Positions 1 through 64,000 of a DNA stretch of 64,000 bases are shown in pieces. The stretch spans positions 1,798,001 through 1,862,000 of the forward strand of contig NZ_CP035914.1 of NCBI RefSeq assembly GCF_004209775.1, written 5' to 3'. The translations under genes and the position numbers were made by a program. The notes below the pieces were generated by a model, which worked only from the letters and a program-made list of their open reading frames with translations, was not told where the DNA came from and did not search any database. How positions within the stretch are numbered: position 1 is the first letter of the stretch; each line of letters starts with the position of its first letter. The stretch comes from Synechococcus sp. WH 8101. Its GTDB lineage: Bacteria; Cyanobacteriota; Cyanobacteriia; PCC-6307; Cyanobiaceae.

Positions 1-1349
1 CTGGCGAGCTGGGGGTCACTGGCAAGTTTCTTCTCCACCTGCTCGATCGCATACATGACGGTGGTGTGGTCTTTGCCCCCGAAGGTCTCACCGATCCGGG
101 GCAGGCTGAGCCCGGTTCCCTGACGCATGAGGAACATCCCCACCTGCCGCGCCTGGCTCACGGCACGACGTCGGCTGCTGCTGAGCATGTCATCGGCAGA
201 CACATCAAACACCTCCGATACCTTCTCAATCACCTGCTGGGGCGTCACCTCCACCCCCTGACCGCTGGGATCGAGCATCGGCGCCACCGACTCCACCGTC
301 ATCGGCAGACCGGTGATCGACGCGAAGGCCACCGCCCGGGTGAGGGCACCCTCGAGTTCGCGGATGTTCGATGTGAAACGCCCGGAGATGTACTGGATGA
401 GATCCCGAGGCAGGGTGACCCGTTCCTGTTCCGCTTTTTTCTGCAGAATCGCCATCCGCGTCTCCAGATCGGGCGCCTGAATGTCGGCGATCAATCCCAT
501 CGAAAATCGGGAAATCAGGCGCTCCTGCAAACGGGGAATCTGGCTGGGCGGTCGATCACTGGCAATCACGATCTGCCGGCCGGCCTCATGCAAGGCATTG
601 AAGGTGTGAAAGAACTCCTCCTGGGTGTATTCCTTCCCTTCAATGAACTGAATATCATCCACAAGAATCAGATCCGTGGCGCGGTAGCGGTCGCGGAAGG
701 CCTGCATCCCGTCCTTACGGATCGCCTGAATCAGATCGTTGGTAAAGGTTTCGGTCGACACATACGACACGCGGGCGTCTGGATCGATCTCCAAGCGGTA
801 GTGCCCGATCGCTTGCATCAGATGGGTCTTGCCCAGACCGACGCCACCGCAAATAAACAGTGGGTTGAACTCCCGCCCGGGTGATTCCGCCACGGCGAGG
901 GCGGCGGCATGGGCCATGCGGCTGTTGGGGCCCACCACAAATCGGTTGAACACGTAGCGCATGTTCAAGCCGGGCAACCGACGCGGTGCTGCGGCGGTGG
1001 CTGTGGCGTTGGAGGTGGCTGAGGAGTTGGCCGTCGCGGCCTGAGCCAACTCAGCGGCCTGGGGCGGAGCGGCCTTGGCCGGATCGGCCGACGCCTCCTC
1101 CTCCCGGGCCAGCACGGTCACCGTGACCGGAGCACCATGCAGGTCACTGGCCACCTCGGCGATGGTGGCCACGTAGTTCTTGCGCAGCCAGTTGCTCGCG
1201 AAGCTGTTGGGGGCCTGAAGCGTGAGTTCGCCATCGGCGAAGGCGCTGCAGCGGGCCGGCCGGATCCAGGTTTCAAACGTGGGCTTGCTGAGGCTCGACT
1301 GGAGGGCGTGCTGCACCTTGTTCCACAGCTCGCTGCCGGTCAGCACCAC
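1..1349 (-). CDS. dnaA: DnaA, chromosomal replication initiator (3' end beyond window)
   Basis: This is the AAA+ initiator that binds DnaA boxes and opens the origin. I translated the minus strand by hand. The N-terminal domain begins [12 protein letters not shown] low-complexity Ala/Pro linker follows, then Walker A (GGVGLGKTH), Walker B (LILVDDIQF), and the helix-turn-helix signature [14 protein letters not shown], cut by the left edge soon after. About 449 residues are visible. An in-frame stop lies at 1377-1379. The start is one of two adjacent GTG codons (1349 or 1346), preceded by GAGG; spacing favours 1346. The gene is divergent from the HtrA gene with about 90 bases between them. I see no DnaA-box cluster there, so nothing marks an origin. 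Confidence 0.95.
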
Positions 1350-1440
1350 ACCCTCAAGTTCCCTGGAGAGCCGAATCTACGCACCCCCAGCCGGTCGGTC
1401 CGTCTTTAATGAGACCCTCGTCTCCGATCGCAGCAACGCC

Positions 1441-2595
1441 ATGGCCCCCGCCGCGCACCCCTCCCGGCAGCGCCTTCTTCGCTGGTTGGGACTCAGCGTC
1501 ATGGCTCTGGGGTTGACGGGTTGTGATCCCTCCTGGCGTCAGCGCCTCGGCCTCGATTCCAAGCCCGACACCAGCCCCGCCCCCGTCGTCAGCGATGGGC
1601 CGCGGTCGGCACCGCTGCAACCGGGCAAGAACGTGATCGTTTCAGCCGTGGAGCGGGTCGGCCCCGCCGTGGTGCGGATCGACACTGTGAAACGGATCAG
1701 CAACCCGCTGGGGAACCTATTCGGAGCGGGGCCCTCGATTCAGCAGCAGGCGGGGCAGGGATCAGGCTTCATCACCCGATCCGATGGCCTGATCTTCACG
1801 AACGCCCATGTGGTGGAAGGGGCCGACCAGGTGTCGGTGACCCTCCCCGATGGCCGCAGCTACAACGGCAAAGTGCTGGGGGGAGATCCACTCACCGATG
1901 TGGCCGTGGTGAAAGTGGTGGCCGAAAAGCTGCCGGTGGCCCCCCTGGGAAATTCCGATGACCTCAAACCCGGGGAATGGGCGATCGCCATCGGCAACCC
2001 GCTGGGGCTCAACAACACGGTCACCGCCGGCATCATCAGCGCCGTGGAACGCACCAACGCGGTGGGGGCAGGCCAACGGGTGCCCTACATCCAGACCGAT
2101 GCGGCCGTGAATCCAGGCAACAGCGGCGGGCCGCTGATCAATGCGTCCGGACAGGTGATCGGGATCAATACCGCCATCCGCCAGGCCCCCGGTGCCGGCC
2201 TCAGCTTCGCGATTCCGATCAACCTGGCCAAGCGGATCGCCCAGCAGATCATCAGCACAGGCCAGGCCTCCCACCCCTTCATCGGCGTGCGCCTGCAGAG
2301 CCTCACCCCCCAGTTGGCCCGTGAGATCAATGCCACCAGCAAATCCTGTCGCGTCCCGGAAGTGAATGGGGTGCTGGTGATTGAAGTGGTGGAGGACAGC
2401 CCCGCGTCCCGGGCCGGAATCCGACCCTGCGATCTCATCCGCAGCGTCAACGGTGAAGCGGTGAAAGACCCCTCCCAGGTGCAGCTCGCCGTGGATCGGG
2501 GCCGGGTTGGCAAGCCGATGCCCCTCAGCGTTGAGCGGGATGGCAACACCCAAACGCTGACGGTGCGTCCTGCGGAACTGCCGCGGGAGGGATGA
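1441..2595 (+). CDS. DegP/HtrA-family serine protease, predicted lipoprotein
   Basis: This is a trypsin-like protease of extracytoplasmic protein quality control, 384 residues. A hydrophobic N-terminus ends in the lipobox LTGC (Cys28), so it is probably lipid-anchored. The catalytic triad is visible: His123 in TNAHVVEG, Asp153 in DPLTDVAVV and Ser228 in GNSGGPL. One C-terminal PDZ domain covers about residues 280-375. Cyanobacteria carry several paralogues (HtrA, HhoA, HhoB) and I cannot say which this is. The open frame extends upstream to 1222, but that part is antisense to dnaA; ATG 1441 gives the normal signal sequence. Its stop overlaps the next start as ATGA. Confidence 0.92.
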   Translation: MAPAAHPSRQRLLRWLGLSVMALGLTGCDPSWRQRLGLDSKPDTSPAPVVSDGPRSAPLQPGKNVIVSAVERVGPAVVRIDTVKRISNPLGNLFGAGPSIQQQAGQGSGFITRSDGLIFTNAHVVEGADQVSVTLPDGRSYNGKVLGGDPLTDVAVVKVVAEKLPVAPLGNSDDLKPGEWAIAIGNPLGLNNTVTAGIISAVERTNAVGAGQRVPYIQTDAAVNPGNSGGPLINASGQVIGINTAIRQAPGAGLSFAIPINLAKRIAQQIISTGQASHPFIGVRLQSLTPQLAREINATSKSCRVPEVNGVLVIEVVEDSPASRAGIRPCDLIRSVNGEAVKDPSQVQLAVDRGRVGKPMPLSVERDGNTQTLTVRPAELPREG

Positions 2596-3257
2596 ACGGC
2601 AACGACTGCAGCGCCGCCCACCGGCCCGTGGTGGTGATCATGGGGCGCTGGCCGGCCGAGGGGCGCTGCAAGCGACGGCTATCGCAAGGCGTGGGAGCCC
2701 AGAGGGCGGCGGCGATCCAGCGGCGTCTCAGCCACCACAGCCTGGCCGTGGCCCGTACCCTCGCCCAGGCGGGGCATGTGCACCTGCGCGTCGCCCTCTC
2801 CGGCTGTGGCAGCAAAGCGGCCCGTCGCTGGCTGGGGCGAAGCGCCGGCACCCCAACGCTCCAGGGAGCCGGCGGGCTGGGGGAGCGCATGCGCCGTCAA
2901 CTACTGCAGACCCAGCGGCGCCATCGCGGCAGCGCCATCTTGCTGATCGGCAGTGACCTTCCGGGCCTGGAGGGCCGCGACCTGATGGCAGCCCTGGACG
3001 CACTGCAGCACCATCCCCTGGTGCTGGGTCCGGCCGCCGATGGGGGCTACTGGCTGTTGGGCCTCCAGGCGAACCTGCTGAACCCGGTGGTGAGCTGGCC
3101 CTTCAGCGCCATGCCCTGGGGCAGCGAGCGGGTGCTGGCGATCACCCGGCAACGGGCCAGGGCCCAGGGACTGGATCCCTGGCTGCTCCAGACCCGCAAC
3201 GACCTGGATCGGATTGATGACCTGAGCCCGTGGCTGGCCTCCGGCGTCCATGGCTGA
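2592..3257 (+). CDS. TIGR04282-type transferase (DUF2064 family)
   Basis: This 221-residue protein resembles the glycosyltransferase-A-like family called rSAM/selenodomain-associated transferase 1. Family features seen are an N-terminal nucleotide-binding strand with basic residues (VVVIMGRWPAEGRCKRRL), the acidic IGSDLPGL motif near the middle, and GPAADGGYWLLGL, the family's most conserved segment. It overlaps the HtrA gene upstream by four bases and the next transferase by eight, so the three genes are probably translated together. The substrate is unknown. The radical-SAM partner after which the family is named is not in this window. Confidence 0.8.
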   Translation: MNGNDCSAAHRPVVVIMGRWPAEGRCKRRLSQGVGAQRAAAIQRRLSHHSLAVARTLAQAGHVHLRVALSGCGSKAARRWLGRSAGTPTLQGAGGLGERMRRQLLQTQRRHRGSAILLIGSDLPGLEGRDLMAALDALQHHPLVLGPAADGGYWLLGLQANLLNPVVSWPFSAMPWGSERVLAITRQRARAQGLDPWLLQTRNDLDRIDDLSPWLASGVHG

Positions 3258-3978
3258 CAACCGCACCCTGCCACCACCACCACCCCTGAGCGTGGTGATC
3301 CCCTGCCTGAATGAGGCGGAGCGGCTTCCCTTGCTGCTGGCGGATCTGCAACGCTGGCCAGCCGCATCCGAGCTGTTGCTGGTGGATGGGGGAAGCACTG
3401 ATCGCAGTGTCGCCAATGCCGCCCTGGCGGGGGCCCGGGTGCTGACCAGCACGCCTCCCTGCCGCGGCAGACAATTGGCCACCGGGGCGGATCGGGCCCA
3501 GCACTCCTGGCTACTGTTTCTCCACGCCGACAGCCGCCTGCCGCCCGACTGGGCGGAGTGCGTGAGCCAGGCGATCAGCCGGGCTGCCCACCACGCCGAT
3601 GCCATGCTGGGCACCGCCTGGTTCTTCCGCCTCCGGATTACCCCCAGCACCCCCGCGCGACGCCTGTTGGAACGGGCCGTGCAGCTGCGGAGCCAGCTGG
3701 GCCAGACCCCCTACGGCGACCAGGGCCTACTGATGCACCGGCGTCTCTACGACGCCTGCGGGGGCTTTGCGCCGATCCCCCTGATGGAAGACCTGGATCT
3801 GGTGTTGCGCATCGGCCGCCGGGCTCACCTGCAGAGCCTGCCCTGCCCGATCAGCACCGATGGACGACGCTGGGACCGCTGCGGCGTGTGGCAGCGCAGC
3901 TGGAAAAACGCACGGCTGCGACGCCGCTGGCGCCGGGGAGAGGCACCCGAACGCCTGGCCGTTCTCTACGAGAACTGA
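3250..3978 (+). CDS. TIGR04283-type family 2 glycosyltransferase
   Basis: This 242-residue GT-A-fold transferase belongs to the rSAM/selenodomain-associated transferase 2 group, some members of which act in arsenosugar synthesis. The N-terminus SVVIPCLNEAERLP, the nucleotide-binding LVDGGSTDRS and the metal-site-like LLFLHADSRLP are all present. A basic C-terminus (residues 215-235) could contact membrane or a lipid acceptor. It pairs with the TIGR04282 gene, as these two families do in many genomes. It ends eight bases before the end of the convergent acetyltransferase gene. The substrate is not predictable from sequence. Confidence 0.85.
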   Translation: MADNRTLPPPPPLSVVIPCLNEAERLPLLLADLQRWPAASELLLVDGGSTDRSVANAALAGARVLTSTPPCRGRQLATGADRAQHSWLLFLHADSRLPPDWAECVSQAISRAAHHADAMLGTAWFFRLRITPSTPARRLLERAVQLRSQLGQTPYGDQGLLMHRRLYDACGGFAPIPLMEDLDLVLRIGRRAHLQSLPCPISTDGRRWDRCGVWQRSWKNARLRRRWRRGEAPERLAVLYEN

Positions 3979-3986
3979 AACGCAGC

Positions 3987-4547
3987 TCAGCTGGCGTACC
4001 AGAAACCGCAGCGATGCCCATTCGGCTCCAGTTCCCAACCGAGACGCTCATAGAACGGCAGTACACCGGGGTCGGCGAACAGGGTGACCCGTTCGGTTCC
4101 CATCCCACGCAGGGCATCGAGCAAGTAGTCCATCAACTGCCGGCCCAGGCCGGCTCCCTGATAGAGCGGATGGATGGCCACGTCCCAGATCGTGGCCTCC
4201 AGCACCCCATCCCCAGTGCAACGGGCAAACCCGATCAGCCGGGGCACCCGGGGGTCATGACGCCAGAGGCCAACGGTGATCAGGCTGTTCTCCAGGGCGC
4301 GTCGGACCCGGCGCACGGGCCGCCGGCTCCAGCCCACCGCCTCGAGCAGCCGCTCCAGTTCCACGAGATCCAGGGGTCTGGAGCGGCTGAACACCAAGCT
4401 CACCTGGGGATTGGGAGACGCGCAAAGACGGGCTTTCTCGCCGTAGGCCTGCACCATCGACTGCGACGTGAGCGGTGGTGCGCTGATCACCCAAGCCTTG
4501 CGAATCGGTTCCGATCCTGACGCATCACCCCGTTCTCCGGTCAGCAT
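3987..4547 (-). CDS. GNAT-family N-acetyltransferase
   Basis: This is a predicted acetyl-CoA-dependent acetyltransferase of 186 residues. The fold shows in the strand ATIWDVAIHPLYQGAGLG, which includes the CoA pyrophosphate loop, and in the C-terminal VTLFADPGVLPFYERLGWE, where GNATs place the CoA-proximal Tyr. It ends HRCGFWYAS. The frame is open to 4763 upstream. ATG 4547 is chosen because a longer protein would overlap the divergent hydrolase; GGGG lies about eight bases upstream. That ATG overlaps the hydrolase ATG on the other strand (shared CATG). The substrate is unknown. Confidence 0.82.
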   Translation of the reverse strand: MLTGERGDASGSEPIRKAWVISAPPLTSQSMVQAYGEKARLCASPNPQVSLVFSRSRPLDLVELERLLEAVGWSRRPVRRVRRALENSLITVGLWRHDPRVPRLIGFARCTGDGVLEATIWDVAIHPLYQGAGLGRQLMDYLLDALRGMGTERVTLFADPGVLPFYERLGWELEPNGHRCGFWYAS

Positions 4548-5883
4548 GGAATCCCCGCTGCGGCCGATGCCTGTCCAGCCTTCCCCGGTTCCACTGCTGG
4601 TCGGCATCCACGGCTGGATGCTCAGCCGCAAGGTCTGGGCACCGTTTGAACCGGTCTGGGCAGACACATCGCACACGGCTGGAAGCACACCGACCATGCC
4701 CCTGTGGTGTCCGGATCTACCGGGCTTCGGGGAACGGCATCGCCCCTCGGCCCTGCTGCCCACCCTGCCGGCCTACGGCCGCTGGCTGGCGGATCAGGCC
4801 GTCGCCGAGGCTGGTCCTCGACCGATCGTCTTGATGGGCCATTCCCTTGGGGCGAGTGTGGCTCTGCATGCGGCCCAGGTGCTAGAGCACCACACGCCGG
4901 GGCGTCTCCATGCCCTGGTGCTGATTGCTGCCGGTGGCGGCATCTACCAGCCGCGGCCGTTCCAGCGCCTGCGCCGCGGCGGCCGCCTGGTGGTGCGGCT
5001 GCGTCCCCGACTCCCCCTGGCACTCGGTCCGTTTCAGGCGGAGGAACGCGCTGCCCTCGGCCTGTTGATGAACAGCACCTGCCGAGGAGCGATCCGCCAG
5101 ATTCCCAACCTGGTGGCCAACCTGCCGGTGGCCAATCTCTGGATCAGCGGCAGTGACGACCGCGTCATGGAGCCGGGCTACGTGCGCCATCTCGCCAGCT
5201 ACAGCCCGCGGCATGCACTGATCCATCTGGAGGGTTGCGGCCATCTGCCGATGCAGTCCCACGCCACCGAGCTGGCCGAGCTGCAGGAGCGCGGGCTGGC
5301 TTCAGAGCTTGGCCAGCCCGCGCTCCTGCAGCTCGGCCAGCTCGGCGTAAAGACCACCGAGCGCTCGCAACTCCCGGTGGGTGCCCTGCTCGATCAAACG
5401 ACCACGGCGCAACACGAAGATCCGATCCGCCGCTTCCACGGTCGCCAGGCGGTGGGCAATCACCACAGCCGTGCGGCGTTCGAGCAGGCGATCGAGATCA
5501 CGCTGCAGGGTGGCCTCGGTGGAGGGATCCATGAAGGCGGTGGCTTCATCCATCACCAGCACCGTGGGATTGCGGATCGCCACCCGGGCCACCGCGAGAA
5601 GCTGACGCTCACCGGAGGACAGATTTCCGCCCCGTTCTCGCAACGGGGAGTTCAACCCTTCTGGCAACCGGGCCAACAGGGGGTCGAGGCCGAGATCCCG
5701 GCAAATCTGCTGAAGGCGCTGATCATCGATCGGCACATCCAGGCGCAGGTTATCGGCGACATTGCCGCTGAAGAGGAAGGTGTCCTGCAACACCACCCCC
5801 AGCTGCCGGCGCAACTCCGGCACGGGCAGATCACGAATGTCCTGGCCGTCGAGAAGGATCCTGCCTTGCTGGGGTTCATATAA
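4546..5883 (+). CDS. alpha/beta hydrolase with missing normal stop (antisense-extended)
   Basis: The first 240 residues form a BioH-like alpha/beta hydrolase: oxyanion segment GIHGWML, nucleophile Ser100 in GHSLGAS, acid at Asp204/205 in SGSDDRV and His233 in GCGHLPM. Such proteins normally end 10-25 residues after the His. Here the frame enters a perfect inverted repeat (5267-5345), encodes TELAELQERGLA, has no stop, and runs to TAA at 5881-5883. The last ~194 residues are antisense to the ABC exporter gene and resemble nothing. The product would be 445 residues; the functional part probably ends near 5305. Start 4546 or ATG 4567. The domain is certain, the 3' end is not. Confidence 0.6.
   Translation: MESPLRPMPVQPSPVPLLVGIHGWMLSRKVWAPFEPVWADTSHTAGSTPTMPLWCPDLPGFGERHRPSALLPTLPAYGRWLADQAVAEAGPRPIVLMGHSLGASVALHAAQVLEHHTPGRLHALVLIAAGGGIYQPRPFQRLRRGGRLVVRLRPRLPLALGPFQAEERAALGLLMNSTCRGAIRQIPNLVANLPVANLWISGSDDRVMEPGYVRHLASYSPRHALIHLEGCGHLPMQSHATELAELQERGLASELGQPALLQLGQLGVKTTERSQLPVGALLDQTTTAQHEDPIRRFHGRQAVGNHHSRAAFEQAIEITLQGGLGGGIHEGGGFIHHQHRGIADRHPGHREKLTLTGGQISAPFSQRGVQPFWQPGQQGVEAEIPANLLKALIIDRHIQAQVIGDIAAEEEGVLQHHPQLPAQLRHGQITNVLAVEKDPALLGFI
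5267..5345. repeat. perfect 34-bp inverted repeat, 11-base loop, at convergent gene ends
   Basis: Bases 5267-5300 are exactly complementary to 5312-5345, with loop 5301-5311 (ttcagagcttg). Each arm lies in frame in one of two convergent genes and encodes ELAELQERGLA: in the hydrolase on plus and in the ABC exporter on minus. The exporter stop (5302-5304) sits in the loop. There is no T-run after either arm, so it is not a standard intrinsic terminator, though a transcript from either strand could form a very stable hairpin. Confidence 0.95.
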
Positions 5884-7158
5884 ACGGCAGAGCAGGCGGA
5901 TCACCGTGCTTTTGCCCGATCCAGTCGGCCCCACCAGGGCCACATGCTCGCCGGCGGCAATCCGGAAACTGAGATCCCGCAGGATCGGCTCATCGGGGCG
6001 ATAGGCAAAACTTACGTTGTCAAACACCACCTCGCCGCGACGGGCCGGCAGGGCCACGAGGTGGGCTGGCGTGGTGCTGGCGCGACGCGACGCCGTGGTC
6101 TCGCCCAGGGGGTGATCAACCTCGCCCAAGGTGTGGTCAACGATGTCGAGGGGCTCCTCGAGCAGTTCGCCGATGCGTTCCACGGCCGTCAGGCCCCCCT
6201 GGATCTGGGTGAAGCGTTCAGCCAACTGACGCAGGGGATCAAACAAGCGCTGCGAGTAGAGGATGAATGTGGTGAGGGTGCCCAGACCGATCGCCCCGGC
6301 AGTCACCATCCAGCCGCCAAGCGCCAGAACCACGGCCACAGCCCCGAGGGCCACCCACTCGATGAAGGCGGAGATGCTGCTGTCGAAGAAGATCGTGCCG
6401 TTCACAGCACGGCGGTAGGCCTGTCCGGTATGGGCAAAACGGGCGCTGTTTGCCGCCTCTCGCCGGAACATCTGCACCACATCCAGGCCCTGCAGGTTTT
6501 CCTGAAAGTCAGCATTCAGCTGCGACAACTCCTCGCGCACCCGGTAATTGGCCTTCCGGTAGCGCCGCTGCAACCAGAGAATGGTGAGGGTCACCGGAAC
6601 CTGTGACACCAGCAGCAAGAGCCCGAGTCGCCATTCCACCAACAGCATGGTGATCGCAATCACCAACAGGGTCACCAGGTCGCCGAGCACGCCCACAGCA
6701 CCGCTGCCGAACACCTCCGCAAGGGCATCGACATCGCTGGTGAGCCTGGTGAGCAACTTGCCGACCGGCATTCTGTCGTGAAAGCGCAGCGACAGCTGCA
6801 TCGCATGCGAGAAGAGATCGTTGCGGATTCGGGCCGTGAGGCGCTGCCCGACCGCCTGAATATTGAACGACTGGAATCCCTGCAGAGCCAGGCGCAACAA
6901 CACTGACACCAGCAGCGTGATCACCAGCAGGCGGACCGCCAGAGGCGTGTCGAGCGACTGCAAGAGGGGAAGCACTGATTCGTTGGTGGCACCGCCCGTG
7001 CGCCGCAGCACGGCAATCGCCTGGCCCACCAGCAGGGGCTGGATCGCACCGGCCAGGGCCACCGGCACGAGCAACAGGAGCGTGAGCGTGAGCCGGCGTC
7101 GATCGCGGCCGAGATAGCGACCAAGCCGCTTGACGCGCTGCAGATCAGAACCGGCCAT
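5302..7158 (-). CDS. ABC exporter, fused membrane and ATPase domains (MsbA/MDR type)
   Basis: This 618-residue half-transporter of the inner membrane exports lipid, drug or peptide substrates. The membrane domain covers residues ~20-320 with hydrophobic spans near 25-48, 75-95, 155-190 and 265-300. The ATPase domain has Walker A GPTGSGKST (410-418), signature LSSGE (513-517), Walker B VLVMDE (533-538) and H-loop His569. The D-loop reads AFMD rather than the usual SSVD. An acidic linker (~335-365) is somewhat long. The start overlaps the hisG stop by one base (TGATG), so the two are co-transcribed. Its last residues, ELAELQERGLA, fall in the 34-bp inverted repeat. Confidence 0.93.
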   Translation of the reverse strand: MAGSDLQRVKRLGRYLGRDRRRLTLTLLLLVPVALAGAIQPLLVGQAIAVLRRTGGATNESVLPLLQSLDTPLAVRLLVITLLVSVLLRLALQGFQSFNIQAVGQRLTARIRNDLFSHAMQLSLRFHDRMPVGKLLTRLTSDVDALAEVFGSGAVGVLGDLVTLLVIAITMLLVEWRLGLLLLVSQVPVTLTILWLQRRYRKANYRVREELSQLNADFQENLQGLDVVQMFRREAANSARFAHTGQAYRRAVNGTIFFDSSISAFIEWVALGAVAVVLALGGWMVTAGAIGLGTLTTFILYSQRLFDPLRQLAERFTQIQGGLTAVERIGELLEEPLDIVDHTLGEVDHPLGETTASRRASTTPAHLVALPARRGEVVFDNVSFAYRPDEPILRDLSFRIAAGEHVALVGPTGSGKSTVIRLLCRLYEPQQGRILLDGQDIRDLPVPELRRQLGVVLQDTFLFSGNVADNLRLDVPIDDQRLQQICRDLGLDPLLARLPEGLNSPLRERGGNLSSGERQLLAVARVAIRNPTVLVMDEATAFMDPSTEATLQRDLDRLLERRTAVVIAHRLATVEAADRIFVLRRGRLIEQGTHRELRALGGLYAELAELQERGLAKL

Positions 7159-7811
7159 CAGGCTGCTACCGCCGGATGGCCGGCGGATGACCGCATCGCC
7201 TCCACGATGGCGCCCAGCTCACCGCGATCGAGCCGCAGCGACAGGGGGTGGCCCACCAGCCGGGCGGTGGAATAGAACAGGTCTTCGATCGCGACCAAGC
7301 CGTTATCCCGCAGGGTTCTGCCGGTGGCCACCAGGTCGACGATCGCTTCAGCGATGCCGGTGATCGGCCCGAGCTCCACAGACCCGGTGAGATGCACCAG
7401 TTCGACCGGCAGGTCGAGGGCATCGAAATAGGTGCGGGCGCAGTGGGTGAATTTGCTGGCAACGCGGCAATGGGGGGGCAGATCGGCGGCGCTGAGGTAG
7501 CCGCTGCCGTCCTTCACCGCCACCGACATGCGACAGCCGCCAAAGCCCAGATCCACCAGCTGGGCAACGGGCATCTGGTGCTCACGGAGCACGTCGTAAC
7601 CGACCACCCCCAACTGAGCCTGGCCATAGGCCACATACACCGGCACGTCGCCATTACGCACCAGCAGAGCCCGGGCCTTGCCACAGACGGACGGCACCAT
7701 CAACTGGCGATTGTCGGGATCGAGGACGGCACTGAAATCCAGCCCTGCCGCAGCGAATCGAGCCACGGAATCCTTCAAGAGCGCTCCCTTGGCCAGGGCG
7801 ACGGTGATCAT
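7158..7811 (-). CDS. hisG: ATP phosphoribosyltransferase, short form (HisG)
   Basis: This is the first enzyme of histidine biosynthesis, joining ATP and PRPP. It has 217 residues, the length of short HisG forms that lack the regulatory C-terminal domain and need HisZ as partner; no hisZ is in this window. The N-terminus [12 protein letters not shown], the [18 protein letters not shown] stretch and the PRPP-site-like [15 protein letters not shown] are characteristic. ATG 7811 fits family starts; the open frame continues to 8054, overlapping the divergent glyoxalase gene. Translation is likely coupled to the ABC exporter downstream. Confidence 0.92.
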
Positions 7812-7840
7812 GGAGTGATGCGTCGACCTGGACTTTAACG

Positions 7841-8599
7841 ATGCCCCCTGCTGCTGAGGTGCGCGATGGCCTGCACGCCCTGCCGGTGCTCCAGGACAAC
7901 ATCGTCTGGATCTGGGTCGCCGGAGATCGAGCGGTGGTGGTCGACCCCGCCGTGGCCGCGGAGGTGATCGACTGGCTCGAAGCCCGCTCGCTCCGGTTGG
8001 ACGCGGTGCTCCAGACCCACCACCACGCCGATCACATCGGCGGCACGCCGGCACTGCTGCAACGCTGGCCAGAGGCAGCGGTCCTGGCCGCAGCCAACGA
8101 TCGAGACCGGATCCCGTTCCAGACCCTGTCGGTGCGGGAAGGCGAGCGGATTCCCCTGCTCGACGGGGAGCTTGAGGTGATGGAGGTTCCCGCCCACACC
8201 CGTGCCCACATCGCCTTTGTGCTCACCCCCAGCGATGGACGCCCAGCGGCCCTCTTCTGCGGCGACACCCTATTCAGCGGTGGTTGCGGTCGCCTGTTCG
8301 AGGGCACCGCAACCGACATGCACCGCGCTCTGCAGCGCTTCAGTCGTCTACCGGCCGACACCACCGTGCATTGCGCCCACGAATACACCGAAGCCAACCT
8401 GCGCTGGGCCGCAGCGCTGCAACCGACGAACGAGGCGATTCAACAGCGGTTGAAGGCGGTGCAGGCCCTGCGCCGAGAGGGCGGCTGCAGCCTGCCCAGC
8501 ACGATCGCGATCGAACGGGCGACCAATCTGATGCTGCGGGCCGCCGATGCGGAGGAGCTGGGGACGCTGCGCCAGCACAAGGATCACTGGAGGGGCTGA
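7841..8599 (+). CDS. gloB: hydroxyacylglutathione hydrolase (glyoxalase II)
   Basis: This metallo-beta-lactamase-fold enzyme of 252 residues hydrolyses S-D-lactoylglutathione to D-lactate and glutathione in methylglyoxal detoxification. The metal motif THHHADH sits at residues 59-65, followed by the [11 protein letters not shown]-type second His region and the bridging Asp in [19 protein letters not shown] supplies the third site, and the C-terminus ([10 protein letters not shown]) matches the glutathione-binding helical domain. It is divergent from hisG with only 29 bases between starts. Confidence 0.93.
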
Positions 8600-8606
8600 A
8601 GCGATC

Positions 8607-9698
8607 TCAAATGGTGGCCAAGGCCACCGGCGGCAGACGCTGGGGATAGAGCACCACCGCCTCCCCCGGAGACAGCTCCAGGCGGCAGCGGGTGCCGCGC
8701 CGGTAATCGCTCTGCAAAGGCAGGCGCAGCCGCAGCTGACGCGATCCCACCTCAACCCGATACAGCCATTCGCGTCCGAGAAATTCCCGACCCATCACGC
8801 AGGCCTCAGCCGACGCATCCGGGACCAGGCGAATGGCAGCAGGATCAATCAGAACCGAGGCCTCGGCCAGATCGTCGGCATGGATCCCAGCGGGCATCGG
8901 GAAGCGGCCCAGGGGGCAGACCAGATGGCCGCCAGCGTCGGCGTGCACCGGCAGCAGATTGCCCTGAAGCACAAAACGGCCCACGAATGGCGTCGCCGGT
9001 TGCTCCACGAGGGTGCGGGGCGACGCACATTGATGAATGATGCCGTTCTGCATCACCGCAACCCGATCGCAGATCGCCAGGGCTTCCCCGGGATCGTGGG
9101 TCACGAGGACGCCCGAAGTGCCGCAACGGCTGAGCACGGCGGGCAATTCACTGCGCAGACGCAGGCGCACCTCCACATCGAGATTGGAGAAAGGTTCATC
9201 GAGCAGCACCACAGCGGGAGCGGGCGCCAGGGCCCTGGCCAGGGCCAGCCGCTGGCGCTGGCCACCGGAGAGTTCGTGGGGATAGCGGGCGGTGAGCCGC
9301 TCAAGCCCAAGCAGCTCCAGCAGCCAGGACGCCCGGCTGGTGTCCTGGCCCCTGCGCAGGCCGAACACCGTGTTCTCCCACGCGGTGAGGTGGGGGAAGA
9401 GGGCGTAGTCCTGAAAGACCATGCCCACCCCACGCCGTTCCGGGGGCAGACAGCGCTGAGCATCGGCGGCGATCTGCCCCTGCAGGCACACCTCCCCCCG
9501 CGAGGGCTCCTCAAAGCCGGCGATCAGGCGCAGGAGGGTGGTCTTGCCGCATCCGGAGGGGCCGAGCAACCCCACCAGCTCACCCGCCGCCAGGCTTAGG
9601 TCGATGCCCTTGAGCGTCCAGTCGCTGTCGCGCCCTGGGTAGCGGTGCCAAAGGCCCGACACCGCAACCGGCGCGGCCTCTGATCCGCGACCCTCCAT
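8607..9698 (-). CDS. futC: ABC transporter ATP-binding protein, iron(III) type (FutC-like)
   Basis: This 363-residue importer ATPase has Walker A GPSGCGKTT (46-54), a Q-loop (GMVFQDYALFPHL), signature LSGGQRQR, Walker B VVLLDEPFSNLD and switch His in VTHDPGEAL. About 120 C-terminal residues form a TOBE-like regulatory domain. Layout and sequence resemble the Fe(III) ATPases (FutC/FbpC) of marine picocyanobacteria, but spermidine/sulfate-type ATPases are close and no permease or binding protein is adjacent, so the substrate is inferred. The frame is open to 9776; ATG 9698 avoids overlap with the divergent ridA. Confidence 0.85.
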   Translation of the reverse strand: MEGRGSEAAPVAVSGLWHRYPGRDSDWTLKGIDLSLAAGELVGLLGPSGCGKTTLLRLIAGFEEPSRGEVCLQGQIAADAQRCLPPERRGVGMVFQDYALFPHLTAWENTVFGLRRGQDTSRASWLLELLGLERLTARYPHELSGGQRQRLALARALAPAPAVVLLDEPFSNLDVEVRLRLRSELPAVLSRCGTSGVLVTHDPGEALAICDRVAVMQNGIIHQCASPRTLVEQPATPFVGRFVLQGNLLPVHADAGGHLVCPLGRFPMPAGIHADDLAEASVLIDPAAIRLVPDASAEACVMGREFLGREWLYRVEVGSRQLRLRLPLQSDYRRGTRCRLELSPGEAVVLYPQRLPPVALATI

Positions 9699-9741
9699 AG
9701 TCCTCAGGGGCGATGATGCCCGCTCATTCTGCGACCCGACC

Positions 9742-10143
9742 ATGCCGGCATCCGCCAGCCCCGAGGCGATCAACACTCCTGCGGCCCCGACCCCGGTGGG
9801 GCCCTACAACCAGGCGGTGCGCGCCGGCGAATGGCTCTATTGCTCCGGCCAGATCCCCCTGGATCCCCAAAGCGGCGCCATGGTCGGCGCCGGAGATGTG
9901 GAGGCGGAGACCCGCCAAGTGCTGCGCAATCTGGAGGCGGTGCTCTCCGCAGCAGGCGCCAGTGCCGCCCAGGTGGTGCGCACCACCGTGTTCCTGGCCG
10001 ATCTGAATGATTTTCAGGCCGTCAATGCCATCTATGCGGAGATGTTCGGTGCGGGGGTGAGCCCAGCGCGGGCCTGCGTGCAGGTGGCGGCCCTGCCGAA
10101 GGGCGCCCGGGTGGAGATCGATTGCGTCGCCTACCTGGGCTGA
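9742..10143 (+). CDS. ridA: RidA family reactive enamine/imine deaminase
   Basis: This 133-residue protein hydrolyses reactive 2-aminoacrylate and related enamines produced by PLP enzymes. Family hallmarks seen are PVGPYNQAV near residues 17-25, LYCSGQIPLDP, and the C-terminal SPARACVQVAALPKGA, which carries the carboxylate-binding Arg and the family signature. The N-terminus is slightly extended by a Pro/Ala stretch. It is divergent from the ABC ATPase gene with 43 bases between starts. The 92 bases after it contain only a weak hairpin. Confidence 0.92.
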   Translation: MPASASPEAINTPAAPTPVGPYNQAVRAGEWLYCSGQIPLDPQSGAMVGAGDVEAETRQVLRNLEAVLSAAGASAAQVVRTTVFLADLNDFQAVNAIYAEMFGAGVSPARACVQVAALPKGARVEIDCVAYLG

Positions 10144-10238
10144 ACACCGCCGGTGCGGATTCGGCAACGGTGTCATCCAGCTCACCGCGGCCTCCACCCG
10201 CTGGCTCTTAATCAGAGCTCAGCTCCTGAACCACGGTG

Positions 10239-10709
10239 ATGCCATCGATCTCCGAGATCACTCCAGTTGCAGCATCTACCGATTCCCTGGCCTGCCTGGA
10301 TTGTCGTGATCAAGCCGCCCGCACCCTGATCAGCCACGGCTGGCAGCTGCTCTACTCCGGCAGCACGCCGCAACGGGTCACCACCACCCTGCTGGATCCC
10401 AGCGAAAGCCTCCAGATCAGCCTGCAGATTCCGGTTCACCATGACGACGACTGGAATCTCTGGCTTGAGGCCTGCCACCACCAGCTCAGTGCGCCACTGC
10501 GCGACTGGCTCCAATCCCTCGGAGTGGAGCAGGGCACGCTCAGTCGTCTTAGCGGCCTGGAAAACAGGGTGAATCACGCCCTTGACCTGAGCGCCATGCT
10601 TCAGGTCGCGCGCTGGCTGCAGGGGCCGATCCAAGAGATCGAACAACTGGCCCAGGAGCACAACAGCCAACTGGTGCTCCACCTGGCCGGACTGGGTCCG
10701 AACAGCTGA
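10239..10709 (+). CDS. conserved cyanobacterial protein of unknown function
   Basis: This soluble protein has about 156 residues, no signal peptide and no membrane segment. A CLDC pair lies near residues 18-21. The middle is acidic (PVHHDDDWNLWLE) and the C-terminal third is amphipathic helix (WLQGPIQEIEQLAQEHNSQL). GTG 10236 directly precedes ATG 10239 in frame; I prefer the ATG. No clear ribosome-binding site is visible. I do not recognise a family. Its codon use resembles the neighbours, which supports it as a real gene. Confidence 0.7.
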   Translation: MPSISEITPVAASTDSLACLDCRDQAARTLISHGWQLLYSGSTPQRVTTTLLDPSESLQISLQIPVHHDDDWNLWLEACHHQLSAPLRDWLQSLGVEQGTLSRLSGLENRVNHALDLSAMLQVARWLQGPIQEIEQLAQEHNSQLVLHLAGLGPNS

Positions 10710-10780
10710 CGCGGGCCAGCCGCCAACGATCGACCGAGGGGCAGCCGGTTGCATAGGTTGGAGTTGCGCTGCGTGACCCC

Positions 10781-11005
10781 ATGGCACAGACCAAGCTGAC
10801 CATCGGTGAACTGGAGGCGGGCTATCCCCTGTATTGCAAGGCCCTGCGCCGCTTGCTGAAGGAAGGTCGCAGCACCCAGGACATCCAGAAAACCGTCTGC
10901 TGGGGACACCTGGAAACCCTCAACCGCTGCCTTCCCACCCGTTACAAAGCTCCCTCCTATCTGCTCGCCCTCATCCGTCGCGATCTGCAGCAACCCAAGG
11001 TCTGA
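10781..11005 (+). CDS. small cyanobacterial protein (DUF3136-like)
   Basis: This basic, cysteine-containing 74-residue protein has no membrane segment. The pattern GELEAGYPLYCKALRRLL, then TVCWGHLETL and a basic end looks like DUF3136, a family I know only from marine picocyanobacteria. The short conserved helical blocks suggest a protein- or nucleic-acid-binding role, but no function is established. It is convergent with cbbX, leaving 26 bases between the stops. Confidence 0.78.
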   Translation: MAQTKLTIGELEAGYPLYCKALRRLLKEGRSTQDIQKTVCWGHLETLNRCLPTRYKAPSYLLALIRRDLQQPKV

Positions 11006-11031
11006 GACGGCGCAGCCGCCCATTCACAACC

Positions 11032-11940
11032 TCAAGACGTCAGCGGGCGAGCGGGATCCACACCTTCCACCTCCCCTTGAAACACGCGGCTCGCCAGGAT
11101 ATCGGCGGCCTCGATCGTGATCAGGTCATCGCGACTGAGCGGTTGATCCATGCGGGAAAACAACCGGTTGGCCTGGCGCAGACGCAGGCGATCCAGGGCA
11201 TTGCGAATTGAGCGGGCATTGGCAAAGAACGGCAACTGACGACGACGACGGATGTAATCCGCGAACACCTCCTGGGCATCGTCGGCAAAGCGGTAGCTTT
11301 GCTGTTCCAACAGGAGCAAGGCGATCGCCATGAGTTCAGCATCGCTGTAATCCGGAAAATCAATATGGTGGGCGACACGCGATGAAAGCCCTGGATTGGA
11401 TTGATAAAACTGCTGCATCCGGTCTTTATAGCCCGCAAAAATCACCACAAAATCATTGCGCTGCCGCTCCATATCCTGCAGCAGGATTTCAATCGCCTCA
11501 GCCCCATAATCCCTTTCGTTGCCAGGCTTATAGAGGTAGTACGCCTCATCAATGAACAACACACCCCCCTGAGCCCGCTTGATCATCTCGCGGGTTTTCG
11601 GGGCGGTATGCCCCACATACTGACCAACAAGATCGTCTCGCGTCACCGTGACCACATGGCCTTTACGCAGATAACCAAGCCGATGAAGAATTTCGGAGAT
11701 TCGATTGGCCACGGTGGTTTTGCCCGTTCCCGGATGACCGGTGAACGACATATGCAGCGACGGTGCTGAGCTGGGAAGATCGAAGGAACGGCGCGCGCGA
11801 TCCACCAAGAGCAGAGCGGCGATTTCGCGAATCCGCGTCTTCACCGGCTTCAACCCGATCAGTTCACGGTCGAGCTGCTCCAGCACCTCCGCCACGCCAG
11901 ATTCGGCGAGGCTCGCTGAAAGATCAATCGAGGAGTCCAT
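11032..11940 (-). CDS. cbbX: CbbX-type AAA+ RuBisCO activase
   Basis: This 302-residue AAA+ ATPase has Walker [10 protein letters not shown] (68-76), Walker [13 protein letters not shown] and the arginine-rich [17 protein letters not shown] in the lid. CbbX proteins remodel inhibited RuBisCO by pulling its large-subunit C-terminus. That mechanism is established for red-type enzymes, whereas the RuBisCO here is green-type Form IA, so its exact job is inferred. It is last in the carboxysome minus-strand run and overlaps the acRAF-like gene by 17 bases if it starts at ATG 11940. A longer frame to 11997 exists. Confidence 0.9.
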
Positions 11941-12220
11941 CGACCCCTGCCGCGAAGGCATGATCCTGCTCCTGCAGCTGGGCGCCCGCAGACTCATCAG
12001 CCGGCCGGAGCGTCAGATTCACATAGGTACGACCAAAGCTGATATCGGGGAAACGCTGCTGTTGCTCGCTGAACACACCGAGTCGATCGAGAAAATCACG
12101 GGTGGCGCCGTAGGTTTCGAATTCAACGCGTCGCTCCAGACGAGTCGGGCGCTCGCGCTGCTGCCATTGATGCCTCCCGGTGTGGTCCTGCCCCTGCACC
12201 TTCTCGATCGGTCGCTCCAC
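11924..12220 (-). CDS. PCD-like alpha-carboxysome RuBisCO assembly factor (acRAF)
   Basis: This 98-residue protein has the pterin carbinolamine dehydratase-like fold used by the alpha-carboxysome RuBisCO assembly factor. The core [19 protein letters not shown], the helix [22 protein letters not shown] and the strand TYVNLTLRP match that family. It lacks a recognisable HH catalytic pair of true dehydratases, consistent with a chaperone role for the large subunit. It lies 31 bases after chpX and overlaps cbbX, as in other alpha-cyanobacterial cso loci. Confidence 0.85.
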
Positions 12221-12251
12221 GCTCTCCAGCCTCCCGGCTCTCTGGCTGAAC

Positions 12252-13388
12252 CTAGATCAAGGCTTCGCGACGGGTGCCCATCAGCCGATCCACCCAGGAC
12301 TGGGCATAGGCCAGGTTCGCCTTGCGGGCCTCGGGATCCTGGCTGTCGAGCGGGTGAGGCATGGTGCCGGCAATAGCGCCATTGGTGACGCAGAACATCG
12401 ATTTCTGGAAGCTGATGCAGATCTGCACGTGCACATCCACCTGACCGCGCCCATGGTGCTCGTACCAGGCACTGAGTTCCTCAGGTAGATGGCGATACAT
12501 GTCTTGCATGCAGAGACTGGGTGGGATCCCAGCCCCCATGCTCGGCAGGGGATCGGCATAGAGCGCCCCATACCGAAAACTGCTGGGATCGGGAGAGATC
12601 TGCTGGGCCTGGGCGTTGTACGACACCGTGCCCAGAAAGGGCATCCCCCGAAAGAACACCGCTTCCACATAGGGCACGGCAACGTCGGCAAGAAACGTGA
12701 GGCCGGCCTCCGGCGGCAGGATCCAGATCGCTTCTCCTCCCAGCTGCACTTGATAGGTGATCGGATCGGCAGCGGCTGCCACGAGCCCATCGCGGATGTG
12801 ATGCACGACATCTTGCACAGAAGCCACCTCACCGAGGCGATAACAACGGGCCAGATCGAGGAATAGATCGCTCATCACCCGCCAGAACAGGCCAAGGGCG
12901 TAGATGGTGGTCAGGGAGCGGATCGCCTCCGGGGCAAAGCCCGGGAACAGGGCGTTGACGCCTGCCAGCAGGGGATCCCGCCGGCGTTTCAACTGGATGA
13001 TGCGATCACAGGCTGCCAGGAAGGGCGGGCTGTCGAGATAGGCATCAAGACCTCCGGTGCCATGCCAGAACATCGCTTTCTGGCAGTACTCGGCGTATTC
13101 AAAATTGATCCGATCCCCGGCCAGATGCTGCCAGAGCCTCGACAGGTTGAAGCCGTCGTGGAAAAAGCGCAGCACCGGGAAGGGATTGAGCAGCTGCGTC
13201 TGCCCCTGATACACCAAGTTGCGGCTGTAGGCATCAAGAACAATGCCGTAGCTCTCGAGCACATTCACCACCTGAAGCAGGTGATCAGGAGTGTCGGCCA
13301 GAAGAGGCACATCGCCGAGGAGGCGCTCGATCAGCTGCTCACGATCGGGCGGAGTCTGAAGCGGGGACTGGAACTGGAGTTGGGTCAT
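12252..13388 (-). CDS. chpX: CO2 hydration protein ChpX (CupB type)
   Basis: This 378-residue protein is the CO2-hydrating subunit that binds the NDH-1 complex carrying NdhD4/NdhF4 and converts CO2 to bicarbonate on the cytosolic side of the thylakoid. It is soluble with conserved His/Tyr/Cys-rich stretches (EYAEYCQKAMFWHGTGGLDAY, ICISFQKSMFCVTNGAIAG near the end). Which paralogue (ChpX/CupB or ChpY/CupA) is inferred from the partner genes. The start overlaps the ndhD4 stop by one base (TGATG), so translation is coupled. Confidence 0.92.
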   Translation of the reverse strand: MTQLQFQSPLQTPPDREQLIERLLGDVPLLADTPDHLLQVVNVLESYGIVLDAYSRNLVYQGQTQLLNPFPVLRFFHDGFNLSRLWQHLAGDRINFEYAEYCQKAMFWHGTGGLDAYLDSPPFLAACDRIIQLKRRRDPLLAGVNALFPGFAPEAIRSLTTIYALGLFWRVMSDLFLDLARCYRLGEVASVQDVVHHIRDGLVAAAADPITYQVQLGGEAIWILPPEAGLTFLADVAVPYVEAVFFRGMPFLGTVSYNAQAQQISPDPSSFRYGALYADPLPSMGAGIPPSLCMQDMYRHLPEELSAWYEHHGRGQVDVHVQICISFQKSMFCVTNGAIAGTMPHPLDSQDPEARKANLAYAQSWVDRLMGTRREALI

Positions 13389-14902
13389 CAGGTGAAACCT
13401 CCAGGCAAGGCGGTGAGAGCAAGCTGGCTGAGCCCGGTGGTGGCCGCTTCGCTGATGCCCACCAAGAGGTCAGGGGCCAACCCGAGCACCAACACGCCCA
13501 GACTGAGCAGAATCGCAGGCATCTGCTCAGCCAGAGGCACGGGCAACAGGATGCGGGGGTTGGGCTGATCGCCCACAGCGATCGCCAGACGACCAAAGAA
13601 GGCGCGATTCACCAAGAGAAGGAAATACACCGCTGTCAATCCAGAGCCCACCATCGACAGCAAGGTCGCGAGAGTGAACGACGGAAGACTGCCGCGGAAG
13701 ATCAGAAATTCGGAGATGAACCCAGCCATACCGGGAATCCCAGCACTGGCCATCACGCCCACAATCATCAACGTGCCACTGAGGGGAAGACCCCGCTGGG
13801 GGTTGAGCAGACCGCGCAGAACATTGAGATCGCGGGTGCCTGTGCGCTCATACACAACGCCCACCACCAGGAAAAGAATGGCCGAAATCAAGCCGTGGCT
13901 CACCATCTGGAACACGGCTCCAACCAAAGCCACGGGGGTGGCAGCGGCGGCTGCGAGCAACACGTAGCCCATGTGGCCCACCGAGCTGTAGGCCACCATG
14001 CGCTTCATATCGGTCTGGGCGATGGCGGCGAGGGATCCGTAGAGAACGGAAACTGCGGCCCAGATCGCCAACCAGGGGGCCGCCACGGCCCACGCCTCCG
14101 GGAACAGACCCAGACAGAAGCGCAGAAGGCCGTAGGTCCCAAGCTTGAGCAGCACACCGGCCAGGAGCACCGACACCGGCGTGGACGCCTCGGTGTGGGC
14201 GTCGGGCAACCAGGTGTGAAAGGGAAACAAGGGAATCTTGATCGCAAAGCCGATCAGGAGCGCCCCCATCAACACCAGTTGACTCAGCAGCCCCATGTCC
14301 GTGCCGAGCACAGGGTGGAGGCTGAAGTCCGCCGATCCGGTCAGCACGGCCATGCCGAGAAATGCGGCCAGGATCAACACACCCGACACTGCGGTCACGA
14401 TCAGGAACTTGGTGGAGGCATAGGCGCGATTCGCACCTCCCCACACCGCGATCAGCAGCCAGAGCGGGATCAGCTCCAGTTCATAAAAGAGGAAAAACAG
14501 CAGCAGGTTCTGGGCCAGGAACGCACCATTTACGGCGCCACTGATGATCAACAGCAGGGCGAAATAAATCCGGGGGCGATTCTCAACACGCCGGGAGGTG
14601 AAGGCGGCGACAAAGCAAAGCAGCCCATTCATCAACACCAGGGGCAGCGACAGACCATCAATGGCGAGGGCGTAATCAAGACCGAGGCTCGGCAGCCAGG
14701 GCATGCGCTCGATCAGCTGCAAGCCCGCCTCTCCCGGCTGAAACGCCCACAGCACAGGCAATCCGAGCAGACATTGGGCCATGAGCACAGCCAGGGCCAG
14801 GCGGCGAAACACCGGCGCATCGGCACCTGAGGGCCAGAGGCTGATCAGCAGCGCACCGGCAAAGGGGATCAGGAGCAGAAAGGTCAACATCATGGCGTTC
14901 AT
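13388..14902 (-). CDS. ndhD4: NDH-1 subunit 4 (NdhD4), CO2-uptake form
   Basis: This 504-residue antiporter-like membrane subunit of the NDH-1 complex is specialised for constitutive CO2 uptake. About 14 hydrophobic segments are visible. The conserved Glu in LLFFLFYELELIPLW and the proton-channel Lys/His region PLFPFHTWLPDAHTEA are present. It sits between ndhF4 (one base upstream) and chpX (overlapping), the standard NDH-1MS' gene trio, so D4 rather than the respiratory D1/D2 paralogue is the best call. Confidence 0.93.
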   Translation of the reverse strand: MNAMMLTFLLLIPFAGALLISLWPSGADAPVFRRLALAVLMAQCLLGLPVLWAFQPGEAGLQLIERMPWLPSLGLDYALAIDGLSLPLVLMNGLLCFVAAFTSRRVENRPRIYFALLLIISGAVNGAFLAQNLLLFFLFYELELIPLWLLIAVWGGANRAYASTKFLIVTAVSGVLILAAFLGMAVLTGSADFSLHPVLGTDMGLLSQLVLMGALLIGFAIKIPLFPFHTWLPDAHTEASTPVSVLLAGVLLKLGTYGLLRFCLGLFPEAWAVAAPWLAIWAAVSVLYGSLAAIAQTDMKRMVAYSSVGHMGYVLLAAAAATPVALVGAVFQMVSHGLISAILFLVVGVVYERTGTRDLNVLRGLLNPQRGLPLSGTLMIVGVMASAGIPGMAGFISEFLIFRGSLPSFTLATLLSMVGSGLTAVYFLLLVNRAFFGRLAIAVGDQPNPRILLPVPLAEQMPAILLSLGVLVLGLAPDLLVGISEAATTGLSQLALTALPGGFT

Positions 14903-14903
14903 C

Positions 14904-16748
14904 TCAGCGCTGCAACCAGCTCAAACTGGACAACAGCAGCACGATCGCTGCAATCGCCGTGAGCACATAGGTCTGGCTTCGACCGCTGATGCTCAGCTTC
15001 AGCCCCTCCGCACTCTGCAGGGAGAGACGGGCCATGGAATGGAGCACCCCATCAACCACCACACGGTCGAAACGATCAGCCAGAGTGGAAAACGCTGCCA
15101 CAACACGCACAATCGTGAGCCGATAAAAACGCTCGGTGTAGAAATCGAAGGCGAGAAGATCCTGACACCAACGCATCACCGGGTTCAGGGAACGACTCCA
15201 AGCCTTATTAAGCGGTATCAGCGCACCAATCAGCAGCCCCAAAGCTCCACTGCCCACCACCAGAGCGGCTGCCCAGAGCGGGAAAGCCAGCATCCCCTCA
15301 AGCGATTCGAGCCTGATCAACAGAAACGGCGTGAGCAGAACGATCACCGCAAGGGCCACCATGGGAAGCGCCATCTGCCAGTTCACCTCCACCGCCCTCC
15401 GGGTCTTGAGCAGAGACGCGCCGAGGAACACATGGCGATACACACGGGTGAGGTTGAGCGCCGTGAGCGCATTGGTGAGCAGGAACACACTCAGCAAAGC
15501 GGGCGCACGGGCACCGATCAGTTCCACCGACTGGGCCAGGCAAAGGAACCCCCCCAGGGGCAGCAGACCCACCAGGCCGAGGGAGCCGATCAGAAAGGAG
15601 CCGGATGTGGCTGGCATCCGCGAGCCAAGACCACCGAGCTCGGTGATGTCCTGACAGTTGGTAGCCGCAATCACGCCACCCACACTCATCGACATCAGCG
15701 CCTTGGCAACCGCATGAGCGAACAGAAGCAGGAGGGCGAGCACGGGCACCTGCAGGGCGATGGCAATGAACACCAACCCCAGATAGGCGGTCGTTGAATA
15801 CGAGAGATTGCGTTTGATATCGACCTGGGCGATCGACACGAGGGAACCACCGATGGCACTGATCGTGCCGATCACCTGGAGCACCACCAAGGTGACCGGA
15901 GTCTGCTGAAGCAAGGGCATCACCTTGAGCAGCACGATCGCTCCACAGGTGACGACCACCGAGTTCCGCAGGATCGAGGCTGGATTCGGACCCTCCATGG
16001 CTTCATCAAGCCAGAGGTGCATCGGAAACTGGGCACACTTGCCGGTGGGACCGGCAATCAACCCCAGGCCCAGCAAGGTGGCGGCCAGGGGCGGAAGCGT
16101 CTGCGTGGCCGACCAGGCATAGAGATCCTCGAAACGCATCACCCCAGCCCAGGCGGCCAAGGCCACCACACCCATCAGCAGCAGCACATCGCCGACGCGT
16201 TTCGTGAGAAAGGCATCGCGGGCGGCGGTGACCACCAGGGGCTGGGCGTACCAGAACCCCACCAGCAGATAGGTCGAAAGGGTGAGCATCTCCAGCAGGA
16301 AATAGCTCTGAAAAAGGGAGTCGCTGAGCACCACTCCCGACATCGCCCCCTCGAAAAACCCGAGCAGGGCAAAAAAGCGCGCCAGGGCCCACTCCTTATC
16401 GAGATACCCGAGGGCATACACCTGAGCGAGCAGGCTGAGGCCGGTGATCAGCTCCAGAGCGGCCAGATTGGTGAGCGACAAGCTGATGCTGATGCTCAGA
16501 TCGAGATCGGCAAAAGACAGCCAAGGAAACTCGAGCGTGGCCGGCCCAGCGCGCATCACCCCCTGCAGCACCAGGCTCCCGTGCACAAACGCCACCAGCG
16601 AGAGCAGGATGTTGAGGTAGGCCGCCGGTCGGTGAGCGTCACGCCGGAACCACCCGAATGCCCAGGGAAGAGCCACGAGTGTGCCAACCACTCCATACAG
16701 AGGAATCAGCCAGGCCGTTTGGATGGGCAGTGTGAAAACCGAGCTCAA
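14904..16748 (-). CDS. ndhF4: NDH-1 subunit 5 (NdhF4), CO2-uptake form
   Basis: This 614-residue polytopic subunit is the distal proton-pumping-like module of the CO2-uptake NDH-1 complex. Conserved blocks are FFALLGFFEGAMSGVVLSDSL, the channel region GPTGKCAQFPMHLWLDEAMEGPNP (note CAQFPMHLWL where respiratory NdhF has SAQFPLHVWL) and the C-terminal amphipathic/TM helix. The shorter C-terminus and this motif are typical of F4. It is first in the ndhF4-ndhD4-chpX trio and follows csoS1E by 84 bases, in which I see no clear terminator or promoter. Confidence 0.92.
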   Translation of the reverse strand: MSSVFTLPIQTAWLIPLYGVVGTLVALPWAFGWFRRDAHRPAAYLNILLSLVAFVHGSLVLQGVMRAGPATLEFPWLSFADLDLSISISLSLTNLAALELITGLSLLAQVYALGYLDKEWALARFFALLGFFEGAMSGVVLSDSLFQSYFLLEMLTLSTYLLVGFWYAQPLVVTAARDAFLTKRVGDVLLLMGVVALAAWAGVMRFEDLYAWSATQTLPPLAATLLGLGLIAGPTGKCAQFPMHLWLDEAMEGPNPASILRNSVVVTCGAIVLLKVMPLLQQTPVTLVVLQVIGTISAIGGSLVSIAQVDIKRNLSYSTTAYLGLVFIAIALQVPVLALLLLFAHAVAKALMSMSVGGVIAATNCQDITELGGLGSRMPATSGSFLIGSLGLVGLLPLGGFLCLAQSVELIGARAPALLSVFLLTNALTALNLTRVYRHVFLGASLLKTRRAVEVNWQMALPMVALAVIVLLTPFLLIRLESLEGMLAFPLWAAALVVGSGALGLLIGALIPLNKAWSRSLNPVMRWCQDLLAFDFYTERFYRLTIVRVVAAFSTLADRFDRVVVDGVLHSMARLSLQSAEGLKLSISGRSQTYVLTAIAAIVLLLSSLSWLQR

Positions 16749-16832
16749 GAAAGAGGAATCAAACGGAGCGAACCAAAGCCGCGTTGGCCGGGGAATCTAG
16801 GCGAAAACCCCAAAATCGAGCATCACAACAGA

Positions 16833-17507
16833 TCAGAGACGCCTCCGGATCCCGGTGGCGACCAGGGCAGGCTCCACCTCCTGGTGCGGGCGGGCAATGA
16901 TGTGAGCAGCCACCAGACCGTCGCCGACCCGCTCACAGGCATCGGCACCGGCGCGCACGGCGGCATTGACGGCACCGGTTTCGCCACGCACCATCACCGT
17001 CACATAACCGCCACCCACATACTCGCGGCAGATCAGCTGCACTTCGGCGGCCTTGGTCATCGCGTCGGCAGCTTCGATGGCTGGCACCATGCCCCTAGTC
17101 TCGATCATGCCCAGAGCAATGCCTTGAATCGGGGCTGGTGCACTGGGGGGGAGACTGCTGTCCGACCCCATGGAACCACCAGCTCCGGCCGTGCCACGGG
17201 TTGTTGCACTCCCCCGCGCGCTAGTGCTGCGAACCGGTGTGCTGCGAGCGCTGGTGGAACGCCGAGTGGTGGTGCGCCGTGTTGTGGTGGCGCCACGCGT
17301 TGGCACCGGCGTCACATCGACCGTGGCTTTCGCTGCAGGCGAGACTGCCGCAGTGGAGCCTGTGGAGGCCGCAGCCGGGGCAGGGGACGCAGGCAGAGCG
17401 CTGCCCGAGGCTGGGGTGCCGGAGGTTGCGGCCTTGGCCTGCTCCGTGGGCGAAGACGGCGTGCTGGTGGAAGCGGAAGAACGACGACGAGGAGCTGGAG
17501 TGGCCAT
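16833..17507 (-). CDS. csoS1E: CsoS1E, BMC shell protein with long disordered N-terminus
   Basis: This alpha-carboxysome shell protein has 224 residues. Residues ~128-224 are a single BMC domain almost identical to CsoS1 (GIALGMIETRG, MVRGETGAVNAAVRAGADA). Residues 1-125 are low-complexity Ala/Ser/Thr/Pro with clustered Arg (TRRTTTRRSTSARS), predicted disordered. CsoS1E is found in a subset of marine Synechococcus and low-light Prochlorococcus. The basic tail could face the lumen and bind scaffold or nucleic acid, which is inference. It lies 44 bases after csoS4B. Confidence 0.9.
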   Translation of the reverse strand: MATPAPRRRSSASTSTPSSPTEQAKAATSGTPASGSALPASPAPAAASTGSTAAVSPAAKATVDVTPVPTRGATTTRRTTTRRSTSARSTPVRSTSARGSATTRGTAGAGGSMGSDSSLPPSAPAPIQGIALGMIETRGMVPAIEAADAMTKAAEVQLICREYVGGGYVTVMVRGETGAVNAAVRAGADACERVGDGLVAAHIIARPHQEVEPALVATGIRRRL

Positions 17508-17551
17508 AGCGAGAGAGGAAGGGATGGGGCGGAGGACGCGGCGCTGGTCAG

Positions 17552-17803
17552 CTATCCATCCGGCATCCAGTGGTCGATGATTCCACCGATCGTGAGATCC
17601 GTGAGCACCTTGTTATCGGGACAAGCGTGACGGGCAGCGGAGCCACTGGCGGTGAACACCCAGTTGCCCTCGCGGGCGCCAACGGGATCCACAGCCACGA
17701 GCTGCTTGCCTTTGCTGTTTTGAAGAATGCGCAGGTGCATATGGTCGAGACCAGCCACCCGATAGGTGCACACCAGGGTTCCCTTCACCTGCATGATTTC
17801 CAT
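17552..17803 (-). CDS. csoS4B: CsoS4B, pentameric carboxysome vertex protein
   Basis: This 83-residue BMC-P (CcmL/EutN-fold) protein forms pentamers that cap shell vertices. The start of the fold (MQVKGTLVCTYRVAGLDHM), the loop VAVDPVGAREGNWVF and the terminal GGIIDHW block are conserved and parallel CsoS4A. The start overlaps the csoS4A stop by one base (TGATG), so the two vertex proteins are translationally coupled. A second Met at residue 4 (MQVKG) is an alternative start. Confidence 0.93.
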   Translation of the reverse strand: MEIMQVKGTLVCTYRVAGLDHMHLRILQNSKGKQLVAVDPVGAREGNWVFTASGSAARHACPDNKVLTDLTIGGIIDHWMPDG

Positions 17804-18126
17804 CAGCCCACGCCTTCCTTGGGGGGAGTGGACATCGGCGCCGGGGATGGACTCGGAGCTGGAGCAGCGGCTGGCTTGGGCGGATCAGGTTCCCAGTGAT
17901 CGATGATGCCAACGATGGTGAGATCGCTGGGATACGACTTGCTACCTGCCGCTTCGCGAGCTGCAGAACTGCTGACACAAATGACCCAGTCACCGGGTTT
18001 GGCGCCGACGGCATCGACAGCCACCTTCTTCGTGCTGCCGTCCTGCACCACCTGGAGATGTTTGTGCTCGAAATCCGGGATCCGGTTGGTGGAAACGAGC
18101 GGCTTGATGACCTTGACGATCAACAT
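17803..18126 (-). CDS. csoS4A: CsoS4A, pentameric carboxysome vertex protein with Pro/Ala tail
   Basis: This is a BMC-P vertex protein; residues 1-83 hold the fold (MLIVKVIKPLVSTNRI, VAVDAVGAKPGDWVI, VGIIDHWEPD). At 107 residues it is about 20-25 longer than typical CsoS4A. The excess is a Pro/Ala/Ser tail (residues ~84-107), predicted disordered. It begins two bases after the csoSCA stop and overlaps csoS4B. The tail may be lineage-specific. Confidence 0.93.
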   Translation of the reverse strand: MLIVKVIKPLVSTNRIPDFEHKHLQVVQDGSTKKVAVDAVGAKPGDWVICVSSSAAREAAGSKSYPSDLTIVGIIDHWEPDPPKPAAAPAPSPSPAPMSTPPKEGVG

Positions 18127-18128
18127 GA

Positions 18129-19658
18129 TCAGTGGGCCTCCTGTTGAACAGGATCGAGTGAGGACCCTACCGGTTCGGCAGGGGTGGCGTCGTCGCGGTC
18201 GCGGATGGTGAGAAAGGTGTGGAGCAGACCGTCCTGCATCAGATCGCCATAGCGCTCCACAATCGCCCCATGCACCCGTCGGCAGTCGGAGATGGCTCGC
18301 TCGCGGGCGCCAGGCACCTTGCCTGAGTAGTCGAAGCGAACGACCACCGGAATCGGCAGATCTCGGGAAACATTGAGACCTTTGAAGATCTTGACGCCCA
18401 CATCGAGATCAGGCGCACCCTCCTCCACCGTGTCGAGATGGGCGAAATAAGTGAGGTTGCGAAGGTGCACCTCCTTGAAACCGATCCCCACACCGATGAA
18501 GCGCTCGGCGTGACCGGCGTCGGGATAGGCGCCTCCATGCAGAGCACGCACGTAATCCTGCTGGGAAAAATTGTTGATCAGCATCTGACTGATGAACCGC
18601 ACCATCCCCGGGTCGGGTGCCTCGGCCTGGTGTGTCTCCACGGCTGCTGTCACCGCGTCCCGAGCCTGGCTGGCCGTGAGTGGCAGGGTGCTCTCATACA
18701 AGGCACGGCCGCAGAGCCAGCGGCCGAGTTGCAAGCTGCCAGCACGATCGGGCACATGCACGCGAATCGCGTCGGTGTCGGTGTCGAGACCGATCAGAAG
18801 CAGATCAACCGAGGCCCCGCAGCAGAAGCTGTTTTCCACCGCTTCACGGAAATCCAGCAGCCGTTGCAGGCCTGCCGAGGCCGCAAGGGCATCGTTGCTG
18901 CCATGGGCAGCGCAACCCTGATGCTCGGGGTCCAGGGAACTGAAGTGGTAGTTCACCACCTTCAGATAGCGGGTGGGGGCATGGGGCTCATTCGGCACCT
19001 GTTCCCGGTAGCGCCGATGTTCCGTTTTCACCCAGCGGTTGACGGTGTTCTCCACATCGAACATGGCACCGGCATGGGCCCGACGCCGCACCGAACTGAA
19101 CGGGATCCGCAGGGTGTAAGCGATGGCATGCGCCAAGCGACCATCGGCGCAGGGCGTGACATCGAGAAGATGAAAGCCACAGTCCAGCAGGAAGCGATTA
19201 AAGGCTTCCGCCGGTGCACTTGAGGCCCCTCCGTTGAGGGGGTCATCCAGAAAAAATCGATCGCTGATGCTTTGGTGCGACTGAAACACGCACCAGGCGA
19301 ACAGGGCCCGCATGTCCAGAGGGCGCACCCAGGCCTTGGCCAGGATGTGCTCGGGAAGGTCAAATCCGAGTTCTGCTCGGGCCAGTCGCTGGGCTTGGGC
19401 AGTGAAATCGGGGTCGTGCTGAAGCGCAGACACCCGCTGAAGCACAGGAATGATCCGTTCAAACCGGCCCTTCACTTCCAGCTCATATGCCTGGAGTCGG
19501 GCATTGTCGTCGCGTTCGGTGAGCGGATGGACAGCCGTGTTGCGAGCCGTGGAGGCTGACTGACGTCGGATCCAGGCCGGCTGCTGCAGCTGACGACGCG
19601 TCGGAGCGGTTGGAGCCTGGGACCGCCCGCTCCGCAACGATGGTGTGGAGCGAACCAT
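18129..19658 (-). CDS. csoSCA: carboxysomal carbonic anhydrase CsoSCA
   Basis: This epsilon/beta-like carbonic anhydrase inside the carboxysome dehydrates bicarbonate beside RuBisCO; 509 residues. The catalytic CADGR motif gives zinc ligand Cys170 with Asp172 and Arg174; His238 and Cys249 (YHFSSLDPEHQGCAAHG) complete the zinc site, with spacing close to Halothiobacillus (C173/H242/C253). The N-terminal 45 residues are basic and low-complexity, the region known to bind RuBisCO or CsoS2 in relatives. It starts seven bases after the csoS2 stop. Confidence 0.95.
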   Translation of the reverse strand: MVRSTPSLRSGRSQAPTAPTRRQLQQPAWIRRQSASTARNTAVHPLTERDDNARLQAYELEVKGRFERIIPVLQRVSALQHDPDFTAQAQRLARAELGFDLPEHILAKAWVRPLDMRALFAWCVFQSHQSISDRFFLDDPLNGGASSAPAEAFNRFLLDCGFHLLDVTPCADGRLAHAIAYTLRIPFSSVRRRAHAGAMFDVENTVNRWVKTEHRRYREQVPNEPHAPTRYLKVVNYHFSSLDPEHQGCAAHGSNDALAASAGLQRLLDFREAVENSFCCGASVDLLLIGLDTDTDAIRVHVPDRAGSLQLGRWLCGRALYESTLPLTASQARDAVTAAVETHQAEAPDPGMVRFISQMLINNFSQQDYVRALHGGAYPDAGHAERFIGVGIGFKEVHLRNLTYFAHLDTVEEGAPDLDVGVKIFKGLNVSRDLPIPVVVRFDYSGKVPGARERAISDCRRVHGAIVERYGDLMQDGLLHTFLTIRDRDDATPAEPVGSSLDPVQQEAH

Positions 19659-19665
19659 GCCCCGA

Positions 19666-22032
19666 TCAGCCCCGTGCGCCGCCGGAGACGGTAATCAGGG
19701 ACCCTTTGTCGGTGTTACCGCTGGACCCAGTCACACGGCTGACCGGCCACTCCGTCTCTTGATTGCGCTTGCGCTCGAATGGTGGCATCGCACCCATGGG
19801 GCCGGGACGGGTGGGATTACGACGACGGGCTGAGACCCCTTCCGTGCCGGTGACGTGCTCACCACGATCCCAATCATCGCCAGTGATTTTGGTGGAGGAT
19901 CCCTCTCCCGTCACCCGGGATGCGGGCGGGGCGGTGGGCTCACTCACCACGGCCACCGTGGGCTGAAACTGACGCTGCTGACGGTTCTGGAAGTCGCGGT
20001 TATCGAAGCGAAATTGCTCGGTCCCGGTCACCTTGCCGCCAGCCATATCAAAAGGGCCGGTGATGCGGCTCCCTTGCTCATAGGCCGTGCCGGTGACGCC
20101 GGTGCGTTGATCGCGCTGCTGCTGGGCGGCGCGGGCAGGAGACATCACGCTGAAGCGGGTCCAGGCAGCACCTTCAGGCGCGACACCATGGGTATCGGTT
20201 CCCTCTGGGGCATCGGAACCACAGGCCGCAGCCAACTGATCGGCCCCCACATAGGGAGTGCCGGTCACCGTTTCGCAGGCACCACGCTCATCACCGGTCA
20301 TCACACCGCCAACTCCGGGCTGGATTCCGGTCATGGCAGCGCCTGGAGTTCCAGGACGGGAAGGGGTGCGCTCACGCATGGCCTTGACCGCAGGGGTGCC
20401 GCAGTAGTGACCAGCCTGCTCAAGCCCGGCGTAGGGAGTGCCGGTCACTGCCTTGCAGCTGCCTGGCTCATCGCCGGTGACCTTGTCGGAACGACCAGTG
20501 CGAGTGCCGCTCACCACCTGGTTGCGATTGGTGATGCTGAATCCCACCTTGGCCGCTTCCGGTTCTGCTTTGGTGCCACAGAACGCATTCACCTGTTCGG
20601 CACTGATGTATTGATCGCCGGTGACGCGATGGCAGGAGCCAAATTCATCACCGGTCACCTGGGCCGACCGGCCCACCAGGGTGCCGGTCACACCAGTGCC
20701 CGACAGAGTGGCCGACACACCGACCTTCGGGGCAGGCCGGCCTTCGGGCAGGGGATCGGAGCCCAGATATTGATCTCCGGTGAGGCTGCGACCAGCACCG
20801 GCCTCGTCTCCGGTGACGCGGGAGGAGCGACCGACCATCACGCCACTCACTGGACGCCCCTGGTCAGTGAGGCTGTGTCCCACCTTGCGCGGCGACGGCT
20901 GAGAGGAGCCACCACACCAGGCTGCGGCCTGGTTGGCGGAGATGTATTCGGTGCCAGTCACGTTCTTGCAGGTACCGGGCTCATCCCCAGTGACCTTCTC
21001 ACTGCGGCCGACTTCGTTCCCGGTGACCCGGTTGCCGTGGCTGGTCGCCGACACCCTCACCTTGGCTGGGGTGGTGACCGGAGGCGCGCTCTGGCAGAAG
21101 GTCTGGAACACCTCAGCACCGAGATATTCAGTGCCGGTGATCGTGCGACAGGTGCTGGCTTCGTTGCCGGTGGTCTTCACGGAACGGTTGGCCTGGGTGC
21201 CGGTCACGGTCTGGCCCGCACTGGTGGTGCTTTCGCCCACTTTCCAATGGGCATCCGCAGCAGCGGCCTGCTTGGCGCCGTGGCGATTGGGACCGGTGGG
21301 GCGAGTCACACCGGCGCTTTGCTTGTTGCGGGCACCGGCCTTGGCACGGAGCTCGCGCACCTGCTGGGCAAGCTCGCGGCTGGTGAGATCGGGATTGGCC
21401 TGTCGAGCGACAGCTGCTGCACTGGTGGGCTGCTTGCCGGCGGTTTTGCCGTGCTTCGACATCGCCTCACGACGGGCGAGCACCAGAGCTCGGCTCGGAT
21501 TTTCGATAGCCCGCCGCTTTGGCGTCGCAGAGCGGCGCTCGCCGTTGCGGCTGCTCAGTTGAAGGCGAGATGCGGGACGACTGAGGACTTCGGCGCTCTC
21601 CGCTGGCCGCTGGCCACCGCAGGAGCAGGATGAGTTGACCTCGCTGGAGCTGGCAGCAACCTTGCTCGACTGACTGGTCTGCTTGGCCACATCGGCACGA
21701 TTGCGATCGCGCGTGGTGTCGGCCGATTTGCCTCGACGGGAGAGAGCTTCGCGGCGCGCGAGCACCAGCTCGCGGCTCGGCTGGCTGATGGGCTTGACAT
21801 GAGAACGGACCGTGGTGGATCGCACAAGCCGTTGCGGAGCTGCAGCAACGGGCTCTGGCGTCGTCACGACGGCCGGCTCGTCAGCACCACTGGGATTGGT
21901 GCGGGTCTGGCGGGCATCCGATGCATTGCGAACCCGGTTGGCACTGCCAACAGCGACGGCCGCCTTCTTTCCGGAGGCGGTGAGCGCCTTACGGCGTTCA
22001 AGTGCGAGTTCGCGACTGGAAAGTCTTGCCAT
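19666..22032 (-). CDS. csoS2: CsoS2, intrinsically disordered carboxysome scaffold
   Basis: This 788-residue scaffold joins RuBisCO to the shell. Four N-terminal RuBisCO-binding repeats of the SRELxLxRRxAL type lie at about residues 5-17, 85-100, 179-196 and 217-232. The middle region (~262-605) has six ~50-residue M repeats built on VTGDE/VTGT-Y units. The C-terminal region (~620-788) ends in the conserved SLITVSGGARG. M repeat 3 (residues ~383-430) lacks both cysteines that the other repeats carry. Starts at ATG 22032, after a terminator-like hairpin. Confidence 0.95.
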   Translation of the reverse strand: MARLSSRELALERRKALTASGKKAAVAVGSANRVRNASDARQTRTNPSGADEPAVVTTPEPVAAAPQRLVRSTTVRSHVKPISQPSRELVLARREALSRRGKSADTTRDRNRADVAKQTSQSSKVAASSSEVNSSCSCGGQRPAESAEVLSRPASRLQLSSRNGERRSATPKRRAIENPSRALVLARREAMSKHGKTAGKQPTSAAAVARQANPDLTSRELAQQVRELRAKAGARNKQSAGVTRPTGPNRHGAKQAAAADAHWKVGESTTSAGQTVTGTQANRSVKTTGNEASTCRTITGTEYLGAEVFQTFCQSAPPVTTPAKVRVSATSHGNRVTGNEVGRSEKVTGDEPGTCKNVTGTEYISANQAAAWCGGSSQPSPRKVGHSLTDQGRPVSGVMVGRSSRVTGDEAGAGRSLTGDQYLGSDPLPEGRPAPKVGVSATLSGTGVTGTLVGRSAQVTGDEFGSCHRVTGDQYISAEQVNAFCGTKAEPEAAKVGFSITNRNQVVSGTRTGRSDKVTGDEPGSCKAVTGTPYAGLEQAGHYCGTPAVKAMRERTPSRPGTPGAAMTGIQPGVGGVMTGDERGACETVTGTPYVGADQLAAACGSDAPEGTDTHGVAPEGAAWTRFSVMSPARAAQQQRDQRTGVTGTAYEQGSRITGPFDMAGGKVTGTEQFRFDNRDFQNRQQRQFQPTVAVVSEPTAPPASRVTGEGSSTKITGDDWDRGEHVTGTEGVSARRRNPTRPGPMGAMPPFERKRNQETEWPVSRVTGSSGNTDKGSLITVSGGARG

Positions 22033-22078
22033 GTCCGCCCGATGGATTCGTCGTGAAGTGGAGGGGTCATCCCCCCAG

Positions 22079-22111
22079 AAAAAAATTGAGCCCTGAAGAA
22101 GGTCAGGGCTC
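22079..22111 (-). terminator. intrinsic terminator between rbcS and csoS2
   Basis: On the minus strand, 20 bases after the rbcS stop, GAGCCCTGA pairs perfectly with TCAGGGCTC (22088-22096 with 22103-22111, 6-base loop), followed by AA and seven T (22085-22079). This is a standard Rho-independent terminator. Because csoS2 follows 47 bases later in the same direction, it probably allows partial read-through, or stabilises the rbcLS mRNA 3' end, giving more RuBisCO than scaffold and shell. Confidence 0.88.
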
Positions 22112-22130
22112 GGAACCGTTCGATCGAAGA

Positions 22131-22472
22131 TCAGCGGCCTTCGAAGACCACGAAGCAGGCACCCTGGCTTTGGGTGTAAGCGTCGTAACCGACGATGCGC
22201 ACGTGATGGTCGGGATAAGCGCGATGGCAGGCCTCGAGCTCACTCACCACAACGTTGAGATCTTTCTCGCCGAAGAAAGGCAGCTTCCAATACGACCAGT
22301 AGGTGGCCATGGAATTGCTGGGATGGACGTGCTCAACGAGCGGGCTCCAGCCCTGGGCAATGATGTAGGCGATCTGGTCGTAGATCTCGTCCTGGGTCAT
22401 CGGCGGGAGGAAGCCGAAGGTCTCCAGGGTGGCGACTGTTTGGTAGTCACCCACGGTGCTCTGGAAAGGCAT
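22131..22472 (-). CDS. rbcS: RuBisCO small subunit (Form IA)
   Basis: This 113-residue small subunit caps the L8S8 enzyme. It has the start VGDYQTVATLETFGFLPPMT, EHVHPSNS and WSYWKLPFFGE, with the C-terminal IVGYDAYTQSQGACFVVF. It starts 59 bases after rbcL with AGGA nine bases before ATG 22472. The sequence belongs to the alpha-cyanobacterial (proteobacterial-like) Form IA group rather than Form IB, which usually carries a different N-terminus. Confidence 0.96.
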   Translation of the reverse strand: MPFQSTVGDYQTVATLETFGFLPPMTQDEIYDQIAYIIAQGWSPLVEHVHPSNSMATYWSYWKLPFFGEKDLNVVVSELEACHRAYPDHHVRIVGYDAYTQSQGACFVVFEGR

Positions 22473-22531
22473 GGGGATCCTGGGTGTAAGAAAAGGGGTT
22501 GGCCGGTTGCATCAACCGGCCGAAGAAACGA

Positions 22532-23947
22532 TCAGTTCTGAACGTCGAGCTTGTCGACGGTGTCGAATTCGAACTTGATCTCCTTCCAGGTCTCGAGGGC
22601 GATGGCCAGCTCGGGGCTGTGCTTCGCAGCCTCGGTGAGGATGTCGCGGCTCTCCTTCTCGAGATGACGGCCAGCGTTGCGTGCCTTGACGCAGGCCTCG
22701 AGGGCCACACGGTTGGCCGCAGCACCTGCAGCGGAGCCCCAGGGGTGACCATGGGTACCACCACCGAACTGAAGAACGGAGTCATCACCGAAAATGGTGA
22801 CGAGGGCCGGCATGTGCCACACGTGAATACCGCCGGAGGCAACGGCGAACACACCGGGCATGGAACCCCAGTCTTGATCGAAGAAGTTGCCGCGGCTGCG
22901 ATCTTCGGGCACGAAGGATTCACGCAGCTGGTCGATGTAGCCGAGGGTGGTCTGACGATCACCTTCGAGCTTGCCCACCACGGTGCCGGTGTGGAGCTGG
23001 TCACCACCGGAGAGACGCAGACACTTGGCGAGGACGCGGAAGTGAATGCCGTGCTTGGGGTGACGGTCGATCACCGCGTGCATGGCGCGGTGGATGTGCA
23101 GGAGCATGCCGTTCTTGCGGCACCACTTCGACAGACCGGTGTTGGCGGTGAAGCCCCCGGTGATGAAGTCGTGCATGATGATCGGCATACCGAGTTCTTT
23201 GGCGAACTCAGCACGCTCGTACATCTCTTCCGGAGTGTTCGCGGTCACATTGAGGTAGTGACCCTTGCGCTCACCGGTTTCCTGCTCCGACAGCTTGATC
23301 GCTTCGGCAACGAACTCGAAACGGTTCTGCCAGCGCTGGAACGGCTGGGAGTTGATGTTCTCGTCGTCCTTGGTGAAGTCGAGACCGCCGCGCAGGCACT
23401 CATAGACCACTCGACCGTAGTTTTTGCCACTCAGGCCGAGCTTCGGCTTAATGGTGCAACCGAGGAGGGGACGACCGTACTTGTTCATCCGATCGCGCTC
23501 GACCTGAATGCCATTCGGCGGGCCGTAGCAGCTCTTGATGAAGGCGATCGGGAAGCGGATGTCCTCGAGACGCAGGTGGCGCAGAGCCTTAAAGCCGAAC
23601 ACGTTGCCGACCAGGGAGGTCAGCACGTTGGTGATGGAACCCTCTTCGAATAGATCGAGAGGGTAGGCGATGAAGGCATAGAAAGATTCCTTGTCACCAG
23701 GGACATCTTCGATGCGATAGCAACGGCCCTTGTAGAAGTCGAGGTCGGTGAGGAGCTCGGACCACACGGTGGACCAGGTGCCGGTGGAGGATTCCGCTGC
23801 CACAGCAGCAGCCACTTCTTCCTTGGGCACACCTTCCTGGCCGGTGCACTTGAAGCAGGCCAGAAGATCGGTATCGAGGGGAACGTAATCAGGAGTCCAG
23901 TACGTGTCCCTGTACTCCTTGACCCCTGCGTCGTACTTCTTGCTCAT
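22532..23947 (-). CDS. rbcL: RuBisCO large subunit (Form IA)
   Basis: This 471-residue catalytic subunit fixes CO2 onto ribulose-1,5-bisphosphate. The catalytic Lys in [11 protein letters not shown] (~167), the carbamylated Lys193 in GLDFTKDDE, and the C-terminal-domain phosphate-binding glycines ([10 protein letters not shown]) are present. The N-terminus [17 protein letters not shown] is typical of Form IA. GGAG lies seven bases upstream of ATG 23947. It lies 97 bases after csoS1 in the same orientation. Confidence 0.98.
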
Positions 23948-24044
23948 GGGATAACTCCGTTAGGTCGGTGAAGGGGAGGGTTTAGATCGCGACCTTCGAG
24001 GACCGATGGTCAGCACCAGTCGCTCAGAGGGTCAGCGGGAGATC

Positions 24045-24356
24045 TCAGTCCTTCTGACCCAGGAAGTTGCCGTTGCCCAGAGCAGGCTCCACTTCACGGT
24101 GGGGGCGGGCGATGATGTGGGCAGCCACCAGGCCGTCGCCCACGCGCTCACAGGCATCGGCGCCAGCGCGAACGGCAGCGTTCACAGCACCGGTTTCACC
24201 GCGCACGAGCACGGTCACGTAACCGCCGCCGACGAACTCACGACCAATCAGGCGCACTTCAGCAGCCTTGGTCATGGCGTCAGCCGCCTCGATTGCGGGG
24301 ACCAGGCCGCGGGTCTCGATCATGCCGAGAGCGATGCCCATGGTTTCGTTAGCCAT
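24045..24356 (-). CDS. csoS1A: CsoS1, major hexameric carboxysome shell protein
   Basis: This 103-residue BMC-H protein tiles the shell facets. It has the family core GIALGMIETRGLVPAIEAADAM across residues ~7-28, the pore-side GREFVGGGYV, GETGAVNAAV and AHIIARPHREVE. It heads the carboxysome operon and is the gene nearest the LysR-type site upstream. Only one csoS1 copy is present here besides the diverged csoS1E and csoS1D. Confidence 0.96.
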   Translation of the reverse strand: MANETMGIALGMIETRGLVPAIEAADAMTKAAEVRLIGREFVGGGYVTVLVRGETGAVNAAVRAGADACERVGDGLVAAHIIARPHREVEPALGNGNFLGQKD

Positions 24357-24370
24357 TGCCTACCGGAGAA

Positions 24371-24385
24371 GGGGGTGGAATGTTC
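24371..24385. repeat. 15-base direct repeat, copy 1 (csoS1 leader)
   Basis: The sequence gggggtggaatgttc lies 15 bases before the csoS1 start. An identical copy is at 24602-24616. An exact 15-mer twice in 346 bases of non-coding DNA is unlikely by chance and may mark a protein- or RNA-binding site, but no known motif fits. Confidence 0.8.
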
Positions 24386-24462
24386 GCCGCTGACATTGCT
24401 CTGCCACGAGCCCAGACGTCAAGCGATCCGGCCCTGCTCGCGCATCACTGTCCATAGTGAAC

Positions 24463-24483
24463 CTGATAAGCGCAGCTAATCAG
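24463..24483 (-). promoter_or_regulatory. LysR-type (RbcR/CbbR-like) operator upstream of csoS1
   Basis: The site reads CTGAT-N11-ATCAG, a perfect five-base dyad around the classic T-N11-A LysR core. On the minus strand its centre is ATTAG-CTGCG-CTTAT, one base from the cyanobacterial RbcR consensus ATTA(G/A)-N5-(C/T)TAAT as I recall it. It is 107-127 bases before the csoS1 ATG, a position suitable for activation. Regulator identity is inferred. Confidence 0.7.
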
Positions 24484-24601
24484 CAAGGCCCCAACTGTTA
24501 CGAACGGCTGTGGGGGTTCCGGTGAGCACACCGCCACACAGCGTTGTCAATGCCCTGTGACCGCCATAACTTCACATTCGGAGACAGAACCCTGCGCTTG
24601 T

Positions 24602-24616
24602 GGGGGTGGAATGTTC
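24602..24616. repeat. 15-base direct repeat, copy 2
   Basis: Second exact copy of gggggtggaatgttc in the csoS1-rdgB intergenic region, 231 bases from copy 1 and about 90 bases before the rdgB start. Same orientation as copy 1. Confidence 0.8.
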
Positions 24617-24702
24617 AACCCGATCTGACTCCTGGCCGACGAGCGAGCGCCGAGACTCCTTACCCCTAGCCCACACAATGGAGGCCCCCATCTCTCCGCG
24701 GA

Positions 24703-25287
24703 TTGGCACGGCCCACCCTCACCATTGCCAGCGGCAACCCCATAAAAGTTGCTGAAATCGAGGCGATGCTCGGCCCTCTTCCCCTGGAGGTCCGTCGTCA
24801 GCCCTCGGATCTGGAGGTGGAAGAAACGGGTGCGTCCTACCTGGAGAACGCCCGCCTCAAAGCCAGGGCTGCCGCCCAACGCACCGGTCACTGGACCCTG
24901 GCGGATGACTCCGGCCTCGAGGTGGACGCCCTGGACGGTGCGCCCGGGCTCTATTCCGCCCGCTTCGCCCCCTCCGATGCCGACAAGGTGAGTCGGTTGC
25001 TGGAGGCCCTCAAAAACCACCCCTACCGCAGCGCCCGTTTTCGCAGCGCCATGGTGCTCTGCTCACCGCAGGGCGAGTGCCTCGAGGAAGCGGAGGGACT
25101 GTGCTGGGGAGAAATGCTTCAGGCTCCGGCCTATCCAGGGGGCGGCCTTGAATCCCTGTTCTGGGTGCGAGAAGCACAGTGCAGCTACGGCGAATTGAAT
25201 CCCGCCCAGCTGGCCCGCCTGGGCAGTCGTGGCAAAGCGGCCAGAACCCTGGCTCCCCGGCTACGGAGACGGCTCGGACTGGACTGA
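24703..25287 (+). CDS. rdgB: RdgB/HAM1 non-canonical purine NTP pyrophosphatase
   Basis: This 194-residue enzyme hydrolyses dITP, XTP and similar nucleotides to keep them out of DNA and RNA. Family motifs seen are TIASGNPIKVAEIEAML at the start, the metal site LADDSGLEVDAL, and GAPGLYSARFA. A TTG start at 24703 is used; the nearby ATG 24678 is in another frame. The C-terminal substrate region is shortened relative to E. coli RdgB. The gene next to cso operons in alpha-cyanobacteria is commonly this one. It is convergent with csoS1D, stops adjacent. Confidence 0.9.
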   Translation: MARPTLTIASGNPIKVAEIEAMLGPLPLEVRRQPSDLEVEETGASYLENARLKARAAAQRTGHWTLADDSGLEVDALDGAPGLYSARFAPSDADKVSRLLEALKNHPYRSARFRSAMVLCSPQGECLEEAEGLCWGEMLQAPAYPGGGLESLFWVREAQCSYGELNPAQLARLGSRGKAARTLAPRLRRRLGLD

Positions 25288-26073
25288 TCAGCGCGCGGCG
25301 GATCGCCGGTTGACCAACTCAATCGCACGCATGGCGGCAGCGGCGGCCTCCTCCACGTCACCCTCGCGACCGGCGAGGGTGAGTCGGCCGAATGCCCCCA
25401 CCGCTTTCACATCCACCAGGGTGATGTTGGAGGCCTTTTCCGCTTCATTGGCGGCGATCAACACGTAACCCGCCGGCTCCGTTTCCAGGATGAACATGCT
25501 CATGCCCGCTTCGATCATCGAACCGCGCCGGTTCTGACGGTTGATCAACACGGCGTGGTCGGGGGTGATCGCCCGGATCACCTCGGTCCAGCTCACATCC
25601 GCCGGACTGCGCTGCTCAACCGAGCTGCCGATCGCTTCCAGCACCACATCGCCGGAATGGAGCACGGTGCTCTGATCGCGGTGGTAAAGCGCCATGGATC
25701 CGAAGGCCCGCTCCACCACCATCTGGCCAAGCCGCACATTGCTGGCCTTGAGAGCAATGTCGGTGACACGGTGCACCGCCATCCCTGGCGACACCTCCAT
25801 CCAGAGGCAGGCATCGCCGGGAATCGGCAGGAACCCCTGGCTCACCGAGCCCATATAGGCCGCCAACTGCGGCTGCAGGGAATCGATGAACACATGCGTG
25901 CGCAGCTCGATCGACTGCACATGGCTGTTGAGCCGGGTCAGTCGCGGCGATTCGCTGTCGGTGGTGACCACACAGCTGGGACCGCCTGCGGAGGGACGAA
26001 CCTCCGTACCGGTGACGAGAGCGCTGCCGCCACGTCGCCGCTCCCGAGCATCGAAGCCGGCGAAACGATTCAT
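25288..26073 (-). CDS. csoS1D: CsoS1D, tandem-BMC gated shell protein
   Basis: This 261-residue BMC-T protein forms stacked pseudohexamers with a large gated pore for RuBP and 3-PGA. Two BMC-like halves cover about residues 50-155 ([34 protein letters not shown]) and 155-255 ([41 protein letters not shown]). The N-terminal ~48 residues are a basic extension. The gene stands apart from the main cso operon but in the same orientation, as in other picocyanobacteria. Confidence 0.92.
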
Positions 26074-26170
26074 GACGCGGATCTTACCGGAAGCTCAACG
26101 ACAAAAGGCCAGTGGCAATCTTGCGCGGCGGCAGGCAACCGATACCGTCCGGCCATCTGCGCTTGGATCG

Positions 26171-26539
26171 ATGGCAGCTCCTGAGCTCAATGCGGAACAG
26201 GCTCTCGGCCTGGTGAGCTACTCGCTGATGCAGCGGCTCGCTGACCAGAGCCAGGATCCCCTCCCCTGGCTGGACGCCACCCACTTGCAAGAGAGCGATG
26301 GGCTGCGCCAACTGCGGCAGCGTCTGGAGCTGACGGCCCTGGCGATCGACACCGGCGCCCCGCTGTCCACCAGCGAGGTCACCCACTTACTGGGTGCCCG
26401 ACCAGGGGCGGATGTGGTGGAGCGGGGCGGTCTTCGGGCCCGACGTGTCAGCCGCAACGTGTGGCGGCTGACACGTCTCGACGCTGACTCGCGCTCCTCT
26501 GGCGGCTTCAGCGATGACCGCTTCCGCCGCCGCCTCTGA
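26171..26539 (+). CDS. conserved picocyanobacterial protein next to csoS1D, unknown function
   Basis: This 122-residue soluble protein is divergent from csoS1D. Helical N-terminus (ELNAEQALGLVSYSLMQRL), then a segment resembling a winged-helix or helix-turn-helix (PLSTSEVTHLLGARPGADVV), then a basic tail (GGLRARRVSRNVWRLTRLD, ending FRRRL). The basic C-terminus and HTH-like middle suggest nucleic-acid binding, but I do not recognise a named domain. The same kind of gene is, to my memory, adjacent to csoS1D in relatives, so a link to carboxysomes is possible. Start ATG 26171; the longer frame overlaps csoS1D. Confidence 0.75.
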   Translation: MAAPELNAEQALGLVSYSLMQRLADQSQDPLPWLDATHLQESDGLRQLRQRLELTALAIDTGAPLSTSEVTHLLGARPGADVVERGGLRARRVSRNVWRLTRLDADSRSSGGFSDDRFRRRL

Positions 26540-26559
26540 GACGTCTGAGCGCTGAGGGA

Positions 26560-27081
26560 TCAGGACTGACCTTTGTCACCCTCCTTGGCCTTCTCATCGG
26601 TCTTGGCTCCGTCCTTCTTCGGTGCGGCGGTCTCATCGATTTCCACACACACGGTGGTGGCAGCCAGCTGCTCCTGGGCAGCTACCACAGGCGCGGCCTT
26701 GCCCTTGAGCTTCTCTGCCGCCTGCTCGAGAGTGAGCGACTTGTCTTTGCTCACCGTTTCCACTTCCTTGCGGAAGATGGCAACCTGATCGCGGTATTCC
26801 TTCACCTCAGCCTTGTTGAGCTGCTCTTCGGCGCCCTCAAGCTTGGCCAGGGCCGACTTCAGCTGCTCGCCAGCCTTCTCGGCATCGCCGATCGTGGATT
26901 GGGGCGTCAAAGCGTTGACCGTTTCGAGGGCGGCATCCACATCGACGCGAGCGGCACAGACCGCTTCCACACCCTGGGCCACCTTCACTTCATCCTTGAC
27001 CGCCTTTTTCTCTGGCGATTGACAAGCCGCCAGAACCACGGTCAGGGCGAGAACCGCAGGCAGGACGCGCAAAGGAGACAT
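26560..27081 (-). CDS. predicted lipoprotein, helical, unknown function
   Basis: This 173-residue exported protein has a signal peptide ending in the lipobox LAAC (Cys20). The mature part is almost all charged amphipathic helix (KAGEQLKSALAKLEGAEEQL, LEQAAEKLKGKA) with two further cysteines (AVCAARV, TTVCVEI) that could form a disulfide. The last 25 residues are Lys/Asp/Glu-rich and disordered. I recognise no family. It is divergent from chlN, with 136 bases between that contain no evident regulator motif. Confidence 0.78.
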   Translation of the reverse strand: MSPLRVLPAVLALTVVLAACQSPEKKAVKDEVKVAQGVEAVCAARVDVDAALETVNALTPQSTIGDAEKAGEQLKSALAKLEGAEEQLNKAEVKEYRDQVAIFRKEVETVSKDKSLTLEQAAEKLKGKAAPVVAAQEQLAATTVCVEIDETAAPKKDGAKTDEKAKEGDKGQS

Positions 27082-27205
27082 GGGAGATGCAGAACGATTG
27101 CGGCAGAAATGTAGACGCAGTTTCCTCCGCCCAGACCACCTGATCCCGAAGAGTTCCTGAGTGCAGGCGCCTCAGCCGATTCCGGCGCCACCCTGAAGAC
27201 ATTGA

Positions 27206-28456
<1,251 letters not shown>

Positions 28457-28474
28457 CCCCCACACTCTCACCGC

Positions 28475-30073
28475 ATGGATCTCACCCTCTGGACCTATGA
28501 AGGCCCCCCTCACGTGGGCGCGATGCGGATCGCCGCCTCCATGGAGGGTGTGCACTTCGTGCTGCATGCCCCCCAGGGGGACACCTACGCCGATCTGCTG
28601 TTCACCATGATCGAGCGGCGCGATCGCCGCCCGCCCGTCACCTACACCACGTTTCAGGCCCGTGATCTCAGCGGCGACACGGCGGAGCTGGTGAAGCGAC
28701 ATGTGCGTGAAGCGGTGGATCGCTTCCAGCCCGATGCCCTGCTGGTGGGCGAGAGCTGCACGGCCGAGCTGATTCAGGATCAACCCGGTGCCTTGGCTGC
28801 CGGCATGGGGCTGGAGCTACCGGTTGTGAGCCTGGAGTTGCCGGCTTACAGCAAGAAAGAGAACTGGGGGGCTGCTGAAACGCTTTACCAACTGGTGCGC
28901 GGCCTGCTCCAACATCTGCGCCCTGGCTCCACCGATCACGATCCCTGCGCCTGGCGCCGGCAGGAACGGCGCCCACGGGTGAATCTGATCGGCCCCTCCC
29001 TGCTGGGATTTCGCTGTCGCGATGACGTTCTCGAGATCCGCCGCCTACTGGAGGCGCACGGCATCGAGGTGAATGCCGTGGTGCCCCTGGCTGCCCGGGT
29101 GACGGATGTGGAGCGCCTGCCGCTGGCCGACGCGAATGTGTGCCTGGTTCCAGAGGTCGCCGAACCGTGCTGCACCTGGCTGGAACGCCATTTCGGACAA
29201 CCCTTCACGCGCACGGTGCCGATCGGCATCGGGGCCACCACCGACTTTCTGAAGGAACTGCACAGCCTGCTGGGCCTGGAGGCACCGGATCCACGGGAAG
29301 CCCAGCGTCAGTCGAGGTTGCCCTGGTACGCCGCTTCGGTGGACTCCACCTATCTCACTGGGAAGCGGGTGTTCATTTTCGGAGACGGGAGCCATGCCCT
29401 GGCGGCCGCCCGCATCGCTCAGCAGGAACTGGGGTTCACAGTGGTGGGCCTCGGCACCTACAGCCGCGAGATGGCACGGCCGGTGCGGGCGGCCGCCAGG
29501 GAACTGGGCCTCGAGGCCCTGATCACCGACGACTACCTGAGCGTGGAGGCCGCCATGGCGGACGCAGCACCGGAGCTGGTGCTCGGGACCCAGATGGAAC
29601 GCCACAGCGCCAAGCGACTCGGCATCCCCTGCGCCGTGATCAGCACCCCGATGCATGTGCAGGATGTGCCCGCTCGCTACGCCCCGCAGATGGGTTGGGA
29701 AGGGGCCAATGTGATTTTCGACAGTTGGGTTCACCCACTGATGATGGGGCTGGAGGAACACCTGATCGGCATGTTCCGCCACGACTTCGAGTTTGTGGAT
29801 GACCAGCCGAGCCATCTGGGCCATCTCGGCAGCGCCGACACTGCCAAGCCATCCGGCAGCGATTTTGACGCTGCAGGCTCAGAACCGGACCCCGCAGCGA
29901 ATCTCAACGTGGAGCTGCAATGGACGCGCGATGGTGAAGCGGAGCTGAAAAAGATTCCCTTCTTCGTGCGCGGCAAGGTGAAACGCAACACCGAATGTTT
30001 CGCCAGGCAGCAGGGGAAATATCAGATCGACAGCGAAACGCTGTATGACGCCAAGGCCCACTTCAACACCTAA
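28475..30073 (+). CDS. chlB: light-independent protochlorophyllide reductase subunit B
   Basis: This 532-residue catalytic partner of ChlN reduces ring D of protochlorophyllide without light. [20 protein letters not shown] is the family start; the cluster-binding Asp lies in [12 protein letters not shown] near residue 36, and the [10 protein letters not shown] and [20 protein letters not shown] motifs are conserved. A Pro/Asp/Ala-rich linker (~450-480) precedes the C-terminal helical domain with [18 protein letters not shown]. It lies 18 bases after chlN. Confidence 0.97.
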
Positions 30074-30084
30074 AACCGGCAGCA

Positions 30085-31059
<975 letters not shown>

Positions 31060-31061
31060 GA

Positions 31062-32509
<1,448 letters not shown>

Positions 32510-32578
32510 CAGGTCGTTCGCGCGGATGACCGCTTGTAACGCAGCCCGTGGGACCTGCCAAGAGGCCCGATCCTGGGA

Positions 32579-32683
32579 TCAGGCGCGATAGAGGCTGACG
32601 CAGAGACGCACAGCCAACACACCGGCGTGGGCCGCCACCACCAGAGCGATCAGCACTTCAGCTTGGGTAAGGGAGCTGGCCAT
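32579..32683 (-). CDS. psaM: photosystem I reaction centre subunit XII (PsaM)
   Basis: This 34-residue single-pass thylakoid protein contacts the PSI trimer region near PsaB. The pattern of short polar N-terminus, LTQAEVLIALVVAA, and the end RLCVSLYRA matches PsaM (family end RLxxxLYK). The frame is open upstream to 32833, but ATG 32683 gives the normal length. It lies 69 bases upstream of the coiled-coil gene and divergent from the CRR6-like gene. Confidence 0.8.
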   Translation of the reverse strand: MASSLTQAEVLIALVVAAHAGVLAVRLCVSLYRA

Positions 32684-32764
32684 GACGTCGAGAGAAAAAC
32701 ACCACCATTGTTCTCCCAACTCCAACGCAGACGCCATCATTCGCAAAGGCCTGTCACACCGCCC

Positions 32765-33238
32765 ATGTCTGTTCTGGTCTCGCAGGAGGGAATCCGCCGC
32801 CTGGATCTCACGCCCCTGCAGGACTGGCTCCACACCCCCCTGAGCGAGCGCCTGGCCGCTGGGCCGGTGCTGGAGTTGCGTTACGACTGGCCCCGCGACG
32901 GGGACGATCCGCGCGAACTGAGCGAATGCCCGGAACCGCGACTCTGGGCCCTGCGCGCCGATGGTCGCTGCCCCTGGCTACCGCTGCTGCTGGAACGCCA
33001 GGGGGGCTCCCTGGCGCAACATGTGGCGATGCTGGTGCCCCACACCTTCAGCCGTAGTGAAGGACTGCGCTTCGACCCCCAGGCCCTCGAACTCTGGATC
33101 ACCCACCGCCTGATCCTGCTCGACACGCTCGCCAGATCGGAACGCGCATCCCAGCGCGGCAACCTCACCTTGATGGCCCAGAGCCTCGGCTATGAGCTCG
33201 ATCCAGGCTTCTGGCAGCTGCTGGATCAGGCGCCCTGA
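32765..33238 (+). CDS. CRR6-like NDH-1 assembly factor
   Basis: This 157-residue soluble protein resembles CRR6, needed in chloroplasts and cyanobacteria to assemble the NdhI-containing arm of NDH-1. Family-like blocks are LDLTPLQDWLHTPL, LELRYDWPRDGDDPRELSE and AMLVPHTFSRSEGLRF. ATG 32765 is taken rather than the longer frame from 32627, which runs antisense to psaM. It ends convergent with the TauE-type permease gene, overlapping by 13 bases. Confidence 0.83.
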   Translation: MSVLVSQEGIRRLDLTPLQDWLHTPLSERLAAGPVLELRYDWPRDGDDPRELSECPEPRLWALRADGRCPWLPLLLERQGGSLAQHVAMLVPHTFSRSEGLRFDPQALELWITHRLILLDTLARSERASQRGNLTLMAQSLGYELDPGFWQLLDQAP

Positions 33239-33999
33239 TGCAGGGCGAGCATCACGGCCCGGCGACCGCTGTCGATCGCCAGCAACAGGGAGAGTCCTCG
33301 GAGCATCCAGGCCAGACGGGCACCGCCCACCCGATCGAGCCGGGAAGCCGTCCACTGGGCCGCCACAGCCGCCACAGCCCCCAGGGCAAGGCCCAGCACA
33401 GGCACGCCCCGAGCGTCTCCCAGAAACTGGAGGGACGCCGCACTGGAGGAACAGGCCACGGCCAAGGTGCTGAAGCGGATCGCCAGATGAATGGGCACCG
33501 CCAGCCCGCGCACCATCAGGGGCACCATCACCAGGCCGCCGCCCAGACCCAACAGCCCCCCGGCCAACCCCGCCACCCCTCCGACGGCCGCCAGGGGCGC
33601 CAAAGGCAGCGGGCGAGCATCAACCTCCTCAGAAGCCGCGGCATCCGCCTGGATCGTGAGCGCGAGCATCAAATACAACAGGGCCTGAAGACCGAGCAGA
33701 TGCCAATCCGCCGCAAAGCGCCCGAGCCGGCTGAACACCAAGGCCGCCAGAAACGCCGCCAGACCGATGGCGAGTCCAGGCCGCAGCGGCAGGCGGCGAC
33801 GGCGCACATGGGAGAGCGTGCCCCCGAGGGCCGTGGGAACGATCGCGAAGGTGCTGGTGGCCAGAGCCTGATGCGGCGTCAGCCCCATCCAGAGCAACAA
33901 CGGAGCGAAGATCAGACCGCCGCCGATTCCCAGCAACCCCGCCAGGGCACCGGCCAGCAGGCCCAGGGGCACCACCACCAGTAGATCCCCGAGCTCCAT
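33226..33999 (-). CDS. TauE/SafE-family membrane permease
   Basis: This 257-residue polytopic protein has about eight membrane segments and the duplicated glycine-rich motif of the family (LAGLLGIGGGLIFAPLLL near residue 20 and LAGGLLGLGGGLVMVPLMV near 150). Members export sulfite, sulfoacetate or other anions; the substrate here is unknown. ATG 33999 is chosen; this codon overlaps the ATG of the divergent lipoate-ligase-like gene (shared CATG). Confidence 0.88.
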   Translation of the reverse strand: MELGDLLVVVPLGLLAGALAGLLGIGGGLIFAPLLLWMGLTPHQALATSTFAIVPTALGGTLSHVRRRRLPLRPGLAIGLAAFLAALVFSRLGRFAADWHLLGLQALLYLMLALTIQADAAASEEVDARPLPLAPLAAVGGVAGLAGGLLGLGGGLVMVPLMVRGLAVPIHLAIRFSTLAVACSSSAASLQFLGDARGVPVLGLALGAVAAVAAQWTASRLDRVGGARLAWMLRGLSLLLAIDSGRRAVMLALHQGA

Positions 34000-34762
34000 G
34001 CATGCCAAGACAACATCCGCATCCTGCCGCTCCAGCCACCCAGGGGAAGGCTGGCGACTGCCATTCCTGGAGTTGGATGGGCCCGAGCAAATGGCCCTGG
34101 ATCGGTGGTTGCTGGAGCGCAGCGTGCAGCAGCCCGACAGCGGCCCCGTGTTGCGCTTCTACGGCTGGCGCGGCCCCTGGCTGTCGTTGGGACGTCACCA
34201 GGGCCGCCTACCGGAGCACTGGCGAACGATGGCCGCCGCCGGCTCCGTGTCCCTGGTGCGACGCCCCAGTGGCGGTGGCGCAGTGCTCCATGCCGGCGGG
34301 CTCACCTACGCCCTGATCTGGCCCCAGGCGCCCCGCCACCGACGCCAGGCCTACGGCTACACCGCCGCCTGGCTGATAGACGGCTTCCGCCGACTCGGGT
34401 ACCCGCTCCAGTGCGGCGAACAAGCGGCTGAGGCCGGAGCCAGGGATTGTTTCGCCACGGCAAGCCCGGCGGACCTGGTGGACGCGCTGGGGCAGAAGCG
34501 CATCGGCAGCGCCCAGTACTGGCGCCACGGCCATCTGCTCCAGCACGGTGAAATCCTGATCGAACCGCCGCCGCAACTCTGGATGGAACTGTTCGGCGGT
34601 CCAGCACCGGACCCACTGCCTGGGCTGAGCCGCAAGCAACTGATCCAGGCCCTGCAAACGAGCCTGGAAGAACGCTGGGATCCTCTGCGCTGGATCGACA
34701 AGACCCTGATGCTGGAAGAGGGGGAGCTGAACCCTTACCGACTGGAGACTCGGCCCACCTGA
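33998..34762 (+). CDS. lipoate/biotin protein ligase A family protein
   Basis: This 254-residue protein has the LplA/LipB/BirA catalytic fold: MALDRWLLE start of the core, GRHQGRL, the RRPSGGGAVLHAGGLTYAL lipoate-binding block and the ligase Lys in GQKRIGSAQYWRHGHLLQHGEILI. It may attach or transfer lipoyl/octanoyl groups to 2-oxoacid dehydrogenases or GcvH. The first ~28 residues are weakly conserved and the true start may lie inside; ATG 33998 overlaps the divergent permease start. It overlaps the convergent site-2 protease gene by 28 bases. Confidence 0.85.
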   Translation: MHAKTTSASCRSSHPGEGWRLPFLELDGPEQMALDRWLLERSVQQPDSGPVLRFYGWRGPWLSLGRHQGRLPEHWRTMAAAGSVSLVRRPSGGGAVLHAGGLTYALIWPQAPRHRRQAYGYTAAWLIDGFRRLGYPLQCGEQAAEAGARDCFATASPADLVDALGQKRIGSAQYWRHGHLLQHGEILIEPPPQLWMELFGGPAPDPLPGLSRKQLIQALQTSLEERWDPLRWIDKTLMLEEGELNPYRLETRPT

Positions 34763-36024
34763 ACGGTGCCGTCGTCCTCGAGCAGCCCCGAAGCACGCAT
34801 CGCCTCAACCGCCTGAACAAGGGGAAGGCCGAAGGGATAGGTGTTCTGTCGCCGGGCCGCCTGCAGCAGCGGCGGTGGCAATCGCAAGGCCATGGCCTTG
34901 AGCACGGCCTCTCCCAGATCACTGCGATCAAGGGTGCCACCGGGCAGCCCGGCCCGATTGATCACCAAGAGGCGACCCTGCGGGCTGGATTCCAGCGCCG
35001 GAACCGCCTGCCAGAGCGGTGCTGTCTCGGCAATGGAGGGGAGCTCGGTCAGGGGCTGGAGGTGATCCGCCAGGCGCTGGCGGTCCCATTGCTGCACAGG
35101 CAGATCCCTGAGGGGCGCGTCGGTGACATAACCCACCCAACGACCGTCGCGCGTCACCAGCACCCAGTCACCGAGTGGATCGGCGCCGTCGCTGTCATCC
35201 GCACCGGCCAGCCGCAGCTGGGACAGGCGGCGCAGGGGCTGATCGGCTTCAAGCACCCGAAACCGACGGCTGGCCGCCTCGGCCACGGTGACACGGCGCA
35301 GCACCTGCTGCAGCGCCAGGATCTGGCTCTGGCTTCGGGAGGCGCCGAGACCGAACCAGCCCAGCATCACCAGCCAGAGCGCACCGATGCCACCTCCACG
35401 CAGAAACATCCAGGCTCCGAGCACGATCGCGAACAGAGACAGGAAGCGGCCCGTGGCGGTGGCCACCTGGATCCCCTTGCGCTGGCTCCCGGTCCATTGC
35501 CAGACCAGAGCCTTGAGGATCAATCCCCCATCCAGGGGGAGTCCGGGCAGAAGATTGAACAGGGCGAGCACCAGATTGAGCGCTCCCAACTGGCCCACCA
35601 GGTTGCCGAGCAGGGGGCTGACGTGACTGGCCTGATGCATGGACGACAGGAACAGCCCAGCCAGCACAAGGCTGACCAACGGACCAGCGGCAGCCACCCG
35701 CAGGGCCCCCATCGGAGTGGGGCACTCCCGTTCCACGCTGGCGACACCGCCCAGGAGAAACAGGGTGATGCTGCGCACCTTCACACCTTCCTGCAGCGCC
35801 ACAAGGGAATGGCCCAGTTCGTGCAGCAACACGGACGCGAACAGAAGCAGGGCCGTGAACAACCCCAGCAACCAGCTGAGCCAGGGACCGCTCGCCTGAG
35901 CGGCGGGCAGCGAAGCGACCTGATTCTGGAACGCGAGCGTGGCCAGCATCAGAATCACGAACCAACTGGGATGCACCCGCAGGGGAATACCCCTGATCCG
36001 CATCAACTCCCAGCCCTGACCCAC
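34735..36024 (-). CDS. site-2-type intramembrane zinc metalloprotease (M50) with CBS domains
   Basis: This 429-residue protein has several membrane helices. The zinc motif HELGH is at residues 68-72 and the third ligand is in NLLPGLPLDGG (Asp165). After the membrane part (~225) comes a CBS-like pair (VLEADQPLRRLSQL, WVLVTRDGRWVGYV and LLVINRAGLPGG). Such proteases cleave membrane-bound anti-sigma factors or regulators; CBS pairs often sense nucleotides. The start is GTG 36024 or ATG 36003. Confidence 0.9.
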   Translation of the reverse strand: MGQGWELMRIRGIPLRVHPSWFVILMLATLAFQNQVASLPAAQASGPWLSWLLGLFTALLLFASVLLHELGHSLVALQEGVKVRSITLFLLGGVASVERECPTPMGALRVAAAGPLVSLVLAGLFLSSMHQASHVSPLLGNLVGQLGALNLVLALFNLLPGLPLDGGLILKALVWQWTGSQRKGIQVATATGRFLSLFAIVLGAWMFLRGGGIGALWLVMLGWFGLGASRSQSQILALQQVLRRVTVAEAASRRFRVLEADQPLRRLSQLRLAGADDSDGADPLGDWVLVTRDGRWVGYVTDAPLRDLPVQQWDRQRLADHLQPLTELPSIAETAPLWQAVPALESSPQGRLLVINRAGLPGGTLDRSDLGEAVLKAMALRLPPPLLQAARRQNTYPFGLPLVQAVEAMRASGLLEDDGTVQVGRVSSR

Positions 36025-36088
36025 GCGTCAACCTCCACCGGGCTGTGCAGTATCCCGGAATGACTTCATCCTAGAAACAGTTCCTCCG

Positions 36089-36763
36089 ATGTCCCGATCG
36101 CCCCTCGCCCTCAAGATCTGCGGACTGACGGATCCGGCCCAGGCTCTGGCGATCGCCGCCCTCGGCGTCGATGCCATCGGTGTGATCGGCGTTCCTGGCT
36201 CCCCCCGCTATCTCCCGGAGAGGGAACGTCGTGAGCTGTTTTCGACCCTGCAGCGCCACCATCCCGCAGTCCTGCGGGTGTGGGTGGTAGCGGATCTCGA
36301 GGATGGGGCCATCGCAGCCGGGCTGAGCGGCCCAGGCCGCCCGACGGTGGTGCAGCTGCATGGATCGGAGACCCCGGAGCGGTGCCTCTGGCTGAGGCGA
36401 CACCACCCGACACTGCAGTGGTGGAAAGCGCTGCGCATCCGGCAACCCGCCGATCTGGATCAGCTGATCCGCTACGCCGAGGCCGTGGATGGCTTGCTGC
36501 TGGATGCCTGGAGCCCCGAGCAATTGGGGGGCACCGGCCATCGCCTCGATCTGCACTGGCTCGACACCCTTCAGGACCGCCTGCCGGCTGGCATGCCGTG
36601 GTGGCTGGCCGGCGGCATCAGCGCCGAATGGGTTCCGGAACTGCGCCAGCGGGTGGAGCCCCATGGCCTCGATGCCTCCAGTCGCCTGGAAACGGCCCCC
36701 GGGGTGAAAGACCTGCAACGGGTCAAGGAACTGATCGATGCCATCCGCCCTGGAGCGGGATAA
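36089..36763 (+). CDS. trpF: phosphoribosylanthranilate isomerase (TrpF)
   Basis: This 224-residue TIM-barrel enzyme carries out the third step of tryptophan synthesis. The catalytic Cys is in LKICGLTD (residue ~11), the general acid Asp in GLLLDAWS, and the phosphate site in LAGGISAEWV and GLDASSRLE. The last motif departs from the usual DxSSGVE (Arg-Leu for Gly-Val). It stands apart from other trp genes. Confidence 0.93.
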   Translation: MSRSPLALKICGLTDPAQALAIAALGVDAIGVIGVPGSPRYLPERERRELFSTLQRHHPAVLRVWVVADLEDGAIAAGLSGPGRPTVVQLHGSETPERCLWLRRHHPTLQWWKALRIRQPADLDQLIRYAEAVDGLLLDAWSPEQLGGTGHRLDLHWLDTLQDRLPAGMPWWLAGGISAEWVPELRQRVEPHGLDASSRLETAPGVKDLQRVKELIDAIRPGAG

Positions 36764-36789
36764 GTTGAGCGCTTCGATTCAGCATTCGG

Positions 36790-37302
36790 ATGGGTTCTGC
36801 CCCGCTTCGCCTCGCCACCCTCGGTGTGGCTTCCCTGCTGCTGGTGACCCAGGCGAGTGCGGGCCGCGGCCAAGGCATGTTGGCCGGATGCCGCCTGGTG
36901 AACGGCAGTCTCCAATGCGTCCCGGGCCTCACGACGAGCCCGCAGCAGCAGATTCAGATCCTGGACGGGGAAATCAGCCAGGATCAACAGGAGGAGGGAG
37001 CGATCGAGCAGACGATCCAAAACCTGAAGCGTTTCGAACTGGTGGGGGAAGCCAGGCAGGGAGCGTTGATCCGCGCCGAGCTGATGCTTCAGGGGGACAA
37101 CGTGCAGGAAGTTCACATTCACTGGTACCGGCGCCAGGGCGATGGCTCCTGGATCCTGGTGGATGACATCAGTGAAAGCACTTACCGCATCGGGCCCGAT
37201 GATGCGGGCGCATCAGTGATGGCGGTGCTCACCGTCCAAACCGACGACGGAACGGTCCGACGCCTGCAGAGCAACGCCATTGGACCGGTACCAACAATCT
37301 GA
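36790..37302 (+). CDS. secreted protein of unknown function
   Basis: This 170-residue protein has a signal peptide (residues 1-24, cleaved after ASA) and two early cysteines (AGCRL, LQCVPG) that could pair. A helical Gln/Glu-rich stretch (EISQDQQEEGAIEQTIQNL) is followed by a beta-rich Ig-like C-terminal half (VQEVHIHWYRRQGDGSWILV, VMAVLTVQTDDGTVRR). No named family is recognised. It follows trpF by 26 bases and is convergent with folE. Confidence 0.75.
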   Translation: MGSAPLRLATLGVASLLLVTQASAGRGQGMLAGCRLVNGSLQCVPGLTTSPQQQIQILDGEISQDQQEEGAIEQTIQNLKRFELVGEARQGALIRAELMLQGDNVQEVHIHWYRRQGDGSWILVDDISESTYRIGPDDAGASVMAVLTVQTDDGTVRRLQSNAIGPVPTI

Positions 37303-37307
37303 GAAGC

Positions 37308-38054
37308 TCAGGTGCTCAGAAGAGCTTCCTGCTGGCGGACGAGTTCAAAGAATTCCTGCTTCAGGCTCGGATCGTGACGGAAATCGCCGCGCACCACTGA
37401 GTTGACCATGCTGGTTTGCGGTTCACGCACACCCCGCCACTTCATGCAGTAGTGCTGGGCTTTCACGATGATTCCGAGCCCCTGGGGTTCGCAGAGTCGC
37501 TCGATTTCATCCGCAAGGATCATCACCGCTTCTTCCTGAATGTGCGGGCGTGAAAACACCCAGTCGGCCACTCGCGTGAACTTGGAGAGTCCGATCACAC
37601 GACTGCCTGGCTTGATCCCAATCCAACAGTTGCCCATGATCGGCACCAAATGGTGAGAGCAGGCAGAGCGCACCGTGATCGGTCCGACCGTGTAAATCTC
37701 ATCCAGCTGTTTCACATTCGGAAAACTGGCGATCTTCGGCTGCTGGTGATAGCGCCCTTTGAACACCTCGTGGAGATACATGCGAGCCACGCGCTCAGCA
37801 GTTTCCTCGGTGTTGTGATCATTCTCGATGTCAATCACCAGAGCACGCAGCAGGTCGCGCACGCGGTCCGCCACTTCCTGCTCGAGCCCTTCGAGTTCTC
37901 CGTCGAGAATGTGATCGGCAATGTTGTCATTGGCCAGAAACGTGGCGCCGGCAGATCTGAGTCGGGCACGAATGCGCTCAGACATCGACTGCGACAGCAA
38001 GGGAGCTGTCTCACGGCTGAGTCCGTTGGCTGAAGCAGGAAGCGTGGAAGTCAT
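37308..38054 (-). CDS. folE: GTP cyclohydrolase I (FolE)
   Basis: This 248-residue enzyme converts GTP to dihydroneopterin triphosphate, the start of folate and pterin synthesis. The zinc/active-site motif is CSHHLVPIMG, with the second Cys in VKAQHYCMKWRGV, and RVQEE-type helices precede it (RPHIQEEAVMILADEIE). The extended N-terminal ~45 residues are variable. It is the last gene of the ado-aar-accA-SDR-folE run. Confidence 0.95.
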   Translation of the reverse strand: MTSTLPASANGLSRETAPLLSQSMSERIRARLRSAGATFLANDNIADHILDGELEGLEQEVADRVRDLLRALVIDIENDHNTEETAERVARMYLHEVFKGRYHQQPKIASFPNVKQLDEIYTVGPITVRSACSHHLVPIMGNCWIGIKPGSRVIGLSKFTRVADWVFSRPHIQEEAVMILADEIERLCEPQGLGIIVKAQHYCMKWRGVREPQTSMVNSVVRGDFRHDPSLKQEFFELVRQQEALLST

Positions 38055-38066
38055 GAAAGCCGGTTA

Positions 38067-38774
38067 TCAGAAAGCGCCAGTCGCTGGCATCAGAGTGAGA
38101 TCCTCGATCACCTGCGTGGCGGGTTGCTGGGCGAGGTGAAGAAGGGCTGCCGCCGCCTGTTCGAGAGGAAGCATGGCACGGCGGTCGAAATCGCTCTGCA
38201 CCGTGGACGAGTCCCAGAGGGGGGAATCGACAGCACCGAGTGTGAGCGTGCAAGCCCGAATTCCATGCGGGCGCTCCTCCTCCGCCAGACATCGGGTGAA
38301 GCTAGCCAGTGCCGCCTTGGTGGTGCAGTACGCACCCCAGCCGGGAAAGGCATGGCGGGCGGCATGGCTGCTCACATTGATCACCAAACCTCCGGAGGGG
38401 CGCATCACGGGCACCACCGCGGCACACATCTGGAAGACGCTGGTGAGGTTGAGCTGGAACAACCATTGCCAGCGCTCGAGAGGCATCGCGAGCAGATCAC
38501 CGGTCCAAGCGGCACCGGCATTGTTGATCAGCACGGAGGGGCGCAGCCCCTCACTCAAGAGGGCGGCGACACCCTCAGCGATGGCCTCGGGATCCGCCAG
38601 ATCAATCGCCCGATAGCGAACGTTTCGCCCGGATGCAGACAACTCGCTGGCGAGGGATTGGAGTGCCGCTTCACTGCGGGCGACGAGAAGCAGATCCCAG
38701 CCCGCCTTGGCGAACTGTCTCGCGGCGGCGTGACCGATGCCTCGAGACGCTCCGGTGATCAGAACAGAGGGCAA
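38067..38774 (-). CDS. short-chain dehydrogenase/reductase
   Basis: This 235-residue Rossmann oxidoreductase has the cofactor motif GASRGIGHAAA (TGxxxGIG class), NNAGAAWTG, the Ser-Tyr-Lys triad in VINVSSHAARH / WGAYCTTKAAL, and PG-type loop replaced by LTLGAVDSPLW. The substrate is unknown. Position between accA and folE, with 24- and 12-base gaps, suggests co-transcription, possibly in lipid or pterin metabolism (inference). Confidence 0.87.
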   Translation of the reverse strand: MPSVLITGASRGIGHAAARQFAKAGWDLLLVARSEAALQSLASELSASGRNVRYRAIDLADPEAIAEGVAALLSEGLRPSVLINNAGAAWTGDLLAMPLERWQWLFQLNLTSVFQMCAAVVPVMRPSGGLVINVSSHAARHAFPGWGAYCTTKAALASFTRCLAEEERPHGIRACTLTLGAVDSPLWDSSTVQSDFDRRAMLPLEQAAAALLHLAQQPATQVIEDLTLMPATGAF

Positions 38775-38798
38775 GATGCCGTTGCAAGCCTCGACACC

Positions 38799-39791
38799 TT
38801 AGACAGCGTGATCGTTCTCCGACGCGGCCCCCGTGGAGAGAACCCGCCCCATCGCTCTGAACTTGCGATAGCGCTGCTCGCGCAACGTGTCGACTGAGAG
38901 CCCATCGAGTTCGCCCAGATGGCGCTCGATCGCCTCCTTCAGCACCTCACCGGCCTGAAGCGGAGCCCAGTTGTTCCCACCAGCCGGTTCCGGAAGCACC
39001 TCATCCACCACCCCCAGCGTGCAGAGATCAGGACCGGTGATGCGCAGGGCCGCTGCTGCCTCCGGCGCTTTAGCGGCATCACGCCAGAGGATGGAGGCAC
39101 AGGCCTCGGGGCTGGCCACCGTGTAGACGCTGTGTTCAAACATGAGCAAGCGATCGGCGACTCCAATGCCGAGCGCACCGCCGGATCCCCCCTCCCCGAT
39201 CACCGTGGCGATGATCGGCACCCGCAAGCGGAACATCTCCCGCAGATTCACGGCAATCGCCTCTCCCTGCCCCTGCTCTTCGGCCAACAGGCCGGCATAG
39301 GCACCGGGTGTATCGATGAAGCTGAGGATCGGCAATCCGAACCGATCGGCGTGATCCATCAGGCGCAACGCTTTGCGGTAGCCGCCCGGCGTGGCCATGC
39401 CGAAATTACGGGCCACATTTTCTTTGGTGTCGCGTCCTTTCTGATGGCCGAGCAGAAGCACCGCACGGTCTCCGATCCGACCCAGGCCGCCAATCAGGGC
39501 CTGGTCATCGCTGCCGCGACGGTCGCCATGGAGCTCAACCCAGTCATCGCAGAACATCTGGATGAAATCCAGAGTGCTTGGCCGGTGGGGGTGGCGGGCC
39601 ACCTGGATTTTCTGTGAGGGGGTGAGATTGGAGAAGATCTCCTCACGGCGTCGCGCCGCCAGGGTTTCGAGCTGGAGCAGCTGCTGGCTCACATCCACCT
39701 CAGAATCCCTGGCTAGCTGGCGGATCTGCTCGATCTGCTGCTCCAGTTCCACCAGGGGCTTCTCGAATTCGAGCAGGGGACGACGGGCCAT
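38799..39791 (-). CDS. accA: acetyl-CoA carboxylase carboxyltransferase subunit alpha
   Basis: This 330-residue subunit transfers carboxyl from biotin to acetyl-CoA, giving malonyl-CoA for fatty acid synthesis. It has the N-terminal helical domain ([20 protein letters not shown]), [30 protein letters not shown], and [13 protein letters not shown], the oxyanion and CoA loops. It lies 20 bases after the acyl-ACP reductase gene, linking acyl-ACP supply with alkane synthesis. Confidence 0.95.
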
Positions 39792-39811
39792 GGAAGGTGG
39801 GGGGAAGAAAG

Positions 39812-40852
39812 TCAGGCAGCGGCGACCTGAACAGGAGCACTGAGGTTGAGGGTGGAGAAGCCGTGTCGACGCGATGCCTCACCAATGAAATCCATTTTCT
39901 CGAGGGTGATGTTGTTTCTCCCCCAGCTGAAATTGGTGTGGCAAGACTCAAATTCGAGCAACATCGCCTCTGCAAAGCAGGCAAACATCTGACGCTGCGG
40001 TTTCTCCATTTCCGCCAGCTCCATCATGTTCCAACCAATATCACTACCGAATTCAACAATGCCGCCTTTGAGCACATGCACGCCGGATCCGGCGATCCGG
40101 GCATCCAGGTTTTTGGGATAGCCGCCGTCGATCATCAGGCAGGGCTGACGCAGGCTGGCGGCATCGATTTCCAGCGTCCTGGGCATGCTTGCCACCCAGA
40201 CGACCACATCCGCTTCGGGGAGGGCTTGGTCAAGGGAAAGGATGCGACCGCCACCCAACTCGTTCTGCAGGTCGAGGAGGGGCTGCGGCTGCCGCGCCAC
40301 AAGCAGCAGCTCTGCCACGCCCGTGCGTTGAGACAGCCACCGGCAAACGGCACTGCCGATATCGCCGGTGGCCCCCACCACAGCGACACGGGCTTTCGAG
40401 AGATCGATGCCTAGGCGGGGAGCATTGATCTCAACTTGACGGCTGATCACCCAGGCCGTGTGGGTGTTGCCGGTGGTGAAGCGCTCCCACTCCAGGGTGG
40501 TGCTGCGCACATGTTGATGCTGCAGCAAATTGAAGTTCTCGAAAATGATCGAGGTGAAGCCGCCGAGAGCCGTGATGTTGATGCCCTTTTTCTGAGCCAG
40601 TTCCATGGCATTCAACACCTTGCGCCGAGCCGTCTTGAAACGGCTGAGCATCTCCGGCACGAAACAGGAATCGATGTAGGCCCCCGTGATGGTTTGGCCG
40701 GTGGGGCTGGTCACATCAAACGTTTCCACCAGCTGGGGCGGGGCACTGCACCACACATCAAGATCGCCATCGGCGATGTGATCGAACCCGAGCTCGGAAG
40801 CCTTCTGCCTGGCGGCTTCAAAGCTGGTGGAGTGTCCGATCAGACCAAACAT
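39812..40852 (-). CDS. aar: long-chain acyl-[ACP] reductase (AAR)
   Basis: This 346-residue NADPH-dependent enzyme reduces acyl-ACP to fatty aldehyde, the first step of cyanobacterial alkane synthesis. [18 protein letters not shown] is the family start; the catalytic Cys lies in AVCRWLS or the [10 protein letters not shown] region, and [14 protein letters not shown] is the nucleotide-binding motif. ATG 40852 is chosen over the frame to 40924. A 143-base spacer separates it from ado, so it may have its own promoter. Confidence 0.95.
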
Positions 40853-40995
40853 GTCCCGCCGACGGTCAAAAGAGAAAGGAACCAGGGCCCAACCGAGCGG
40901 CGGACCGGTTGGCCATGCTCCCACGAAAGCATGTATCCGAAACTACGTGACAGTGCACGCAGCGGTTCCGGCAACGTGGGAGCTGGTGAAGTGGA

Positions 40996-41727
40996 TCAGA
41001 CCGCGAGGGCAGCCGCGGCCATGCGGGCAATGTCACGGGAGCTGAAACCGATCTCGCCGAGGGCCTCTTGGTAAGCGATCAGGAAATCTTCGATCAGATC
41101 TTCCTTTTCCATCTGCAGCACAGCGGCGTCGGCTGCCACCTGCTCCAGCATGGAGCGGATCAGGGGCAGGTTGGCCTTGTTGGCCTCCATCAGCTCAACC
41201 TTGCTGGCCTCGAAATTGGCCTTCAGCCATTCCTGGCCGTAATTGAGGTGGGTGTACTCATCCTTCACCACGCCTTCGGTGATCTTGCGAGCGAAGGGAT
41301 CCGCCACCGGGATATAGATGTGATAGGCGGAAATGGCGAACGCTTCAATCAGCAGCGCCTGAATCAACAGGCAGGTCACCACCTTGCCCTCTTGGAGAGC
41401 CGTCTGGAAGTTCCCGTGCAGGGGCGCGAAGAATTCCTTGGCAAAGGGAAGGTCTGCCTCAACGCCAAGATTGCGGCCACAGGAGGTGAATCCCTTCATG
41501 TGCTTCATCTCCATCCGGGCGAGACGGGCCAGCTCATCCTTCTGCTCAGGGATCAGCGTGCCGAGGGCGATGTAGTTGTCGTGCGCTTCCTGCTCACCCT
41601 CGATCACGATCGCATTGATGCGGCTGTAGGCATCCTTGTAAGCCTCGCTGGTGAAATCAGGCAGCTGGGAGCCTGCATCCATTGAATTTTCGAGAACGGC
41701 GACCTCAGACGTCTCAAGGGTCGGCAT
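40996..41727 (-). CDS. ado: aldehyde-deformylating oxygenase (ADO)
   Basis: This 243-residue ferritin-like di-iron enzyme turns fatty aldehydes into alkanes plus formate. The iron ligands are visible: Glu in [12 protein letters not shown], ExxH in [11 protein letters not shown], Glu in [12 protein letters not shown], and ExxH-like [12 protein letters not shown] 41727 matches the family start; the frame runs on to 41808. The neighbouring aar gene is its standard partner. Confidence 0.96.
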
Positions 41728-41801
41728 GGGTCTCACAGAACTAGCAATGGATCCGACTGTAACCAGCACATCCGCGGTTGGACTGCTGATGCGTGGTGAG
41801 A

Positions 41802-42635
41802 TCACCACCTCGGGACGGAGCCCGGAGCTTCAGGGCGGGGCGGCCAGTCACTCGCCAGCAGCCGTTCGAGGCGATCGCACCAGTGGTCCACCAGGGCAGC
41901 CTCCAGGGCTTCCCCCAGCGACCTGGACGCGCCTCGGCTGTCACCGATCACGCCGCTGTCACTGAGATCGCGGCTCATCCAGGCCCAGGGAGCATCGCCC
42001 TCCAGGCTCCAGCCAGCCGGTGGCGTCACGGCAGCGTCGAGGCGCTGATGCTCCCCATCCACGGGGCGCTCGGAACCGACCAGATCCGGAGCCAACTGCA
42101 GCATCAGGCTGGTTTCTGCCAGGCCGGCATGGAGACCGGTCTGTAATTCCGGAGCGGGAATCAGATCCCCGATGCCGTCGACACCGGCCCAGAGAAAGCA
42201 AGGCAGCACAGCCAGGGCCGGCCGGCTGGCCCGCAGGCTACGGGCCGCTGTCTGTAGCAGGGCGATCTGCCCACCATGGGCATTCAGCATCACCAGACGT
42301 TGCGCACCGGCATCGGCCAGCTGGCACCCCACCTCTTCAACGAGACGCATCAACAGTTCTGCCGACAGGGAGAGGGTGCCGGGGAAGCCGAGGTGCTCCG
42401 GGGAGAAACCGATCGCCTGCACCGGCAACGACCAGACCGGAAGCGCATCCGGCAGGCGTTCCAGGACCGCCGCGAGGATCCGCTCCGCGAACAGGGCATC
42501 AGTGGCCAGCGGCAACTGGGGGCCATGTTGTTCGCAGGCACCGAAGGGCCAGACCACCGTGGCCCCCTCCCGAAGCAAGCCGGTGCGCACCTCCGGCCAG
42601 GCGAGACGGTCCAGGCGCCGTTGCGGCTTGGGCAT
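41802..42635 (-). CDS. creatininase-family amidohydrolase
   Basis: This 277-residue metalloenzyme-like protein has the creatininase family (MftE/FAPy hydrolase) pattern: [24 protein letters not shown] with metal-binding Glu/His/Asp, and [13 protein letters not shown]. Activities in the family range from creatinine to formamidopyrimidine hydrolysis, so no substrate is assigned. It lies 74 bases upstream of ado in the same orientation and is divergent from the S1-domain gene. Confidence 0.85.
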
Positions 42636-42703
42636 CAGACAAAAGGGCGCAGGACACCCCACCCTGCCTGTCAGACTGACCGATCGACGACCCCCCAGGG
42701 CCC

Positions 42704-43999
42704 ATGGCCGGATCCGGCAGTCCGCAGCCCAAGCAGCCGAAGCCACCCGCTGCGGCTGCTCCGCGCAAGCCCCAGCTGGTGATGCACATCAGCAAGAAAG
42801 AGGAGCAGGATCGCCTACGCCGCGAGGCGGAGGATGCCCGAGCTGCGGCCGTTGCAGCCGAAAAGCGAGCCCTGGAGCTCGAGCAGGCGGCCCAGGCGGC
42901 CGGTGTGGTGCCGGCAAGCGGGCCGAGCCGGCCCGTGGCGCCGAGCCGGCCGGGCAGCCCTGTTAACACGGACGAAAGCCGTTTCGACACCGCGGAGCTC
43001 GAGGGCCTCTCGATGGCGGATCTGCTCGGCCCCGCAGACCAGCAGAGACGTGCGGGAAGCGCGTCCCGGCAGGAGTCACCACGGGATGAATCGATCAGCC
43101 GCAGCGTTGACGATTTCGACTTCGATGAAGATGCCTTCCTCGCGGCACTCGATGCCAACGAACCGGTGGGAACCACCGGTGAAGTGGTCACCGGAACGGT
43201 GATCGGCCTCGAGAGCGACGGTGTGTATGTGGATATCGGCGGCAAAGCGCCGGGGTTCATGCCCAAGAGCGAATGCGGCCTGGGGGTGATCACCAATCTC
43301 AAGGAGCGTTTCCCCAAGGGCCTGGAGGTGGAAGTGCTCGTGACACGCGAGCAGAACGCGGATGGCATGGTCACGATCAGCTGCCGCGCCCTCGCCCTGC
43401 GCAAGAGCTGGGACAAGGTGAAGGAGCTGGAGAAACAGGGCAAGGTGGTTCAGGTGAAGATCAGCGGTTTCAACCGCGGCGGTGTCACCTGTGACTTGGA
43501 GGGCCTGCGCGGTTTCATTCCCCGGTCCCATCTGCAGGATGGGGAGAACCATGAAGCCCTGGTGGGCAAGACCCTCGGGGTGGCCTTCCTCGAAGTCAAT
43601 GCCGACACCCGGAAGCTTGTGCTTTCAGAGAAGCGGGCGGCCACGGCGGCCCGCTTCGCCGAACTCGAAGTGGGCCAGTTGGTGGAAGGCACCGTGGTGG
43701 CCGTGAAGCCCTACGGCTTCTTCGTCGATCTCGGCGGCATCAGCGGCCTGTTGCACCAGTCGATGATCACCGGCGGCAGCATGCGCTCACTTCGCGAAGT
43801 CTTTGATCAAGGGGATGCCGTGAAAGCCCTGATCACCGAACTCGATCCGGGCCGCGGTCGGATCGCCCTGAACACCGCCCTGCTGGAAGGTCAACCCGGT
43901 GAGCTGTTGATCGAGAAGGACACCGTGATGGCGGAAGCCGCCGATCGGGCCAACAGGGCTCGTAACGTCCTCAGGCAGCAAGAACAATCTGCCGGATGA
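42704..43999 (+). CDS. rpsA: S1-domain RNA-binding protein (ribosomal protein S1 paralogue)
   Basis: This 431-residue protein has a charged N-terminal region with a coiled-coil (RLRREAEDARAAAVAAEKRAL) and a Pro/Ser linker, then three S1 domains: about 158-225 (VVTGTVIGLESDGVYVDIG), 240-300 (KVVQVKISGFNRGGVTCDL) and 320-395 (LVEGTVVAVKPYGFFVDLG). Cyanobacteria carry two S1-type proteins, and the extended N-terminus points to the Rps1b/Nbp1-like one. It overlaps the Tab2-like gene by ATGA. The paralogue assignment is inferred. Confidence 0.85.
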   Translation: MAGSGSPQPKQPKPPAAAAPRKPQLVMHISKKEEQDRLRREAEDARAAAVAAEKRALELEQAAQAAGVVPASGPSRPVAPSRPGSPVNTDESRFDTAELEGLSMADLLGPADQQRRAGSASRQESPRDESISRSVDDFDFDEDAFLAALDANEPVGTTGEVVTGTVIGLESDGVYVDIGGKAPGFMPKSECGLGVITNLKERFPKGLEVEVLVTREQNADGMVTISCRALALRKSWDKVKELEKQGKVVQVKISGFNRGGVTCDLEGLRGFIPRSHLQDGENHEALVGKTLGVAFLEVNADTRKLVLSEKRAATAARFAELEVGQLVEGTVVAVKPYGFFVDLGGISGLLHQSMITGGSMRSLREVFDQGDAVKALITELDPGRGRIALNTALLEGQPGELLIEKDTVMAEAADRANRARNVLRQQEQSAG

Positions 44000-44910
44000 T
44001 CACGGCCGAACCCGCCTCCAGTGATGGCAGCGCCGATTCCCGAAGCAGCCGCCAGGCCGATTGGGAGCTCGACTTCTACTCACGTCCGATCCTGGAGGCC
44101 GATGGCAAAAAACGCTGGGAGCTGCTCATCACGGGCAGTCCCGATCGTTCCGGCCGCCCCCCCTTCCGCTATGAGCGTCGCTGCCCTGCAGGAGAGGTGA
44201 ATTCCACCTGGCTGGCCTCAGCCCTCCGGGACGCGCTTGATCTTGCCCTGAGTGAAGGATGGTCACCACCGCAACGGCTGCGTTGCTGGCGCAGTGCCAT
44301 GCGCACCATGGTGCAGCGGGCCGGAACAGAACTTGGTCTGGAAGTCCGCCCCAGTCGGCGCACCTATGCCCTGATCGACTGGCTGGCCCAGCGGGAACGG
44401 GAGGTGTACCCGGCTGAAGAGGGCTTCATGGCCGGGCCTCTGGCACCCTCACCGGCGCCGACCCCCACCCCAGCACTCCCCCTGCCGGAAGCGGTGCGCG
44501 GCGATGCCTGGAGCTGGGCCTCGCTGCCTCTCGGCAGCCTTCGCGACGCCGAAGACTGGCCCCTGGGCTTCCACGACCTGCTGCCGATCCCCGATGCTCT
44601 GGCAGCGGATCACCCCGTGCCCGGGCTTCGCTTGTTCAGCCGCAGCCGCGCCCTCGCCCTGGCGGGTTGGCTTGGTGGCCTGGAACCCGTTCGCCTGCGG
44701 GTGGAGGGCTGCCAGCTGGTGCTCGACGCCGGGCAGGACGACGCCTGGCTGGTGACGGACCTCGAGCCTGAGGCCGCCCACACCACACGGCGTGAGCTGG
44801 ACACGGCACGGGAGCAGATCGGTGGTCTGCAATTCATCGCTGTGCAGACCACGCCTGAAACCCCTCGGTTTGAGGGGTTCTGGATGCTGCGGGATCAACC
44901 GGAACCATGA
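43996..44910 (+). CDS. Tab2/Atab2-like RNA-binding protein
   Basis: This 304-residue protein resembles Tab2/Atab2, a factor for translation of photosystem I psaA/psaB mRNA in chloroplasts. The conserved N-terminus WELDFYSRPILEADGKKRWELLI and middle CWRSAMRTMVQRAGTELGL match that family; a Pro-rich linker (~153-170) follows. It overlaps the S1-domain gene upstream and pgeF downstream (both ATGA), so an RNA-related operon with S1 is plausible. A perfect hairpin lies near its 3' end. Confidence 0.85.
   Translation: MITAEPASSDGSADSRSSRQADWELDFYSRPILEADGKKRWELLITGSPDRSGRPPFRYERRCPAGEVNSTWLASALRDALDLALSEGWSPPQRLRCWRSAMRTMVQRAGTELGLEVRPSRRTYALIDWLAQREREVYPAEEGFMAGPLAPSPAPTPTPALPLPEAVRGDAWSWASLPLGSLRDAEDWPLGFHDLLPIPDALAADHPVPGLRLFSRSRALALAGWLGGLEPVRLRVEGCQLVLDAGQDDAWLVTDLEPEAAHTTRRELDTAREQIGGLQFIAVQTTPETPRFEGFWMLRDQPEP
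44859..44879 (+). promoter_or_regulatory. perfect 8-bp hairpin inside the Tab2-like 3' coding end
   Basis: AACCCCTC-ggttt-GAGGGGTT lies 28 bases before the pgeF start. No T-run follows, so it is not an intrinsic terminator. It may affect pgeF translation or be chance in high-GC DNA. Confidence 0.4.
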
Positions 44911-45695
44911 CCGGGCTGAGCAGCGATCCGTTGGCCCAGCCCGACAGCCGCTTCAACCTGCTCCAGGGGTGGACCTGGATCGGCTGCTATGGCGGCTACT
45001 ACCTCAGCGCCGACCTATTGCAGGAGCAGGGGTTTGAGCATGGCTTCTTTACCCGCCGCTGGCAGGGACGGGACCCCGATGCCCTGGCGGCCTATGTGTC
45101 GGCCGGCGTCAGCGTGCATCGTCCGCAACAGGTGCATGGCGCCTTGGTGCTAGAGGCCTCCAAGGCCAAGGGGCCACCCTGGCCCGCTGCCGACGGTCTG
45201 GTGAGTGATCGGGGAAGCCAGAGCCTCTGGGTCTGTGGCGCCGACTGCACCCCGGTACTAATCGCCGATCCAGGCCATGGCCATGTGGCCGCCTGCCATG
45301 CCGGCTGGCGTGGGGTGGCCGCCGGCATCCTGCCCGAGGCCATCAGCCGACTGGAGCAACGTGGTGCCCAGCGGGAGCAGCTGGTGGTGGCCCTGGGCCC
45401 GGCAGTGAGCGGTCCCCGTTACCAGGTGGCCCTCGATGTCGCCCAGCAGGTGCTGGCCAGCGTGCCTGTGGATCACCAGGCCGGCATCGTGTCGGACGAC
45501 CCGGAACCCGGGCGCTGTCGCCTCGACATCCGCCAAGCCGCCACGGCCCAGTTGATCGGCGAGGGACTGCAACCTCAACACATCAGTCGCTGCCCGCTCT
45601 GCACCGTCAGCGAACCGGAGTTGTTCCACTCCTGGCGCCGGGATCAGGTGAAGGCGGTCCAATGGAGTGGCATCGTCTCCCAGGCCGCCAGCTGA
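44907..45695 (+). CDS. pgeF: PgeF/YfiH-family multicopper-oxidase-like purine nucleoside phosphorylase
   Basis: This 262-residue LACC1/YfiH-type enzyme acts in nucleoside or peptidoglycan-edit metabolism. The zinc-binding His/Cys motifs are visible: PQQVHG, GADCTPVLIAD, and AACHAGWRGVAAGI, which contains the family signature HAGWRG. It ends RCPLCTVSEPELFHSWRRD, as usual. It is translationally coupled to the Tab2-like gene and ends four bases from the convergent FAD protein. Confidence 0.9.
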   Translation: MTGLSSDPLAQPDSRFNLLQGWTWIGCYGGYYLSADLLQEQGFEHGFFTRRWQGRDPDALAAYVSAGVSVHRPQQVHGALVLEASKAKGPPWPAADGLVSDRGSQSLWVCGADCTPVLIADPGHGHVAACHAGWRGVAAGILPEAISRLEQRGAQREQLVVALGPAVSGPRYQVALDVAQQVLASVPVDHQAGIVSDDPEPGRCRLDIRQAATAQLIGEGLQPQHISRCPLCTVSEPELFHSWRRDQVKAVQWSGIVSQAAS

Positions 45696-45699
45696 CCGC

Positions 45700-47373
45700 T
45701 CAGCCCGTCTCAGCTGCGAGAATCCGCAACGCCACCGCCTCCGCAGCGCGGATGCCATCAATGGCTGCCGACAGGATGCCGCCGGCGTAACCAGCCCCCT
45801 CCCCCGCGGGTGTGAGCCCCAGGGTGTTGATCGATTCGAAACTTGAATCGCGAGGCAGCCGCACGGGAGATGAGGTGCGGGTCTCCACGCCGGTGAGCAC
45901 AGCATCCGGATGGTCATACCCCTCCAGGCGCGCGGCGAACCGAGGGATGGCCTCCTGCAGAGCTTCAATCATCGGCGCCGGGAGGGCACTGCGCAGATCA
46001 GCGGGCCTGGTTCCCGGTTGATACGACGGTTCAATCGTGCCCAGGCTGGTCGAGGGCCGATCGGCGAGGAAGTCGTCCAGGCGTTGCACAGGAGCGCTGT
46101 GATCGCCACCGCCGAGGAGAAAGGCCCGCTCCTCGAGCGCACGCTGAAACGCCACACCGGCAAGCGGATCGCCGGCATATCTGGCGAAAGCGGTCAGTTC
46201 CTCCGCATCCACCGGCACCACCAGACCACTGTTGGCATTGCGCTCATTACGGGTGTGCTGACTCATGCCGTTGGTGACCACTCGACCGGCCTCGCTGGTA
46301 GCTCCGACCACCAGGCCCCCGGGGCACATGCAGAAGCTGTAGACGCAACGTCCGTTGCTGGCGTGGTGAACCAGCTTGTATTCCGCCGCACCCAGCCGCA
46401 GATGGCCCGCCTGCGCTCCCCAGCGGGCCTGATCGATCAAGGGCTGGGGGTGTTCGATCCGTAGGCCGACGGCGAACGGTTTGGCGTCCATCGCCACGCC
46501 GATCCGATCCAGCATGTCGAAGGTGTCGCGCGCCGAGTGACCAGGGGCGAGCAGCAACTGGCGACAGGGAACGGTCGTGCCATCGGCCAGGCTCAGGCCC
46601 ACCAGGCGCTGAACCCTGCCATCGGCTCGGGGCTCCGGCAGGGGCTCGAGCTGGAGCTCCTCCACCTTGGCTCCGAAGCGCACCTCACCACCGAGCGCTT
46701 CCACCCTGGCTCGCAGCCCCCGCACGACGGTGGCGAGCTTGAAGGTGCCGATATGGGGCCGATGCACCGTGAGGATCTCGGAATTGGCCCCGCACGCCAC
46801 CAGCTCCTCCAGCACCTTGCGTCCGTAATGCTCCGGATCGCTCACCTGGCTGTAAAGCTTGCCATCGGAGAAGGTGCCGGCTCCGCCCTCACCGAACTGC
46901 ACGTTCGATTCCGGCTTGAGAGACGCCGTTCCCCTCCAGAACGCGAACGTATCGGCGGTGCGTTGGCGCACCGGCTGGCCGCGCTCCAGCAGGAGAGGCC
47001 TGAAGCCCATCTGGGCCAGCACCAGGGCAGCGAAATAGCCGCAGGGGCCAGCCCCCACCACCACAGGGCGCTGCTCGATCCGGTGCGGGAATCCGGCTGG
47101 CGCCTGTGCCACCGGGCGGTAAGTGGTTTCAGGCGCCAACCGGATGCGCTGATCACCGCGATGCCGACGGCGCAGCGCACTCTCCCCACGCACCTCCACA
47201 TCCACGCTGTAGATCAGCTGGATGCGGTCGCGACGACGCGCATCGATGCTGCGTTTCACCAGGCGGTGGCGAATCAATTGCTCCGGAGGCACACGCAACC
47301 TGCGCAGAATCGCCGCCTCCAGATCTTCGGGCCCGTGATCGAGGGGGAGCCGAACTTCGCTCAACCGCAGCAC
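45700..47373 (-). CDS. FAD-dependent oxidoreductase (COG2509-like)
   Basis: This 557-residue flavoprotein has an N-terminal ferredoxin-like extension (~1-95), the dinucleotide site VVGAGPCGYFAALVLAQMG (~108), the GGAGTFSDGKLYSQ loop and a C-terminal GEGAGYAGGILSAA FAD signature. The family of uncharacterised dehydrogenases is common in cyanobacteria and plants; the substrate is unknown. The start is GTG 47373. Confidence 0.88.
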   Translation of the reverse strand: MLRLSEVRLPLDHGPEDLEAAILRRLRVPPEQLIRHRLVKRSIDARRRDRIQLIYSVDVEVRGESALRRRHRGDQRIRLAPETTYRPVAQAPAGFPHRIEQRPVVVGAGPCGYFAALVLAQMGFRPLLLERGQPVRQRTADTFAFWRGTASLKPESNVQFGEGGAGTFSDGKLYSQVSDPEHYGRKVLEELVACGANSEILTVHRPHIGTFKLATVVRGLRARVEALGGEVRFGAKVEELQLEPLPEPRADGRVQRLVGLSLADGTTVPCRQLLLAPGHSARDTFDMLDRIGVAMDAKPFAVGLRIEHPQPLIDQARWGAQAGHLRLGAAEYKLVHHASNGRCVYSFCMCPGGLVVGATSEAGRVVTNGMSQHTRNERNANSGLVVPVDAEELTAFARYAGDPLAGVAFQRALEERAFLLGGGDHSAPVQRLDDFLADRPSTSLGTIEPSYQPGTRPADLRSALPAPMIEALQEAIPRFAARLEGYDHPDAVLTGVETRTSSPVRLPRDSSFESINTLGLTPAGEGAGYAGGILSAAIDGIRAAEAVALRILAAETG

Positions 47374-47403
47374 GGCCGTTGCCCGCCAGACCTCCTGAAA
47401 ACC

Positions 47404-48666
47404 TTACTGAGTGGCGATGAGGCGAGTGAGAGCCTCCCCTGAAGGTGCCTGGGCAGGCCGAAGATCAAGGCCGCTGCTCACCCCCTCCAGACGCACAGCC
47501 TGGCCGGTTCGTCGGCGCACGATCGCCTCACAGAGCGGCAGGGATGAGGCGCCTGGATCCATCCAGCCAAGGGGATCACGGGTGCCTTCCGAGGACACAG
47601 GAGCGGGGGCCACCGAGGCCAGCGCCAGCAGGCGAGCGGTGTCGTAACCGGCTCCGGCTAGCTGATCGGGTTGCTGTCCGTAACGCTCCTGAAAGCGATG
47701 GGCAAAGTTCTCCCAGCCCGGACCGACGGCGGGCCGGCGCAGGGCCAGCTGGGGCCAGGGCTGCTCCTTCAGCTCCGTGACCTGATCGGAAGAGAGCGGC
47801 CAGATCCAGGCGGGAGCGGCCGGAGCGAAGGCACCATCGCGCTGAGCACGGCGGAGCGCCTCGGCCAACCGTCCCTGGGGAGGCGCTGCCATCACCAGGG
47901 CATCAGGCGCCAACCAGGCCAGGTCCTGCGCCAGCAGTCGCAGGCGGTCGGGATCAACAGGGTCCACCTCCTGAACCAACGCATCGGTGTAGGAGAGCAC
48001 CTGACCCCCTTCTCCTTGCACCAGGCTGATGAAGGGGGCGGCAGCATCCGCCTCCATGGTGCCCGGATCGCTCACCACCACCATCCGGGTCCAACCCCGA
48101 CGGATGGCGTCCTGAGCGAGAGCCCGCAGATCGGTGTCGCGTGAAGGCAGCAGGGGCGAGAATCTGGTGCCGGACTCAAGGGCTTTGAGGCCCTGCAGTG
48201 AGGTTCCCCTCTGGAAGGGCAGCAGCACCCGGCTGTCGGTAGTCTCCGCCAGCTGAGCGAAGGCACGCAAATCGGCAGCGAAAGGAGCCACCAGCAACGG
48301 CGGTGCCATGCCGGAAGGGAACGCTGAGCCGGGGTCGCTGTCCCAGGGCAGCGTGCGCCAGTCGACGCTGACGGGCTGCAGGCCACAGGCCCGCACGGCC
48401 GCATCACCGAGCTGAAGACCTTGGAGGAAGGAGACCCTGGCTCGAGCCGGACCATCCGCCAGCAGGATCGCAGCTGCGGAGAGGGGCCGCTGACTGGCCG
48501 CAATCACCTGACAGCCCAGCAGACTGGCCGTGATCAGGAACAGCCGGGCGAAGGGCCAGCGTCGCCATGGCAGCGCCCGCAGGAATGGCGCAGCCTTTGA
48601 TCGCTCAGACCCCGTGGAGGCGTGATCAACGCCGGTGTGGGTTGGAGCCTCCGACGAGGCAGCCAT
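47404..48666 (-). CDS. periplasmic-binding-protein-fold lipoprotein, unknown ligand
   Basis: This 420-residue exported protein has a long basic leader, hydrophobic segment (FARLFLITASLLGC) and candidate lipobox LLGC, then a type 1 periplasmic-binding fold (AAILLADGPARARVSFLQGLQLGDAAV, TRMVVVSDPGTMEADAAAPF, PDALVMAAPPQGRLAEAL). This resembles Leu/Ile/Val-binding proteins and LpoA-type activators. No transporter genes are adjacent, so a regulatory or cell-wall role is as likely as uptake. Confidence 0.78.
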   Translation of the reverse strand: MAASSEAPTHTGVDHASTGSERSKAAPFLRALPWRRWPFARLFLITASLLGCQVIAASQRPLSAAAILLADGPARARVSFLQGLQLGDAAVRACGLQPVSVDWRTLPWDSDPGSAFPSGMAPPLLVAPFAADLRAFAQLAETTDSRVLLPFQRGTSLQGLKALESGTRFSPLLPSRDTDLRALAQDAIRRGWTRMVVVSDPGTMEADAAAPFISLVQGEGGQVLSYTDALVQEVDPVDPDRLRLLAQDLAWLAPDALVMAAPPQGRLAEALRRAQRDGAFAPAAPAWIWPLSSDQVTELKEQPWPQLALRRPAVGPGWENFAHRFQERYGQQPDQLAGAGYDTARLLALASVAPAPVSSEGTRDPLGWMDPGASSLPLCEAIVRRRTGQAVRLEGVSSGLDLRPAQAPSGEALTRLIATQ

Positions 48667-48695
48667 GGCGATACACAGGGCAGTGACAATGCAAC

Positions 48696-48956
48696 CTAGG
48701 GAGAGGAATCGGATTCGTCCGGGATTGTGATGGAATCCCCGGGATCAGAGTCCCGTTCGGGTTCAGCCTCGGCTTCGGCTGCTGCCGGGAGCCACAACGC
48801 CGCCAGGCCAGCCAACAGCAACATCACACCCAAACCCAGCGCCAGGGAGCGATTCTCACCCGCAGCATCGGTCCAGACCGCCGTGCTCAGAAAAGCAGCG
48901 CCCAGGAGCACACAGGGCACCATCACCACTCCGGCAGCAACGCGATTGCGCCCCAT
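48696..48956 (-). CDS. small two-helix membrane protein, unknown function
   Basis: This 86-residue protein has two hydrophobic segments (GVVMVPCVLLGAAFLSTAVW, residues ~9-28; SLALGLGVMLLLAGLAALWL, ~37-56) and an acidic tail rich in Glu/Asp/Ser. No family is recognised. Its start directly abuts the stop of the gene above it (48957), so they are likely co-translated. Confidence 0.72.
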   Translation of the reverse strand: MGRNRVAAGVVMVPCVLLGAAFLSTAVWTDAAGENRSLALGLGVMLLLAGLAALWLPAAAEAEAEPERDSDPGDSITIPDESDSSP

Positions 48957-49316
48957 TCAGAGCTGGGCAGAGGTGCAGGTGTCACGCCCGAATCCGGCGG
49001 CAACCAGTCCCTGCGACAGATCCCTCTCCTCACCGAGAGGCGTCACCCTGGCCAGAAGGACGCCATCGTCGCTGCCTTCAGGGCGGAGGTTGACCCGACG
49101 CCGGCGGGGCAGCTCCTGCTTCAACCAGGCCAGGGCTTCAGCCTCTGACGCCGGATCCACGGCGACGCAGGCCAGGCGCACCGTATAGGTGCGGTTGTGA
49201 TCGCCCACCTGCAGCAGGGATGGCGTGCGCACCTGCAGTACCTCGGCCGCTGCGGCGTTGAAGGGCATCCACAGCAGCATCAAGACCAGCACACCGGCCC
49301 CGAACCAGCGACCCAT
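48957..49316 (-). CDS. exported SNase-like small protein
   Basis: This 119-residue protein has a signal peptide (residues 1-25, ...NAAAA). The mature part resembles a minimal staphylococcal-nuclease OB fold (YTVRLACVAVDPASEAEALAWLKQEL, VLLARVTPLGEERDLSQGLVAAGF), which in active nucleases includes two Arg and Glu/Asp. Catalytic Arg-Glu-Arg residues are not obviously conserved, so it may be inactive. ATG 49316 overlaps the ilvB stop (TGATG). Confidence 0.7.
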   Translation of the reverse strand: MGRWFGAGVLVLMLLWMPFNAAAAEVLQVRTPSLLQVGDHNRTYTVRLACVAVDPASEAEALAWLKQELPRRRRVNLRPEGSDDGVLLARVTPLGEERDLSQGLVAAGFGRDTCTSAQL

Positions 49317-51169
49317 CAGAGCGAGGCCCCGCAGGAGGGGCAAAAACGGTGCTCGTGGGCGGTGGTCGCCCCACAGGCGGCACAGGAGCGGGTCGTGTCC
49401 ATCGCCAGTTCGGGGTGGGCGGGCAGGCCCACCATCTGAGCATTGCTCTTGCCCGGCGGCACCATCGGATAGCAGTTCTCGCCCCGGCGAACGTGCACAT
49501 CAATCAGCATCGGACCCGGTGCCTGGAGTGCGGCGCTCAGATCGCTCCGGAGGACCTCCCGATCACTGATCTTCACCCCGTCGACACCGAAGGATCGAGC
49601 CAGAGCAATGAAATCAGGCATGCCATTGAGCATGTCGGAAGCGGAATAACGCTCGTCGTAGAAACTTTCTTGCCACTGGCGCACCATGCCCTGCCAGTGG
49701 TTGTTCACAATCACCACCTTCACCGGCAGGCCATAGGCCGCCAGAGTTCCCAGCTCCTGAATATTCATCAGAATGCTGGCGTCACCGGCAATGCAGATCA
49801 CCTGACGTTCCGGGCAGGCCATCTGGGCGCCGATCGCTGCCGGCATGCCGAAGCCCATCGTGCCGAGACCTGAGCTACTGATCCAGCCGCGGGGTCCGTT
49901 GCGCAGGTATTGCGCCGCCCACATCTGATGCTGCCCCACATCGGTGGTCACGATGGCGTCATTGGAGCAATCACGCACCGCCATCAGCACCTCCTGGGGG
50001 TAAATCGCACCCTCCGGCTGGGGCACCACCAGGGGATAGCGCTGCTTCCAGGCCTCGATGCGCTGCAGCCAGGCGGCCGTTCGGGGCTCCTCGTGACGTT
50101 GCAGGCTCATCTCGACCATCCGGGCAAGGCTGAGGCCGAGATCGCCGAGCACGGCCACATCCGCCTGCCGGTTCTTGCCGATTTCCGCCGGGTCGATTTC
50201 GAAGTGGATCACCCGCGCCCGTGGCGCGAAAGTGTCGAGCTTGCCGGTGACACGATCGTCAAAACGGGCTCCGACCGCAATCAACAGATCACACTCGGTG
50301 ACAGCGAAATTGGCGTAGGCGGTGCCATGCATGCCCAGCATGCCCACCGACAGTGGATCGTTCTCATCGAAGGCACCCTTTCCCATCAGGGTGGTGGTGA
50401 CAGGAATCTGGAACCGATCCGCCAGCACGCGCAGGCTGTCGTGGGCGAAGGCGGAAATCGCTCCACCCCCCACATAAAGAAGCGGGCGGTTGGCCTGTTC
50501 GATCAGATCCAGAGCTGCAGCAATCGCGCCATCTTCCGGAGCGGCAGGCTGGCGGAACCCGGCCGGGATCACCGAGCCGGGTTCCACAGGCACATAATCG
50601 AATTCCTCCTGGCCCACATCCTTGGGAATGTCGATCAGGACCGGACCGGGGCGACCGCTGGCGGCAATCAGGAAAGCCTGGGCGACGATCGCACCGAGAT
50701 CCGCAGGGTCACGCACCACCCAGGAGTGCTTCACGATCGGCAGCGTGATGCCGAAGATGTCGGTTTCCTGGAACGCATCGGTGCCAATCGCCGCCCGAGG
50801 CACCTGACCGGTGATCACCACCATCGGCACCGAGTCCATCTGGGCCGTCGCGATCCCGGTGACCAGATTGGTCGCCCCAGGTCCCGACGTGCCGAAGCAC
50901 ACACCGACCTTGCCGGTGGCGCGGGCATAGGCATCGGCAGCGTGGGTGCCGGCCTGCTCATGCCGCACCAGAATGTGTCGGACCCAACCCTCCCGCTCGG
51001 CCACATGGAGGGCGTCGTAGATGGGCAGGATGGCACCGCCTGGATACCCGAAAATCGTGTCGACCCCGTGTCGACGCAGGGCATCCATCAGCGCCTCAGC
51101 GCCGGTGATTCGGCGGTGACCGCCCTGATCGGATGCTTGGGAGACCGAGGGGGCGGAAGTCAGGGTCAC
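49316..51169 (-). CDS. ilvB: acetolactate synthase large subunit with C-terminal zinc-ribbon-like tail
   Basis: This 617-residue ThDP- and FAD-dependent enzyme forms acetolactate in branched-chain amino acid synthesis. FGYPGGAILPIYD, the catalytic Glu in LVRHEQAGTHAADAYARATG, GQVPRAAIGTDAFQETD and GDASILMNIQELGTLA (ThDP site) are present. Residues 596-613 add CAAC-N10-CPSC, a zinc-ribbon-like tail beyond the normal end. The start is GTG 51169. The gene is followed by the SNase-like and membrane genes in the same direction. Confidence 0.95.
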   Translation of the reverse strand: MTLTSAPSVSQASDQGGHRRITGAEALMDALRRHGVDTIFGYPGGAILPIYDALHVAEREGWVRHILVRHEQAGTHAADAYARATGKVGVCFGTSGPGATNLVTGIATAQMDSVPMVVITGQVPRAAIGTDAFQETDIFGITLPIVKHSWVVRDPADLGAIVAQAFLIAASGRPGPVLIDIPKDVGQEEFDYVPVEPGSVIPAGFRQPAAPEDGAIAAALDLIEQANRPLLYVGGGAISAFAHDSLRVLADRFQIPVTTTLMGKGAFDENDPLSVGMLGMHGTAYANFAVTECDLLIAVGARFDDRVTGKLDTFAPRARVIHFEIDPAEIGKNRQADVAVLGDLGLSLARMVEMSLQRHEEPRTAAWLQRIEAWKQRYPLVVPQPEGAIYPQEVLMAVRDCSNDAIVTTDVGQHQMWAAQYLRNGPRGWISSSGLGTMGFGMPAAIGAQMACPERQVICIAGDASILMNIQELGTLAAYGLPVKVVIVNNHWQGMVRQWQESFYDERYSASDMLNGMPDFIALARSFGVDGVKISDREVLRSDLSAALQAPGPMLIDVHVRRGENCYPMVPPGKSNAQMVGLPAHPELAMDTTRSCAACGATTAHEHRFCPSCGASL

Positions 51170-51223
51170 TGCGGCATCACACGGGTCTGACCCTCAAGAT
51201 TAAGGGCCCAGCCGATCCGCTGC

Positions 51224-52399
51224 TCAGAGCAGGCCGAGGGCATGCAGGGGACCCTGACCGGTGATCAGCTCGAGCAGGAATGCTGAGAAACCAATCATGG
51301 CGAGACGCCCATTCCACACTTCGGAGCTGTTGTTCCAACCCCACTCCCACTTCTCCTGGGGATAGAGCTTCACTTTGGTGGGCAGTTCCGCCGCCTGATC
51401 CAAATTGATCTCCGGGCCCTCGAGGCTGGCACTGACGAGATCGGCCAGGCCTTCGATGAACGGGGGATAGGTGTCGAGGGCAGGAACGCGACGGAAATGG
51501 ACCACGCCGGCCTCGGTGGCCAGTTCGCGGTATTCGATGTCGATCTCCTCGAGCGTCTCGATGTGCTCACTGACGAAACTGATGGGCACCACCACCAAGT
51601 CGCGGGTGCCGGCGGCACCGAGGGCCTCCAGTGCTTCCTCGGTGTAGGGCTTCAGCCATTCCACTGGGCCGACCCGACTCTGGTAAGCAAGGGTATGGGG
51701 ATTGGGGCGACCGAGAAGGCGCTCAAGTTCCGCCATGATCAGGGCGGTGCAGGCCTCGATCTCCCGTTGGTAGGGGTCGCCGGCCTCCTCCACATAACTC
51801 TTCGGCACCCCGTGGGCACTGAAAAAGACATGGGCTTCCTCGGGCCGCTCCGACGCACGCACCTGTTCAGCGATCAGCTCCGCCATCGCCCGCACATAGC
51901 CGGGATGGTCAAACCAGCTGCGGATGCAGCGGATCGGCAGCTGTTGAAACGCAGGATCGAGCTGACGCAGACGCTGGAGCTCGCGAAAGCTGGAGCCGCT
52001 GGTGCTGATCGAGAAGTGGGGATACAAGGGCAGAACCACCACCTCATCCATGGCGTCAGCCTTGATATCGGCCACGGCCGATTCCGTGAACGGGTGCCAG
52101 TAGCGCATGGCCACGTAAGTGGTGGCCTCGATTCCCCGCTGGCGCAACACACTCTGCAGCTCCCGCGCCTGCTGCTCCGTGATCCGGCGAAGCGGTGAAC
52201 CGCCGCCGATGGAGCGATAGGCCTCCTGCGACTTGCTGCTGCGCAGGGTGCTGATCAACCAGGCCAGCGGCTTTTGCAGGGCCGGAATCGGCAACCGGAT
52301 GATCTCTGGATCCGCAAAAAGGTTGTAAAGAAACGGACCCACATCCTGAATCCGTTCGGGTCCCCCGAGGTTGAGAAGCAGGACGCCGACCCGGGCCAT
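51224..52399 (-). CDS. hemH: ferrochelatase with C-terminal CAB/HLIP-like helix
   Basis: This 391-residue enzyme inserts Fe(II) into protoporphyrin IX. It has the core [20 protein letters not shown], catalytic His/Glu in [20 protein letters not shown], and [19 protein letters not shown]. The extra C-terminal segment [20 protein letters not shown] carries the chlorophyll a/b-binding (HLIP) motif, typical of cyanobacterial ferrochelatase II. ATG 52399 is taken; the frame runs further upstream into the recombinase region. Confidence 0.95.
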
Positions 52400-52473
52400 G
52401 GGGGATGTGCGGGGCATGAGGGGCTTGAGCGTAACCCCCATCAACGCGATGGTGGCGGCGGCAGACCCGGGGC

Positions 52474-53679
52474 ATGGATCTGAGCGGCGACCTGGCACGA
52501 ATCAATGCCTCCCTGGCGGCGGAGGGCATCCGGCTACGTCTCGAGCAGCGCGGCCGGAAACTCAACCTGCGCGGTCCCCTGCCCTGCCGGCAGACGCCGC
52601 ACACCACCCGCACCCAGCGCCTCAGCCTCGGTCTACCAGCGGATGCCCAAGGGCTCCGAGAAGCCGAGCGCACCCTGCAGCTGGTCGATCTGCAGCTGCG
52701 CCGCCAGCAGTTCCGCTGGGACCAATGGGCCGCCCAGGCCGGCACGGAAGGGAGCACAGGGGAGCGGAGCGGGGACGCCAACGGGATCGCATCCAGCAAC
52801 GCCGCGGCCGCCCCCAGGCTCGAGCACCAGCTCGAACAATTTGAGCAGGCCTTCTTTGAGGACCCGCGACGGCGGCGCTCAGCGGCGGGCAGCCGTAGCA
52901 CCTGGACTGCGGCGTACCGGCCCTACCTGCGGCGCCTCAGGAGCCTGGCCAGCGAGCACAACCTCCCTCTGGGGACGGAGCTCCTGCGCATCACGCTGGA
53001 GAGCTATGGCGAGGGCAGCCGCAGCCGACAGCAGTGCGCCACGGCCCTCCAGGCCTTGGCCGTCCACGCCGACCTCGCCTTGCCGGAGGACTGGCGAGCC
53101 CAGGCGGGGGGCTATGGCCTGCACCGCGCCCGCTTCCGCCAGCTCCCCAGCGACGCCGACATCCTCGAAGCCTTCCTGTTGATCCCCAACCGAAGCTGGC
53201 GCCTGGCCTTCGGCCTGATGGCGACCTTCGGGCTGCGCAACCACGAGGTGTTCTTCAGCGACCTGTCGAGCCTGCGCGCGGGCGGGGATCGGGTGATCCG
53301 GGTGTTGCCCACCACCAAAACGGGCGAACACCAGGTCTGGCCCTTCCTTCCAGACTGGGTGGAACGCTTCGATCTGCACCACCTGGGTGATGGTCGCGAG
53401 GCGCTGCCGCCGGTCTGCACCGATCTGCGGCGCACCACCCTGCAGCAGGTGGGCCGTCGGGTCGCGGAGCAATTCCGTCGCTACGGGCTGCCGCTGACGC
53501 CCTACGACCTGCGCCATGCCTGGGCCGTGCGCACCATCCACATCGGCCTACCCGACACGGTGGCGGCCAGGATGATGGGGCACTCCGTGGCCATTCACAC
53601 CCGCACCTACCACCACTGGATCACCCGCCGAGATCAGCAGCAGGCGGTGGATGCCGCCCTCGCTCGCCTCAAGGCCTGA
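52474..53679 (+). CDS. tyrosine recombinase (phage-integrase family), solitary
   Basis: This 401-residue integrase-like protein has an N-terminal arm/core-binding part to ~230 and a catalytic domain after it. The catalytic residues seen are Arg in [11 protein letters not shown], Lys in [13 protein letters not shown] (Tyr where His is usual, then Arg), His in MMGHSVAIH and Tyr in TRTYHHW. No att repeats, excisionase, phage genes or cargo are adjacent, and neighbours hemH and cobO are housekeeping, so it looks domesticated rather than part of an element. Divergent from hemH, 74 bases apart. Confidence 0.88.
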
Positions 53680-53708
53680 GCCGGCCCGTCTCGATTGCAT
53701 CCACTTCC

Positions 53709-54377
53709 ATGACCACTCCCCTTCGCCAGCTCGCCTATCGCCATCGCTGGCTTTACGACACGGTCACGGCGCTGTCGGCTGTAGCTGTGGGGGGTGTGGG
53801 CCGGTTGCGCCGCCTGGGGTTGGACGGCCTGGCCTCCCGATTGCCCTCCGGAGCTCCCGTGCTCGATCTCTGCTGCGGCAGTGGCGAGGCAGCCGCTCCC
53901 TGGTTGGCCTGCGGGTTTTCGGTCACCGGCCTGGATGTGTCGCCAAGGGCGCTGAGCCTTGCGGCACAACGGCATCCGGAGCTGCGACAGGTGGAAGGAC
54001 TGGCGGAGGAGCCCCCCCTGGAGAGCGGGCAGTTTGAGGGAATTCAGATCAGCCTGGCGCTGCATGAGTTCACCCGATCGGAACGGCAGAAGGTGCTGCA
54101 GAGCGCCTATCGGTTGCTACGCCCCGGCGGCTGGCTCGTGATCGTGGACCTCCATCCCGCCGGGGCCTGGCTGCGACTCCCGCAACAGCTCTTCTGCGCC
54201 CTGTTTGAAACCGACACCGCCCTCGACCTGCTGCAGGACAACCTGCCTGCCGAGCTGCAACGACTTGGCTTTGGGGCGGTGGAGCAGGAGCGACTGGCGG
54301 GGGATGCCCTACAACGGATCGTGGCGCAGCGACCGCCAGCGGCCATGCTGCCCCCGGACCCCACGCCAACGCCATGA
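53709..54377 (+). CDS. class I SAM-dependent methyltransferase
   Basis: This 222-residue methyltransferase has motif I (VLDLCCGSGEAAAPW), motif II (VTGLDVSPRALSLAA) and the LRPGGWLVIVDLHP strand. It most resembles small-molecule/quinone-type methyltransferases; the substrate is unknown. It follows the recombinase by 29 bases and overlaps cobO by ATGA, so a link to cobalamin metabolism is possible but unproven. Confidence 0.85.
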   Translation: MTTPLRQLAYRHRWLYDTVTALSAVAVGGVGRLRRLGLDGLASRLPSGAPVLDLCCGSGEAAAPWLACGFSVTGLDVSPRALSLAAQRHPELRQVEGLAEEPPLESGQFEGIQISLALHEFTRSERQKVLQSAYRLLRPGGWLVIVDLHPAGAWLRLPQQLFCALFETDTALDLLQDNLPAELQRLGFGAVEQERLAGDALQRIVAQRPPAAMLPPDPTPTP

Positions 54378-55057
54378 CCTCGGGAGAGACCGGATCCGCC
54401 CACGACCTCGACCAATCCGCCGACGCCCTCGGCATGGGAGGGGATCTGGCACCGGAGCGAGATGCGGAGGCCTACCGGGCCAGGATGCGGCGGCGGGAGG
54501 AGGTGCAGCAGCAGCGGCTCCAGGAACGGTCGCTGGAAAAAGGGCTGGTGATGGTGTTCACCGGGCATGGCAAAGGCAAGACCACCGCAGCCCTCGGCCT
54601 CGCCCTGCGCACCCTCGGGCACGGCGAACGGGTGGCGGTGGTGCAGTTCATCAAAGGCGGTTGGGAACCGGGAGAGGCACGCGCACTGCAGGCCTTCGGC
54701 GATGCGCTCCAGTGGCATGCCCTTGGCGAGGGCTTCACCTGGGTGACGCAAGATCGGGAACGGGACCGGGAGCTGGTGCAGGGGGCCTGGCAGCAGTCGC
54801 TTCACTACCTGCGCAGCAGCGAGCATCAGCTGGTGATCCTCGATGAGATCAACGTGGCTCTCAAGCTCGGCTACCTGTCGCTGGAGCAGGTGATCGCTGG
54901 GCTCGACACCCGACCGGAGCTCACCCATGTGGCCCTCACCGGTCGCGGCGCTCCCGCGGGGTTGATCGACCGCGCCGACCTGGTCACGGAGATGACCCTG
55001 GTCCGCCACCCCTTCCGGGAACAGGGGGTGAAAGCCCAGGCCGGTGTTGAGTACTGA
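54374..55057 (+). CDS. cobO: cob(I)yrinic acid a,c-diamide adenosyltransferase (CobO/BtuR)
   Basis: This 227-residue enzyme adds the adenosyl group to the corrinoid cobalt in cobalamin synthesis. It has the N-terminal helical stretch (YRARMRRREEVQQQRL), P-loop variant FTGHGKGKTTAALGLALR and the Walker-B-like LVILDEINVALK. The family ends RHPFREQGVKAQAGVEY. The length is a little over typical BtuR because of the N-terminal ~30 residues. Confidence 0.94.
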   Translation: MTSGETGSAHDLDQSADALGMGGDLAPERDAEAYRARMRRREEVQQQRLQERSLEKGLVMVFTGHGKGKTTAALGLALRTLGHGERVAVVQFIKGGWEPGEARALQAFGDALQWHALGEGFTWVTQDRERDRELVQGAWQQSLHYLRSSEHQLVILDEINVALKLGYLSLEQVIAGLDTRPELTHVALTGRGAPAGLIDRADLVTEMTLVRHPFREQGVKAQAGVEY

Positions 55058-55058
55058 A

Positions 55059-55211
55059 TTACGTCTGCTCGAGATCAGCCAGCAGCAGGGTGGAGGCGGT
55101 GGTCAACACCGACAGACCACTGACCAGAAGTGCTCGATGCACGATCGGATCACGCCAACAGGAGGGATCCCGGCTGGCACGATCCAGCGCGGAGAGCGTG
55201 AGGCGGGCCAT
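55059..55211 (-). CDS. putative small membrane protein
   Basis: This 50-residue protein begins at ATG 55211 with basic MARLTLSALDRASRDP, then one hydrophobic segment (ALLVSGLSVLTTASTLLLADL). It fills much of the otherwise empty 313-base gap between cobO and pyrH and stops one base from cobO. The frame extends to 55244. I recognise no family; it may be spurious. Confidence 0.45.
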   Translation of the reverse strand: MARLTLSALDRASRDPSCWRDPIVHRALLVSGLSVLTTASTLLLADLEQT

Positions 55212-55370
55212 CACCCCGCTCCGTGGCTCCTGCGACTCCGGCATGAAGGCTCTGGCACTGCCCCATCCAAGCGAGGAATGGCACGCCGCACCAGCCCGTC
55301 TCCCGCAAGGGTTGCTGAAAGCCGTTGTGCTTGAAGCCTGTTGCTACTGTCATCAAGATCTGGATGCTGC

Positions 55371-56078
55371 ATGGCTTACGCACGTGCCCTTCTCAAACTC
55401 AGCGGCGAAGCGCTGATGGGAGATCAGGGGTATGGAATTGACCCCGCCATCGTTCAATCCATCGCTGAAGACGTGGCTCGCGTGGTTGCCGGAGGCACCC
55501 AACTTGCGATTGTTGTGGGTGGCGGCAACATTTTTCGCGGCCTCAAGGGATCGGCGGCGGGGATGGACCGAGCCACCGCCGACTATGTGGGCATGCTGGC
55601 CACAGTGATGAATGCGATCACCCTCCAGGACGGCCTGGAGCGGGCGGGGGTGGAAACCCGGGTGCAGACCGCCATCGCCATGCAGGAAATGGCTGAGCCC
55701 TACATCCGCCGCAAGGCGATCCGCCATCTCGAAAAGGGACGGGTGGTGGTGTTCGGAGCGGGTTGCGGCAATCCCTTCTTCACCACCGACACCACCGCCG
55801 CTCTGCGCGCAGCCGAGATCAGTGCCGACGTGGTGTTCAAAGCCACGAAAGTGGATGGGGTCTATGACCGTGACCCCAACGTGCATGCCAACGCCGTGCG
55901 TTACGACCACCTCACCTTCCAGCAGGTGCTGAGCGGAGAGCTGGCGGTGATGGACAGCACCGCCATCGCCCTGTGCAAAGACAACAACATTCCGATTGTG
56001 GTTTTCAATCTGTTCGAGCCCGGCAACATCGGCAGAGCCGTGGCCGGCGAATCCATTGGTTCCCGCATCAGCAACTAA
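55371..56078 (+). CDS. pyrH: UMP kinase (PyrH)
   Basis: This 235-residue amino-acid-kinase-fold enzyme phosphorylates UMP. It has [19 protein letters not shown] at the start, the [11 protein letters not shown] loop and the [13 protein letters not shown] substrate segment. ATG 55371 gives the family N-terminus [15 protein letters not shown]; the frame begins at 55341. Bases 55212-55370 upstream hold no further gene; a TTGTGC/TACTGT pair is spaced too closely to call a promoter. Confidence 0.96.
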
Positions 56079-56104
56079 AACCTCAACACTCCAGCATCGT
56101 CGTC

Positions 56105-56653
56105 ATGTCGCAGAACGATCTCGAAGCCAGCATGCATAAGTCGGTGGAATCCACCCAACGCATGTTCAACACGATCCGCACCGGTCGTGCCAATTCTTCG
56201 CTGCTCGACCGCATCAGTGTCGAGTACTACGGCGCCGACACCCCCCTGAAGTCGCTCGCCACCCTGTCGACGCCCGATTCACAAACGATTCAGATTCAGC
56301 CCTTCGACATCAGCGCCCTGGCAGCGATTGAAAAGGCGATTGCCATGAGTGAGCTGGGATTCACTCCCAACAACGACGGCAAAGTGATCCGCATCAACGT
56401 GCCTCCCCTCACCGAGGAGCGACGCAAGGAATTCTGCAAGTTGGCCTCGAAATATGCCGAAGAAGGCAAAGTGGCCCTGCGCAACATCCGCCGCGATGCC
56501 ATCGACAAAGTGAAGAAGCAGGAGAAAGAGGGTGAGATCTCTGAAGACCAGAGCCGCGATGAACAAGACAAAGTTCAGAAACTGACGGATCGCTTCATCG
56601 CTGCCATCGAAACCCACCTCGCTGACAAAGAAGCCGACATCCTCAAAGTGTGA
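56105..56653 (+). CDS. frr: ribosome recycling factor
   Basis: This 182-residue factor splits post-termination ribosomes with EF-G. Family start [39 protein letters not shown], and [22 protein letters not shown] in the hinge are conserved. It is 26 bases after pyrH, the common pyrH-frr pairing, and 10 bases before the next gene. Confidence 0.97.
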
Positions 56654-56663
56654 GATCCCTCGC

Positions 56664-57812
56664 ATGAGCCAGTCGGTGGCCAGTCTTGACGCCGATGTTC
56701 TGATCCTCGGCGCCGGCGCCGCCGGTGGAGCCGCGGCCTTTCATCTCGCCGCTGCCGGCCATCGGGTGCTGGTGCTGGAGAGGGACGGAAACGAGCGGAT
56801 CAAGCCCTGTGGCGGCGGCATGGCGGCCTCCGTGCAGCAGTGGTTCCCCTTTCCCCTCGCCCCGGCGGTGGAGGAGGTGATCCGTCGCGTTGACTTCAGT
56901 TGGTGCCTCAGTGATCCGGTGGTTGCCGAGCTACCCGGCAGCGCACCGTTCTGGATTGTGCGCCGGGAACGGCTGGATCAGCTGCTGCTGGAGGAGGCCA
57001 TGGCGAAGGGGTGCCGGATCGAGCGCGGCTTTGGCGTCGATGACGTCCAGCGGGACGGTGAGCATTGGTGCGTGCGCTCCACAGACGGACGCACCGTGCG
57101 CGGCCGAGCGGTGGTGATCGCCAATGGCTCCAACTCCCCCTGGCCAGCGCGGTTCGGGCTCGGGCCCTCAAGCCTGCACCTGGCCAGCACCACCTCGGTG
57201 CGCCTCCAGGGGCGGGGATCCCTGCAACCCGGAGCGGCCCGATTTGAATTCGGCCTGGTGCATCACGGCTTCGCCTGGGCCTTTCCCATCGCCGATGGCG
57301 TCAATGTGGGGGTTGGAACCTTCATCGGGCGCCAGGCAGACAGCAGCGACACGATCCTGCAGCAGCTCCTGCCCGACCTGGGATTTCCCTCCGACGCTGG
57401 CCTGCGCCAGACCGCTTCCCTGCGGGTCTGGAACGGCCATGAGCGTCTCGATGGCGATGGAATCCTGGCCGTGGGGGATTCAGCCTCCCTCTGCGATCCC
57501 TTTCTCGCTGAAGGGCTGCGGCCTGCGCTGATGAGCGGCTGCGAAGCGGCCACCCACCTGAACCGCTGGTTGCGGGGAGAGTGCAGCGATCTGCGCGGCT
57601 ACAGCATCGGCATGCGGCAACGCTGGGGTGACTCGATGGCCTGGGGACGACGCATCGCCCAGGTGTTCTATCGCTTTCCGAAGGTGGGGTATCAGCTCGG
57701 AGTCAAACGGCCCACAGCACCCCAACGGATCGCTCAGATCCTCTCCGGTGAGATGGGATACGGAGACATCGCCCAGCGGGTAATCCGACGCCTGTTGTTG
57801 CAACGGCGTTAA
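56664..57812 (+). CDS. geranylgeranyl-reductase-family FAD oxidoreductase
   Basis: This 382-residue flavoprotein has the Rossmann start VLILGAGAAGGAAAFHLAAAG, the family motif KPCGGGMA, and the second FAD site GDGILAVGDSASLCDPFLAEGL. It is in the group with ChlP-like and archaeal GGRs, which saturate isoprenoid chains, but is distinct from canonical ChlP in length and probably has another substrate. Its TAA stop shares bases with the convergent photolyase stop (TTAA, 57809-57812). Confidence 0.87.
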   Translation: MSQSVASLDADVLILGAGAAGGAAAFHLAAAGHRVLVLERDGNERIKPCGGGMAASVQQWFPFPLAPAVEEVIRRVDFSWCLSDPVVAELPGSAPFWIVRRERLDQLLLEEAMAKGCRIERGFGVDDVQRDGEHWCVRSTDGRTVRGRAVVIANGSNSPWPARFGLGPSSLHLASTTSVRLQGRGSLQPGAARFEFGLVHHGFAWAFPIADGVNVGVGTFIGRQADSSDTILQQLLPDLGFPSDAGLRQTASLRVWNGHERLDGDGILAVGDSASLCDPFLAEGLRPALMSGCEAATHLNRWLRGECSDLRGYSIGMRQRWGDSMAWGRRIAQVFYRFPKVGYQLGVKRPTAPQRIAQILSGEMGYGDIAQRVIRRLLLQRR

Positions 57813-59323
57813 GCCGGGTCGATGTCGACCTGAAGGCTGAGCTGACGCATCGACGCATCGGCGACGTCAGTCCGGCGCCGACGGCGGCTGCCCTGGCCTC
57901 CCGTCGGCGCGAGCCCAGCCCGGCGGGAGCCATGGCGTTCCTGGATCGCATCGGCGATGCGATCAAAACCGGCGGCGCGACGGATTGCCCAGATCCTGTC
58001 CCGAGCCTCCCTGGCCGCCTGAGCAGGATCCACGATCGGGGCGGGATGATCACCGCCGCCCCGCCAGGGTTCATGCAGCCATACATCGGGCCGATCGGCG
58101 AGTTCCGGACACCAGCGTCGGATGAACACACCCTTGGGATCGTGGTCGAGGCCCTGCTTGATCGGGTTGTAGATGCGGATCGTGTTGATCGATGTGCTGC
58201 CGGACTGCATCTGACACTGACTCCAGTGGATCCCCGGCTCGTAATCCACAAACAACCGGGCCAGATGGAGGCCGGTTTCCCTCCAGGGGAGCCAGAGGTG
58301 ATACGACGCCACTGACATGAGCATCGCCCGCATTCGGAAATTGATCCAGCCATGGGCGATCAGGGCGCGCATGCAGGCATCCACAAACGGCAACCCCGTG
58401 CGCCCCTCTGCCCATGCCTGATAACGCTCCGCATCCCAGGCACGGATGTCGCGCATGAAGGGATGGAAATCGCGATGCTCGATCGCCGGCTCACTCTCCA
58501 GCTTCTGTATGAAATGGCAATGCCAGTGGAGGCGGGAGCGAAAGTTGCGCACCCCCCGGCCGGCGAGGGAGGCACTGGCCTGCACCACTTCCCGCAGCGA
58601 CAGGCAGCCCCAGGTGAGATAGGGCGACAGGCGGGAACAGCCGTCGAAGGCGGTGAGCGGACTGGAGATGCTGCCGGAGTAGCGCTGAACGCGACGCTGA
58701 AGAAAATCCTGCAACACCGTCTCACCCTGCGGGCGACCACCACGCTGACGGCAAGGACAGGGATCTGCCGCCAGACCCAGGTCTGAAGTCGAGGGCAGAC
58801 CACCGGGCTGAATCGAAGGCAGCGGCGGCAGAGCGAGCGGCTCCGGCGTGAGCGGAGTCGCCATCCGCTCTTGCCAGCGGGTCGCCCAACCCTCGCGACG
58901 GCGCAGACCACGAATCACGCCGAACTGGGGACACTCATGCCAGGGGATGCCGTGACTGCGCGCCCAGGCCTTCACCCGGCGATCCCGGGCAAAGGTGAAG
59001 GCATTGCCTGTTTCTTGATGACTCCAGAGCGCCTCCACACCGAGCCGCAGGCGAGCCCGCTCCAACACCTCCACCGCATCGCCCACCCGCACCACCAGGG
59101 GCTGACCCAGCGCAGACAGGCGCTCCCGCAGTGCTTCCAGAGCCTCACGGCAGAACGCCCACTGGCGTGCGGACGCATCAGGCTGCAACCAGAACTGCGG
59201 CTCAACGATATAGAGAGGCAGCACTGGACCACGCTCGAGCGCCAGGGCCAGCGGCCGGTGATCCACGCTACGCAGATCACGCTTGAACCAGACCAGCTGC
59301 AGGGGCTGATCGGCCACCGCCAT
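57809..59323 (-). CDS. DNA photolyase/cryptochrome family protein
   Basis: This 504-residue protein starts at ATG 59323 (GTG 59326 also possible). The N-terminal antenna-type Rossmann domain has LVWFKRDLRSVDHRPLAL. The C-terminal FAD domain has RLSPYLTWGCLSLREV, VDACMRALIAHGWINFRMRA and MQSGSTSINTIRIYNPIKQG. Whether it repairs cyclobutane dimers or is a cryptochrome-like sensor cannot be decided; a variable basic tail (~460-504) follows. Confidence 0.9.
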   Translation of the reverse strand: MAVADQPLQLVWFKRDLRSVDHRPLALALERGPVLPLYIVEPQFWLQPDASARQWAFCREALEALRERLSALGQPLVVRVGDAVEVLERARLRLGVEALWSHQETGNAFTFARDRRVKAWARSHGIPWHECPQFGVIRGLRRREGWATRWQERMATPLTPEPLALPPLPSIQPGGLPSTSDLGLAADPCPCRQRGGRPQGETVLQDFLQRRVQRYSGSISSPLTAFDGCSRLSPYLTWGCLSLREVVQASASLAGRGVRNFRSRLHWHCHFIQKLESEPAIEHRDFHPFMRDIRAWDAERYQAWAEGRTGLPFVDACMRALIAHGWINFRMRAMLMSVASYHLWLPWRETGLHLARLFVDYEPGIHWSQCQMQSGSTSINTIRIYNPIKQGLDHDPKGVFIRRWCPELADRPDVWLHEPWRGGGDHPAPIVDPAQAAREARDRIWAIRRAAGFDRIADAIQERHGSRRAGLAPTGGQGSRRRRRTDVADASMRQLSLQVDIDPA

Positions 59324-59340
59324 CACATGCCAAATAGAAG

Positions 59341-59362
59341 GCCGACCCTAGGCAGGGTCGGC
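59341..59362 (-). terminator. terminator-like hairpin after the cNMP-binding gene
   Basis: GCCGACCCT pairs perfectly with AGGGTCGGC across a 4-base loop. Reading on minus it follows the cNMP-domain gene by 45 bases and is followed by the moderately T-rich CTTCTATTTGG. A plausible Rho-independent terminator just upstream of the photolyase start. Confidence 0.65.
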
Positions 59363-59407
59363 ATGGATCGGCATGGAATGGATCAGCGGACCATGCCGGA
59401 AGAGAGC

Positions 59408-59794
59408 TCAGGTGTGAGCCTTGAGCTTGAGGTCACGCAGTCGCTCATCCACCGACGCCAGCAATTCGATCGCGAACATCGGTGCTTCTTGCACGGCAAA
59501 CAGGAACTTCTCTCTGTTCATCTCGATCAGGCGACAGGAGGTCTCCGCCACAGCGGTGCCGAGACGGCGGTGATCCGGCGTGACCAGGGCACCAGCACCG
59601 AACACATGACCAGCCTCGATGACCTCATACCCCTCAAGCCCCTTCTCGGTGAGCCAGTTCAGACGCACCGAACCCTCAAGAACCCCGAACATCGACGAGC
59701 CGCTATCACCGGCGGAAAAGATCACATCACTGGCGTTGAAGGTGCGGGACTCGCCTTTGGCGGCGAGGGCACGCATGGTGTCAAGAGCGTTCAC
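59408..59794 (-). CDS. stand-alone cyclic-nucleotide-binding (CRP-like) domain protein
   Basis: This 128-residue protein consists of one cNMP-binding beta-roll (FNASDVIFSAGDSGSSMFGVLEGSVRL, HVFGAGALV) plus the C helix. There is no DNA-binding helix-turn-helix, so it is not a CRP/FNR transcription factor itself. The cAMP phosphate-binding RxS-type segment is replaced by TPDHRRLGTAVAETS. It lies 68 bases downstream of the transaldolase stop in the same direction. Start GTG 59794 or ATG 59776. Confidence 0.85.
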   Translation of the reverse strand: MNALDTMRALAAKGESRTFNASDVIFSAGDSGSSMFGVLEGSVRLNWLTEKGLEGYEVIEAGHVFGAGALVTPDHRRLGTAVAETSCRLIEMNREKFLFAVQEAPMFAIELLASVDERLRDLKLKAHT

Positions 59795-59862
59795 GGAAAG
59801 GAATCGAGGTCAAGACCCGATGCTGCTCGCACCAGGTAAAGAAGCCGCTAACACGATCGCCA

Positions 59863-61035
59863 TCAAGCGGTCGTAAGCGAAAGAGCAGCACCCAACCCCT
59901 GACGCACCTCATCGGGCGTGAGGCGGCCGTCATGGTCTTGATCCAAAGCATCGAACACGGCATCGCTGCCGAGCCATTCATCCCGCGTGATCGAGCCATC
60001 ACCATTCATGTCGTTGAGCAGGAAGATCTCCTGCACGGCATGACGGAACGCTGAACCGCCCTCCAGTTCGGCGAGGCGATGAGCGAGCTGCTGTTCGAGG
60101 GTTTCGATCGCCTTGCTGAAACCCTTGATGCCCTCGCCCAGTTTGTCGCTCGCCATCCGGTCATCGCGCATCAGAGCATCGAAACGCTCCCGGTCGACAT
60201 GAATCTGCGGCTCGCTGCTGGAGGGGTTGGCGCCATCCAGCTTGCGGGAGAGCACGGCGTCGCTCTGCCGCAGCTGATCCAGCAGCTTGGGGGAGATGGT
60301 GAGCAGATCACAACCAGCCAGCTCCACGATCTCGTCGGTGTTGCGGAAGCTGGCCCCCATTACCTCCGTCTTGTAGCCGTAGGTCTTGAAATAGTTGAAA
60401 ATCCGCGTCACTGACAGCACGCCGGGATCCTCCGGACCCGGATAGGACTCGCGCCCCGTCTCCGCTTTATACCAATCAAGGATGCGGCCGACGAAGGGAG
60501 AGATCAGGGTGACGCCGGCTTCAGCGCAGGCCACCGCCTGACCGAAACCGAACAGCAACGTGAGGTTGCAGTGGATGCCTTCCTTCTCCAGAACCTCGGC
60601 GGCTTTGATGCCCTCCCAGGTGGACGCAATCTTGATCAGCACGCGGTCGTTGCTGATGCCGGCATCGTTGTAAAGCCGGATCAGTTTGCGCCCCTTGGCG
60701 ATCGTGGCGTCGGTGTCGTAGCTGAGGCGCGCATCCACTTCCGTCGACACCCGGCCAGGAACGATCTTGAGGATCTGCTTTCCGAAGATCACACTGATCT
60801 CATCCAGCGCCTCGTGCACCACATCCTCCACGGGTGCATTGTCACCGATGAGCTTTCGGGAGGAGCGCAGAGCCTCATCGATCAGGCTCTGATACGCAGG
60901 AATCTGTGCAGCAGCGAGGATCAGCGACGGATTCGTGGTGGCATCCCGGGGAGTGAATCGACGGATCGCCTCAAGGTCACCGGTGTCGGCCACGACAACG
61001 GTCATGGCGGACAACTGCTCGAGGAGGGTGGCCAT
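59863..61035 (-). CDS. tal: transaldolase with C-terminal EF-hand pair
   Basis: This 390-residue enzyme of the pentose phosphate and Calvin-related pathways exchanges dihydroxyacetone units. [29 protein letters not shown] and the Schiff-base Lys in [12 protein letters not shown] are conserved. Residues ~325-390 add two calcium-binding EF-hand loops ([13 protein letters not shown] and [13 protein letters not shown]). ATG 61035 gives the normal [10 protein letters not shown] start. Confidence 0.95.
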
Positions 61036-61098
61036 GGGGTGGAGAAAGGCTCAGTGCCCGTAACGTAGCGGCGGTTTTCGAACTGACAGCCTCCTGAA

Positions 61099-62895
61099 TC
61101 ACCCGGGTTTGGCGGTGGCGGGCACCTGGGGTGGAATCTGTTCCAGCACCAGCAGACCATCGATGATCTGTTTGGCAACGGGCACGGCCACCGTGGAGCC
61201 GTAGGCATTGCCGCCCTGCGGTTCGTCCACCACTACCACCACCACGAAGCGAGGATCGTTCACCGGCAAGGTGGCCACAAAACTGCAAATCCGGGCGCCG
61301 GGGATGTACACCCCATTGCGCGCTTTCTGCGCCGTGCCTGTCTTGCCACCGATGCGATAGCCCGGCGTCTTGGCCCCTTTGCCACTGCCCTGGTCGACCA
61401 CCGACTCCATCCAGGCCATCACGGTGCGGGTGACCTCAGGCTTGAGCAACTGCTGACCTTTCGGCGGACTCGAGCCGGCCAGACCATCGCCGGAGCGGAG
61501 ACCGCGGGTGATGTGGGGACTGACCAGGCGACCACCATTGGCCAGCATGGCGTGCAGCTGGGTGAGTTTCAGGGGAGTCAGGGCGAAGCCCTGACCGAAA
61601 GCGGCAGTGGCCGGTTCGATCGGCTGACTGGTGAACTGCTCTTTCGTCTTCAGCTGACCGGCCTGGGCCCCGGGCAGATCCGTATCGGGTCGCGCTTCCA
61701 GCCCCAGCCGCTCCAACCAGTCCCAGTAAAGGGAGGGTTTGAGGTTGCGCATCGCCTGCACCATCCCCACGTTGCTCGACACCTGGAGCACGGTGGGGAA
61801 ATCGATCACGCCATTGGCCTGGCGATCGTGATTGAAGATTGGCCACCCGCCGATCTGCAACTGCCCCACATCATTCACCGTTCCTTTCGGTTGAATCACC
61901 CCCTCCTGCAGGGCGATGGCCAGGTTGATCGGCTTGAACGTGGAGCCTGGTTCATAAAGATCCTGCACCGACCACTCGCGAAAACGCCCCGGAGCGAACG
62001 ACCAGTAGCGATTCGGGTCGTAGGTGGGGGTGGAGGCGAGCGCCAGCAGTTCGCCGTTGCGAACATCCATCACAATCGCCACACCTTTTTTGGCCTTCCA
62101 CTGCTTCACCTGGGCGGTGAGAGCCTTGGCCGCCAGCTGCTGCAGGCGGGCATCGAGGGTGAGCTGGAGACGCAGATCATCACCGAAGAACACCCCGGGG
62201 CTGAGGTTGTCGGGAAGAGGCGTGCCATCGGCGCCCCGACGCAGGCTGCGCGACTGCTCATGGCGCATCAGGTCGTCATGCCGGCTCTGTTCCAGCCCCG
62301 CCTGAGGCACACGCTCCTGATTCAGGAAGCCCACCACATTGGCGAACAGATCTCCCTGGGGATACACCCGATAGGGATAGGCCTCGAGATCAAGACCACT
62401 GATGCCGAGACGCCGGATTTCGGCCGCCGTTTCCGGATCGATCGCCTCGGCCAGGCGAATGCCCGATGGGCGGTCTCCCATGCGCTTCACGAGCTCCGCC
62501 ATCGGCACAGCCAGTAGCCCCGAGAGACGTCGAGCCACATCAAGCGGAGGGCGCACCAGCTGGGGGTCGTCGCCAGGAATATTGAAGTAACGGGGATGGG
62601 CCCAAAGCCGAAAGCGTTCCTCATCCAGCGCCACCAAGCGGCCGGAACGATCGACGATCGGTCGACGCGTCCCCAGGGGGTCGGTCGTCTGGGTCTGGAG
62701 GGAACGGGCCCGGGCCTCCAGGGCATCACTCTGCACCACCTGGAGCCAGGCCATCCTGCCGATCAGGCCCACCAGGCCCACGCAGAGGAGGGCATACACC
62801 AGACGCATCCGGCCAGCAGGAACGGGCTCGAGGCGCACGACCCGCTGGCGGAGCCGTTGCTGCGGACGGGCCCGGCGCTCCGTCAAAACAGGCAT
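61099..62895 (-). CDS. ftsI: penicillin-binding protein 3 (FtsI), septal transpeptidase
   Basis: This 598-residue divisome transpeptidase has a short cytoplasmic basic region, one membrane anchor (LVYALLCVGLVGLIGRMAW, ~32-50), the PBP dimerisation domain, and the catalytic domain with Ser in YEPGSTFKPINL (SxxK), SxN in VSSNVGMV and the KTGTAQ triad. ATG 62895 gives a normal N-terminus; the frame extends to 62937. It follows the FtsL-like gene by four bases. Confidence 0.95.
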   Translation of the reverse strand: MPVLTERRARPQQRLRQRVVRLEPVPAGRMRLVYALLCVGLVGLIGRMAWLQVVQSDALEARARSLQTQTTDPLGTRRPIVDRSGRLVALDEERFRLWAHPRYFNIPGDDPQLVRPPLDVARRLSGLLAVPMAELVKRMGDRPSGIRLAEAIDPETAAEIRRLGISGLDLEAYPYRVYPQGDLFANVVGFLNQERVPQAGLEQSRHDDLMRHEQSRSLRRGADGTPLPDNLSPGVFFGDDLRLQLTLDARLQQLAAKALTAQVKQWKAKKGVAIVMDVRNGELLALASTPTYDPNRYWSFAPGRFREWSVQDLYEPGSTFKPINLAIALQEGVIQPKGTVNDVGQLQIGGWPIFNHDRQANGVIDFPTVLQVSSNVGMVQAMRNLKPSLYWDWLERLGLEARPDTDLPGAQAGQLKTKEQFTSQPIEPATAAFGQGFALTPLKLTQLHAMLANGGRLVSPHITRGLRSGDGLAGSSPPKGQQLLKPEVTRTVMAWMESVVDQGSGKGAKTPGYRIGGKTGTAQKARNGVYIPGARICSFVATLPVNDPRFVVVVVVDEPQGGNAYGSTVAVPVAKQIIDGLLVLEQIPPQVPATAKPG

Positions 62896-62899
62896 CAGC

Positions 62900-63352
62900 T
62901 CAATACCCCTGATGGATGGGTTCCTCCATCCAGGCACCGATCATGGCCAGATGGTCGACCTGGGGCTTCGAGGCCGGCTTCGGGCGTTCGAGATACACGA
63001 GATTCGACACCTTGGTGGGCACCAGGGTCTTGGGAAGACGCCCCTTCTCAAGCAGATGGCGCTCAAGCATGGCCGTGGACTCGGTCAGGCGGTGGGATAG
63101 GGAACGGGTGTCGTCCAACTGTTGAAACGCCAGGGTCCAGCGGTGCTGCCAATGCAGCGTCAACCCGGTGAGCACCAACACAGCCGCAAACACCCCCACC
63201 AGGCTGCCGTCAGCTGCACGATGCAGGCCTGCCAACAGGGGGGATCGCCGGGCCACTTTCTGGGCCGACAGCGACCCCTGAATCAACTCCAGGGCACCGT
63301 TCGTGTTGCTCCGCGCAGCAGGAGCAGATCGAGGCTGGGGAACGGCAGTCAC
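62900..63352 (-). CDS. FtsL-like small bitopic protein
   Basis: This ~150-residue protein has a basic N-terminus, a membrane segment (GSLVGVFAAVLVLTGLTLHW), then a helical/coiled stretch (FQQLDDTRSLSHRLTESTAMLERHL). Topology and its position directly upstream of ftsI match FtsL, which recruits FtsI/FtsW. Sequence similarity is low, as always for FtsL, so this is inference. GTG 63352 is chosen; a TTG at 63403 is also in frame. Confidence 0.65.
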   Translation of the reverse strand: MTAVPQPRSAPAARSNTNGALELIQGSLSAQKVARRSPLLAGLHRAADGSLVGVFAAVLVLTGLTLHWQHRWTLAFQQLDDTRSLSHRLTESTAMLERHLLEKGRLPKTLVPTKVSNLVYLERPKPASKPQVDHLAMIGAWMEEPIHQGY

Positions 63353-63439
63353 GGCACAGACCGACCAATGGGCCAGTGAACCATTCCCAACGCGCTGCCG
63401 CAAGCCCGAAACGTCAGGTGCTCACAGGCCCGTTCCCCT

Positions 63440-64000
63440 TCAGGCCAACAGGATCAGATTGAGAAAGGTGGCGCCGTTCCAGAAGGCATGCATCACCACG
63501 CAGGGGAAGAGTCGACCGCTGCTCAGTCTGAGAAGCCCCAGCCCCAGCCCCAGCACAAGCAGCGGCGGCAACTCACCGATGCTGAGATGGGCCACCGCAA
63601 AGATGAGCGCACTCAGAAACACGCTCCAACCACGACCGATACTGCGCCCCAGCACCGGCAGCAGCACGCCGCGAAACACCATCTCCTCAAACAGGGGGGC
63701 CAGCAGCACCGCGGTGGTGGCCAGAAGGGCCAGGGCCCAGCCATCCCGACTGCGCAACACCAGCTCCAGCAGAGGGTTGCTCCCCCCCTGATCACCGAGC
63801 AAGCGCCCCATCAACCACCCGGTGAAGGCCACCGGAGGCATCACCATCAGCCAGGCCCTCCCTCCCTGCAACAGGCCCTGGCCCACCGGCTGCAACCGCC
63901 ACTGCAGCCAGCCTCCCTCCGGCGCTTCGCGGCGGTCGAGACCGCCGAGCTGCTGCTTGATGATCAGCAGGGGTGGCAGAGCCAGAGCGGAGTAACCCAC
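63440..64000 (-). CDS. CPBP-family intramembrane protease (5' end beyond window)
   Basis: This partial protein (186 residues visible) has several membrane helices and the CPBP/Abi motif EEMVFRG (LAPLFEEMVFRGVLLPVLG), with the second and third motif helices VAHLS and HAFWNG. Family members cleave prenylated or immunity peptides in bacteria. The start lies to the right of the window. It ends 36 bases before the possible TTG start (63403) of the FtsL-like gene. Confidence 0.9.
   Translation of the reverse strand: MGYSALALPPLLIIKQQLGGLDRREAPEGGWLQWRLQPVGQGLLQGGRAWLMVMPPVAFTGWLMGRLLGDQGGSNPLLELVLRSRDGWALALLATTAVLLAPLFEEMVFRGVLLPVLGRSIGRGWSVFLSALIFAVAHLSIGELPPLLVLGLGLGLLRLSSGRLFPCVVMHAFWNGATFLNLILLA

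Follow-up and report, generated by a model that had tools for sequence, protein, structure and literature searches.

A dyad ahead of the alpha-carboxysome operon

Much of the CO2 fixed in the ocean is fixed by marine picocyanobacteria. The locus studied here raises the question of the site and the regulator through which the alpha-carboxysome operon of Synechococcus sp. WH 8101 could be controlled. In the stretch of 64,000 nucleotides analysed (hereafter the window), csoS1, the first gene of this operon, lies on the minus strand (24045–24356) with rbcL/cbbL, encoding the Rubisco large subunit, downstream of it (22532–23947, minus strand). Both were confirmed by family models above cut-off (NCBIfam NF053791 and NF003252, respectively), while the names of the other operon genes come from their reading frames. 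The divergent gene (24703–25287, plus strand) belongs to the RdgB/HAM1 family (Pfam PF01725; NCBIfam TIGR00042 matched below its cut-off).

The first-pass annotation had described a perfect dyad around a T-N11-A core 107–127 bases before csoS1. The dyad, CTGAT-N11-ATCAG, is indeed present as CTGATAAGCGCAGCTAATCAG at 24463–24483 of the plus strand (CTGATTAGCTGCGCTTATCAG on the minus strand), 107–127 bases 5′ of the csoS1 ATG at 24356. It is the only perfect copy in the window, for which dinucleotide shuffles gave an expectation of 0.08 copies, 6 of 100 shuffles holding at least one. Nevertheless, the dyad by itself is weak evidence because 19 such places occur across the genome. When up to two mismatches were accepted, the whole window held 62 copies against 27 expected; with such an over-representation, dyad counts alone are misleading in this genome.

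The annotation had named a lack of the dyad in close relatives as grounds for refutation and, taken literally, fails by this criterion: perfect copies were found in only 2 of 27 genomes of the genus (this one and a single relative) and in 5 of 106 family genomes, this one again included. Its outer arms are poorly kept and their symmetry is weak, all three outer pairs being present in 7/106 with a mean of about 1.3 out of 3. The outer dyad was thus ruled out as the operator. What stands above chance is conservation, rather than the dyad itself.

A conserved core within the dyad

Conservation was examined in two samples. For the genus, 31 genomes were searched and 27, including this one, gave a complete csoS1. 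For the family, 83 further loci were picked by hand, not at random, to cover the genera among the matched genomes. Out of 110 csoS1 loci 106 were analysed, the four others (L113, L114, L116 and L124) being dropped as missed by the start-codon pattern; a family pattern search placed the element 127–129 bases before csoS1 in the genomes of all four.

The conserved part is the inner 15-mer ATTAGCTGCGCTTAT (24466–24480, minus strand), of the form AT-N-AG-N5-CTTAT and containing T-N11-A, which from its conservation in the family we predict to be the RbcR recognition site. AT-N-AG-N5-CT(T/A)AT was present in 102 of the 106 family upstream regions (98 with CTTAT) and the remaining four were one base off; the core starts 121–129 bases before the csoS1 ATG, and 34 genera are represented, with picocyanobacteria of both the ocean and fresh water among them. 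Within the genus, AT(T/C)AG-N5-CTTAT was found in 27/27 genomes. With equal weight per genus, nine fixed columns of the core reached frequencies of 0.97–1.00, while the third base, most of the centre and the flanks were variable. The T and A of T-N11-A had a frequency of 1.00 over the 106 loci; T-N11-A stands here within an imperfect dyad, as in LysR-type operators. The core also fits TNA-N7-TNA, a pattern generic for CbbR. By way of illustration and not as a count, nine loci of named genomes selected by a longer pattern, WH7803 included, all carried the core and the half-site described below, with csoS1 123–125 bases on.

The consensus of Synechocystis RbcR sites, as quoted in a review, is ATTA(G/A)-N5-(C/T)TAAT, and sites that activate lie about 90 nt ahead of the transcript start (PMC13249358). 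Against it, the site in this genome (ATTAG-N5-CTTAT on the minus strand) agrees at 9 of 10 positions, which bears out the annotation's statement that the inner part is one base off. The alpha-cyanobacterial consensus AT-N-AG-N5-CTTAT likewise shows one systematic difference, on the right side.

Half-site and promoter geometry

Exactly 18 bases after the core lies the tetranucleotide TGAT (24444–24447, minus strand), a predicted activation half-site; TGAT or TAAT occupied the same offset in 103/106 loci. Measured from right arm to right arm, T(G/A)AT is 22 bases from the core, on the same helical face and nearer to the promoter, a position in which LysR-type regulators would make their second contact. 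A half-site is not part of the RbcR consensus as quoted in the review (PMC13249358). A second local dyad, TCACT-N6-AGTGA (24445–24460), overlies it and is partly conserved in the genus of the window; the minus strand from 24460 to 24445 reads TCACTATGGACAGTGA, and in the genus alignment GTTCA...GGAC..TGAT is conserved around the half-site. Upstream of the core, the block AACAGT (24494–24499, minus strand) is partly conserved, with genus-weighted frequencies of 0.70–0.85 at four of its six positions.

On the promoter side, a predicted −35 box, TTGACG, lies at 24417–24422 (minus strand). TTGAC was present in 106/106 loci and its spacing from the core was conserved: its first base is 51 bases past the core centre in 100 loci, and 50–52 bases past it in 104. 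The distance from TTGAC to the ATG was 63–74 bases in 105/106, so that leader length is variable as against the fixed spacing of the operator. An activator site would need such a geometry, in which the distance from operator to promoter is held constant and the leader is freer to vary. The predicted −10 box, CAATGT (24393–24398, minus strand), of the form CA-N-N-N-T and 24 nt after the start of TTGAC, is weak and far from TATAAT. The hexamer at this place was CAATGT in 23, CATTGT in 21, CATGGT in 15 and CAGTCT in 14 of the 106 loci, and in 99 it began with CA and ended with T; a generic sigma-70 promoter scan gave no match. These boxes predict a csoS1 transcript start at about 24384–24387. Relative to this predicted start the core centre would lie at about −88, to be compared with the ~90 nt of activating RbcR sites. 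The order on the minus strand ahead of csoS1 is thus AACAGT, CTGATTAGCTGCGCTTATCAG, TCACTATGGACAGTGA, TTGACG, CAATGT, GAACATTCCACCCC and ATG.

RbcR as the candidate regulator

A single gene with a LysR helix-turn-helix above the Pfam cut-off was found in this genome. It encodes the RbcR orthologue, with both LysR domains, adjoins a gene which by eye is ndhF-like and lies about 0.56 Mb from the cso operon. Two neighbouring open frames (G000:C1:1021981-1023915) gave weak, partial LysR helix-turn-helix matches below the cut-off.

Among the matches listed, 148 of 151 family genomes carried at least one LysR helix-turn-helix gene above cut-off. A hand count of the same listed matches gave exactly one in 108 genomes, several in 41 and none in 2, and exactly one in all 12 genomes of the genus labelled g9. 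On these counts RbcR is not the sole candidate everywhere. Again among the matches listed, 31 of 32 further genomes in the class had an RbcR orthologue with 63–69% identity; LysR paralogues came next, at 36% or less. The recognition region is nearly identical in 21 alpha and 29 beta genomes (VTQPAVSLQIQNLEKQL versus VSQPAVSLQVQNLERQL).

The core, its conservation, its fixed spacing and the single clear RbcR of this genome are read from the DNA directly. We conclude that the site is probably the recognition element of an operator through which RbcR, a CbbR-like activator of the LysR type, would control the csoS1-rbcLS-csoS2 operon. RbcR would bind the core AT-N-AG-N5-CTTAT, whose centre is about 88 bases 5′ of the point where transcription is predicted to begin, and would make a second contact at T(G/A)AT 18 bases on. 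This half-site is two turns of the helix away from the right arm of the core and faces the same side. From there RbcR would aid RNA polymerase at a TTGAC/CA-N-N-N-T promoter whose −10 box is poor, presumably in response to a metabolite signal. If Synechocystis is a guide, a shortage of inorganic carbon should increase activation.

The gene of the regulator itself was examined in the same manner. With several half-site variants allowed, the 400 bases upstream of rbcR held no core of at least 9/10 positions in 20 of 21 alpha genomes (L035 and L140–L159), and the 21st (L159) showed a single 9/10 match at −32. Autoregulation of rbcR through a core within this range was accordingly rejected for these alpha genomes. 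The rbcR of Synechocystis is autoregulated according to the review passage cited above (PMC13249358).

For Prochlorococcus MED4, RbcR is the LysR-type regulator named in one paper (PMC6778093). Another proposes that its PMM0147 is functionally orthologous to a lysR of Synechocystis to which the regulation of rbcLS is attributed (PMC2663038). Control of rbcLS by RbcR in Prochlorococcus has thus already been proposed, and the mapped operator may be what is new: in the open-access literature, as far as its accessible text goes, we found no paper mapping an RbcR site ahead of csoS1. The site would be a LysR-family operator, nothing unusual in itself, at a locus for which that literature yielded no mapped one; the comparative evidence for it is unusually clean. 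With operator, half-site and promoter spacing precisely defined, and with one candidate regulator in most genomes, the old RbcR-rbcLS proposal becomes directly testable.

Comparison with beta-cyanobacterial and proteobacterial Rubisco promoters

The predicted operator resembles that of RbcR in Synechocystis PCC 6803, for which Bolay et al. 2022 is reportedly the reference: in both, a 15-bp inverted repeat with T-N11-A precedes genes for Rubisco and the carboxysome, and the distance of about 90 nt to the start of transcription would also be similar if our predicted start is right. It differs in having mostly CTTAT, not (C/T)TAAT, as its right half, in the free third base of its left half, in preceding an alpha-carboxysome operon described as horizontally acquired, and in the lack of a convincing site at rbcR.

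As a control we examined 28 beta-cyanobacterial rbcL regions within 700 bases (one of 29 loci, L191, was left out) for a core followed by (C/T)(A/G)AT at spacings of 3–40. With the core matching at all ten degenerate positions, a half-site at +18 was found in 6/28 regions and at any other offset in at most 2. With one mismatch allowed, the figures were 8/28 at +18 and at most 3 elsewhere. Two of the six genomes share a genus, leaving about five independent cases. By this peak at +18, the architecture is shared with some rbcL promoters of the beta-cyanobacteria, from which RbcR sites are known; 20 of the 28 regions lacked the element within 700 bases even with one mismatch. Six of the 28 genomes (L199, L200, L208, L209, L214 and L215) carried ATAAG-N5-CTTAT 108–110 bases before rbcL without a +18 half-site and were not counted. 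A TANNNT box lay 72–75 bases from the beta core centre in 4 of 7 sites and 84 bases from it in 3 of 7, two distances that differ by roughly a turn of the helix; in the alpha genomes the −10 box starts at 75. These boxes may lend weak support at most because the pattern is loose in AT-rich DNA, three being found in L193 alone.

The same arrangement was found in a proteobacterium. In the cbbR-cbbL intergenic region of Nitrobacter hamburgensis (L274:1790-1804), ATAAG-N5-CTAAT is followed by CAAT at exactly +18, and the half-site as a purely cyanobacterial mark was therefore abandoned. The architecture may be general to CbbR and RbcR, and it does not discriminate between a native and a transferred origin of the operator. 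Proteobacterial CbbR operators are described as TNA-N7-TNA or T-N11-A, with recognition and activation sites (PMC2942843). The predicted operator is like them in its fit to TNA-N7-TNA, in combining a recognition site with a second, downstream site, and in the +18 half-site of N. hamburgensis. A difference lies in gene placement: in proteobacteria a LysR-type gene often stands divergently to cbbL, as in two of the three loci examined, whereas the regulator gene of this genome is ~0.56 Mb away from the operon. The two CbbR-like proteins compared were 32–34% identical to the RbcR of this genome. Another relative, Ycf30, is the plastid RbcR of red algae (PMC4390856) and, unlike the regulator considered here, is plastid-borne.

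The cso operon has been described as acquired from proteobacteria, and cbbR is among the genes shown in such operons (PMC1904183). Together with the N. hamburgensis site, this would allow the operator to have arrived with the operon as a proteobacterial CbbR site, which the native RbcR then took over with the same code. We hold such an origin to be possible but rather doubtful, since the architecture was seen in only one of the three proteobacterial loci checked (it was absent from the other two of these plasmid Rubisco loci) and since its presence in 6–8 of 28 beta rbcL regions makes a native origin equally possible. It concerns the origin of the site rather than its present function and can be compatible with present control by RbcR. 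The predicted operator also suggests that one code may serve both the Rubisco regulator native to the host and an operon gained by horizontal transfer.

The proposal of the first-pass annotation that the logic of RbcR extends to the alpha-carboxysome operon holds up in substance. A LysR/RbcR-type operator appears well supported because the element is conserved at a fixed spacing from the promoter, because its architecture is common to some beta-cyanobacterial rbcL promoters and because RbcR is the only clear LysR-type regulator of this genome. The operator as it had been drawn, with the outer dyad, was wrong.

Other copies of the element and remaining explanations

ATNAG-N5-CTWAT was found at 10 places in this genome, with 15 strand matches against 6 for a reversed-pattern control. 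Of the nine places other than the csoS1 site, some are inside reading frames and others at edges of genes or between them, and none precedes a gene recognisable by eye as one of carbon fixation. A relaxed form of the full architecture occurred at three places in the 2.63 Mb genome (the csoS1 site, the gap between purM and an rlpA-like gene, and 2448332), versus one for the reversed pattern. A stricter pattern was present one to four times in 135/151 family genomes, with few control matches (among the matches listed).

The copy between purM and the divergent rlpA-like (DPBB) gene, both named from family models, is also conserved. It lies at G000:C1:527106-527142 in this genome (L137, L270) and recurs in many genera (L220–L232, L240–L269), although some copies lack the half-site and the orientation is not the same in every genus. 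The 250 bases preceding purM held a core matching at 8/9 positions or more, on either strand, in 28 of 30 loci, against 4% of shuffles; these 30 were the top matches among 101 genomes and not a random choice. Separately, in genus g9, a near-identical element ATAAGTTCA(A/G)CTTATAG(A/G)GGGTATGAGGGTAAGTAAT recurs (L235 ~2034, L236 ~2001), once on the other strand about 200 bases ahead of a gene which by eye is psbA-like; Rfam gave no match for it.

The purM copy, with no obvious carbon-fixation target, could also be read as the mark of a conserved operator of some other, unrecognised factor outside the LysR family, its likeness to RbcR sites being coincidental. The deviation of the half-motif CTTAT from the RbcR consensus and the lack of a convincing site at rbcR point the same way. 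We nevertheless consider this unlikely: the core contains T-N11-A, the offset of the half-site is shared with some beta rbcL promoters and with cbbR-cbbL of N. hamburgensis, and the predicted position at −88 resembles that of known RbcR activation sites. Sites of NtcA and complete HLR1 sites were rejected. The NtcA consensus GTA-N8-TAC occurred in 2/106 loci within 220 bases and in 8/106 within 500. The full HLR1 direct repeat, the motif pattern used for RpaB sites, occurred in 0/106, with single HLR1 halves in 21/106.

That the block is kept as a part of the promoter or leader, as an upstream element or RNA structure involving no regulator, would suit its closeness to the conserved −35 box and leader. 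It is very improbable, given that the block lies upstream of the predicted start, and would hence be untranscribed from that promoter, and that the columns conserved in it make up an inverted repeat whose centre varies. An RNA element was rejected: between 24000 and 25000, Rfam gave no family at gathering score and, up to E = 1, only a chance-level microRNA match inside the divergent gene. A chance dyad without function, for which the 19 genomic copies and the poorly kept outer arms might speak, is hardly credible and is contradicted by conservation, since the core and half-site keep their spacing across 34 genera amid mostly variable columns.

A direct repeat flanking the operator

A bolder reading can be built on the predicted control by RbcR. 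The RbcR of alpha-cyanobacteria, mostly the only LysR-type regulator left, would have shrunk to a tiny regulon of the carboxysome operon and the purM/rlpA-like gap, coupling CO2 fixation to purine synthesis via the ribose-phosphate pool. The cso promoter would in addition be gated by a second factor that forms a repression loop, bridging the GAACATTCCACCCC copy at the transcript start and another copy about 231 bases away, on the far side of the RbcR operator. As a whole we regard this as speculative and improbable.

The two copies form a direct repeat on the minus strand, the first at the start of the predicted csoS1 leader (24372–24385) and the second 231 bases further upstream (24603–24616), and could be a looping pair. 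A second copy with at least 11/14 matches was absent in 18 of 34 genera and present in 58/106 genomes, against 0.3% of shuffles, and its spacing was 229–236 bases in 55 of the 58.
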